From the NCBI GenBank assembly GCA_903902745.1, contig CAIUWA010000037.1:1-42379 (forward strand): 42,379 nucleotides of DNA, written 5' to 3'. The DNA is from an uncultured Opitutia bacterium. Lineage in GTDB: Bacteria > Verrucomicrobiota > Verrucomicrobiia > Opitutales > Opitutaceae. The number at the start of each line of letters is the position of its first letter. The first letter of the stretch is position 1. Of the stretch, positions 1 through 42,379 are shown piece after piece. The notes under the pieces were generated by a model that saw nothing but the letters and a program-made list of their open reading frames with translations, did no database searches and was not told the DNA's origin. Made by a program: the position numbers and the translations under genes.

Positions 1-70
1 CACCGCCGCTTAAACGCCGCCTGGCGTCACGCGGCGGAAGCCTGGCTTCGCTGCCAGGGTCTGATCACCG
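1..70. repeat. Hairpin-rich sequence at window edge
   Basis: Two adjacent stems are visible: CGCCGC (15-20) with GCGGCG (31-36), and CCTGGC (41-46) with GCCAGG (53-58), loop TTCGCT. The phrase 'TAAAC...GCGGAAGCC' recurs loosely near 19478-19502. This suggests a dispersed repeat at the edge of the contig, but the copy is too partial to define. Confidence 0.35.
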
Positions 71-122
71 TCTCTATAAACCAAAAAGTGTTACCCAATT
101 TACCGCTAAAATACGCCCGCCA

Positions 123-305
123 TTAGGTTGGTAGCACAAAGTCCATGCCGCCACGCGGGCGCATCCAGCGGAAGTAGGGATCGGGGTCGGCCGACTCGAT
201 CACGATGTCGTCGTGCAAAAAAACGTGACAGTAGAGCGTCAGGTCGCGGAAGGATGCGAACCATGTGGGCGGATTCACCAGCTGATCCCGGATGATGAGG
301 GTCAT
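123..305 (-). CDS. Hypothetical 60-aa protein, possible gene remnant
   Basis: A 60-codon frame runs from ATG to TAA. Its composition is protein-like: aromatic and acidic residues alternate (YCHVFLHDD, DPDPYFRWMRP) instead of the Arg/Ala-rich composition of shadow frames in this GC-rich DNA. I do not recognise the family. Base composition is less GC-rich than the neighbouring genes. It stands alone, diverging from gpmI, so it may be the surviving end of a larger gene or a short accessory protein. Reality of the gene is uncertain. Confidence 0.35.
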   Translation of the reverse strand: MTLIIRDQLVNPPTWFASFRDLTLYCHVFLHDDIVIESADPDPYFRWMRPRGGMDFVLPT

Positions 306-355
306 CGAGCGCTTGCTGCTATAGCAATACTACTGCCAACCGCGGCACAACGCCG

Positions 356-444
356 AATTTTCCCCGCGGATTACGCCGATTGCCGCGGATTGTTTCGGAT
401 CGGGCTCATCATCCATGCGCATTCGCGTAATCTGCGGGGAAATT
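356..444. repeat. Inverted repeat upstream of gpmI
   Basis: The left arm at 356-376 (core CCCCGCGGATTACGC) and the right arm at 425-444 (core GCGTAATCTGCGGGG) are complementary apart from one mismatch and one extra T, with a spacer of about 48 bp. The stretch 306-515 holds no gene. The position fits the gpmI leader, but the arms look like a dispersed repeat instead of an operator. Confidence 0.6.
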
Positions 445-515
445 CCGGGCGGGTTGGAATGAATTCTGCCTTTTCTCCGTGTCTAACCGCGTCATCCGTG
501 GTCTGTTGAATCCTC

Positions 516-2099
516 ATGAGCACTCCGCGCAAACCCGTTCTTCTCGTCATCCGTGATGGCTGGGGCAAGAATCCCGATCCATCCCAGAACAAGTTCAATG
601 CCACCTTCCTGGCCCAAAAGCCCTGTGATGACATGCTGCATGCGAAATATCCCGTCACCCAGATCAAGGCGTCGGGCCTCGATGTGGGGCTGCCCGACGG
701 CATCATGGGCAACAGCGAGGTCGGCCATGAGAACATCGGGGCCGGGAGGATCGTGGACCAGGAACTCGTGCGGTTGAACAAGCTCTTTTCCGAGAAGCGG
801 CTCGCGGCCAATCCCGTGTGGCGGGGCGTGGTGGAACGGGTGAAGTCGCGCGGCTCACGCCTGCATCTCATGGGGATCGTCAGCGATGCGGGCGTGCATG
901 GCATGCTCGAGCACCTATATGGCATCCTGCGCCAGGCGAAGGAGGACGGGATCAAGCAGGTCTACATTCACGCCTTCACAGATGGTCGCGACACACCGCC
1001 GACGAGCGCGTTGCGCTATGTGCGCGAGGTGGACGAGCAGTGCAAAAAAATCGGCGTGGGAAAAATTGCGACGGTTTGCGGCCGTTTCTGGGCCATGGAC
1101 CGGGACAACCGCTGGGAACGCGTAAAGCAGGCCTACGATTTGCTCACGGGGCGCAAGGCCGTGGCGACCGCGCCGAACGCGGAGGCGGCGGTGCAGCAAT
1201 ATTACGACAAGCCGCTCAGCCCGACGCAGCACGGCGACGAGTTTGTCGCGGCGACGTGGATCACGGGCGCGGACGGCAAGCCCGTGGCGACGATCGGCAA
1301 TGGAGACGCGGTGCTCTTCTACAATTACCGCGGGGACCGCCCGCGTGAGATCACGCGGGCGTTTGTCATGGATGATTTCAAGGGCTTCGACCGCGGCCCG
1401 AAGCTCGACCTCTATTATGCGACCATGACCGAATACGAGGCCGGCCTGCCCGTGAAGGTGATTTCACCCAAGCCGGAGCAGTTGAAGAACATCCTGGGAC
1501 AGGTCGTGGCCGACGCCGGGATTCCGCAGTTCCGGTGCGCCGAGACGGAGAAGAATCCGCACGTGACGTTTTTCTTCAACAACTACCGCGTGGAGCCGTT
1601 TCCGGGCGAAGAGCGCGCGTGTCCGCCGAGCCCGAAGGTGCCGACCTACGACCTGCAGCCCGAGATGTCCGCCGCCGAGGTCACGAAGGCGGCAAAGGCC
1701 GCGATCCTCTCCGGCAAGTACGGCTTCATCGTCGTGAATTACGCCAATCCCGACATGGTCGGCCACACCGGCTCGCTGCCGGCGGCGATCAAGGCGTGCG
1801 AGGCGACGGACCGCGGGCTGGGGGAACTGCTGGCCGCGCTCGACACGATGGGCGGCCAGGCGGTGATCCTTGCCGATCACGGCAACTGCGAGCAGATGTG
1901 GGACACGGTCAATAATGTGCCTCACACCTCGCACACGCTGAATCTTGTCGAGGTCTTCGTCGTGGGAGAGGCCTACGCTGCCGGCAAAACCAAGATGCGC
2001 CAGGGCGGCCGCCTGGCTGACATTGCGCCGACGGTGCTCCAGCTCATGGGCCTGCCGAAACCGGTGGAGATGACGGGCGAGAGTTTGATCGCGAAGTAG
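516..2099 (+). CDS. gpmI: 2,3-bisphosphoglycerate-independent phosphoglycerate mutase
   Basis: Interconverts 3- and 2-phosphoglycerate in glycolysis/gluconeogenesis through a phosphoserine intermediate; cytosolic, Mn-dependent in this family. The 527-aa length is usual. The N-terminal metal site includes D14 in the 'RDGWG' motif, and the catalytic serine is S67 in 'MGNSEVGH'. Other family motifs seen are 'HAFTDGRDTPP', 'DRDNRWER', 'NYRGDRPRE', 'NPDMVGHTG', 'ADHGNCE' and 'HTSHT'; the last three carry the C-terminal metal ligands. The ATG at 516 begins directly with the conserved 'KPVLLVIRDGWG' strand. The next gene, aspS, starts about 100 bp downstream with no clear terminator between, so co-transcription is possible. 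Confidence 0.97.
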   Translation: MSTPRKPVLLVIRDGWGKNPDPSQNKFNATFLAQKPCDDMLHAKYPVTQIKASGLDVGLPDGIMGNSEVGHENIGAGRIVDQELVRLNKLFSEKRLAANPVWRGVVERVKSRGSRLHLMGIVSDAGVHGMLEHLYGILRQAKEDGIKQVYIHAFTDGRDTPPTSALRYVREVDEQCKKIGVGKIATVCGRFWAMDRDNRWERVKQAYDLLTGRKAVATAPNAEAAVQQYYDKPLSPTQHGDEFVAATWITGADGKPVATIGNGDAVLFYNYRGDRPREITRAFVMDDFKGFDRGPKLDLYYATMTEYEAGLPVKVISPKPEQLKNILGQVVADAGIPQFRCAETEKNPHVTFFFNNYRVEPFPGEERACPPSPKVPTYDLQPEMSAAEVTKAAKAAILSGKYGFIVVNYANPDMVGHTGSLPAAIKACEATDRGLGELLAALDTMGGQAVILADHGNCEQMWDTVNNVPHTSHTLNLVEVFVVGEAYAAGKTKMRQGGRLADIAPTVLQLMGLPKPVEMTGESLIAK

Positions 2100-2198
2100 G
2101 GCGGGTCAGAGACACGCGCTGCCTCCCATCGGTAAAATCTGTTTGCCGGAGGCCGCTGCGCTCCGCTTAGCTGGTCGTTTGCATCCTCAAATCTGCCC

Positions 2199-3989
2199 AT
2201 GAAGCGCACCCATCACTGTGCCCAGCTCACCAAGTCCAACCTCGGGGCGACCGTCTCGCTGCTTGGCTGGGTGGATTCGCTCCGCGACCACGGCGGTATC
2301 CTCTTTGTCGACCTGCGCGACCGGAAGGGCATCACCCAGGTGAAGTTCGACCCGCAGGTGAACAAGGAACTGGCCGCGCAGGCGGCGCAACTGAAGCCGG
2401 AGTCGGTCATTGGGGTCACGGGCAAGGTCGTGCCGCGCCCGGAAGGAACCGTCAACGCCTCGCTGCCCACCGGTGAGATCGAGGTCGATGCGACCGAGCT
2501 CACGATTCACAACCTGTCCGACACGCCGCCGTTCCCGCTCGACGACGCCGGGGGCGACAAGGTCAACGAGGACCTGCGCCTGACCTACCGCTATCTCGAC
2601 CTGCGCCGGCCGAAGATGCGGAAAAACCTGCAGGTCCGCCACAAGGCGACCAAGTCGATCCGTGATTATTTTGACGCCCAGGAATTCATCGAGGTGGAGA
2701 CGCCCGCGCTGTTCAAGAGCACGCCCGAGGGGGCGCGCGAGTATCTGGTGCCGTCGCGGATTCATCCCGGACAGTTCTACGCGCTTTCGCAGTCGCCGCA
2801 GCAGTTCAAGCAGATCCTGATGGTGGCGGGCGTGGAAAAATATTTCCAAATCGCGCGCTGCTTCCGCGACGAGGACCTGCGGTCCGACCGCCAGATGGAG
2901 TTCACCCAGGTGGACGTCGAGGCATCGTTCATCGACCGCGAGGGGATCTACGCCCTCTTCGAGGGGATGCTGAAGAAACTCTGGAAGGACGTGCTCGGTG
3001 CGGACCTGCCGACGCCGTTTCCGCGCATGGCGTTTGTGGACGCCATGAACCGCTATGGGGTGGACAAGCCCGATGTGCGCTTCGGCCTCGAGCTCGTCGA
3101 TTTCACCGAAACCTTCAGGAGTTCCAGCTTCAAGGTCTTCCAGTCGACCGTGACCGGCGGCGGGGTCATCAAGGCGCTGAACGCGAAGGGCCTCGCGGAT
3201 CTGACCCAGGGCGAGCTGAAAGGCCTGGAGGATATCGCGAAGTCGCTCGGGGCAAAGGGCCTCGCCTTCATCAAGGTCGAGGGCGGCGAGTGGAAATCAC
3301 CGATCGTGAAGTTTTTTTCCGAGGCGGAGAAAGCCGCGCTCACGGCGCAGCTCGGCCTGGCCGACGGCGACGTGGCGTTCTTTGCCGCGGCGTCCTGGGA
3401 GAAAGCCTGCGCCATCCTGGGCCGCATCCGCCTCGAGGCGGCCGCGTTGCTCCAGAAGCGCGGCAAGCTGGCCATCCGCGCGGATGACTGGAAATTTCTC
3501 TGGGTCATCGATTTTCCGCTGATGATGCACGACGAGGCGGAAAACCGCTATGTGGCCACCCACCATCCGTTCACGGCCCCCGTGCCCGAGGATGCGTCGC
3601 TGCTCGACAGCAATCCGAAGAAAGTTCGCGGGCAGCATTACGATGTCGTGCTCAACGGCATGGAGCTGGGCGGCGGTTCGATCCGCATCCATCAGCCGGC
3701 CCTGCAAAAGAAGGTTTTCGAGGACGTGCTGAAGATCCCGGCCGACGTGGTCGAGAGCCGCTTTGGCTACATGCTCAAGGCCTTCACCTTTGGTGCGCCG
3801 CCGCACGGAGGCATTGCCTTCGGCCTGGATCGCATGGTCGCCTTGCTTTGCGGAACGACGAGCATTCGCGACGTCATCGCCTTTCCGAAGACGCAGCGGG
3901 GCCAGGACCTCATGGCCCAGAGCCCGACTCCCGTCACCGCCCGCCAGCTCAAGGAATTGCACATCCAGACGGTCATCCCCGAGGCCTAG
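2199..3989 (+). CDS. aspS: Aspartyl-tRNA synthetase (probably non-discriminating)
   Basis: Charges tRNA with aspartate. The 596-aa protein has the bacterial layout: an OB-fold anticodon domain (about 1-105), class II catalytic motifs ('FRDEDLRSDRQMEFTQVD', C-terminal 'FGLDRMVALL'), and the bacterial GAD insertion (about 290-410). Residue 31 is His in 'LRDHGG'. In studied bacterial enzymes, His here goes with non-discriminating AspRS, which also makes Asp-tRNA(Asn) for GatCAB amidation, while Leu marks the discriminating form. The assignment of specificity is therefore inference from one position; the enzyme family itself is certain. Confidence 0.97.
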   Translation: MKRTHHCAQLTKSNLGATVSLLGWVDSLRDHGGILFVDLRDRKGITQVKFDPQVNKELAAQAAQLKPESVIGVTGKVVPRPEGTVNASLPTGEIEVDATELTIHNLSDTPPFPLDDAGGDKVNEDLRLTYRYLDLRRPKMRKNLQVRHKATKSIRDYFDAQEFIEVETPALFKSTPEGAREYLVPSRIHPGQFYALSQSPQQFKQILMVAGVEKYFQIARCFRDEDLRSDRQMEFTQVDVEASFIDREGIYALFEGMLKKLWKDVLGADLPTPFPRMAFVDAMNRYGVDKPDVRFGLELVDFTETFRSSSFKVFQSTVTGGGVIKALNAKGLADLTQGELKGLEDIAKSLGAKGLAFIKVEGGEWKSPIVKFFSEAEKAALTAQLGLADGDVAFFAAASWEKACAILGRIRLEAAALLQKRGKLAIRADDWKFLWVIDFPLMMHDEAENRYVATHHPFTAPVPEDASLLDSNPKKVRGQHYDVVLNGMELGGGSIRIHQPALQKKVFEDVLKIPADVVESRFGYMLKAFTFGAPPHGGIAFGLDRMVALLCGTTSIRDVIAFPKTQRGQDLMAQSPTPVTARQLKELHIQTVIPEA

Positions 3990-4082
3990 GCGGATGACCC
4001 AGTTTTGACCCCGTGGGGGGGAATGGGGACGAGCCCAAGATTATCCCCTGCGGTGGCCCGGGATGTGAAAGGCGGTTACTCC

Positions 4083-4100
4083 TTGGCATAGCCCCTGCTA
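4083..4100 (+). promoter_or_regulatory. Sigma-54 (RpoN) type promoter of the PII gene
   Basis: The sequence TTGGCATAGCCCCTGCTA has the diagnostic -24 GG (4085-4086) and -12 GC (4097-4098) separated by exactly 10 bases, close to the TGGCAC-N5-TTGC consensus. It predicts a transcript start near 4110 and a leader of about 115 nt before the PII start codon. I saw no convincing NtrC-type enhancer site in 3990-4082. Confidence 0.7.
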
Positions 4101-4141
4101 ATCGAGGAGTATGTTCTGACATGCAGTGTGGCGGACGACTT

Positions 4142-4167
4142 AGGCGCAGGAACGATTGCTTGCGCCT
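4142..4167 (+). other. Hairpin in the PII mRNA leader
   Basis: AGGCGCA (4142-4148) pairs with TGCGCCT (4161-4167) across a 12-nt loop, inside the leader predicted from the sigma-54-type promoter. No function is evident. It is not followed by a T run, so it is not a terminator. Confidence 0.4.
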
Positions 4168-4209
4168 TAGATCTCCTTCGCCAGTATCTGCCCGACGAAC
4201 CTCCAATAA

Positions 4210-4563
<354 letters not shown>

Positions 4564-4599
4564 GCATTCGGATAAATTTATTCCCTCGGATCCCCTTTG

Positions 4600-4631
4600 G
4601 ACCGGCTTCCTCGCGAAGCCGGTCTTTTTTT
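4600..4631 (+). terminator. Rho-independent terminator after the PII gene
   Basis: A perfect 10-bp stem, GACCGGCTTC (4600-4609) with GAAGCCGGTC (4615-4624), has loop CTCGC and is followed by seven T (4625-4631). It ends the PII transcript before the convergent TPR gene. Confidence 0.95.
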
Positions 4632-4673
4632 GTCCGTCCGGCCCCGAGCTAACCGGAATTCGATCAAGCGCTG

Positions 4674-6557
4674 TCAGCGACCTGAGCCGGGCAGCTCGCG
4701 CGCCCGCCGGGCATGAACGGCCGATTCATTACTGCGGCCGAGTCGAGCCAGCACGGAGGCGAGTTCGGTTTCGGCTTCCACCGAGTTCGGGTCCAGCCGT
4801 ATCGCCGTCTCGAAATGCGGAATGGCCCCACCCGGTTGGCCGGCGTTGGCCAGGGCGCGTCCGTACATGAGCTGGAAATAGACGGAGGCCGGTTCCAGCC
4901 GGATGGCTCGCTCAAAATGGGGCACGGCCTCGGGGAAACGGCGGGTCAGCATCAAGGCGAGGCCCCAATTGAGTTCAGCTTCACCATAGGTGGGGTTGAG
5001 TCGCGCCGCGGCCTCGAAATGCGGGAGGGCCTCCTCGGTGCGGCCGAGCGCCGCGAGGGCTACTCCGAGATTGCAGCGCGCCACCGCGTAGTCCGGCTGC
5101 AACTCCAGGGCGCGACGGAAGTGCGGGATCGCGTCCGCCGCCCGGTCGAGGCGCAGGAGGTCGTCGCCGAGGTTGTTTTCCGCCGGGGCGTAGTTCGGCC
5201 GCAGTTGCAGCACCGTCTCGAGGTGGAGGATAGCCGCGTCGGCGTGGCCGGAATTCGCCAGGATGATTGCGAGATTGTGATGCGCCAGCCATGCCTGGGG
5301 ATTTTCCTGCAGGGTCGCCTCATAGAGAGTCGTCGCGCTGCGATAGATCCGGCTTTGCCGCCAGGTCAGCCCGCCGAGAAGCACGAGAATCAGCAGCGCG
5401 GCCACGCGCGTGGCACGGGGAAAATGCCGGCCCGCCCGTCCGGCGCCCGCGGCGACCACCGCGAAAAAGCTGAGACTCGCCAAGTATTGAAAATGATCGG
5501 CGACGTAGGAAAATACGAAGGGAAAGACGTTGAAGAATCCGAGGACCGGGAAAAGCGTGCCGACAAACAGCAGGGTGGCCGCCAGGGACCCTCGCTGCCG
5601 CCGGCTCGTCCCGAGAAGAATTCCCAAGGCGAGCAGCGCCGCCGCCGGATAGAGCCATTGCCACGCGACGGAGGCGTCCGGCGTCCAGCGGGGATAGACG
5701 AAGAGGAGTGGCGCCGGCCAGAGCAGCTTCCCGACGTAAAACCACACAACCCGCCCGGCCAGCATCACCCGGCTCGCGAAATCGAGCGTGAAGTCGGCAC
5801 CCTGCGCCCCAATGAGCACACGCTCGAAATGGGCGGTGATCCAGCCCATGCCGGCGCCGGCGAGAAGCCAGGGCACCAGCGGCAGAACATCGCGCCGCCA
5901 GTCGAGTTTTCCCCGCTGCCACCAAAAAACGACGAGCAGCGCGGCGGGCAGGCTGGCGGTCACGGTCTTGGTCAGGAGCGCGAGCAGGAAAAGCATGGTG
6001 GCCGCGGCATACAGCGCGGGCCGGCGGTCGCGATCGAAGCGCAAATAGACGAGCGCCGCACCCAGGTAGAAAACGGCTGACAGAGTGTTTTTTTGCTCGG
6101 AGATCCACGCCACCGATTCGACGCACACCGGGTGGAGCAGGAAAAGCGCGGCGGCGAGCCAGGCGCATGGCAGCGTCAGACGGCGGAGGGTGAGGCCAAA
6201 TAGGAACGCGACGGCGGCGTGCAGTGCCACATTCGCCAGGTGATAAGCCAGGGTGGCATCCCCCCAGAGCAGATGTTCCAACCAGAAGGCGGAATGCAGG
6301 ACGGGGTAGTATTGCTGGGTGGCGCCGAACTCGAACCAGATGCGGCCGAGTCCCGCCAGCGAGCGCAGGTCGGGGCGGGTAACATGTCCCGAATCGTCCC
6401 ACAGCAGCTGCCCGCCGAGCGCTGGGAAATAAACGATGATCCCCAGACCCAACAACAGGGCATAAATCGCCGCGGGAGGAAGGCTCCAAGCTTGACCTCG
6501 CACGGCGGAAGACGGCGTCGGCGGAAGACGGTTGGCGGGGCGGGGCGGGCCTTTCAT
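4674..6557 (-). CDS. TMTC-like membrane protein with C-terminal TPR repeats
   Basis: A polytopic membrane protein with about ten hydrophobic segments (roughly residues 27-410), followed by about six tetratricopeptide repeats to the end ('AIPHFRRALELQPDYAVARCNLGVALAALGR' type). The first extracytoplasmic loop holds 'LLWDDSGH', the acidic pair found in GT-C glycosyltransferases, and 'YYPVLHSAFWLEHLLWG', as in TMTC O-mannosyltransferase-like proteins. By family analogy it may move a sugar from a polyprenyl carrier onto an acceptor, with the TPRs binding the acceptor; no activity can be proved from sequence. The ATG at 6557 is chosen over an in-frame TTG one codon upstream. It lies just downstream of the receptor gene's terminator. 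Confidence 0.8.
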   Translation of the reverse strand: MKGPPRPANRLPPTPSSAVRGQAWSLPPAAIYALLLGLGIIVYFPALGGQLLWDDSGHVTRPDLRSLAGLGRIWFEFGATQQYYPVLHSAFWLEHLLWGDATLAYHLANVALHAAVAFLFGLTLRRLTLPCAWLAAALFLLHPVCVESVAWISEQKNTLSAVFYLGAALVYLRFDRDRRPALYAAATMLFLLALLTKTVTASLPAALLVVFWWQRGKLDWRRDVLPLVPWLLAGAGMGWITAHFERVLIGAQGADFTLDFASRVMLAGRVVWFYVGKLLWPAPLLFVYPRWTPDASVAWQWLYPAAALLALGILLGTSRRQRGSLAATLLFVGTLFPVLGFFNVFPFVFSYVADHFQYLASLSFFAVVAAGAGRAGRHFPRATRVAALLILVLLGGLTWRQSRIYRSATTLYEATLQENPQAWLAHHNLAIILANSGHADAAILHLETVLQLRPNYAPAENNLGDDLLRLDRAADAIPHFRRALELQPDYAVARCNLGVALAALGRTEEALPHFEAAARLNPTYGEAELNWGLALMLTRRFPEAVPHFERAIRLEPASVYFQLMYGRALANAGQPGGAIPHFETAIRLDPNSVEAETELASVLARLGRSNESAVHARRARELPGSGR

Positions 6558-6575
6558 CAATGCGTGCAGGATACG

Positions 6576-6604
6576 AAAAAGGGGCGGGCTGGGAAGCCCG
6601 CCCC
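6576..6604 (-). terminator. Rho-independent terminator of the TonB-receptor gene
   Basis: On the minus strand a perfect 10-bp stem (6604-6595 with 6590-6581, arm GGGGCGGGCT) with a 4-nt loop is followed by five T (6580-6576). It lies 26 bp past the receptor stop codon and just before the start of the TPR gene. Confidence 0.9.
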
Positions 6605-6629
6605 TCGAAAAACAATCGTTACCCGTCGA

Positions 6630-9600
6630 TCAGAGATCGAAGCCCGCCGTCAGGATGAACTGCTGGGGATCCACGATGCGGTACGTGTTGACCGTCCCAT
6701 CGGGGAAAACTCCGATCGGCTGCAGCCGGCCGTGCTCGCCGAGATTGCGGACGTTGAGCTTGAGCGTCGCCACGACCTTGTCGCTCCAGAGCTTCGTCTT
6801 GTAGCTGACGAACAGGTCCACGTAGGTGTGGGCCTTGTCGTAGATGGGGCGGTTCGGATCGAGATCCGTGATGGTGGCCGGCAGGGTCTGGAGGCCATAG
6901 TAGCCGATCGCACCCTTGTCCTCCCAGCGCAGCGCCCCGCCGACTCCCATCTGCCGGAGCACCTTGTTGCTGCTGAGGCCCGCGAGCTGGTAAGCGGTGC
7001 TGGCCTTGAAGGCGTAGCGGCGTATCTGGGGATTCGATTTGCCTTCCTGCGCCTTGATGATGCCGAAAGGCGCGCTGACGAAGGCCTGGTAATTTTCCTG
7101 CGGGGTCTGGGCAGTGGCGGCGAACGAGGCGGCAGCACCGGCGGCAGGCGCGGTGGAATAACGATGCATCCACCAAAGCTTGCCCGGGTTGCCCTCGGCG
7201 GCGGCGTTGGCATCGGTGATCGAAGGATCAACGAGGGTCGTCCAGATCGGCATGCGCTGGTTGATCCAAGTGACGAGGGCGGAGGAGACATTGACGTTCG
7301 CCGCCTTGGTATCAGTTACCGAGGCCGCGACGGTCCAGTAGCGGGTGGGGTTGAGGTTGATCTCAATTTCAGTGCCCTTGGAATGGACGTCGGTCGTGGC
7401 ACCGATCGGCGGTACGGCGTTGGTATAGAAGGCGGTGTCCGCGGCGCTGAATTTCGTGAGGCGCTCGACCTCGGCATTGACCTGATCGGTGGTAAAGGCC
7501 GGGTTCGCAATCTGGACCCAGTGCACGGCGTTATCGTGCAGGTTGACGAACGGCGTGGGATTGCCGGCCCCGGTGGTCTGGAAGTCGATGCGGAGAACAC
7601 GGCCGGCGATCGTGCTCATATCGGTGGTTTGGGCGTTGCGCTGATAGTCGTCGAAGTGGCTGGCGCGGATGACCAGCTTGCCGTCGAACAGGTTCAGGGA
7701 GGCGCCCCAGGTCTTGTCGCTGCCGGTGGGATTCGGCAGCAGGTGCTTGAAGAGATCCTGCGCCGGGTTGGTCGGCAGAAAGCTCCGCGAGCTGTTGTAG
7801 TTCAGCGAGAGGCCGCCGAGGGCATCGCCGAAAAATTTGCCACCGCTGCCGCCTTCCCGTGCGAGATAGCCCAGCACGGGCGTGTTGGCAAAGGGCCGGG
7901 CCACAAACTGCACATTGCTCGTCTGCCCGCCATTGCGGAAGTAGTCGCCGTTAGCCCAACCGTCGGTGATGCTGTTGTTGAACGTGATTCCGTCGGGATT
8001 GAGATAGGTGTTGGTGGTAGGGGAGCCCGGATTGCCAAACTTCGTGTAGGTGCTGTCGTGGCGGATGCCGAGGGTCGTCACCAGCCGGTCGCCGAGGAGG
8101 TGATTCTGGATGACAGCGCCCTGCGTCTTGATGACGACCTTGCTGTTGAAGGTGCCGCCCGTTTTGTCAGCCCCGACCGCCGAGATCGTGAGATTATCCC
8201 GGGTGAACGCGCCGGTGGCCGCGTTGCCCCAGACAAACGGATAGGCGCCGTATTTTAAGTCACCCGGGGCGTAGTCCACGTTGGCGCCGCTGGCATCGCC
8301 GACATAGTAACGATAGAGCCCTTGCGTCAGGTTGATGATGGCGGGGGTCCCGGACGGCGCCGATTGGAAGCCGCGATACGTGCCCGCGGGAATCCAAGAG
8401 GCGTCGGACGAAATGGCCTCACGATAGGAGTACTGGCGATTGACGCGGTATTTGTACTCGTCGTAACCCGTGAGCTGGAACCAGCCGAGTTGCTTGATGA
8501 AAGGATTCTCGTGCGAGGTGAGATCGAGGCGGTAGGCGAGCTGGGCCCGCGTGGTGTCCCATTTTGCCGGCTGGGAAGCCAGCCTGGGCTTGTCCACGCT
8601 CAGGTAGGGCCGGAGAAAAAACGGGTTCGGCGTGCCATCGAGCAGGCGCTCGTTGACATCGACCGTGAGCTGGCCGGACTGGCCGTTGTCATTGGCGATG
8701 CCGACGAGGTTGCGCGTAAAGCGCGTGGAATCCTCGCGCATGAAGGCGACCTGCGCGGCGAGCGTCTGGTTCGGCCGGCTGAAGATCATCTGGTCGAGCT
8801 GGAGGTTCGACGTGACCGTGCGGTCGACGAAGCGGTTGGGCGCCGAAAGATTGATGGATGACCAGTCGTAGACCCCCTTGTCGCTGATCGTGGGCGTCGT
8901 GTTGAACAATGGCTGGGCGAAAGGGCGTGGCGCGGTGCCCGAAAAAACGGCGCCCGCGGCGGCGGTCGGCTGTACAAAGCGGGCCGCCTGCAGCGTAGCG
9001 AGGCTGGGGCCGGCCGTGCTGGTGGTCCCGCGCGGGGCGGCCCAGTAGGAGAGGCCACTGCGGTCGATGAACATCTGGTTGCGGTCGTTGCCGAGATAGG
9101 CGACCGAGAAATAGTCAGGGCCGTTGTAGGTGGCGGCCGTCACGGTGGCCACGGTGGCGCCGGCGATATGGATCTGCTGCGTGATGGGATCCCAGGTGGG
9201 CCGGCCGCTGGCGATCCAGTAGGAAAGATTGTCGCGGGGCGGCAGGGAATTGGGGCGGTTGCCGTACGAGTGATAATACATCATCGAAGCGCTGATCGTC
9301 GTGTTCCGGAAGGGCTGGTATTTGATCATGCCGTTGTACCGCTCGGTATCGACGCCGGACGGTTCGCGCTGAAATCCCTCATGCTCGAAAACGGCGCTCC
9401 CACGGACTGCCAGTTTGCCGGTGATCAGGGTGCGGTTCACGTCGAGGCTGGCGCGGTAACCGTCATAATTGTCGCCGCGCAGCTCGGTCCGCGTGCGGTT
9501 GGTCGTCAGGTTGGCCGCGGCCGGCACCTGGTTGACCGTGCCGGACGGATTGCCGAGGCCGAAGACGTTGGCGTTGGCGCCGCGGCTGATCTCGACCGCG

Positions 9601-10208
9601 TCAACCGCGATGGGATCGAGCGGAACGCGGGCCATCGTCTCGATGTTGCCGAGGGAAATGTTGGCTGAGGCCAGGCCGCGCACGCGATTCGCCTGCGCCG
9701 GGTTGATCTGCACGTTGTCGGAGAGGCTGCCGTTGCGGTCGAGCGTGTAGTCGGTGTACGTGCCCGTTCCCTCGGTGCCGGCGGTGTAGAGGAAGATGTC
9801 ATTGATATCGAGCATCGCGAAATCCGACATCTGCTCCTTGGTCACGATCGTGATGGAAGAGGCGAGGTCATCGAGCTTGGAGTTGAAGCGCGTGCCGGAC
9901 ATCGTGTTCGAGGAATAATATCCCTTGGTTTGGGAAACGACCTCGAAGGGGGAGAGTTCGACAACCTTGTCGTTCGTCCCTTGGGTTTCGACCGGCACCG
10001 ACCGGCCCTGATCGGCCTGCATCGCGGCGATTTCCTCGGGATCGAGGCGGCCGTTCTGGTTGCGGTCATATTTCGCCAGGGTGGCGGCACTGGGGGCGGC
10101 GGTCGCCGCCGATTGGGCGTGGGAATACGGCGCGGCGATCGTCAACAGCGCGGCAGGCAGGACGAACAGACGGCGTAGGACTGAGGGTAGGGTTTTGCTT
10201 GGGTTCAT
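6630..10208 (-). CDS. TonB-dependent outer-membrane receptor with N-terminal EF-hand
   Basis: A 1192-aa TonB-dependent transporter for energised uptake across the outer membrane. A signal peptide (1-32, cleavage near 'SHAQ') is followed by a canonical EF-hand loop at 48-59, DRNQNGRLDPEE, with acidic or Asn ligands at positions 1, 3, 5 and 9 and Glu at 12. The plug domain then begins with 'VVELSPFEVV', typical of Opitutaceae receptors, and includes 'VDAVEISRGANANVFGLGNPSGTVN'. The remainder (about 250-1192) is a long barrel. No SusD-like partner or sigma/anti-sigma pair is nearby, so the substrate is unknown. The start is supported by AGGAG seven bases upstream of the ATG. Palindromes upstream may be operators. 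Confidence 0.93.
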   Translation of the reverse strand: MNPSKTLPSVLRRLFVLPAALLTIAAPYSHAQSAATAAPSAATLAKYDRNQNGRLDPEEIAAMQADQGRSVPVETQGTNDKVVELSPFEVVSQTKGYYSSNTMSGTRFNSKLDDLASSITIVTKEQMSDFAMLDINDIFLYTAGTEGTGTYTDYTLDRNGSLSDNVQINPAQANRVRGLASANISLGNIETMARVPLDPIAVDAVEISRGANANVFGLGNPSGTVNQVPAAANLTTNRTRTELRGDNYDGYRASLDVNRTLITGKLAVRGSAVFEHEGFQREPSGVDTERYNGMIKYQPFRNTTISASMMYYHSYGNRPNSLPPRDNLSYWIASGRPTWDPITQQIHIAGATVATVTAATYNGPDYFSVAYLGNDRNQMFIDRSGLSYWAAPRGTTSTAGPSLATLQAARFVQPTAAAGAVFSGTAPRPFAQPLFNTTPTISDKGVYDWSSINLSAPNRFVDRTVTSNLQLDQMIFSRPNQTLAAQVAFMREDSTRFTRNLVGIANDNGQSGQLTVDVNERLLDGTPNPFFLRPYLSVDKPRLASQPAKWDTTRAQLAYRLDLTSHENPFIKQLGWFQLTGYDEYKYRVNRQYSYREAISSDASWIPAGTYRGFQSAPSGTPAIINLTQGLYRYYVGDASGANVDYAPGDLKYGAYPFVWGNAATGAFTRDNLTISAVGADKTGGTFNSKVVIKTQGAVIQNHLLGDRLVTTLGIRHDSTYTKFGNPGSPTTNTYLNPDGITFNNSITDGWANGDYFRNGGQTSNVQFVARPFANTPVLGYLAREGGSGGKFFGDALGGLSLNYNSSRSFLPTNPAQDLFKHLLPNPTGSDKTWGASLNLFDGKLVIRASHFDDYQRNAQTTDMSTIAGRVLRIDFQTTGAGNPTPFVNLHDNAVHWVQIANPAFTTDQVNAEVERLTKFSAADTAFYTNAVPPIGATTDVHSKGTEIEINLNPTRYWTVAASVTDTKAANVNVSSALVTWINQRMPIWTTLVDPSITDANAAAEGNPGKLWWMHRYSTAPAAGAAASFAATAQTPQENYQAFVSAPFGIIKAQEGKSNPQIRRYAFKASTAYQLAGLSSNKVLRQMGVGGALRWEDKGAIGYYGLQTLPATITDLDPNRPIYDKAHTYVDLFVSYKTKLWSDKVVATLKLNVRNLGEHGRLQPIGVFPDGTVNTYRIVDPQQFILTAGFDL

Positions 10209-10233
10209 GAGAATGCTCCTGGGGGTCGGGTCT

Positions 10234-10269
10234 TTAGTCCCGGGGTGGACTAATTTGGGACACGTGTCC
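10234..10269. promoter_or_regulatory. Candidate operators upstream of the TonB receptor
   Basis: TTAGTCC (10234-10240) pairs with GGACTAA (10247-10253). A perfect 12-bp palindrome, GGACACGTGTCC, follows at 10258-10269, centred about 55 bp upstream of the receptor start. A perfect even palindrome with a central CG is the form bound by LacI-family repressors, but no regulator gene is adjacent, so the binding protein is unknown. Confidence 0.45.
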
Positions 10270-10341
10270 TAGTTTTGAAAAAAGAAGTGCCAATGCAAGA
10301 AATTTAAACGGATCGCGGCCGGCGGCGCTCCGGGATGGAGG

Positions 10342-12255
10342 TCAGCCCTGCTTTTTTGCGGGCAGCGCGCGTGCGGCGATCTCGCCCTTCAGGCGCTCGA
10401 GAAACTGCGCAAAAGGCTGCACGCCCTCGTCGCCGCGGGCGCGGCTGCGCACCGAGACGCTCCGGGCCTCCGCCTCCTTGCCGCCGAGCACGAGCGTGTA
10501 GGGCACCTTGTCGAGTTCCCCGCGGCGGATCTTGGCCCCAAGCTTGTCATTGTGCTCGTCGATGGTCGCACGCACCCCCGCGGCCTTGAGCTGGGCAAGG
10601 AGGTCGCGCCCGTAGTCGAGCTGCTTGTCGCTGATCGGCACGAGGCGGACCTGCTCCGGCGCGAGCCAGGCGGGGAAGTCGCCGCCAAAATGTTCGATCA
10701 ACACCCCGCAGAAACGCTCCATCGAGCCGAAGGGGGCGCGGTGGATCATCACGGGCCGGTGGGGCTGGTTGTCGGCGCCGATGTAGGACAGGTCGAAGCG
10801 GACGGGCAGACTGTAGTCCACCTGCACGGTGCCGAGCTGCCATTCGCGGCCGATGACGTCCTTGATCACGAAATCGATCTTCGGCCCGTAGAATGCGGCC
10901 TCGCCCGGCTCCTCGGTGAAGGGCACGCCCAGCGTTTGCGCCGCGGCGCGGCAGGCGGCCTCGGCCTTGTCCCAATTGGCGGCATCGCCCGTGTATTTCT
11001 TGGAGTCGGGATCGCGCAGGCCGACGCGCACGCGGTAATCGGCCATGCCGAGCGTGGTGAGCACGATCTTCACGAGGGCGAGGCAGCCGAGGAGTTCCGC
11101 GGCGACCTGTTCCTCGGTGCAGAAGAGGTGGGCGTCATCCTGGGTGAATCCGCGGACACGTGTCATTCCGTTCAGTTCGCCGGACTGTTCCCACCGGTAA
11201 ACGGTGCCGAATTCCGCGAGCCGCACGGGCAGGTCGCGATAGGAGTGCGGCTGCGAGGCGAAGATCTTGATGTGATGCGGGCAGTTCATCGGCTTCAGCA
11301 TGAAGCCGTCGAGGAGCTGGGCATCGGGTTTCACGCGATCAGGCGTGATGGTTTCCTTGCCGGTGCGCTGGTTGATCTGGGCGGCGAGATGGGCGGAGAC
11401 CGCCTCGAGGCGCACGACCATCTCGGCGCACGAGCAGCCTTCGTGGAGGAGCTTCGCGAGCGACTCGTTTTCAATCACGGGCGTGAACTGCGACTCCTTG
11501 TAATAAGGGAAATGGCCGGAGGTTTTGTAGAGCTCGAGCTTGCCGATGTGCGGGGTGAAGACCTGGGAGTAGCCCTGCTTGCGCAGCTCGCCGCCGATGA
11601 AGTCCTGCAGTTCCTGGCGGATGATGGAGCCGTTGGGCGTCCAGAGGATGAGCCCCTGACCGACGTCCTCGTCGATGACGAAGAGCTTCAGGTCCTTGCC
11701 GAGCTTGCGGTGATCGCGCGCCTTGGCCTGCTCCTGCTGCTCGAGGTAGGCGGCGAGTTCGTCCTTCGTCGGGAAGGCGGTCCCATAGATGCGCTGGAGT
11801 TGTTTATTCTTCTCGTCGCCGCGGTGGTAGGCGCCGGCGATGGAGAGCAGCTTGAACGCCTTCAGCTTTGACGAGTAGCGGACGTGGGTGCCGGCGCACA
11901 GGTCCATGAATTCGCCGTTCTGGTAGAATGAAATTTTCTCGCCCTCGGGTATGTCCGCGAGCCGGCCGAGTTTGTAGCGCTCCTGGCCGCGGGACTTGAT
12001 GATCTCGGCGGCTTCCTCGCGGGAGACTTCTTTCCGGTAGAAAGGCTGGTTCTCGTCGGCGACCTTCTTCATCTCGGCCTCGATTTTGACGAGGTCGTCC
12101 GCGGTCAGCTTGTGGTCGAGATCAATGTCGTAGTAGAACCCGGTGTCCGTCGGCGGCCCGATGTCGAGCTTCGCCTCGGGAAAAAGGCGGAGGATGGCCG
12201 TCGCCATGATATGCGACGCCGAGTGGCGGAGTTCTTCGAGGGGAGTCATCGGCAT
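10342..12255 (-). CDS. thrS: Threonyl-tRNA synthetase lacking the TGS domain
   Basis: Charges tRNA(Thr). The 637-aa protein starts directly at the editing domain 'RHSASHIMATAI' (HxxxH at 11-15, with C120/H124 in 'CAGTH') and lacks the roughly 60-residue N-terminal TGS domain of the E. coli enzyme. It is still full length because about 55-60 residues (near 260-317, with 'HEGCSCAEM') are inserted between the motif-1 region ('TSGHFPYYKES') and 'MLKPMNCPHH'. Zinc ligands are seen in 'MNCPHH', 'DDAHLF' and 'MIHRAPFGS'; motif 2 is 'TVYRWEQSGELNGMTRVRGF'. The anticodon-binding domain is C-terminal. Another ATG lies two codons inside. It diverges from the small gene at 12353. Confidence 0.95.
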   Translation of the reverse strand: MPMTPLEELRHSASHIMATAILRLFPEAKLDIGPPTDTGFYYDIDLDHKLTADDLVKIEAEMKKVADENQPFYRKEVSREEAAEIIKSRGQERYKLGRLADIPEGEKISFYQNGEFMDLCAGTHVRYSSKLKAFKLLSIAGAYHRGDEKNKQLQRIYGTAFPTKDELAAYLEQQEQAKARDHRKLGKDLKLFVIDEDVGQGLILWTPNGSIIRQELQDFIGGELRKQGYSQVFTPHIGKLELYKTSGHFPYYKESQFTPVIENESLAKLLHEGCSCAEMVVRLEAVSAHLAAQINQRTGKETITPDRVKPDAQLLDGFMLKPMNCPHHIKIFASQPHSYRDLPVRLAEFGTVYRWEQSGELNGMTRVRGFTQDDAHLFCTEEQVAAELLGCLALVKIVLTTLGMADYRVRVGLRDPDSKKYTGDAANWDKAEAACRAAAQTLGVPFTEEPGEAAFYGPKIDFVIKDVIGREWQLGTVQVDYSLPVRFDLSYIGADNQPHRPVMIHRAPFGSMERFCGVLIEHFGGDFPAWLAPEQVRLVPISDKQLDYGRDLLAQLKAAGVRATIDEHNDKLGAKIRRGELDKVPYTLVLGGKEAEARSVSVRSRARGDEGVQPFAQFLERLKGEIAARALPAKKQG

Positions 12256-12352
12256 GACGGAAAGGGAGACGGGACGACGGGAGACAATGAGAGATTTTCT
12301 GAAAGAAACTGGGTGCTTGAAGCGTTACAGGGAATCAAACAAATACAAACTT

Positions 12353-12580
12353 ATGCAGGATGATCTCCACAAGATCCTCACCAACCCGGAAGTATTTCCG
12401 GTTGAACTGACACTGACGAGTGGGGACAAAATCCGGATACTCCATCCGGACTACGTGCTCTTCTCGAGAAAGATGGACCGGATTATTTATTTCCCCGAAG
12501 ACGGCCCGGATCTTTTTGAAATGATCCTGCCTTGCCAGGTTGCCAGGATCCGGGCGCACAAAAAGAAGCGCGCAGCGTAG
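12353..12580 (+). CDS. Hypothetical 75-aa protein
   Basis: A compact protein with alternating hydrophobic and charged strands ('VELTLTSGDKIRILHPDYVLFS', 'DRIIYFPEDG', 'FEMILPCQVARIRAH') and a basic tail. It resembles small unannotated proteins with a 'HPDY/HPDF' motif that I associate with Verrucomicrobiota and Planctomycetota; this is recollection, not a search. An in-frame ATG at 12287, preceded by a GGGAG purine stretch, would give 97 residues. The shorter start is preferred because the conserved-looking part begins there. It is convergent with cysS, two bases away, and divergent from thrS. Function unknown. Confidence 0.65.
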   Translation: MQDDLHKILTNPEVFPVELTLTSGDKIRILHPDYVLFSRKMDRIIYFPEDGPDLFEMILPCQVARIRAHKKKRAA

Positions 12581-12582
12581 CC

Positions 12583-13959
<1,377 letters not shown>

Positions 13960-13973
13960 GAACGGGAAAGAAG

Positions 13974-14091
13974 ACCGCTAATCTTCGGCTATTGGCAGCA
14001 ATAAGCGCAGGTCTTTCCACATCTTTTTTAAAGTTTAGCGTGAAATGGCGAGAATTAGCCGCTAACTCTGACAGCTTACTTCCGCCGATCC
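13974..14091. other. Divergent cysS/hemB intergenic region
   Basis: This gap separates two divergent genes and must hold both promoters. I see a weak inverted repeat (GCTAATCTTCG near 13978 against CGAGAATTAGC near 14050, one mismatch) around an AT-rich stretch, CTTTTTTAAAG. No promoter boxes are convincing. Confidence 0.3.
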
Positions 14092-15102
14092 ATGTCCGAC
14101 CCCTTCCAGCTCGATTTGACCCAGCGCCCGCGCCGCCTGCGCCGCACGGCCAGCCTGCGCGCCCTCGTCGAGGAAACCGTGCTGCGGCCGCAGAATTTCA
14201 TCGCCCCGCTTTTTGTGGTGGAGGGCAGGGGAGCGCCCGAGGCGATTGCCTCGATGCCGGGGGTGTTCCGTTACAATGTGGCCGATCTGGTGAAGGAATG
14301 CCGGGCGCTCGCAAAGCTCGGCGTGCCAGCTGTCGCCTTGTTTCCCAAACTCGAGTCCCGCCTGAAGAACGAGGAAGGGACTGCCGCGCTGGATGAGGAC
14401 TCCCTGATTCTGCGGACGGTGCGCGCCGTGAAAAAGGCCGTGCCGGAAATCACGGTGGTCGCCGACATCGCGCTCGATCCCTACACGAACCACGGCCACG
14501 ACGGCGTGCTGACTCCCGCGCGGGATGACGTGGCCAACGACCGCACCGTGGGAATTCTCGTTAAGATGGCCGTGCTCCATGCGCGGGCCGGCGTGGACCT
14601 CGTCGCGCCGAGCGACATGATGGACGGCCGCGTGGGGGCGATCCGCAGGACGCTCGATTCGGCGGGTTTCACCTCGACTGGCATCATGGCGTACTCCGTG
14701 AAATTTGCGTCGGCCTACTACGGACCGTTTCGCGATGCGGTGGGCAGTGCAAAGGCCGCCGGCACGCATTTGCTGGGCAAGCAGACCTACCAGCTCAATC
14801 CCGCCAACCGCCGCGAGGCGATGATCGAGCTCGCGCTCGACGACGCCGAGGGGGCGGACATCCTGATGGTGAAGCCCGCCGGCCCATACCTCGACATCAT
14901 CCGCGAGGTGCGCAACGCGACGAGCAAGCCCGTGGCGGCCTATCAGGTTTCCGGCGAATACGCCCAGCTTCACGCCGCGGCGAAACTCGGCTGGCTCGAT
15001 CTCGCCCGCACGCGCCATGAGTCGCTGCTGGCGATCAAGCGCGCCGGGGCCGACATGATTCTCACGTATTTCGCCAAGGACATGGCCCGGATCCTCGCCT
15101 GA
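14092..15102 (+). CDS. hemB: Delta-aminolevulinic acid dehydratase (porphobilinogen synthase)
   Basis: Joins two 5-aminolevulinate molecules into porphobilinogen, the first pyrrole of haem synthesis. The 336-aa protein carries both Schiff-base lysines, K204 ('YSVKFASAYYGP') and K261 ('MVKPAGPYLD'). The metal-site segment 125-138 reads DIALDPYTNHGHDG, so the three cysteines of zinc-type enzymes are replaced by Asp-type residues; this predicts a Mg-dependent, zinc-independent enzyme. The ATG at 14092 is followed by the usual N-terminal 'RPRRLRRTASLRALVEE'. A small membrane-protein gene follows after 19 bp and is probably co-transcribed. Confidence 0.97.
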   Translation: MSDPFQLDLTQRPRRLRRTASLRALVEETVLRPQNFIAPLFVVEGRGAPEAIASMPGVFRYNVADLVKECRALAKLGVPAVALFPKLESRLKNEEGTAALDEDSLILRTVRAVKKAVPEITVVADIALDPYTNHGHDGVLTPARDDVANDRTVGILVKMAVLHARAGVDLVAPSDMMDGRVGAIRRTLDSAGFTSTGIMAYSVKFASAYYGPFRDAVGSAKAAGTHLLGKQTYQLNPANRREAMIELALDDAEGADILMVKPAGPYLDIIREVRNATSKPVAAYQVSGEYAQLHAAAKLGWLDLARTRHESLLAIKRAGADMILTYFAKDMARILA

Positions 15103-15121
15103 TTTACTGGCCACAATTTCC

Positions 15122-15394
15122 ATGAGCAACCCCGATCAATCCGCTTCCCGCGGGCCCGTCCAGTGGACCATCGCCATCGGTTTCGGCCTGCTGAGCATCG
15201 CATTTTTTCTCCGCTGTCTCCAGTCCGCCTACAAGTGGATGAGGCATGTCGTGGAGGGGGACGCCAACTTCAAGGCGCTCACGATCTGGGCGCTGGTTTA
15301 CACCGTGGTTTGCGGCGTGATCGCAGCGGTGGTCTACCATCTGCCGCGGGACGGCGGCGATGAGCCGGCTCAGAACGGCGAGCGCGGCACCTGA
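15122..15394 (+). CDS. Small membrane protein downstream of hemB
   Basis: A 90-aa protein with two predicted transmembrane helices ('WTIAIGFGLLSIAFFLRCL' and 'ALTIWALVYTVVCGVIAAVVY') joined by a short charged loop, and a hydrophilic C-terminal tail. I do not recognise a family. It begins 19 bp after hemB on the same strand, which suggests one transcript. Its last 25 bp overlap the end of the convergent Wza-like gene. A role with haem enzymes is possible by position only. Confidence 0.65.
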   Translation: MSNPDQSASRGPVQWTIAIGFGLLSIAFFLRCLQSAYKWMRHVVEGDANFKALTIWALVYTVVCGVIAAVVYHLPRDGGDEPAQNGERGT

Positions 15395-15966
15395 AGCGAG
15401 TCGCCGGGCATCAGGCGCGGATCCTGGGCCGGATTTTTCTGCGCGAGTTTCACGTCGAGAATAAAGGCGCCGTTGTCCCGCGTGAGGTTCACCGCGGTTT
15501 CCTTGGCGTAGAGGGTGAAGCCGCCCGCGGCCTGCACGGCCTTCGCCACGGTCAGGTCCGGTGACCAGGTGATGCGGCCGGGATGGGCCACTTCGCCGCC
15601 GACATAGACATAGCGTTCCGTGACACTTACCGAGACGTCCAGCGCCATATAGATCTTCCGCGCGACATAGGTGTCGCGAATGCGCTGGGAAAGTCCGGCG
15701 GTGCTGACCCCGGCGGCGGTGACGGCGCCGATGTAGGGCAGGGAAATGAGGCCCTGTTCATCGATCTGGACGGTGTTCGCGCTGGGATCGGGCACGCCCT
15801 GCAGCGTGACAGTCAGGCTGTCGCCCGGGCGCAAAACGGCGCTGGAGGCGGTTTCAGGGATGTGCGGATTGACGCCGCTCGGCCCGCCGGGCGTGTTGCA
15901 GCCGGTGGTGACACACAGGCCGAGAAGGAGGGAGGCGAGCAGACTTAAACGGGTGACGAAAACCAT
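15370..15966 (-). CDS. Wza-like polysaccharide export lipoprotein
   Basis: A 198-aa outer-membrane lipoprotein of the polysaccharide biosynthesis/export family. A lipoprotein signal peptide ends at C23 ('LCVTTGC'), followed by the export domain 'LRPGDSLTVTLQGVPDPSANTVQIDEQGLISLPYIG' and one SLBB-type region ('VYVGGEVAHPGRITWSPDLTVAKAVQAAGG'). It lacks the C-terminal amphipathic helix of full Wza. The ATG at 15966 gives the signal peptide; a longer frame upstream only reads through the acidic-tail gene. It lies about 6 kb from the exopolysaccharide cluster and is an extra export-type protein. Confidence 0.88.
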   Translation of the reverse strand: MVFVTRLSLLASLLLGLCVTTGCNTPGGPSGVNPHIPETASSAVLRPGDSLTVTLQGVPDPSANTVQIDEQGLISLPYIGAVTAAGVSTAGLSQRIRDTYVARKIYMALDVSVSVTERYVYVGGEVAHPGRITWSPDLTVAKAVQAAGGFTLYAKETAVNLTRDNGAFILDVKLAQKNPAQDPRLMPGDSLQVPRSPF

Positions 15967-16006
15967 GCAGACCGGGTAGTGGCGCAAAGCCCGCCCGAAA
16001 GCAACG

Positions 16007-16795
16007 TCACCGTTTGCCCTTGGAGCCGCGCTTGGGCTTTTCGTCCTCGTCGGCATCTTCCTTTTCCTCGTCGTCGTCCTCGTCGCCGTCCTTCTTCTTG
16101 GCGTCGTCGTCCTCGTCGCCGTCCTTTTCATCCTCATCCCACTTCAGGGATTCGTCGTTCTTGAGTTTTTCCTCCTCGGCGGCGTCGAGCTCCGGCAGGT
16201 CGTCATCCTCATCCTCATCCTCGGCGTCGGTGGGCTTTTCGGCCTCCTCCTTGTCAGTGTCGTAGCCGGCGGGCACGTAGTCGAGGATGGTGGTCACTTC
16301 CTCGAAGGCGTGGATGGCCTTGCCCTCGATGAAATTGGTGTTCTGGTCCTCGCGGATCTCGTCCTCAACCTCGTCGACCGTGAGCTTGGCCTCGAAGTTG
16401 AACAGGTCGTTGAGCATCTTCACGCGGCAGCGGGTCAGATGGTCGAGCAGGTCGGCGTAGGGGCCGTTTTCCTCGTCGAGCGAGTCCGGCAGCACGAAGA
16501 GCTTCTCCTCGGACTCGAAGAGCGAATCCTTCACCCGCTTGAGGCGCACCTTGCCTGCGCCGAGATCCTTCTCGATGCGGAAGGAGATGAAGGCGGCCTC
16601 AAAAATATCCTGGTTGAAGCCGTAATCGCGCAGCGGATCGACGAGCTCGATCAGGTGGGCCACCTGGCGCGGGTCGATGATGCTGAGGCCATCGACATCC
16701 CAGCGCACGGGATCGCTGACTTCAGCGACCCACCAATTATGATCTTCGCCGAGGCGTACGATACACCAATCGAGGGAAGTGGAAACTTTGGCCAT
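16007..16795 (-). CDS. Hypothetical protein with acidic Asp/Glu tail
   Basis: A 262-aa protein. The first 175 residues look globular ('DWCIVRLGEDHNWWVAEVSDPV', 'LIELVDPLRDYGFNQDIFEAAF'). Residues from about 178 are almost only Asp, Glu and Lys, with blocks such as DEDEDDD and KKKDGDEDDDEE, ending in a basic KRGSKGKR. I do not recognise the family. Acidic tails of this kind are found on proteins that bind basic partners such as ribosomal or nucleic-acid-binding proteins; that is only an analogy. It is 40 bp upstream of the Wza-like gene on the same strand. Confidence 0.75.
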   Translation of the reverse strand: MAKVSTSLDWCIVRLGEDHNWWVAEVSDPVRWDVDGLSIIDPRQVAHLIELVDPLRDYGFNQDIFEAAFISFRIEKDLGAGKVRLKRVKDSLFESEEKLFVLPDSLDEENGPYADLLDHLTRCRVKMLNDLFNFEAKLTVDEVEDEIREDQNTNFIEGKAIHAFEEVTTILDYVPAGYDTDKEEAEKPTDAEDEDEDDDLPELDAAEEEKLKNDESLKWDEDEKDGDEDDDAKKKDGDEDDDEEKEDADEDEKPKRGSKGKR

Positions 16796-17051
16796 GAGAG
16801 ATTAATTACGAGGAAGGAGGAAACCCGCAACCGGATGGAGTCAAACTGCGGAAAGCAACTTTCTGACGACTTTCTTAGTTTGTCCCCGCCTTGGAGCCAC
16901 GGACGGTAAAAGTGAGCGCAGCGTGCTAGTGGAGGTGTAAAAAACAAGCACAAAAAAGGGTAGGTGTTTGACCTATAAAAAACCGCTTTGGCGCGGTGAT
17001 TTTAAAGCCGCCGTCCTTGATTTCCGCCGGCCCCGTCCCACTGTCGCGCGC

Positions 17052-18119
17052 ATGGGTCTGTTGTATGAGAGAATGATTCGTCCCGCGCTTTTCCGGCTCG
17101 ATTCCGAACACGCGCACGAACGGGGCGTCAGCGCCATGGCGCTGTTGGGCGCGCTGTCGCCGGTCTGCCGCGCGCTGGAGGCGTGGACCCGGCTGCCGGT
17201 GGCGCAGACCCGCCCCATCGAGGCCTTTGGCCTGAAATTTCCCAATGCGGTCGGACTCGCCGCGGGTTTCGACAAGAACGCCCGCGCCTGGCCCGCCGCC
17301 GCGGCGCTGGGCTTCGGGCATGTCGAGATCGGCACGGTGACGGCCCTGGCCCAGGGCGGCAACGACCGGCCGCGCATGTTTCGTTATCCGGCGCAGGAGG
17401 CCGTGATCAACCGGATGGGTTTCAACAATGACGGAGCCGAGGCCGTCGCCGCGCGCCTCGCCCGCCAGCCCGGCCCCGGCCACCGCCGCATCCCGCTGGG
17501 CGTTAACCTGGGAAAATCAAAGGTCACCGACATCGGGCGCGCCACCGAGGATTACCTCTCCAGCTTTGCCCGCCTCGCCGGTCATGCCGATTATCTCGTG
17601 CTCAACGTCTCGAGCCCGAACACCCCCGGCCTGCGCCAGCTGCAGGACGAGACGCGCCTGCGCGAGCTCCTCGGCGCCGTGACCGCCGCGAATCGCGCCC
17701 GGGCCGCGCAGGCGGGCGGGCGCCGTGTGCCGTTGCTGCTGAAGATCGCGCCCGATCTCACCTTCCCGCAGATCGACGTGGTGCTGACCGTCATCGCCGA
17801 ATTTGGCTTGGACGGCATCATCGCGACCAACACGACCCTCGCCCGGCCCGGATGGTTTGCGCGAGTGAACGAAGCCGGCGGACTGAGCGGCGCACCCCTG
17901 CGCCGGACGTCGACCGACATCATCAATTACATTTCCCGCGCCACCGGCGGCCGCCTGCCCATCATCGGGGTCGGTGGCATCACCGATGCGGCGAGTGCGG
18001 GCGAAAAGATCGATGCGGGCGCCACGCTGGTGCAGGTTTACACCGGCATGATTTATCGCGGACCGTTTTTCGCCCGCGCCGTCGCGCTGGCATTGGCTGA
18101 TCGGCAGCGGGTTAGTTAG
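17052..18119 (+). CDS. pyrD: Dihydroorotate dehydrogenase, class 2
   Basis: Oxidises dihydroorotate to orotate with quinone as acceptor, the fourth step of pyrimidine synthesis, at the inner membrane. The 355-aa protein has the class 2 N-terminal helices ('LYERMIRPALFRLDSEHAHE') that sit in the membrane, FMN-binding 'LAAGFDKNA', the catalytic-serine loop 'NVSSPNTPGLRQLQ', 'TNTT' and 'IIGVGGITDAASA'. The ATG at 17052 is chosen because it fits the family start; an in-frame start 84 bp upstream adds an unrelated basic stretch. The other pyr genes of the window lie at 33.6-36.6 kb. Confidence 0.96.
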   Translation: MGLLYERMIRPALFRLDSEHAHERGVSAMALLGALSPVCRALEAWTRLPVAQTRPIEAFGLKFPNAVGLAAGFDKNARAWPAAAALGFGHVEIGTVTALAQGGNDRPRMFRYPAQEAVINRMGFNNDGAEAVAARLARQPGPGHRRIPLGVNLGKSKVTDIGRATEDYLSSFARLAGHADYLVLNVSSPNTPGLRQLQDETRLRELLGAVTAANRARAAQAGGRRVPLLLKIAPDLTFPQIDVVLTVIAEFGLDGIIATNTTLARPGWFARVNEAGGLSGAPLRRTSTDIINYISRATGGRLPIIGVGGITDAASAGEKIDAGATLVQVYTGMIYRGPFFARAVALALADRQRVS

Positions 18120-18147
18120 AGCGCCGCTCCATCGAATCCGCCCGCCA

Positions 18148-19065
18148 TCAGATCATCCAGTCGCTGGCTTCCGCGACCATGCTTTCCTTCTTCTGGCGCG
18201 GGCGGATGATGAGATCGTCACCCTTGTAGTAGGTGATGCTGTTCTCGGGGATTGATTCGAGCAGCCAGACGTTGCCGCCGATGACCGAGTGCGGGCCAAT
18301 GTGCGTGTCGCCGCCCAGGATGGTGGCATGGGCATAGATGGTCACATGGGCCCCGATGTCCGGGTGGCGCTTCACGCCTTTCACCGGGTTGCCGGCCCCA
18401 TCGACCTCGAACGATTTCGCGCCGAGGGTCACACCCTGGTAAAGTTTGACATGGTCGCCCAGCCGCGCGGTCTCGCCGACCACGACCCCGGTGCAATGGT
18501 CGATGAAAAAATGCGTGCCGATCTCGGCCCCGGGGTGGAGGTCCGCGCCCGTGCGCTCATGGGCATACTCCGAGATCATGCGCGGCAGCAGCGGCACGCC
18601 GAGCAGGTACAGCTCGTGGGCAAAGCGCTGGAGCGAGATCACGAGCACGCAGGGGTAGGCGAGAATGATCTCCTCGACGCTGCGCGCGGCGGGGTCGCCA
18701 TGGAAGGCCGCGGTGACATCGGTCTGGACCAGCTTTCGCAACTGGGGGAACCGGCCGAGCACATTCATGGTGATCGCGCGGGCCTGCCCGGCCGGATCGG
18801 CGTGACGGGCGAAACGCAGGCATTTCTCGATCTCCGAGCCGAGGCGCTGGTCGATCACCCCGAGCAGGCGCGTGACCATCGCGGGCACATCCTTTTTCGC
18901 GAAGCCGGTTTCCTCGAAATAACCGGGAAAGAGCAGGTGCATCACATCACGGGCGAGCGCGTTCACCGACTCCTGCGAGGGGAGGTTGACCCCGTCGAGG
19001 TGATTGATGCCGCCGTCCGCCTCGTAGGAGGCGAGCAGGGCGGCTTTGATGGCATCGTGTTGCAT
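18148..19065 (-). CDS. cysE: Serine O-acetyltransferase
   Basis: Acetylates serine to O-acetylserine, the precursor of cysteine. The 305-aa protein has an N-terminal helical domain and a left-handed beta-helix of hexapeptide repeats ('GAEIGTHFFIDHCTGVVVGETARLGDHVKLYQGVTLGAKSF', 'HPDIGAHVTIYAHATILGG'). The catalytic His of 'IDHCTG' and the acetyl-CoA loop are present. The long N-terminal part resembles the larger SATs of Bacteroidetes and Verrucomicrobia more than E. coli CysE. It is convergent with pyrD, 28 bp away, and upstream of it lies a divergent tRNA. Confidence 0.93.
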   Translation of the reverse strand: MQHDAIKAALLASYEADGGINHLDGVNLPSQESVNALARDVMHLLFPGYFEETGFAKKDVPAMVTRLLGVIDQRLGSEIEKCLRFARHADPAGQARAITMNVLGRFPQLRKLVQTDVTAAFHGDPAARSVEEIILAYPCVLVISLQRFAHELYLLGVPLLPRMISEYAHERTGADLHPGAEIGTHFFIDHCTGVVVGETARLGDHVKLYQGVTLGAKSFEVDGAGNPVKGVKRHPDIGAHVTIYAHATILGGDTHIGPHSVIGGNVWLLESIPENSITYYKGDDLIIRPRQKKESMVAEASDWMI

Positions 19066-19136
19066 GTCCGGGCGCAGGCGGCGCGAGAGTTTGCCAAGCG
19101 GGGGAGCGGGTCAAAACCCAATTTCGCCCGATCCTT

Positions 19137-19158
19137 TTTGGGGCTTTACAGCCCCAAA
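19137..19158. other. Hairpin upstream of tRNA-Leu
   Basis: A perfect 9-bp inverted repeat, TTTGGGGCT (19137-19145) and AGCCCCAAA (19150-19158) with loop TTAC, sits between the divergent cysE and tRNA-Leu. It has no T run on the side where a transcript would end, so I leave its function open. Confidence 0.5.
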
Positions 19159-19195
19159 GCGATTCCTCTTAGTGCGCCTTCCTCGCTAGGAAATT

Positions 19196-19280
19196 GCCCG
19201 GGTGGTGGAATTGGTAGACACACACGTTTGAGGGGCGTGTGCCGTAAGGCGTGCAGGTTCGAGTCCTGTCCCGGGCACCA
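19196..19280 (+). tRNA. tRNA-Leu (anticodon GAG)
   Basis: A class II tRNA of 85 nt. The acceptor stem is GCCCGGG (19196-19202) with CCCGGGC (19270-19276), discriminator A and encoded CCA (19278-19280). The anticodon stem is 19223-19227 with 19235-19239, and its loop TTGAGGG carries GAG at 19230-19232. A long variable arm follows, then the T loop GTTCGAGTC. It reads CUC and CUU codons. A repeat hairpin begins at the terminal A. Confidence 0.97.
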
Positions 19281-19314
19281 GCCTTCGCCCATCGCGTCAG
19301 CGATGTAGAAGGCT
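19280..19314 (+). repeat. Structured repeat, copy A, abutting tRNA-Leu
   Basis: The outer stem is AGCCTTC (19280-19286) with GAAGGCT (19308-19314); the inner stem is ATCGC (19291-19295) with GCGAT (19300-19304) and a GTCA loop. The unit is followed by TGCCACGCCG, which also follows copy B. It starts on the last base of the tRNA. Confidence 0.85.
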
Positions 19315-19319
19315 GCCAC

Positions 19320-19377
19320 GCCGTAGCCCGCGTTCAGCGGGCGAAGGTGGGCGACGTTGCTAGCCATGGGCTACGGC
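19320..19377. repeat. Inverted repeat with GTAG-headed hairpin
   Basis: A perfect 10-bp pair, GCCGTAGCCC (19320-19329) and GGGCTACGGC (19368-19377), encloses a second hairpin CCCGC (19327-19331) with GCGGG (19337-19341) that follows directly on GTAG (19323-19326). The two stems share bases and so are alternative folds. GTAG before a palindrome is the hallmark of REP elements. Confidence 0.7.
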
Positions 19378-19387
19378 TTGGCGAGCC

Positions 19388-19422
19388 AGTCTTCGCTCAT
19401 CGCGACAGCGATAGAGAAGACT
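19388..19422 (+). repeat. Structured repeat, copy B
   Basis: Same architecture as copy A: outer stem AGTCTTC (19388-19394) with GAAGACT (19416-19422), inner stem ATCGC (19399-19403) with GCGAT (19408-19412), loop GACA. Against copy A, the C:G pair 19282:19312 becomes T:A (19390:19420), a compensatory change. A further hairpin, TCGCC-TTC-GGCGA, follows at 19453-19465. Confidence 0.85.
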
Positions 19423-19648
19423 GCCACGCCGACATGTCCGCCATAGCCCTGGTCGCCTTCGGCGACGCCGGAGGCGCGTAAACTTCAGCGACGGCGGAAG
19501 CCATCCTCCGTGCGGCGGACTTTCGTTCGAGCTCTCATCCATGGGGATGTCATCCGGCTTATGCCTGCATGTGTGCGCGGAAAATCCCGATGGAGCGAGC
19601 GGGGATGGCCCGATGGCGCGGGCGTTCCCCGGACGCTATACTCCCGGG

Positions 19649-20302
19649 ATGAATCTTATTCGGCAGATCGAGACCGGAGCATCGTTGCCTGCCGTGGCGG
19701 CTCCCCAAGTCCCCGTGGCTTCCCGCCGCATCCTGGTGGTCGATGACGATGACACGCTGAGAAATCTCCTGACGGCAGGTTTGCGCCGCGCCACGTATCG
19801 CATCCGTTGCGCGACCGATGGCGAAGCCGGCTGGAAGGCACTCTGCCTGGGCCGCTTTGACCTGGTGATCACTGATCACGAAATGCCGCGGCTCACCGGG
19901 TTGAACCTACTGCGGCGGATCCGGCGGAGTCCGCTTCCGGTCCCGGTCATCCTGATGTCGGGCAACATGCCGTGGGAGGAAGAGGAGCTTGAGAGCCTGC
20001 TCTCGCCGGGCGTGGCCATGAGAAAACCCTTCTTCCTCGTTGAGATGCTCGCGAACGTCCGCCGTCTGCTGAACATCGGCGGCGCGGTCGGCGGGCGGGG
20101 TCTGCAGCCAGTCGACCCAGCCGGACTTCGGCTTGAGCCCGAAGTAGCGGTGCAGGGTGGGGCGGCGCAGATCGCAATCGACCAGGAGGGTGCGGCGGTG
20201 ATGCGAGGCAAAGACGGCCGCGAGGTTGCTGCAGAGCAGGCTTTTCCCCTCGGCGGGCACGCTACTGGTGACGAGCAGCGCCTTGGGGAAGCCCAGTTGT
20301 GA
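19649..20302 (+). CDS. Response regulator receiver protein, 3' end running into antisense wzc
   Basis: A receiver domain that would be phosphorylated by a histidine kinase. After a short leader, 'RRILVVDDDDTLRNLL' (acidic pocket), 'DLVITDHEMP' (phospho-acceptor Asp), 'VILMSGN' and 'MRKPF' (conserved Lys) are all present, and the fold finishes at 'ANVRRLLNIG' near 20080. Beyond that the frame stays open only as antisense of the kinase gene, so the true end is unknown; the stop at 20302 is probably not native. The ATG at 19649 lies six bases after a -10-like TATACT (19637-19642), which would give a nearly leaderless mRNA. No kinase or output domain is adjacent. Confidence 0.7.
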   Translation: MNLIRQIETGASLPAVAAPQVPVASRRILVVDDDDTLRNLLTAGLRRATYRIRCATDGEAGWKALCLGRFDLVITDHEMPRLTGLNLLRRIRRSPLPVPVILMSGNMPWEEEELESLLSPGVAMRKPFFLVEMLANVRRLLNIGGAVGGRGLQPVDPAGLRLEPEVAVQGGAAQIAIDQEGAAVMRGKDGREVAAEQAFPLGGHATGDEQRLGEAQL

Positions 20303-21835
20303 GCGGACCTCGATCTCGCTGAAGATGCCGCGGTAGGCCTCCGCGAGGTCGCGGTTTTTTTGCAGGCGGAAAACCTGGGCGCGCTCGGCCTCGTCCAGCT
20401 TGCGCATCCGTTTCACCACTCCGAGTAGCGGCTCCTGCAGGGAATCCTCCACTTGCGCCGGGGTGCGGATGCGCGAATCGACCAGGCCGAGGGCCAGGGG
20501 GAGCAGGAAGAGCAGGCCGAGGCCGGTGGTGCCCGCCTTGACGGCGATTTCCATCGCACCGGTGTCGGACGGCCGGTCCGGAGTCCAGGCGGGGTCGAAG
20601 ATCGCGATGTTCGTGTTCGCCATCTGGCTCGTGATGGTCGCCTCCGTCAGCCGGTCCACGATGCGGGCATAGGTCGCGCGCTTGGCGTTCGCGTCCGTGT
20701 CGAGGAACTTGTAATCGACGGAGATCTTGTCGAGTTCCCGCACCTGCGCCTCGGAGCCGGTGGTCTCGAGCTGCAGGCGCTGCAGGTACTGGGCGGAAAC
20801 CTCATAGCGCGCCCGGAGGTCGGCGATCGCCTTGTCGATGGCCTCGGTCAACATCCGCCGGGCTTCGCGGGACTCGATCTCGTTCTGCTTGATTTTCGGA
20901 TGCTCCGGCAGGTAGTGCTCGCTGAGGATGGTGTGCTGCGAGAGCAGCGAGTTCAGGTTGCTGTTCAGGGAGGAAACCTGCCCGGAGGCGAGAATCTGCG
21001 GGATCTCCAGCAGGTTGCGGTGGCTGCGCTGGTATTCCTCGATCTTGTCGATGAGGGATTTGGCGTCGATCTGGTCGAGCGTGGCCTTGACGACGGCTGT
21101 GCCGAGCGAGGCCATCTTCTGGAGGACGACGTTCTGCGTCTCGCCGATGGCGGCGAGGTTGTTCTTCGCCCGGTAGCTTTGCATGGCGCTTTCGGCGGCA
21201 TCGACCTGGGCCCGGGTTTCCTCGGCCTGGTTGCGCAGGAAGACGATGGCCGAGTTCGTGCGGGTGTTGGCGCTGTCGAGATTGTAGTCGATATACTTGC
21301 GCGCATAGCGGTTGGCGATGAGCGCGGCGGCCTCCGGCGAGCGGTTGGAAACCTGGATGCCCAGGATGGGGGCGCCGCGGCGCGCGAAGACCGTGACGTT
21401 CGGCCGGATGATGCTGGCCAGCGAAAGGGTCGTGGCGCCCGGCTTCAGGGGGTCCGTGTAGGCCTTCTGGATCAGTTCCGTCTCCGCGGGGCTGAACGAG
21501 GCGAGCACGTAGTCGGCAAACGTCTTGCTGCGCAGCTGCTCCATGTGGGTGTTGAGCTCGCTCGCCGTCTGCAGGCTGGTGTCGACCACTTCCTGGATGT
21601 TCAGGACGCGGTCCTTGCGCGCCTCGAACAGCAGGGAAACCTCAGTCGTGTAGATGGGCTCAAAGTGCGGACGGAAGACCACGATCAGGGCGGCCGCGGC
21701 GGTTCCGACCAGGGCGCCGATCCACCAGCGCTCGACAAACATGTCGAGGAAGTCGCGTGGTGTGCGGCGGATGGCGCCGGAGTGCGTCCTCGGCGTCGGG
21801 ACGGGGCTGGAGGCAGTCGGTTCGGATTTAATCAT
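19907..21835 (-). pseudogene. Wzc-like tyrosine kinase / chain-length protein, broken in the ATPase domain
   Basis: An inner-membrane co-polymerase plus BY-kinase that controls polysaccharide chain length and export. From ATG 21835: an N-terminal Wzz segment with a membrane helix ('WWIGALVGTAAAALIVVF'), a long coiled-coil periplasmic region, a second helix ('AGTTGLGLLFLLPLALGLV') and a kinase domain with Walker A ('SSVPAEGKSLL') and Walker A' ('LLVDCDLRRP'). After 'HRYFGLKPKSGWVDWLQ' (about 20100) the frame becomes antisense of the receiver gene, so Walker B and the C-terminal tyrosine cluster are missing. The kinase is predicted inactive, unless the junction is an assembly error. It is the last visible gene of the minus-strand exopolysaccharide operon. 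Confidence 0.8.
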
Positions 21836-21950
21836 GGCACAGTCGGGAGAAGTCGGAATGGCGGGAGAATGCTGGCGTGGAAGCGGAAGGTGCTGACCGG
21901 CGGCCGGGAATCGCCGGAAGGACGCAGGGCCAACTGAGGCCCGGAAGAAA

Positions 21951-22586
21951 TCAAAACAGCCGCTCCGGGACCCAGATGCGGTCACCGGGATAGATCGGCC
22001 GGTCGGCGCGCTCCCGGCCGGCCCGGTACCGGCCAGTGATGGTGTTTTCCAGGTCCACCGTGGTGACGGTCTCCTTGCCGGTGGCGTCGCGGTGCGTGAT
22101 CGTCACGGCATCCGATTTGGAAACCGGCAGAAAGCCGCCCACGCGCGTGATCACCTCGACGATGTCGAGGCTGGTGACATCGCGCGGGAAGACCACCGTG
22201 CCTGGCGTGCGGACCGCGCCGAGGACCGAAATCTCCCGGGGAAAATAGGAGGTGACCGCCAAGGTCACCACCGGTGACCGCAGGAACTGGCGTTGCTTGT
22301 AGGTGTTCTCGATGGCGGTCTCAGCTTCGCGGACGCTTTTGCCCATCACGATGATTTCGCCGATCAGGGCCAGGCGCACCTCGCCCGAGCGGGCGATGGT
22401 TTGCGTGGTGGAGAGGTCGGTTTCGCCGTAGATGGAAATGGCAATGGTATCGCCCGAGCTCAGGTGGTAGCTGGGATCGGTGGCGACGGGCGCGCCGACC
22501 GGGACGGAAATGGGCTCGGCCGCCACGGCCCGCAGGACCGAGGCCACCAGACAGCAGGCGGTGAGGAAACCGGAGGAGCGGGTCAT
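21951..22586 (-). CDS. Polysaccharide export protein (Wza/SLBB family)
   Basis: A 211-aa periplasmic/outer-membrane protein for exopolysaccharide export. The Sec signal peptide ends near 'LRAVAA'; it has no lipobox cysteine. The export domain ('YHLSSGDTIAISIYGETDLSTTQTIARSGEVRLALIGEI') is followed by an SLBB domain ('REISVLGAVRTPGTVVFPRDVTSLDIVEVITRVGGF') and 'YPGDRIWVPERLF'. The ATG at 22586 is preferred; a TTG four codons upstream overlaps the barrel gene's stop codon. It lies between the barrel and kinase genes on one strand, as expected for an export complex. Confidence 0.9.
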   Translation of the reverse strand: MTRSSGFLTACCLVASVLRAVAAEPISVPVGAPVATDPSYHLSSGDTIAISIYGETDLSTTQTIARSGEVRLALIGEIIVMGKSVREAETAIENTYKQRQFLRSPVVTLAVTSYFPREISVLGAVRTPGTVVFPRDVTSLDIVEVITRVGGFLPVSKSDAVTITHRDATGKETVTTVDLENTITGRYRAGRERADRPIYPGDRIWVPERLF

Positions 22587-22594
22587 GGGAGTGA

Positions 22595-23863
22595 TCAAAA
22601 GAGATAGGTCACGGTCAGGCTCGCCACGTGCCGGTCGAAGACCGACTGGCGGACCGTGGAAGTCGCGGAGGTGAGCACATAGGAAAGGTCAGTGTCCCAG
22701 GAACGGGAGAAATGATATTCCAGCCGGGCGCCGAAGGTCGCGATCTCGTCCCGCCGCGAGAGGGGGCGGTAGGACGACCATTCGTAGCCGGCGTTGAGCC
22801 GGCCGGTGAGATTGTGACGCAGGACTTGCTGGAGGCCGAGTTGCACGTTGGTCGAGACGACCGACAGGTCATTCACCGACAGCCGCTGGTTGCGCTCGGC
22901 GGTGAACGTGACCTTGGTGTTGGTCCGCGCGTCCCAGGCCAGGCCCAGCTTGCCGGTCAGCTCGGTGGTGCCGCCGACGTCGTTGATGCCGGGGGTATTC
23001 GCCTGCTGGTAGATGAGGGCGAAGGACGATTTGACCTTGGGAAAATATTGTTCCGGCAGGAATGGGCCTTCCAGGGTCGCGGAGACCACCGCTCCATCCT
23101 GCCGGACCTGGCCGTTGGAGGTTTCCGCCGCGGAGCGCTCGAGGATGCGGTAGCCGTAGCTGATGCCGGCGCGGACGGTATCGTGGAAGACGGCCCGGCC
23201 GAGTCCGGTGGACAGCATGTAGGAACGCTGATCGAGCGGCACCCCGAGCGAATTCTCCCCCGAGCTGTGCAGCGTGTCATAGGCGCCGACCAGGCGCAGG
23301 GAATTGCCCATGAAGAAATTCTTGTAGTCATACAGCGCCTCCGTCGTGAGGATCTGCTGGTTGCTACCCACGGAGTGGCGGGCATCCGTATAGGTGCCGC
23401 TCAGGGCCATGTCGCTGCGCGGTCCGGTGACCAAGGCCGTCCGCCCGATGAAGCTCGCGGTCTTCGAATTGATCCGGGTGTTGAGATCGGGATCGATCGT
23501 CGAGTCCTCGAGATAGGCGGCGGAGAGCAGGCCGGTGTAGTTGCGGATGTTGGATTCATCAATCCGCAGGGTGGCGTCGGCCTGCACGTTGTCCGCATTG
23601 AGCTGGGTCTGGTCCAGATACCGGATCAGCGAGATCCCGGCATTGGCGCTGGCCTCGATCTCGCCGGCTTTCCGGACATACATCAGGCGCGGGGCGAGCG
23701 TGCCGAAGTAATCGGCGGTGGCGTCATGCGCGCCCAAAACATTGGAGTCATAGGTCGCCGTCCCGGCCAGGCTCGCCGAGACTTCTCCGCGCCCGAGCGG
23801 AAGGCTGGCCCGGGCAAAGCCCGCGGTGACGGTGAGGACGGCGGCAAGGATGATGGTCTTCAT
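22595..23863 (-). CDS. Outer-membrane beta-barrel protein of the exopolysaccharide locus
   Basis: A 422-aa protein with signal peptide ('MKTIILAAVLTVTAGFARA'), then many amphipathic strands rich in Tyr, Thr and Ser and ending in 'HVASLTVTYLF', a terminal aromatic residue as in outer-membrane barrels. Such BBP2-like barrels often stand beside wza/wzc homologues and may form or support the export channel; this role is inferred from position. The ATG at 23863 opens the signal peptide; the longer upstream frame only reads through the antiterminator spacer. It overlaps or abuts the SLBB gene downstream. Confidence 0.85.
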   Translation of the reverse strand: MKTIILAAVLTVTAGFARASLPLGRGEVSASLAGTATYDSNVLGAHDATADYFGTLAPRLMYVRKAGEIEASANAGISLIRYLDQTQLNADNVQADATLRIDESNIRNYTGLLSAAYLEDSTIDPDLNTRINSKTASFIGRTALVTGPRSDMALSGTYTDARHSVGSNQQILTTEALYDYKNFFMGNSLRLVGAYDTLHSSGENSLGVPLDQRSYMLSTGLGRAVFHDTVRAGISYGYRILERSAAETSNGQVRQDGAVVSATLEGPFLPEQYFPKVKSSFALIYQQANTPGINDVGGTTELTGKLGLAWDARTNTKVTFTAERNQRLSVNDLSVVSTNVQLGLQQVLRHNLTGRLNAGYEWSSYRPLSRRDEIATFGARLEYHFSRSWDTDLSYVLTSATSTVRQSVFDRHVASLTVTYLF

Positions 23864-24045
23864 GATGATTTCAGGTTTTCCCCGGAGCGGGGAGGACGGG
23901 CAGGGAGTGGAGGACGGCGGCGCCGCGGTTTCCGTTTTCAAGTTCCGGTGGTGGGGAAAAAGACGGGAAGTCGAAGGACGGGCGGGCTGCCGCCCTTGGC
24001 CTCGTTTCCGAGGAAGCCGGCCGCCAAGTCCTGATCCGAATAGGA

Positions 24046-24714
24046 TCAGGGCCGGCGCTCCGAACAGAACCCCTGCGGTGCACGCAGCCCGGCCGGCATG
24101 GGCTGCGAACGCCCGTGGCGGCTGATGAGCTGGTCGGCCGGGACACTGATCTCGACGTCGTGACCCAAAAGACTGAGGAGAACGCAAACGCGCTCATGAC
24201 TGCCGGCCGCTTGGCGGACGCGCCCCTCGCTGCCGCGGAGGCAGCCGGCGGCGACGCGGACCCAGTCGCCTTCCTCGAAGACGGGGGACACCGGCGCCGC
24301 GGTGATGGCGGGCTCCGCATGCAGGCGCAGATGGGCAATGGTGCCGTCATCCAGCCGCGGAGGCGGACCGCCGAACGCCACCAGCCCGAGGACGCCGGTC
24401 GTGCTCACCACGCGGCGGACCTGCTCGGGATAGCGGAAGCGGGCGAAGAGATAACCGGGAAAAAGGGCCTCGGTGACATTCTGCACGCCCCCGGCGCGGC
24501 CTTCCCGCCGGAGACGGATGCGGGGCGCAAACGCCTCGACCTCGCCGTGCCGCGTGAGGTTGAGCGCCGCCACGTGTTCACGCCGTCCCTCCGCCCGGAG
24601 GCAGAACCAACCAAGGCCGCAGGCATCCAGGAGCGAACGGAATACTTCCGTGCGGGGCGCCGTGCTGGGCGGGGAGGCCAGCGGGGCGAGGGAGCTGAGC
24701 GGTGCGGCAAACAT
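24046..24714 (-). CDS. NusG/RfaH-family specialised antiterminator
   Basis: A 222-aa NusG paralogue, first gene of the exopolysaccharide operon. The NGN domain (about 35-135) has 'GWFCLRAEGRREHVAALNL', 'EAFAPRIRLRR' and 'ALFPGYLFARFRYPEQVRRVVSTTGVLGLVAFGG'. The KOW domain (about 145-200) has 'FEEGDWVRVAAGCLRGSEGRV' and 'LLSLLGHDVEISVPADQL'. Members such as RfaH, LoaP and UpxY bind RNA polymerase and let it read long polysaccharide operons; the operon-leading place fits this. It diverges from the sugar transferase gene across a region with a perfect palindrome. Confidence 0.88.
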   Translation of the reverse strand: MFAAPLSSLAPLASPPSTAPRTEVFRSLLDACGLGWFCLRAEGRREHVAALNLTRHGEVEAFAPRIRLRREGRAGGVQNVTEALFPGYLFARFRYPEQVRRVVSTTGVLGLVAFGGPPPRLDDGTIAHLRLHAEPAITAAPVSPVFEEGDWVRVAAGCLRGSEGRVRQAAGSHERVCVLLSLLGHDVEISVPADQLISRHGRSQPMPAGLRAPQGFCSERRP

Positions 24715-24779
24715 GACGTCTAGCAGGCTTCCGCCCGGAGGGGAACGTTGGCAAGTGGTAACCCCCTCGGAAGCCCACG

Positions 24780-24796
24780 ATCAGGGATTCCCTGAT
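24780..24796. promoter_or_regulatory. Palindromic operator candidate in the exopolysaccharide divergent region
   Basis: ATCAGGGATTCCCTGAT is a perfect palindrome with 8-bp arms around one T. It lies 66 bp from the antiterminator start codon and about 105 bp from the sugar transferase start, so it could control both directions. Regulator unknown. Confidence 0.5.
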
Positions 24797-24900
24797 AGTC
24801 CGCAGACCGGTGAACGGGGGTGTGGGCCAGCGACCGCCTGATTACGTCCGGCCGCCAAACAATGTATTCTCCTCTCACCCCGCACAGGAGAATCAATCAA

Positions 24901-26304
24901 ATGCTTAAAAATCGACAAGACGGACTGATCGGCCTTCACGGCACGGTTCTACTCATGATGGTGGCGGCGGCCTTTCTCGGCTCGCTTTTGCTCGTGGAAG
25001 CCCGGGACTGGATTCATTTCAACCTCGAGGTCAACTGGGGGCTTTATCTCGTGGGCGTCGTCGTGGCGATGGCCTGGATCCATTACAGCCTGCGCGGCGC
25101 CGGCGACCGGCTGGGCGTGTTGACGATGCGCGAGGCGCTGCGGCTGACGGCCCAGCAGACGGTCCGCCTGATGGTGGTCCTCTTCACCCTGGCCTTCGTC
25201 ATGAAGGATGTGGAGGTCTCGCGGGCCTTCCTGGGCAGCTTCCTGCTGGTGGCGGCGGGGCTGATGTTTTCCGCCAATTATTTTCTGGCCCCGATGCTCG
25301 CGGCGGTTTTTTTCCGCCGCCAGCGGCTCCGCACGGTCATCGTGGCCTCGCGGCATGAAGCCCGGCTGCTGCAGACGTGGCTGGCTCCCCGCGGCCATCT
25401 CGGGATTGACGCGGTCGGCTACGTGACGCCGGACGCGGAGGAAGCCGGCGATGACGCGATGCGGCTGGGCTGTCTCGCGGATTTGCCCGCCATCATTGCC
25501 CGGTCGGCGGTGGACCAGGTGGTTTTCGCCCAGTCCGAATTTGCGCGCGACCGGCTCGCTGGCATCATCGGCACGGTGGAGGAGGCGCACTGCCGGGTGC
25601 GGTTTTTCGTGAACATGCAGTCCGTCTTCGAGGGCGGTCCGGAAAAAATCGAGCACAACGAGCATTATGCCTTTGCCACGGCCACGGCTGAACCCCTGGA
25701 GAACCCGCTCAACCGCGTGCTCAAGCGCCTGCTCGACATCGTGGTCGCGCTGCCGATCGTGCTGTTCGTCCTGCCGCCCCTCACGCTGGTGGTGTGGTTG
25801 ATGCAACGCCGGCAGTCGCCGGGCCCGATTTTTTACCGCCAGCAGCGCTCCGGGCTGAATCGCGAGCGTTTCTCCATTTTTAAATTCCGCAGCATGAAGG
25901 CGGGCAACGCCCGGTTGTGCGCCCAGCAGGCCACCGCCGGCGATGTCCGGGTGTTTCCCTTCGGCCGGTTCCTCCGGCGCAGCAGCCTGGATGAGATCCC
26001 GCAGTTCCTGAACGTGATCCTCGGATCCATGAGCGTCAGCGGGCCGCGACCCCATCTGCTGGAGCACGACGAACAGTTCGCCCGCCTGGAGCACTCATAT
26101 TTCAAACGGCATTTTGTGAAGCCGGGTATCACCGGCCTCGCGCAGAGCATGGGCTTTCGCGGCGAACTGCTGGCCACCAGCGACCTCGCGAACCGCGTCC
26201 ACTATGACGAGCTGTACGTCGCCAGCTGGTCGCTCGGGCTGGACCTGAGGATCCTGGTCAACACCGTCCGGCAGGTCGTGGCGCCACCACGCTCGGCTTA
26301 CTGA
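24901..26304 (+). CDS. Polyprenyl-phosphate sugar-1-phosphate transferase (WcaJ type)
   Basis: Starts exopolysaccharide synthesis by moving a sugar-1-phosphate onto undecaprenyl phosphate at the inner membrane. The 467-aa protein has four N-terminal hydrophobic segments, a CoA-binding-like middle and the C-terminal monotopic phosphoglycosyl transferase domain: '[20 protein letters not shown]', '[25 protein letters not shown]', '[15 protein letters not shown]', 'MSVSGPRPH' and '[16 protein letters not shown]'. The ATG at 24901 is chosen because AGGAG lies ten bases upstream; ATG 24862 and GTG 24820 are also in frame. It is followed closely by the UDP-glucose dehydrogenase gene. Confidence 0.93.
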
Positions 26305-26377
26305 CCGCCATGCCCATTGCCTTCCCCCATGCGTTTTTCCCGGCTGCAAACCTGCCGCTCAGGCGACCCCTCTTAAA

Positions 26378-27805
26378 ATGACCAAAATCTGCTGCATCGG
26401 TGCCGGCTATGTCGGCGGCCCCACCATGGCGATGATCGCGTTCAAGGCGCCCGACATCACCGTGACGGTTGTCGACATGAACGCCGCGCGCATCGCGGCT
26501 TGGAATTCGGCCGAACTGCCCATCTACGAGCCGGGGCTGGACGCGGTGGTGAAGGCCTGCCGCGGGCGGAATCTTTTTTTCTCCACCCATGTCAAGGAGG
26601 CGATCCGGGAGGCCGACCTGATCTTTGTGGCGGTGAACACGCCGACCAAGACCTACGGCCTCGGTGCGGGCCGGGCCGCCGACCTGCGCTTCATCGAATC
26701 CGTGGCCCGCACGATCGCCGAGGTGGCCGAGACCCCCAAGATCATCATCGAGAAGTCCACGATCCCGGTCCGGACGGCGGAAACGATCAAGACGATCCTC
26801 GCGGCCGGCGGCCGGGCCTTGGACCATCAGGTGCTGTCGAATCCGGAGTTCCTTGCGGAGGGCACCGCGGTCGCCGACCTGCTGGCCCCGGACCGGGTCC
26901 TGATCGGCGGCGAGCGCACGCCCGCCGGGGCGCGGGCGGTGGAGGCGCTGGCCGCGGTCTACGCGCGCTGGGTGCCGCGCGAGAGGATCATCACGACGAA
27001 TCTCTGGTCGGCCGAGCTGTCCAAGCTCGTGGCGAACGCCTTTCTCGCCCAGCGCATTTCCTCGATCAATGCGATCTCCGCGCTCTGCGAGGCGACCGGC
27101 GCCGACATTGACGAGGTGGCCGGGGCCATCGGGCGGGATTCCCGCATCGGGCCGAAATTCCTCAAGGCCTCGGTGGGCTTCGGCGGCTCGTGTTTTCAAA
27201 AGGACATTCTCAATCTCGTCTATCTATGCGAAACCTATGGCTGCCCCGAGGTCGCCGCCTACTGGGAGTCCGTGGTTTCCATCAACGACTGGCAGAAACA
27301 GCGCTTCGCGCAGCGGATTGTGGAGCAGCTGTTCAACACGGTCGCCGACAAGCGCATCGCGGTGCTGGGCTTCGCCTTCAAGAAGGACACGGACGACACG
27401 CGGGAATCGCCGGCCATCAGCGTGGTGCGCGACCTGCTGGCCGAGAATGCGCGCGTGGTGATCTACGACCCGCAGGTCCCGGAACGGCAGATCGTCAAGG
27501 ATGTCCTGGGGCCCGGCAGCGAGAGCGAGCGGCTGACGGTGGCCGTCTCCGCGGAAGCGGCCGCCGAGGGCGCGCACGCGCTGGTGGTGGTGACGGAATG
27601 GGACGAATTTGCCACGATCGACTTTGCGCGGATCCTCGCGCGGATGCAGCGGCCGGCCTTTGTGTTCGACGGGCGCAACCTTCTGCCGCTCGAAAAACTG
27701 CGGGCGCTGGGTTTCCGGGCCTTTGGCATCGGGAAGCCGGCCGCCGAACTCGCCGCCCCGGTCATTGTCTCCGAGACGTTGGAACCGGTCCTCGCGGCGG
27801 TTTAG
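26378..27805 (+). CDS. ugd: UDP-glucose 6-dehydrogenase, animal-like type
   Basis: Oxidises UDP-glucose to UDP-glucuronate with two NAD+, supplying an acidic sugar for the polysaccharide. The 475-aa protein has '[10 protein letters not shown]' (NAD fold), '[10 protein letters not shown]', '[18 protein letters not shown]', '[12 protein letters not shown]', '[12 protein letters not shown]' and the catalytic cysteine C272 in '[10 protein letters not shown]'. The phrases '[15 protein letters not shown]', '[12 protein letters not shown]' and '[16 protein letters not shown]' resemble animal UGDH more than the shorter E. coli or Bacillus enzymes. It is 73 bp after the sugar transferase gene and likely in the same transcript. 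Confidence 0.96.
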
Positions 27806-27901
27806 TCTGCGGCAGCGGCGCGGTGCCCGGTGGCGGGAAAATTACCGTGAAGTTTTGGCGGCTTTGCGTTTGATTCAATCCATCACTCTGCATCCCTCCC
27901 C

Positions 27902-28789
27902 ATGAAAAACCCGGTAATGTCGGCGATTGGTTGGGTCGCGGCCGGCTTGTGGGTCGTGGCGGTCCTTGACGGGGCCGAACTGCGGAAGGACGTCGAGTAC
28001 GGCCAGGCGGGAGGGGAACGGTTGCTCCTCGATGCCAGCGTGCCCGCGGGTGCGGGCCCGTTCCCGGTCGCGATTCTGGTGCACGGTGGCGGCTGGAGCG
28101 GAGGCGACAAGGCGGGCAGCAACCATCCCGGTGACGGCGCCGACATCTCGCCATGGTTTGCGCCGCTGACCGCGGCGGGCTTCACCTGGTTTTCGATCAA
28201 CTACCGGTTGGCCCCGCAAAACCGCTGGCCGGCCTGTCTGGAGGACGTGCAGACCGCCATTCGCTGGGTCAAGGTGCACGCCGCCGAGTTCAAGGGCGAT
28301 CCACGGCGGATCGTGCTCGTGGGCCATTCGGCGGGGGGACACTTGGTGTGCCTCGCGGCCGTACTGGCGGCGGACGACACGCGGGTGCAGGCCGTCGTTG
28401 GCTTCGCCCCGGTGACCGACTTCGAACAGGAATTGCCGGTCCGCGGCGGGCTGAGTCCCTCGCTGCAGAATTTGCACAACCGGCCGAAAGAGATGACGCC
28501 CGGGGCGCTCGCGCTGTTGCGTGAAACCTCGCCGATCAACCACGTGCAGGCTGGCCTGCCGCCGTTTCTCCTCCTGCACGGCGATGGCGACAAAACCGTG
28601 CCGCTGGAACAGTCGCGCAATTTCCAGGCGAAGTTGCGTGCCAGCGGGGTGCCGTGCGAGCTGCTCATCATCCCCGGCGCACCCCACGGACTGCTCACAT
28701 GGGACAAGTTTGATCCGGACTACGCCGCCAAAATGACGGCGTGGTTGCAACGCACCCTCGGCGGTAAGCGGCTAGCCGCCTACCGCTGA
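27902..28789 (+). CDS. Alpha/beta-hydrolase, BD-FAE/carbohydrate esterase-like
   Basis: A 295-aa secreted or membrane-anchored hydrolase. It has an N-terminal hydrophobic segment, the oxyanion motif 'HGGGWSGGD', the nucleophile elbow 'GHSAGG', the acid in 'LHGDGDKTVP' and the catalytic His in 'GAPHGLL'. This set defines the family of small esterases that remove acyl groups from sugars or act as feruloyl/acetyl esterases. Its place next to polysaccharide genes fits a role in trimming acyl groups, but the substrate is not visible. It starts about 97 bp after ugd. Confidence 0.88.
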   Translation: MKNPVMSAIGWVAAGLWVVAVLDGAELRKDVEYGQAGGERLLLDASVPAGAGPFPVAILVHGGGWSGGDKAGSNHPGDGADISPWFAPLTAAGFTWFSINYRLAPQNRWPACLEDVQTAIRWVKVHAAEFKGDPRRIVLVGHSAGGHLVCLAAVLAADDTRVQAVVGFAPVTDFEQELPVRGGLSPSLQNLHNRPKEMTPGALALLRETSPINHVQAGLPPFLLLHGDGDKTVPLEQSRNFQAKLRASGVPCELLIIPGAPHGLLTWDKFDPDYAAKMTAWLQRTLGGKRLAAYR

Positions 28790-28794
28790 GGGGC

Positions 28795-28950
28795 GGGGAA
28801 TTGGTAATTGGGAATTAGTAATTGGTGGGGATCGGTTTGCTGGCAGTGAGGGGCTGTCTGACACGTTGTGTTACCCGGCCGGGAGCGGCGGTTTCCAGCC
28901 GGCCTAATTCCCAATTCCAAATTACCAATTACTAACTACCAACTCCCCCC
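28795..28950. repeat. Heptad repeat arranged as an inverted repeat (AATTGGT family)
   Basis: The left arm (28799-28826) is four heptads of the form AATTRGK: AATTGGT, then AATTGGG, then AATTAGT, then AATTGGT. The right arm (about 28902-28943) holds the same kind of heptads in inverse orientation, six copies. The arms are bounded by G and C runs and enclose about 75 bp. The gap between the esterase and the 656-aa gene holds nothing else recognisable. Confidence 0.85.
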
Positions 28951-29084
28951 GCTCGCGTCCCGCGGGCGGGTTCGACAAATCTCTTGCTTCACTCCCGCCG
29001 CGTGAAGACTATCGACCGACTGTCAACACCGACCCGCTCTGACCAAGCAACCACGTGGGCTCAGGCCCGCTTTCCGCTGATTAC

Positions 29085-31055
29085 ATGGACGAAAATGCTC
29101 CGCAGGAAAATCCGCCGCCGGATTTCAACAAGATCGACCTGACCCAACTCCAAAGCTTCAGCTTTGGGACGCAATGGACGCAGGACAAAAATGCCCGTGA
29201 AGCCCGGCCGGACCGCCGTGAAGGCGTGCCCGACCGTCGCGACGATCGCGGGGCGCCCGACCGCCGCGACCGGCGGGCCTTTCGCAAGCCGGCGGGTGAC
29301 GCCCCGGCCCCGGGTGGCGCGCCCGCCCCGGCGGGTCCCGGCGGTGACGCCCGGCCCCCGCGCCGTGACTATGCCGGCCCCGGCGGTCCGCGGCGGGATC
29401 AGGGTGAATTCCGCGGTGGCCCGCGCCGGGACGGCCCGGGCGGCGAGGGTGGCGGCCGCTTTGCCCCACGGGGCGGACAGCCGTACGAGCGCGCCATGCC
29501 GTATGAGAGCCCTTATTTCGCAGCCACATTTTATCCCGAGGACACCAGTTTCGCTACCCTCGCAAAAACCATTCGCGCCTCCTGCCGCACGTTCGAACTT
29601 TTCGACATCGCGCGGACCGTGATCGGCAAGCCCGACCGGTTTGTCGTGGTGGTCCAGCGCAAGCCGGCGGCCGGCGCCTCGGCTGCGGCTGAGCCGGCCA
29701 AACCCGCGCCTTTCTACATTTCGGCGCCCGATGGGATTCCCTTCGAGAGCGAGGAACAGGCGATCGCCCATGTCCTGAGCAAGCACCTCGGGGTGTTTTT
29801 TGACACGGCCGAGGTCGAGGTGGAGCCGCCCAAGGGGAATTTCCAAGTCGTCAACAAGTGCGGGGTCACCGGCGAATTGCTCGCGCCGCCCAACTACCAC
29901 CGCTACAGCCAGATCATCCAGCAGCATCATGCCACGCAGCTGGCCCGCATGTCGTTCGAGTCCTTCCGCGCGAAGATTGAGACGATCCGCGATCCCGAGG
30001 TCATCAACCAGTGGCTAGCGAAGATGAAAAAGGCCACGCGCTACACGTGGAAAACTTCCGCCAAGCCGGCCCCGGCCAAGCCGGCCGCCGCCCCCGAAGC
30101 TGTGACGGACAACACCGCCGTGCCTGAGACGGCAGCGGCCCAGCCCGTTGCTGCACCGGCTGCGGAGTCCGCTCCGACTCCTGCCGATGTGGCACCCCAG
30201 GCCGCCGCTCCGGAAGCTCCGGTGGCAGCTCCGGCTCCCGCGGCCGAATCCGCCCCGGCGGCTCCGGCTGCGCTGGCGTTCGACACGCTGGAGGAGGCCC
30301 GCACCCATTTGTTGACCAACGCCCGCGAAAAAGTCGTGCGCCTCGCCGAGAACGCGCGCTTTCACGGCAAGATCATCGAAGTGCTCCCGCCGGGTGAAAT
30401 CCGCCGCGCCGTCGAAAGCACGCTGGACCGCCAGGGTCGTTTCCCGCTCGACACCGCCAACGCGCTCCGCGGCCGCCTGCGGCGCGAGGGCTTCACCATT
30501 TTCAAGAAGGGCTCGAAGGGCATCAGCTATGTCTGCGCCGTGAAGCGGAAATTCCGCGTCCCCGGCCAGGTCTTCGCCGACAGCATCGGCGCGCTCATCT
30601 CGTTCATCGAGGCCAACCCGATGGGCAAGGCGAGCGAGCTGCCCGTCAAATTCCTCGGCTTCACGCCCGCCGCCCCGGCGGCTCCGGCTGCCGGTGAGGC
30701 CGCGACTCCTGCTCCCGTTCCCGCTCCGGTGCTGACCATCGAGCAGCGCACCCAGCTCAACCGCATGCAGGGCGACCTCGCGTGGCTGGTACACGAGGGC
30801 TACGTGACGGAGTTCATCGACGGCCGTCTCTTTGCCGCTCCGCCCATGGTGGAATCCCGCAAGAAGGAAATCGAGGCGACTGAAGTTGATCCCGAGAATT
30901 TCCCCGAGGCGCCCGCCAGCGTGGAATCCAGGCCGGTCCGCGCGGATTCACCGCCTCCGGCAGATTCCCCGGTCGTGAGCGAAACGCCGGAGCCCGTCGT
31001 CGAAGCACCCGTGCCCGTTGCGGAACCGCCGTCCGAGCCGCCGCCTGCCTCGTAA
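29085..31055 (+). CDS. Orphan protein with Arg/Gly-rich disordered N-terminus and Ala/Pro linkers
   Basis: A 656-aa protein of unknown function. Residues about 45-130 are low complexity, rich in Arg, Asp, Gly and Pro ('PDRRDDRGAPDRRDRR', 'GGPRRDGPGGEGGG'), as in disordered RNA-binding tails. Three compact parts follow: about 135-330 ('YFAATFYPEDTSFATLAKTIRASCRTFELFD', 'QWLAKMKKATRYTW'), about 397-540 ('HGKIIEVLPPGEIRRAVESTLDRQGRFPLDTANALRGRL', helix-rich, possibly winged-helix) and about 565-625. They are joined by Ala/Pro/Glu linkers. The ATG at 29085 is preferred over the GTG ten codons upstream. A nucleic-acid role is suggested by composition only. It is convergent with tsaE. Confidence 0.8.
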   Translation: MDENAPQENPPPDFNKIDLTQLQSFSFGTQWTQDKNAREARPDRREGVPDRRDDRGAPDRRDRRAFRKPAGDAPAPGGAPAPAGPGGDARPPRRDYAGPGGPRRDQGEFRGGPRRDGPGGEGGGRFAPRGGQPYERAMPYESPYFAATFYPEDTSFATLAKTIRASCRTFELFDIARTVIGKPDRFVVVVQRKPAAGASAAAEPAKPAPFYISAPDGIPFESEEQAIAHVLSKHLGVFFDTAEVEVEPPKGNFQVVNKCGVTGELLAPPNYHRYSQIIQQHHATQLARMSFESFRAKIETIRDPEVINQWLAKMKKATRYTWKTSAKPAPAKPAAAPEAVTDNTAVPETAAAQPVAAPAAESAPTPADVAPQAAAPEAPVAAPAPAAESAPAAPAALAFDTLEEARTHLLTNAREKVVRLAENARFHGKIIEVLPPGEIRRAVESTLDRQGRFPLDTANALRGRLRREGFTIFKKGSKGISYVCAVKRKFRVPGQVFADSIGALISFIEANPMGKASELPVKFLGFTPAAPAAPAAGEAATPAPVPAPVLTIEQRTQLNRMQGDLAWLVHEGYVTEFIDGRLFAAPPMVESRKKEIEATEVDPENFPEAPASVESRPVRADSPPPADSPVVSETPEPVVEAPVPVAEPPSEPPPAS

Positions 31056-31056
31056 T

Positions 31057-31081
31057 GTAGGGGCGCACCTCGTGTGCGCCC
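31057..31081 (+). repeat. REP-like element 1 (GTAG + palindrome)
   Basis: GTAG (31057-31060) is followed at once by the 8-bp stem GGGCGCAC (31061-31068) with GTGCGCCC (31074-31081), loop CTCGT. It begins two bases after the stop codon of the 656-aa gene. Confidence 0.85.
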
Positions 31082-31094
31082 GGTTTGTTTCCTC

Positions 31095-31182
31095 GTAGGG
31101 CCCGACCTTGGTCGCGGCTGGTTTGAACGACGACGTTGCCGTATGACTAAGCGAAGAGGCAGCGAGCAAGCTCGGGCCCTAC
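31095..31182. repeat. Inverted REP pair (BIME-like element)
   Basis: Two 20-bp units face each other: GTAGGGCCCGACCTTGGTCG at 31095-31114 and, on the minus strand, GTAGGGCCCGAGCTTGCTCG at 31182-31163. The terminal 11 bp are identical. The units differ only at two positions, which pair with each other, so both hairpins (CGACC/GGTCG and CGAGC/GCTCG) stay perfect. Confidence 0.9.
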
Positions 31183-31193
31183 AAGGTTGAACC

Positions 31194-31218
31194 GGCGCAC
31201 CTCAGCGAGGTGGCCTAC
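31194..31218 (-). repeat. REP-like element 4 (GTAG + palindrome, minus strand)
   Basis: On the minus strand GTAG (31218-31215) is followed by GCCACCTC-GCT-GAGGTG-CGCC; the stem is CACCTC/GAGGTG (31212-31207 with 31203-31198), extended by GC pairs with one bulge. It closes the repeat cluster 20 bp from the tsaE stop. Confidence 0.8.
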
Positions 31219-31237
31219 AGCTGAAAGGGCGCGTTAC

Positions 31238-31678
31238 TCACCGCAGGCGGATCGGGTGCCGACCGTCCGCCGTGATGCCGAGATCGAGATGCAGTGTGCC
31301 GGCGGGCAGCCAGGCGGCGATGTTGTCGGGCCATTCGATGGCCAGGCAATAGGGCGAAACGAGGAAATCCTCCAGCATCAGGGAGTCGAGCTGGGCGGCG
31401 TTCACGAGCCGGTAGGCATCAAGGTGGGCCAGCAGGCGTCCGGGCCCGCGATGCAGGGAGTAGAGTGTAAACGTGGGGCTTGTGACCGGCTCCGTAATAC
31501 CGAAGGCCCGGGCGAGTCCCTGCACGAAGGTGGTTTTGCCGACGCCAAGGTCGCCATGAAGGGCCAGCACCGCGTCGGCTGGCAGAACGGCCGCGAGCTC
31601 AGCGGCCAGCTCCTGCATTTCCTCGGCGGACGCCGTGTCCACTCCGGCGCGCAGCTTATCGTAAATGTTCGTAGCCAC
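31238..31678 (-). CDS. tsaE: tRNA threonylcarbamoyladenosine (t6A) synthesis ATPase TsaE
   Basis: The ATPase of the TsaB-TsaD-TsaE complex, which makes t6A37 in tRNAs reading ANN codons. The P-loop is 'LHGDLGVGKTTFVQGL'; 'VTSPTFTLYSLH', 'LAHLDAYRL' and 'LAIEWPDNI' are the other family motifs. The GTG at 31678 gives 146 residues, the usual size, and overlaps the end of thiL by 23 bp, indicating translational coupling. A longer frame starting inside thiL has no family-like sequence. No tsaB or tsaD is in the window. Its start codon is the least certain part. Confidence 0.92.
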   Translation of the reverse strand: MATNIYDKLRAGVDTASAEEMQELAAELAAVLPADAVLALHGDLGVGKTTFVQGLARAFGITEPVTSPTFTLYSLHRGPGRLLAHLDAYRLVNAAQLDSLMLEDFLVSPYCLAIEWPDNIAAWLPAGTLHLDLGITADGRHPIRLR

Positions 31679-32585
31679 GATAATCGTCGGGATTGAGCGC
31701 GCCCACCGGCCAGGCAGCGGTGGCAACAAAGCATCCAATGCAGCTGAGCCGGGTGCGGGGAAAGGACTTCCGCCATGCCCGCGCAAACGCGCTGCGGTCG
31801 GTCGAGCGGGCCACGGCGAAGACCAGTTCGTAATCCTCCCCCTCGCCGAGCGCGGCGGCGAGCGTCGCGCCCGCCCGACGCGGAATCCCGGCGGAATCGA
31901 GGGCGGGCCGGGTCCCGCGCGGTGTCAGGGCGTGCAGGTCCTTGGCGAGGCCGTCACTGACATCCATCATCGCGCGAACCGCGGCCTGGCGCGCGAGCCA
32001 GGCCCCTTCCGCCAGGCGAGGTACGAATTTAAAATGATGTCCGCTGCGCCGGCTGCCACCGAGCCGGCCGGTGACATAAATCCAGTCGCCCTGGCGCGCG
32101 CCGGTGCGGGCCACCACCCGGGTGCCGGCGGCGCGGCCGAGCAGCGTGAGGCTGGCGGCGACCACGCCGTCGGCCTGGGCGACATCGCCGCCGACGATGG
32201 CCACGCCGTAGCGCCGGGCACAGGTGGCAAGGCCGCGATAAAACTGCTCCAGCCATTTCCGGCTGACGCGCCCATCGAGGGTGAGCGCGAGCACGGCCGC
32301 GGTGGGCCGCCCGCCCATGGCCGCGAGATCGCTGAGGTTGCGCTTCAATAGTTTCGCGCCGGCGGCGCGGGGTGGCACCGCGGCGTCAAAGTGCCGGCCG
32401 TAGATGACGGGATCGACCGTGATGAGCTGCCGGCCGTGCGCGGCCGGCAGGACGGCACAATCATCCCCGATGCCGAAGGGCGAGCGCGGCGACGCCGATC
32501 CCAGCCAGCGCCGGATGCAGGCGATGAGCTTTTCCTCGCCGAGAGCGGAAACGGATTCCCGGAAAATTTTGGTGAAAGGGGACAC
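31656..32585 (-). CDS. thiL: Thiamine-monophosphate kinase
   Basis: Phosphorylates thiamine monophosphate to the active diphosphate. The 309-aa protein shows 'SALGEEKLIACIRRWLG', 'FGIGDDCAVLP', 'TVDPVIYGRHFD', 'LKRNLSDLAAMGGRPTAAVLALTL', 'AIVGGDVAQADG', 'MMDVSDGLAKDL' and 'GEGEDYELVFA', all family motifs of the PurM-like fold. The GTG at 32585 puts the family start ('SPFTKIFRESVSALGEEKL') at the N-terminus; an upstream start at 32630 would add 15 residues without similarity. It overlaps tsaE downstream. A REP pair separates it from the CPBP gene upstream. Confidence 0.93.
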   Translation of the reverse strand: MSPFTKIFRESVSALGEEKLIACIRRWLGSASPRSPFGIGDDCAVLPAAHGRQLITVDPVIYGRHFDAAVPPRAAGAKLLKRNLSDLAAMGGRPTAAVLALTLDGRVSRKWLEQFYRGLATCARRYGVAIVGGDVAQADGVVAASLTLLGRAAGTRVVARTGARQGDWIYVTGRLGGSRRSGHHFKFVPRLAEGAWLARQAAVRAMMDVSDGLAKDLHALTPRGTRPALDSAGIPRRAGATLAAALGEGEDYELVFAVARSTDRSAFARAWRKSFPRTRLSCIGCFVATAAWPVGALNPDDYRGYEHLR

Positions 32586-32658
32586 TTGTCCCGCGGAGTT
32601 ACGCCGGGCCGGCCCGGGAAGACAAATCATCCCTGCTGGTCGGGGTGTTGCCAGTTCG

Positions 32659-32684
32659 GTAGGGCGGTGACTCCGCTCACCGCC
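32659..32684 (+). repeat. REP-like element 5
   Basis: GTAG (32659-32662) is followed by the perfect 8-bp stem GGCGGTGA (32663-32670) with TCACCGCC (32677-32684), loop CTCCGC. Confidence 0.88.
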
Positions 32685-32746
32685 GGGAATGTCTCTTGAA
32701 TCCAGCCGGAGTCATTCGCCATCGGATGGGCTCTGTCCTTGTGCCC

Positions 32747-32772
32747 GGCGCGGAGCGGAGTCCGCGCCCTAC
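32747..32772 (-). repeat. REP-like element 6, inverted partner of element 5
   Basis: Read on the minus strand: GTAG (32772-32769), then GGCGCGGA with TCCGCGCC around loop CTCCGC. Loop, GTAG head and stem base equal those of element 5. The differing stem bases are matched on both sides, so pairing is kept. The 62 bp between the two elements hold nothing recognisable. Confidence 0.88.
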
Positions 32773-32790
32773 CGGTCGGAAACCATCCCC

Positions 32791-33609
32791 TCACATGCCG
32801 ATGCCCGCGAATATCAGCACGGCCGTGTTGAGGTTGAACAGGCCGTGGGCGATCATCGTCACGCGTATGTCTCCGGTGCGCTCGTAGACGAGCGAGAAAA
32901 CCACGGCGAGGGCGACGAGGGGGGCGAAGCTGGCGAGGTTCCAATGCAGCGCCGCGAAAATGCACGCGGGTCCCAGCAGGGCCAGCCAGTGGGGCAGCCA
33001 CCCGCGGGCGAAGCGGAAGATGGCGCCGCGATGGACCAGTTCCTCGGTGAACGGTGCCAGCACCACGGCGAAGCTGATGAGAAAGCCCAGCCAGAGGGGA
33101 TCCCGCGCGTTGGCAAAAATGTCGATGGCCTCCTGCTTCTCCAGCGGAATGCCCAGCGCCCCGAGGCCGTTCTGCCAGACGAGCATCACGAGGATGACCA
33201 ACGGCCAGACCGCGAGAAAGGTGAGCGCGCCGGAGAGCCAGGGAATTTTTCCTCGCACCGGCGCGGGCGTGGCCACCGGCCGGGGATCGAGCCGCGGTTT
33301 TGCGAGCAGCCACGCGATGATCATGCCGGCGTCCGTTCCGGCACTGGCCATGATCAGCCGCATTTCCGGGGTCAGGCTGGCAACGGATGCGAGCAGTTGG
33401 AAGACGATGAATTGCACCAGGAAGCCGCCGGCATAAATTCCCCACAGGAAAAACAGGAAATTGAGGGGCGGGATTTCCCACTTGGGTAGGAGCGGCATGA
33501 CGGGTCGCGTCCGCGCCGTCGGGCTGAGCGCCATGCGCCAGAGCACGGCCAGTCCGGCGAGGATCAGGACAGCCTCAAAGGCGACCGCGATGGCGGAGGG
33601 GGAAGGCAT
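32791..33609 (-). CDS. CPBP-family intramembrane protease
   Basis: A 272-aa membrane protein with about seven to eight hydrophobic segments and the CPBP (CAAX protease/bacteriocin-processing, Rce1-like) motifs: E189-E190-xxx-R194 ('TEELVHRG'), H222 in 'FAALHWN' and H255-xxx-N259 ('MIAHGLFN'). These are the metal and catalytic residues of the family, so it is predicted active. Substrates in bacteria are mostly unknown. It lies 35 bp after pyrC and 205 bp before thiL on the same strand, so it may be a passenger of the pyr operon. Confidence 0.9.
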   Translation of the reverse strand: MPSPSAIAVAFEAVLILAGLAVLWRMALSPTARTRPVMPLLPKWEIPPLNFLFFLWGIYAGGFLVQFIVFQLLASVASLTPEMRLIMASAGTDAGMIIAWLLAKPRLDPRPVATPAPVRGKIPWLSGALTFLAVWPLVILVMLVWQNGLGALGIPLEKQEAIDIFANARDPLWLGFLISFAVVLAPFTEELVHRGAIFRFARGWLPHWLALLGPACIFAALHWNLASFAPLVALAVVFSLVYERTGDIRVTMIAHGLFNLNTAVLIFAGIGM

Positions 33610-33644
33610 GACGGACCAGAGCGGCGCGTGAGGGAAAACGCACC

Positions 33645-34940
33645 CTACTTGCCGGAGATTTTTCCGTCAGCGTAGACCACGCGGCCGTCCACGATGGTGG
33701 TCTTCACGCGGCCGGTGAGGGTCTGGCCGTTCCAGGGGGAATTGCTCGATTTGCTGAAGCCGGCCTTGGCCTCGTACTTCCACTTCTCCGTCAGGGAGAA
33801 AAGGCAGACATCGGCCGGCGCGCCCGGCGCGAGGGTGCCGGCCTCCAGGTTGAGGATCTTCGCGGGCTGGCGCGTCATCAGGTCGATGACGTGCGGGAGC
33901 TTGAACTTGTTTTGCCGCACCAGCACGTCGAGGGTGACGGCGAGCGAGGTCTCGAGGCCGAGGATGCCGTTGGGCGCATAGTCGAACTCCTTGTCCTTCT
34001 CGTAGTCCGTGTGCGGGGCATGGTCGGTGCAGATGCAGTCGAGCGTGCCGTCACGCAGGCCGGCGATGATCGCGCGGCGGTCGGCCTCGGTGCGCAGCGG
34101 CGGGTTCATCTTGAAGTTGGTGTCGTAGCCCGCGAGGCAGTCGTCGGTCAGCGCGATGTGATGGGGCGTGGCCTCGGCCGTGATGCGGGCGCCGCGGGAC
34201 TTGCCGCGGCGGATGATGTCGATCGAGAACTTCGAGGAGATGTGCTGCAGGTGGATGTGCGCACCGGTGTATTCGGACAGGACGACGTTGCGCGCGACGA
34301 TCAGATCCTCGGCGGCATTGGGCCAGCCGCGCAGGCCGAGGCGGGTGGACATGACGCCCTCGTTCATCACGGCGCCCTGCGTCATCGATGCGTCCTGGCA
34401 GTGGTCCATGATCGGCAGATCGAACATCTTGGCGTACTCGCTCGCACGACGCATGAGCTCGTTGCTCTGGACGCAGTCGCCGTCGTCGGTGATGGCGACG
34501 ACGCCGGCGCGCTTGAGCGAGCCGATGGGGGCGAGGGCCGTGCCCTTCATGCCGACGGTGATGCAGCCGGTCGGATAGACCTTCACGACGGCGTCCCGGC
34601 GGATGGCGTCGTTGATATACTGGATGGTGCCGGCGTTGTCGGCGGGCGGCACGGTGTTCGGCATGCACACGACGGTCGTGAAACCGCCCGCGGCGGCGCA
34701 GTACGAGCCGGTGGCGATGGTTTCCTTGTGCGTCTGCCCGGGCTCGCGGAAATGCACGTGGATGTCGACCAGCCCCGGACAGGCGATCAGGCCGCGGGCG
34801 TCGATCTTCTGCGCGCGCTTCTTCTCCGCGGCGGAGAGCGACGCGGCGATCCGGCCGTTGACGATGAAAAGGTCGCCGACCTTGTCGCGCTTGGCGGCAG
34901 GGTCGATGATGCGGGCGTTTTTAATCCAAAGGCTGGGCAT
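33645..34940 (-). CDS. pyrC: Dihydroorotase, class I type
   Basis: Closes carbamoyl-aspartate to dihydroorotate, the third pyrimidine step. The 431-aa protein has 'GLVDIHVHFREPGQTHKETI' (first metal ligands), 'MPNTVPPAD', 'DHCQDASM', 'HIHLQHIS' and 'CTDHAPH', typical of the long class I enzymes that pair with PyrB. The ATG at 34940 begins with 'MPSLWIKNARIIDPA'; ten more codons upstream read through repeat sequence. It follows pyrB after 114 bp filled by an inverted heptad repeat. Confidence 0.96.
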   Translation of the reverse strand: MPSLWIKNARIIDPAAKRDKVGDLFIVNGRIAASLSAAEKKRAQKIDARGLIACPGLVDIHVHFREPGQTHKETIATGSYCAAAGGFTTVVCMPNTVPPADNAGTIQYINDAIRRDAVVKVYPTGCITVGMKGTALAPIGSLKRAGVVAITDDGDCVQSNELMRRASEYAKMFDLPIMDHCQDASMTQGAVMNEGVMSTRLGLRGWPNAAEDLIVARNVVLSEYTGAHIHLQHISSKFSIDIIRRGKSRGARITAEATPHHIALTDDCLAGYDTNFKMNPPLRTEADRRAIIAGLRDGTLDCICTDHAPHTDYEKDKEFDYAPNGILGLETSLAVTLDVLVRQNKFKLPHVIDLMTRQPAKILNLEAGTLAPGAPADVCLFSLTEKWKYEAKAGFSKSSNSPWNGQTLTGRVKTTIVDGRVVYADGKISGK

Positions 34941-34954
34941 GAGAGGAGGGGGGG

Positions 34955-35045
34955 AAGTAACAAGGATCAAGTAACAGGTATCAAGTGAGTGCGGTGGGAA
35001 GGTGGCAGTGCCATCTTGTTACTTGGTTCTTGATCCTTGTTACTT
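34955..35045. repeat. Heptad repeat in inverted arms between pyrB and pyrC (AAGTAAC family)
   Basis: The left arm (34955-34989) is five heptads beginning AAGTAAC, then AAGGATC, AAGTAAC, AGGTATC. The right arm (35011-35045), read on the other strand, is again five heptads beginning AAGTAAC, AAGGATC, AAGAACC, AAGTAAC. The outer 17 bp are perfectly complementary, so a long hairpin can form in the pyrB-pyrC transcript. Confidence 0.92.
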
Positions 35046-35064
35046 GGCGGCGTTTCACGCCGCC
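35046..35064. other. Hairpin around the pyrB stop codon
   Basis: GGCGGCGT (35046-35053) pairs with ACGCCGCC (35057-35064) across TTC. On the minus strand the TGA stop of pyrB (35057-35055) lies at the top of this hairpin. No T run follows, so it is not a standard terminator. Confidence 0.6.
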
Positions 35065-35999
35065 GGTATTACATGTTCGGGTTGCCCTCCGGCGCAGAGG
35101 TACAGCACGGCCATGCGGATCGCGATGCCGTTGGTGACCTGCTCGAGGATCACGCTGCGTTCGCCGTCGGCCAGTTCGCTGTCGATCTCGACACCGCGGT
35201 TGATGGGGCCGGGATGCATGATGATGGCCTTGGGATTGAGCCAGCCGGCGCGCGTCTTGTTGAGGCCGAACATGCTCGTGTATTCGCCGAGCGAGGGAAA
35301 GTGGCTGCTGGCCTGTCGCTCGTGCTGGATGCGCAGCAGCATGACGACCTCGGCGTCAGCCAGCGCGGACTTGAGGTCGTGCGTGACCTTCACGCCGAGG
35401 GCGGTGAACCACTCCGGCACGAGGGTGGACGGGCCGACGAGCGTAACATTGGCGCCCATTTTCGTGAGGGCATGGATATTGGAGCGGGCGACGCGGCTGA
35501 ACAGGATGTCGCCGAGGATGACGACCTTGCGGCCCTTCAGGCGGCCGAGATGCTCCTTCATTGTGAAGGTGTCGAGGAGGCCTTGGGTAGGATGCTCGTG
35601 GGCGCCGTCGCCGGCATTGATGACGGGGATGTCGAGGAGCCGCGAGAGGTAGAGCGGGGAGCCGGCGGCCGAGTGACGGATGACAATCATGTCGGCCTGC
35701 AGTGCCTGGATGTTCTGCGCGGTGTCGCGGAGCGTCTCGCCCTTGGTGGTGCTGGAGCTGACGGCATCAACCGAGATGACATCGGCGCTGAGCCGCTTGG
35801 CGGCCATGTCGAAGGCCATGCGCGTGCGCGTGCTCGGCTCAAGGAACAGGTTCACAATGGTCTTGCCGCGCAGGGCGGGAACCTTCTTCACGCTGCGGCC
35901 GAGGATCTGTTTGAAGGCGGCGGCGGTCGCGTGGATCTGCTCGATCTCGGCGAGCGAGAGTTCCTCGATGGTGAGAAGATGGCGGCGGGTCCAGGGCAT
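35055..35999 (-). CDS. pyrB: Aspartate carbamoyltransferase catalytic subunit
   Basis: Transfers the carbamoyl group to aspartate, the committed pyrimidine step. The 314-aa protein has the carbamoyl-phosphate loop 'FLEPSTRTRMAFDMA', 'STTKGETLRDT', 'VIRHSAAGSP', 'INAGDGAHEHPTQGLLD' and 'MHPGPINRGVEI'. No pyrI follows, so it is of the Bacillus-type, unregulated or PyrC-associated class. The upstream pyrR suggests control by mRNA attenuation or by another PyrR-linked mechanism. It begins 30 bp after pyrR. The C-terminal 'EHVIPAA' runs into the hairpin at its stop. Confidence 0.97.
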   Translation of the reverse strand: MPWTRRHLLTIEELSLAEIEQIHATAAAFKQILGRSVKKVPALRGKTIVNLFLEPSTRTRMAFDMAAKRLSADVISVDAVSSSTTKGETLRDTAQNIQALQADMIVIRHSAAGSPLYLSRLLDIPVINAGDGAHEHPTQGLLDTFTMKEHLGRLKGRKVVILGDILFSRVARSNIHALTKMGANVTLVGPSTLVPEWFTALGVKVTHDLKSALADAEVVMLLRIQHERQASSHFPSLGEYTSMFGLNKTRAGWLNPKAIIMHPGPINRGVEIDSELADGERSVILEQVTNGIAIRMAVLYLCAGGQPEHVIPAA

Positions 36000-36029
36000 G
36001 GGGTCGAAGTGAAAGTGAAAGGGGAGGAG

Positions 36030-36569
36030 CTAGGCGGAGCGGATGGTGAGGGTATCCTTGCCAGGGTGGGTGGGATCGAGGCGGACGACGACTTTTTCCT
36101 TTTCACCCGCCTTGAGGGTGATCCCGCAGTAATCGGGCGAGAAAGGGAGGCGGCGGCCGCCGCGGTCGACCAGGATGGCGAGCTCGACCTTGGCGGGCCG
36201 GCCGTGGTCAAAAAGTTCGTCGAGGGCGGCCTTGATGGTGCGGCCGGAGAACAGCACGTCATCGACGATGATCACCGTTGCGCCATGGACGTCGGCGGGG
36301 ATGTGGGCCGGGACAAACTCCTTGGGGATGGGGTGGCGGCCGATGTCGTCGCGGTGAAAGGAGATGTCGAGCACGCCGCACGCGGCGTGGCGGTCTGAGG
36401 CGTGAGGCGTGAGGCGTGAGGCAAGGCGCTTGGCGAGTTCGACGCCGCCGTTGGCGACGCCGAGGAGGAGGAGCTTTTCCGGGGCCGGATGGCGCTGGGA
36501 AATGGCCGCCGCCAGCCGCTCAATCGCAGCGTGAATCTCCCCCGATCCGATGGTCTTGGGCTTGGCCAC
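36030..36569 (-). CDS. pyrR: PyrR, pyrimidine operon regulator / uracil phosphoribosyltransferase
   Basis: A PRTase-fold protein that in studied bacteria binds pyr mRNA in response to UMP. The 179-aa protein has 'LLLLGVANGGVELAKRLA', 'VLDISFHRDD' and the PRPP loop 'VIIVDDVLFSGRTIKAALDEL'. It starts with GTG at 36569. Residues 50-58 (ASRLTPHAS) are encoded by a tandem heptad array in frame, next to a palindrome. It heads the minus-strand pyr cluster (pyrR-pyrB-pyrC). I saw no clear PyrR-type antiterminator in 36570-36860, so its regulatory role is not shown by sequence. Confidence 0.93.
   Translation of the reverse strand: MAKPKTIGSGEIHAAIERLAAAISQRHPAPEKLLLLGVANGGVELAKRLASRLTPHASDRHAACGVLDISFHRDDIGRHPIPKEFVPAHIPADVHGATVIIVDDVLFSGRTIKAALDELFDHGRPAKVELAILVDRGGRRLPFSPDYCGITLKAGEKEKVVVRLDPTHPGKDTLTIRSA
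36372..36422. repeat. Palindrome plus GTGAGGC heptad array inside pyrR
   Basis: CACGCCGC (36372-36379) pairs with GCGGCGTG (36382-36389). After six bases a tandem array follows: one partial and three full copies of GTGAGGC (36396-36422). The array is 27 bp, a multiple of three, and keeps the pyrR frame open. Confidence 0.88.
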
Positions 36570-36671
36570 GAATCCCGTTTGTGACGGCCGGGCGAGGCCA
36601 TGGGAAGGCTTTTTTGAGTCAGCAACAAACCACGGAATTATTTGGCCACAAAATTACACGAAACCGATCAG

Positions 36672-36757
36672 GTTTCACACAGAGGCGCAGAGAACGCAGA
36701 GATCGATCCTTGTTTTGATTTCCGAACCTCTGCGGTCACTGCGCCTCTGCGTGAAAC
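36672..36757. repeat. Long inverted repeat upstream of the GntR gene (ACAGAGGC family)
   Basis: The left arm 36672-36703 (GTTTCACACAGAGGCGCAG at its start) and right arm 36726-36757 are complementary at about 28 of 32 positions, with a spacer near 22 bp. It occupies much of the 290-bp gap between pyrR and the divergent GntR gene. Confidence 0.85.
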
Positions 36758-36838
36758 GATCCCTTCCGAACGGCATGAAGTGGCATGGATGATCTGGCCC
36801 GCGTATCATTTCTCAAAATTAGGCTTGCCGTCCCATCC

Positions 36839-36857
36839 GTACTAGTTCGAGTAGAAC
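36839..36857. promoter_or_regulatory. Candidate autoregulatory operator of the GntR repressor
   Basis: GTACTAGTTCGAGTAGAAC is an imperfect palindrome: 6 of 8 bases match in each arm (GTnCTAnT and its complement) around TCG. It ends three bases before the GTG start. YtrA-type GntR proteins bind inverted repeats at the head of their own operons. Confidence 0.5.
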
Positions 36858-36860
36858 AGT

Positions 36861-37244
36861 GTGCTCCCTTTTTCCATCGAACTGAAGTCCGGCCTGCCCG
36901 TAGCGGAGCAGATCCTGTTTGCGGTGAAGAAGGCGGTGGTGGCGGGGCAGCTGCGGCCGGGGGACAAGTTCCCGTCGGTGCGCGTGCTGAGCCAGGAATT
37001 GCGGGTCAATCCCAACACCGCGCACAAGGTCATCGCCGCGCTGGTGAACGAAGGCGTGCTCGTGACGACCCCGGCCGTCGGCAGCATCATCGCGGAGCGG
37101 GCGCTGGGCGGCCGCAAGGAGCGCGCGGAGCTGCTCGGCGCGGAGCTGGAACGGCTGGTGGTGGAGGCAAAGAAGCTCGGGCTCGCGCTCGACGAAGTGG
37201 AGGCCGGCCTGGCTGCGCACTGGAAGAAACTCGGCGGCAAATAG
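36861..37244 (+). CDS. GntR-family repressor, YtrA subfamily
   Basis: A 127-aa transcription factor. The winged helix-turn-helix (about 8-75) shows 'LPVAEQILFAVKKAVVAGQLRPGDKFPSVRVLSQELRVNPNTAHKVIAALVNEGVL'; a short two-helix C-terminal part (about 85-125) is typical of YtrA and too small for a ligand domain of FadR type. The start is GTG. It is followed by ABC ATPase and permease genes, the standard YtrA arrangement, so it most likely represses this transporter. An inverted repeat right at its start is the probable operator. Confidence 0.93.
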   Translation: MLPFSIELKSGLPVAEQILFAVKKAVVAGQLRPGDKFPSVRVLSQELRVNPNTAHKVIAALVNEGVLVTTPAVGSIIAERALGGRKERAELLGAELERLVVEAKKLGLALDEVEAGLAAHWKKLGGK

Positions 37245-37264
37245 GAGAATGAAGACGGAATTTA

Positions 37265-37342
37265 AACACAGAGAGCGCAGAGAACTCGGAGAGGGATCGG
37301 ACACCAAATCCGCCTCCCGGTATGCTCTGAGCCCTCTGTGTT
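37265..37342. repeat. Inverted repeat between the GntR and ABC ATPase genes (ACAGAG family)
   Basis: The left arm AACACAGAGAGCGCAGAG (37265-37282) and right arm 37325-37342 match in 16 of 18 positions when inverted. It is related to the repeat at 36672-36757, so copies lie on both sides of the GntR gene. Confidence 0.8.
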
Positions 37343-37370
37343 AAGAAATCAGACGGTTTTAATTTATCCC

Positions 37371-38276
37371 ATGAACATCATCGAAACGCATAATCTCACG
37401 CGGCGGTTCTGGAAGACGGAGGCGGTGCACGGGCTCGATCTCGCGGTGCCGGAGGGCAGCGTGACCGCGCTGCTCGGGGCCAACGGCGCCGGCAAGTCCA
37501 CCACGATCCAGATGCTGATGAACCTGCTCACGCCCACGGCGGGCGAGGCGCGGGTGTTGGGGGTCGATTCGCGCAAGCTCGGGCCGCGGGAGTTTGCCCA
37601 GATCGGCTATGTCTCGGAAAACCAGCAGCAGCCGCTGTGGATGACCGTGGGACAACTCCTGGACTACTGCCGGCCGTTTTACCCGACCTGGGACCGCGAA
37701 CTCGAGCGGGCGCTGCTGGCGAAGCTCCAGCTGCCGTTGGATCGCAAATTGAAGCATCTCTCGCGCGGCATGTTGATGAAGGCCGTGTTGCTGTCGGTGC
37801 TGCCATATCGCCCGAAGCTGCTCGTGCTCGATGAACCCTTCAGCGGGCTCGACGCGCTGATGCGCGACGAGTTTGTGCGCGGCATCCTCGAGGTGTCGGC
37901 GCTGGGCAACTGGACGGTGCTCGTCTCCTCGCATGACATCGAGGAGGTCGAGCGGCTGGCGGATAACATCGCGCTGCTCGACGCCGGACGGCTGCGGCTG
38001 AGCGAGTCAACCGAGACGTTGCAGGGCCGTTTCCGCCGAGTCGAAGTGACCGGCGCACCGGCGGGCGCGGCCCCTCCGCCGGGTGTGATCGAATGGGAGC
38101 AGGCGGGCGGCCTGACCCGCTTCATCGAGATCGCATATGCCGGCGAGGCGACCGAGCGCGCCTGGCGCGAGCGCTTTGCCGGGGCGTCCATCACGGCGTA
38201 CCCGATGTCGTTGCGTGAAATCTTCCTCTCCTTCGCACGGTCCGGCCGGGGCGACACGAAAATGGCCATGGCATGA
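37371..38276 (+). CDS. ABC transporter ATP-binding protein
   Basis: A 301-aa ATPase of the ABC-2 exporter type. Walker A is 'GANGAGKS' (36-43), the Q-loop is 'VSENQQQPLW', the signature is the divergent 'LKHLSRGMLMKAVL', Walker B is 'LLVLDEPFSGLD', and the switch His is in 'VLVSSHDIEEVE'. The LSRGM signature in place of LSGGQ is common in YtrB-like and Na+/antibiotic-export ATPases. The ATG at 37371 is used; an upstream in-frame start lies in repeat sequence. Its stop overlaps the permease start (ATGA), so they are coupled. Confidence 0.94.
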   Translation: MNIIETHNLTRRFWKTEAVHGLDLAVPEGSVTALLGANGAGKSTTIQMLMNLLTPTAGEARVLGVDSRKLGPREFAQIGYVSENQQQPLWMTVGQLLDYCRPFYPTWDRELERALLAKLQLPLDRKLKHLSRGMLMKAVLLSVLPYRPKLLVLDEPFSGLDALMRDEFVRGILEVSALGNWTVLVSSHDIEEVERLADNIALLDAGRLRLSESTETLQGRFRRVEVTGAPAGAAPPPGVIEWEQAGGLTRFIEIAYAGEATERAWRERFAGASITAYPMSLREIFLSFARSGRGDTKMAMA

Positions 38277-40042
38277 ACCTCACCTGGCACATCGTCAAAA
38301 AAGACCTCCGGAGCCTCTGGGCGCCCCTGGCGCTCTGGGCTTTGCTGGTGGTGGCCCAGGTTGGCGTCGGAGTGAACCTGCTTTTTGGGCAGGGCAGCGC
38401 TGACGGGCTCTGGTTCCAGCGGATGATAGGTTACAATTACGTCTTGGTCTCCCTCGACCTGTTGTTCGCCTACGTGCTGGTGTCGGCACTCCTGCACGAG
38501 GATTCGCTGGTCGGTACGACGGTCTTCTGGCGGACACGTCCCATCTCCGGCGGCCGGCTGCTGGGGGCGAAGCTGATGGGAGCCGCGATCATGTTCGGTG
38601 CACTCCCCGTGCTGATCTGGCTCCCGTGGTGGCTGACCTGCAATTACGGGTGGCGGGAAATAGCGGGGGCGGTGCCGGAGATTCTCGGCATGCATGCCGT
38701 GGCGGTCATGGCTGCGCTGCTGGTGGCTGTGCTGACGGATAATCTTGGGCGTTTCCTCGGGTGGACCATCATGCTCGCCATCACCCTAGCCACCTTGGTT
38801 CTGGCGCTCGCATCGTCGTCGCAGCCGACGACAATGATTGGCATAGAAGAGGCGAACGCGCGAGCTGCGCTGACTGAGTCACGTGCCGTGATGGCTTTCA
38901 CCGTCCTGATGGCGGTGATCGTGATCGCCGTGATCCAGCAATTCATGGCCCGGCGTCCGGCTTGGGTCTTCGCGCAGGTGCTGGCGGGGTTCGGCTTGGC
39001 CACGCTGGTTTGCACACACTATCCATGGGATTTTTCCCTCCTCTGGCTGCCGGACGACGAATTGCCGCCGTTTGAACAAGCTCAGTCGCAGGTCAGCGGT
39101 GTGACGCTGGCCTTCGACCAGGCAAGACTATGGCACAATCCGGATGAAGCGACTGGCGAGAAACGTCGATCGCCGGTTGCGGTGGGTTTGCTCATGCAAG
39201 GGATCCCACAAGGAATGGAGGCGTATGGTCAGTTTGCAGATCAAACTTGGCGATGGCCAGATGGCACAGTCGTCCGCACCCGCACTCGTGGACTGACCGG
39301 TTCAACCGGTGGGCTTCAAGCTGTCCTCGGGTTACCGCCGAGGAAAATGGATTTGAATTGGTTGAATTCGCTTGAGGCTCGGCGGCCATCACTAGGAATG
39401 ATGCCTTCGCCCTATTATGAAATCGTGATAGCCCGCAACGGGGTGATGGGCTTGGGAGCCCACGCCGAATTGACCCGCGCAGAAGTAGCCCGGGTCCGAG
39501 CCGAGCCACCGTCTTACGTCCTGAATGCCCAATTCGGGCTTATCCAGTATGACGAAAAAACAGAGCTGCCATTGCATTCGGCTGAACGGCGCAGGGTGGA
39601 CCGAACAAGTTTGCGCGCGGTCGAGGTAGAGCAAATTGTGGTGAATCGGGCCGTCGCGACAACGACCATGCGGGTGGCCGTGCTCGAAAGCCGGCCCACC
39701 TCGTACGCGGATGGCTTGGACCGGCTGTCTCCTTTTCAAGGGCTGCATGAGCAGAACGAACGTAGTTTCCGGACTGGCCGGAGTAGCTACTATTTGATCA
39801 ATCGCGATCGAGGCAACCGGGCTGATGTCTGGACCGAGCAATATCCTTCGGTCCGGGTCGGGACCGTCGAGATAACCCGGCGGGTCCTGCAATTCAACGC
39901 GCCCCGGGATTGGAGTGCCGATAATCATTGGGTGCCGCAGCCGGGTTGGTTCGAAAAGGCAAAACTGGTGAGAGTCACCGCCCGCGAAGTGGCCCGCTTC
40001 AGCCGTGAACTGAAGGTCGACCGTTTTGAAGTGCAGCCATGA
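38273..40042 (+). CDS. ABC transporter permease with large extracytoplasmic part
   Basis: A 589-aa membrane protein: about six hydrophobic segments in residues 15-265, then a long hydrophilic part (about 270-589) of unknown fold. It starts with 'MNLTWHIVKKDLRSLWAPLALWAL', nearly the same as the next gene. The 3' half (from about 39.1 kb) appears less GC-rich than neighbouring genes. With the ATPase and the second permease it forms an exporter of unknown substrate, under the GntR repressor. Confidence 0.88.
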   Translation: MNLTWHIVKKDLRSLWAPLALWALLVVAQVGVGVNLLFGQGSADGLWFQRMIGYNYVLVSLDLLFAYVLVSALLHEDSLVGTTVFWRTRPISGGRLLGAKLMGAAIMFGALPVLIWLPWWLTCNYGWREIAGAVPEILGMHAVAVMAALLVAVLTDNLGRFLGWTIMLAITLATLVLALASSSQPTTMIGIEEANARAALTESRAVMAFTVLMAVIVIAVIQQFMARRPAWVFAQVLAGFGLATLVCTHYPWDFSLLWLPDDELPPFEQAQSQVSGVTLAFDQARLWHNPDEATGEKRRSPVAVGLLMQGIPQGMEAYGQFADQTWRWPDGTVVRTRTRGLTGSTGGLQAVLGLPPRKMDLNWLNSLEARRPSLGMMPSPYYEIVIARNGVMGLGAHAELTRAEVARVRAEPPSYVLNAQFGLIQYDEKTELPLHSAERRRVDRTSLRAVEVEQIVVNRAVATTTMRVAVLESRPTSYADGLDRLSPFQGLHEQNERSFRTGRSSYYLINRDRGNRADVWTEQYPSVRVGTVEITRRVLQFNAPRDWSADNHWVPQPGWFEKAKLVRVTAREVARFSRELKVDRFEVQP

Positions 40043-40070
40043 TCAACGCACCACGCTGCGAAAACATCCC

Positions 40071-41087
40071 ATGAACCTGACCTGCCATATCGTTAAAAAA
40101 GATTTTCGCCGCCTCCAGGTTCCGCTGGTGCTTTGGGCGCTTCTGCTGGTGGCCCAGATCCTCATCGGGGTGCGCTTGCTCCATGGCGACGGCGACAACT
40201 TGGAGTGGTTCGGCCGCATGAGCCTTTACGGTTATCTGTTCTTCGCTCTGGATTTGGTCGTGAGCTATGTGCTCGTAGCCATGCTCATTCATGAAGACTC
40301 GCTGACCGGGTCGCAGGAATTCTGGCTGACGCGGCCGATCTCCGGCGGCCGGCTTCTTGCGGCGAAATCACTCGGAGCCGTCCTGATGTTCGGGGCCCTG
40401 CCGGTCGCGATCTGGCTGCCGTGGTGGCTGGCTTCGGGCTATGGCTGGCATGAGGTCGCGGCAGCAATGTTTGAGACGCTGGTCTTGAAATGGGTCGTGA
40501 TCATTCCTGCCTTACTTCTTGCAGCGCTCACCGCAAATTTCAGCCGGTATCTGACGTGGACCCTGGCTGCGATCCTGATGCTGGTTCTCGCCAGCGCATT
40601 TTTGGGCGCGTCGCTGACGATACCCCAGCGTTGGTCAGTGGCGGCACCGGGGCTCACGGAGACCCGTCCTGGGCTGACATTGTTGGCTGCGGCGATGGGG
40701 GTGGCCATCATCGTCGTGTGCCATCAATTCCTCACGCGCCGAACGGTCCGATCGTTTATCATCAGTGGATCGGGATTCGCCCTCGCTACGCTAATTGTTA
40801 TCCTGTGGCCGTGGGATCTATTCAAAATCGAGTCCACGCCCGCCGCGCTGCAGTCTGCGGTGGAGGATAAGATTTCAATCAGCGTTGACCGGATCAGGGT
40901 CGGTCCACCGAGTTTCGGCAAGCCTAGCCAATCTCCGATTTTGAACTACCAGATGACGGTACACGGTATTCCTGATGGATTGGGCTTGGTGGGCTTTTGG
41001 TCCAGAAGGGGGTTTCTCTCCGAGCACACGTGGCGATGGCCAGATGAGGTGGACCCCGTCCGTTGGACAGCGGATCGGGTAAATTAA
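40071..41087 (+). pseudogene. Second ABC permease, truncated by IS3-family insertion
   Basis: A paralogue of the preceding permease: 'MNLTCHIVKKDFRRLQVPLVLWALLLVAQ', shared 'HEDSL.G...FW.TRPISGGRLL' and 'LPWWL', six hydrophobic segments, then the hydrophilic part. The native sequence stops after 'HTWRWP', where the first permease has 'QTWRWPDG'; the following residues to the stop at 41087 are encoded by the insertion sequence. About 250 residues are missing compared with its paralogue. The transporter may be non-functional here unless the remaining halves suffice. Confidence 0.88.
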
Positions 41088-41169
41088 GTTATGATTAAGG
41101 GAGGGGGTTCGGGGGAGGGGCGAAGCTCCTCCCCCGACCGGATTGAGTTGGTTGGCTGCCGCTCACGGT

Positions 41170-42009
41170 TCAAGCGCTGAGTGCGTTGGGTTGGTCCCGG
41201 CGGTAGACTTCCATCGGGGTCATCGGATTGGCATTGCCGAAGGCGCTGTGGGGGCGCTGGTCGTTGTAGAAGCGGAAGAAGCCTTCGAGGTTGGTGTGCG
41301 CTTCGATCTGAGACTGGTAGCTCTTGAGGTAGATCTCGTCGTATTTGACGGTCCGCCAGAGCCGCTCGACGAAGACGTTGTCGAGGCACCGGCCCTTGCC
41401 GTCCATCGAGAGCTGCACGCCCAGGGCGAGCAGCGGCTGGGTGAACTCGGCCGAGGTGAACTGGCAGCCTTGGTCGGTGTTGAAGATCTCCGGCACGCCG
41501 TGCTCCTGGATCGCCCGCTGGACCGCCCGGACGCAGAAGCCGGCATCGAGCGTGTTCGAGAGTTCCCACGCCAAGATCGCGCGGCTGTACCAGTCGATCA
41601 CAGCGAAGAGATAGAGGAAGCCGCCCTTGATCGGGACGTAGGTGATGTCGGCGGCCCAGACCTGATTGGGCCGCGTGATCTGGAGGTGGCGCAACAGGTA
41701 CCGGTAGGCCCGGTGCTCCGGGTTGCGGCGCGACGTGTTGGGCTTCTGGTAGATCGCCTCCAGGCTCATCAGCTGCATCAGCCGCCGCACCCGTTTGCGA
41801 TTCACTTTGTGGCCCTGCCTGCGCAGCCAGCGGGTCATCTGCCGCGATCCGAACTCCGGATGCGCGAGGTACGTCTCGTCGATCACCCGCATCAGGCGCA
41901 GGTTCTCGTCCGGCTCCGGCTCGGGCTGATGGTAATAGCTCGCCCGGGCCAGGCCGAGCAGCTCGCACTGCCGGACGATCGGCAGCTGGGGATGTTGGGG
42001 TTCAATCAT
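41170..42009 (-). CDS. IS3-family transposase OrfB (DDE integrase)
   Basis: A 279-aa integrase core with an HTH_21 region ('RLMRVIDETYLAHPEFGSRQMTRWLRRQGHKVNRKRVRRLM') and the DDE triad: 'WAADITYVP' (first Asp), 'FNTDQGCQF' (second Asp) and 'LDNVFVERLWRTVKYDE' (Glu). The ATG at 42009 is an internal start; in the same frame the sequence runs upstream as '...SVEERRR' toward the A9 tract, showing that the native product is an OrfAB fusion. It appears intact. Confidence 0.95.
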   Translation of the reverse strand: MIEPQHPQLPIVRQCELLGLARASYYHQPEPEPDENLRLMRVIDETYLAHPEFGSRQMTRWLRRQGHKVNRKRVRRLMQLMSLEAIYQKPNTSRRNPEHRAYRYLLRHLQITRPNQVWAADITYVPIKGGFLYLFAVIDWYSRAILAWELSNTLDAGFCVRAVQRAIQEHGVPEIFNTDQGCQFTSAEFTQPLLALGVQLSMDGKGRCLDNVFVERLWRTVKYDEIYLKSYQSQIEAHTNLEGFFRFYNDQRPHSAFGNANPMTPMEVYRRDQPNALSA

Positions 42010-42022
42010 GCGGCGGCGCTCC

Positions 42023-42316
42023 TCAACGCTCGAGCTCGCCAGCTTTTTTTTTGAGCCACTCCAGCTCCATCTTCAGCCGGCCGACCTGCTCGAAGAGCTC
42101 TCTTTCGCGCTCCTTGGCCGCGGCGGCATCGGCATCGGGCTTGCCGGCGAAAACCTCCGGCAGGCGCACGGCGATTTCCTTTTTCCACGCGCTGACTTGG
42201 ACCGGATGCACGCCGTGTTTGGCGGCGATCGCGTGGATCGGGTCGATGCCCTTCAGGGCATCAAGACCAACTTGGGCTTTGAACTGGGCACTGTGCTGAC
42301 GGCGTTTTTTGGACAT
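42023..42316 (-). CDS. IS3-family transposase OrfA (helix-turn-helix)
   Basis: A 97-aa DNA-binding protein: HTH_8/InsE-type 'RQHSAQFKAQVGLDALKGIDPIHAIAAKHGVHPVQVSAWKKEI', then a leucine-zipper-like helix ('ERELFEQVGRLKMELEWLKKKAGELER') used for multimerisation. It ends after the A9 run at 42043-42051. OrfB follows in another frame. Confidence 0.94.
   Translation of the reverse strand: MSKKRRQHSAQFKAQVGLDALKGIDPIHAIAAKHGVHPVQVSAWKKEIAVRLPEVFAGKPDADAAAAKERERELFEQVGRLKMELEWLKKKAGELER
42043..42051 (-). other. A9 slippage site between orfA and orfB
   Basis: Nine consecutive A (minus strand) are followed by GCTGG. With eight A the orfA and orfB frames would fuse into one open reading frame; with nine, orfA stops 20 bases later. 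A -1 ribosomal shift would instead end at the TGA overlapping the OrfB ATG. The fusion therefore needs loss of one A, by transcript slippage or a +1 shift. Confidence 0.6.
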
Positions 42317-42379
42317 TGGGATCGTTCTTCTGACTTTGGGTTAACGATCCGACCTGTCCAACTTTCGGGGTCCACCTCA

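Follow-up and report, generated by a model that had tools for sequence, protein, structure and literature searches.

Dispersed GTAG-type REPs make up a BIME-like cluster between convergent genes in an Opitutaceae genome

What are the four GTAG-headed palindromes that lie in the 182 bp separating the stop codon of a 666-aa ORF from that of a convergent tsaE gene, and how did the central two come to differ at just two bases that pair with each other? The locus belongs to a 42,379-nucleotide stretch of DNA (the window) from an uncultured Opitutia bacterium. Its placement in Opitutaceae, or the GTDB equivalent (Verrucomicrobiota), follows from the same-family genome G014, which includes an exact copy of 6404 bp from a named Opitutaceae MAG. 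Direct reading confirmed the four palindromes, here called W, A, B and X, that had been reported between the upstream gene and tsaE in an earlier, sequence-only reading (Table 1). The upstream ORF of that reading is present as well, but its length from the first start codon is 666 aa and not 656. The central units A and B point towards each other, their GTAG heads on the outside; W and X point towards each other too. As had been claimed, A and B are inverted and differ only at two mutually pairing bases, although the span they share is 21 bases rather than 20: the first 21 bases of A are those of B save positions 12 and 17, which form a C:G pair in A and a G:C pair in B. Neither A nor B has a perfect local stem, B retaining mainly its inner stem, and a tolerant stem scan of the cluster recovered W, A and X and missed B. 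At E ≤ 0.001 the 666-aa ORF matches nothing in Pfam or NCBIfam; by tblastn, its relatives adjoin tsaE in a fair share of the compared loci. Elsewhere in the window, a further GTAG-headed imperfect stem, GTAGTCCGGATGGAGTATCCGGA, is found at 12454 on the minus strand.

Table 1 Features of the tsaE gap and its surroundings, in window coordinates
Feature	Position	Strand	Description
Flanking 666-aa ORF	29055-31055	+	Length from first start codon
REP unit W	31057-31081	+	GTAG, then 8-bp stem and 5-nt loop
W hairpin and tail GGTTTGTTTC	31061-31091	+	Weak terminator-like site, + strand only; 1 found, 0.2 in shuffles
REP unit A	31095-31118	+	Central dimer, left end; extra C in 3' half of stem
A-B dimer spacer	31119-31158	n/a	Dimer and spacer aligned elsewhere in the genome
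REP unit B	31182-31159	-	Central dimer, right end; pair 12:17 is G:C, not C:G
REP unit X	31218-31195	-	Direct reading and stem scan
Flanking tsaE	31238-31786	-	TIGR00150, PF02367
R-family REP dimer (REPIN)	32659-32772 (114 bp)		R2 32659-32684 (+), R1 32747-32772 (-)

Such stems are more frequent than chance would have it. A 400-kb sample of this genome was drawn at round coordinates from contigs known from earlier matches. In it, GTAG ranked first of the 256 tetranucleotides standing 0-2 nt before perfect 8-bp stems (21 of 1444 GTAGs, 12.4 times the mean), which agrees with the excess of GTAG-headed stems expected under the sequence-only reading. For stems of 7 bp GTAG came third (27 of 1444, 5.3 times the mean), the overlapping words TAGG and TGTA being ahead of it. 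The tolerant scan gave 40 GTAG stems per 400-kb sample, so that about 0.02 would be expected per 180 bp. At least 49 places in the genome match the cluster DNA at E ≤ 0.001, a count for which 40 of 84 first-look candidates were scored; W and X have several matches each in this search. The pattern shared by A and B, GTAGGGCCCGASCTTGSTCG, occurs with at most two mismatches at 47 places in the 3.29-Mb genome and its reversed control at none, which bears out the proposal of a REP/BIME-like cluster with other copies in the genome. Of 64 REPs from seven families, 48 lie between ORFs, even though 89% of the sample is ORF by crude calling; part of that sample was retrieved on account of its REPs. By the same crude calling, 21 of 23 A and B units are located between ORFs, as are 4 of 7 X units and 9 of 14 units of the family R described below. 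Characters of GTAG-type REPs are found here: GTAG beside a short palindrome (in B with an imperfect stem), dispersed copies and a mainly extragenic location.

The 47 A/B places can be sorted by end-type into 25 A, 17 B, 4 c and 1 x, where c has C:G at pair 12:17 like A and differs at pair 9:20, and x is B with one change. The 24 places with zero mismatches are exact 20-mers, 13 of A and 11 of B. Eighteen close pairs, with units at most 200 bp apart, comprise 14 A-B, 3 A-c and 1 x-A, with no A-A or B-B pair among them; these pairs are related by descent and so are not independent. GTAG is outside in 13 of the pairs and inside in 5, and 11 units stand alone. Taken with its spacer, the dimer could be aligned to five other genomic places (72-84%; C12:16565, C12:14110, C48:87542, C17:26062 and C5:33078); an inverted REP pair and its spacer, as in REPINs and BIMEs, thus recur as a unit. 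Unlike partners are seen in relatives too. All six close pairs fetched from G068 have them, two of these joining G-type with G-type units that differ elsewhere, and five places fetched from G049 yielded two pairs, both unlike, and three single units.

Because both versions recur as exact 20-mers and as A-B dimers, we read the C:G/G:C difference as inherited end identity, A and B being recurrent end-types of one dimer. Since c shares C:G at 12:17 with A and differs at 9:20, the rule would be one of unlike ends and not of one particular pair. Within each end-type, the primary sequence is kept. The sequence-only reading had concluded from the compensated difference that conservation acts on the hairpin and not on the primary sequence; as stated, this is not supported, given the recurrence of A and B as exact 20-mers and in A-B pairs. 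A rival account of the two bases is compensatory mutation in place, whereby two copies of one REP diverged under selection for the hairpin. The bases do pair, and the family covaries across genomes, but A and B recur genome-wide as described, both types are present in G068, G049 and G012 too, and this recurrence of both end-types refutes the account for the A/B pair, leaving it next to no probability.

Covariation was assessed across the 61 genomes of the family, where the A/B pattern with up to three mismatches gave 127 matches in 14 genomes. The reversed control gave 9 matches in 9 genomes, and one or two matches in a genome therefore carry little weight. The pattern is clear in G000 (36 matches) and in G068 (36) and G049 (31), which supply the copies in related genomes that the REP reading led one to expect, and is probably genuine also in G012 (5) and G006 (4). 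The 63 distinct 24-mers align without gaps. In the 9-bp stem, 89.2% of the cells are paired, against 79.0% in shuffles, and sliding the structure lowers the paired fraction to 18-44%. Changes on both sides were counted in 58 cells against 23.4 in shuffles (none of 500 shuffles as high), in a set that was gathered by consensus pattern and in which kinship inflates such counts. The double changes fall at pairs 7:22, 8:21, 9:20 and 12:17, and 32 double-changed cells remain without pair 12:17, which the pattern left free. Two of the five covariation measures, the pairs with double changes (4) and the further pair types (13), are not above shuffles, and pair 6:23 is broken in 21 of the 63 sequences. 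Covariation across aligned copies, as proposed in the earlier reading, gives good, though not unbiased, support for a hairpin kept in the A/B family.

The cluster as a whole is also strongly foldable: a 176-nt stretch folds better than each of 200 shuffles (z = -5.5), and fold prediction allows the whole stretch a single nested structure. Such folding would suit a structured RNA gene of its own, either a small RNA or another described RNA family. The only two Rfam matches are to microRNA families; they reach 32 and 31.8 bits where the gathering scores are 70 and 98, and both fall on the inverted-repeat part; no promoter-like site was found in the cluster, which is not kept at the tsaE gap in relatives, and we consider an RNA gene very improbable. 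As a candidate, an Rfam-type RNA was rejected for want of a match over the gathering score.

Alternatively, the cluster might be a kept terminator or mRNA 3'-end structure serving the convergent genes, its likeness to REPs being secondary. Its position between convergent genes and the weak terminator-like site at W agree with this, as does the finding that, among eight tsaE gaps of relatives read by eye, four (L095, L099, L105 and L114) carry ordinary-looking terminators, whereas the cluster gap has none. The 45 REPs with both neighbours are located in 15 convergent, 23 codirectional and 7 divergent gaps, compared with 109, 225 and 115 of all gaps, which amounts to an excess of REPs in convergent gaps; by the same count, most REPs are not between convergent genes. 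Moreover, no terminator-like site was found on the minus strand, as a bidirectional intrinsic terminator would have, and the units are dispersed repeats that are not kept at the tsaE gap in relatives. A kept terminator or 3'-end structure is rather unlikely in our judgement, while retaining some weight.

The tsaE loci of 29 relatives (1.5 kb on each side, less at contig ends) contained no such cluster at the stem threshold used, and three of them show a GTAG stem somewhere. In L118, from another family, an AT-rich GTAG palindrome lies about 220-260 bp past the 3' end of tsaE. G002, a genome of the same genus, has kept both convergent genes (73-75% protein identity), and its 190-bp gap holds a different inverted pair, GTAGTCCCGGCTTCAGCCGGAA and a GCAG-headed partner, seen at a lower threshold. 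The L099 gap, besides its terminator-like sequence, contains GGAGGGACGACCTCCGTGTCGTCC; but for the head, this is identical to the REP next to a REP-associated tyrosine transposase (RAYT) gene in L181. By these comparisons, the tsaE gap changes its content among relatives and has taken in REPs of different families. A clean empty site was sought in the relatives for the cluster and for the R dimer of the window and was not found, nor was any transposition seen; at the place of the R dimer, G002 (L232) has other sequence between the two genes, without an R unit. The ACACAGAT and CCGTGCAATCAGTGG stretches in it look like another repeat.

The R family leads to the one RAYT match in the genome, which is 98% complete. 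The 148-aa protein, P0001, scores 87.4 bits against the RAYT model NF047646 (cut-off 80); assignment to the IS200/IS605 elements was rejected, the score against NF033573 being 24.9 bits, below the cut-off of 55. P0001 contains PDHVH and YIRQNP, which we take to be the HUH and Y motifs. On both sides the gene is flanked by inverted R REPs, GTAGGGCGCGGACTCCG[C/T]TCCGCGCC, and unit R1 of the window dimer is the very sequence that flanks it. R occurs at 37 places in the genome and in 8 of the 61 family genomes, with no control match in either search. The prediction of a RAYT gene flanked by the same elements thus holds in that a RAYT sits between GTAG palindromes, but these are of the R family and are not the units of the cluster; the search for RAYTs in this genome found none flanked by A/B, W or X REPs.

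Nineteen distinct R dimers were read (L086 and L123 are one place and were counted once), of which 17 measure 112-117 bp and two, L124 and L139, are shorter. One end continues with GGGC and the other with GGG[AT] in 17 of the 19, the exceptions being L121 and L139, and these unlike continuations make the dimers polar; in the RAYT element itself, GGGC follows on either flank. There are ten R1-R1 and nine R1-R2 dimers. R2, a variant carrying paired changes, lies at the GGGA end in 8 of 10 cases, a tally that counts one unpaired R2. RAYTs 53-56% identical to P0001 sit between ACTCCG-core REPs in three other genomes (L060, L190 and L191), and the one in L060 is flanked by exact R1. G002, which is 97% complete, has 29 R copies and no RAYT match, so that repeat copies and transposase gene need not coincide. 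A separate GTAG family, S (GTAGCGGCGSTCTATGASCGCCG), displays a compensated G:C/C:G alternation and is found singly and in pairs about 57 bp apart, with examples in this genome at L072:2181-2238, L073:2628-2685 and L089:1159; no end-pairing rule was seen in this family (GTAGCGGCGSTC...).

Do unlike ends have a function of their own? A comparison of 51 dimers gave 31 with unlike and 8 with identical stems, 12 being dropped for unequal length or geometry; the set is non-random, repeats dimers of single loci and holds perfect stems only, so that differences are compensated by construction and only their being unlike is informative. In predicted folds, the advantage of the long hairpin over the local hairpins was 0-12.3 kcal/mol in eight A-B-type dimers (nine tried; one, L141, is A-c) and 4.7-12.8 kcal/mol in six R1-R2 dimers, compared with 12.7-25.7 kcal/mol in hypothetical homodimers made from those dimers and 22-24 kcal/mol in five distinct natural R1-R1 homodimers. 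Any mismatch would reduce the advantage of the long hairpin by construction, which makes this a property of the dimers and not proof of selection. The paired end differences could conceivably be a selected design in which the hairpin of each end stays readable to the RAYT, the long end-to-end hairpin, which would conceal both ends, is spoiled, and left and right are labelled. The natural R1-R1 homodimers speak against a strict unlike-end rule, and we regard such a design as doubtful.

For the types found in the cluster, adjacent RAYT or RAYT-like genes occur in relatives. RAYT matches are present in 55 of the 61 family genomes and exceed the cut-off in 36. Among 62 distinct RAYT-like loci, some of which score less than the curated cut-off, a GT[AG]G-headed stem lies within 300 bp in 38 cases and on both sides in 32, against 4 in control regions 900-1200 bp away; GTAG alone leads the 256 heads (33 of 62). 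The other 24 loci have no GT[AG]G stem within 300 bp at the threshold used, and with a laxer threshold a stem is nearby in 53 of 71 loci (nine counted twice), against 2 in the control. In G068, a 188-aa ORF with MPDHVH (L220:1324-1890), RAYT-like with 61.6 bits against the RAYT model and under its cut-off of 80, has A/B-type REPs on both sides. A RAYT of G051 (84.7 bits; L207) has on one side a W-like REP, which differs from W by one compensated pair, and on both sides the partner type of that REP. In G038, a RAYT with one TGA in its reading frame has X-like REPs at either flank (L162).

Taken together, the cluster is very probably a BIME-like mosaic of RAYT-copied GTAG-type REPs, in which an A-B REPIN is nested between one W and one X, and a cluster of this type is ordinary for the group. 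As judged by sequence, its elements are dispersed, paired, polar in the case of R, hairpin-conserving in the case of A/B, and linked to RAYTs at the level of the family. By extension from model systems, where RAYTs read GTAG and a hairpin on single-stranded DNA, the REP units would be non-autonomous elements copied by RAYT transposases. A dimer would be copied whole, with its two ends distinct, and the compensated A/B difference would then be an inherited end mark. The resident P0001 fits the R family, and A/B, W and X probably spread by RAYTs that the genome lost or never kept. Any role of the hairpins once they are inserted is probably that of a 3'-end structure between the convergent genes. 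An Opitutaceae genome thereby gains the delimited REP families R, A/B, W and X, with RAYT or RAYT-like genes here or in relatives. More generally, when neighbouring REPs differ in a compensated way, the difference can stem from inherited end identity and not from a fresh compensatory mutation, which is a trap when a single locus is read.

Among known systems, the REPINs of Pseudomonas fluorescens are treated in PMC3116915, presumably Bertels and Rainey 2011. In the accessible portions of that paper, as here, the replicative unit is two inverted REPs with their spacer; the P. fluorescens REPINs are described as symmetrical, whereas the A/B dimers and 9 of the 19 R dimers have unlike ends. The same portions note compensatory changes in REPINs, discuss a long hairpin versus a 'clover' fold and suggest that the long hairpin is unreadable to RAYTs (PMC3116915). 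As far as the accessible text of PMC8266576 goes, the y and z REPs in BIMEs of E. coli, which have a TnpA-REP of their own, likewise place two unlike REP types in one mosaic element, and the bulged, irregular E. coli stem resembles unit A. The E. coli types are of unequal length and have a conserved mismatch in common, whereas A and B are told apart by a single base pair and have perfect consensus stems. The string 'Verrucomicrob' is absent from the accessible portions of PMC12306157, PMC6006769, PMC8266576, PMC2817692 and PMC3116915, and 'Opitut' from those of PMC12306157, PMC6006769, PMC2817692 and PMC3116915.

The closest parallel is found in the accessible sections of Di Nocera 2013 (PMC3733652), according to which GTAG repeats occur in the PVC superphylum and Opitutus terrae is 'highly enriched in GTAG repeats', with several families, GTAG-17, -19 and -20 being named, and RAYT-REP elements exist in most species with GTAG repeats. 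In these sections heterodimers are preferred with 'no obvious explanation' and are suggested to escape hairpin-cutting enzymes (PMC3733652). A selected end difference, if true, would explain this published heterodimer excess and give a simple assay; new in that idea would be the joining of both printed suggestions and the role as an end label. The sequence-only reading had announced a REP family in Verrucomicrobiota, and GTAG REPs are indeed present here, but they are not the first, verrucomicrobial GTAG REPs being in print (PMC3733652). The present genome is another member of the family in relation to that study, which includes O. terrae. Common to the repeats here and the GTAG REPs in those sections are the GTAG head, stems of 6-13 bp, inverted dimers, homo- and heterodimers alike, and RAYT-REP elements (PMC3733652), and A/B, R, W and X may be new members of the GTAG REPs or even the published families.
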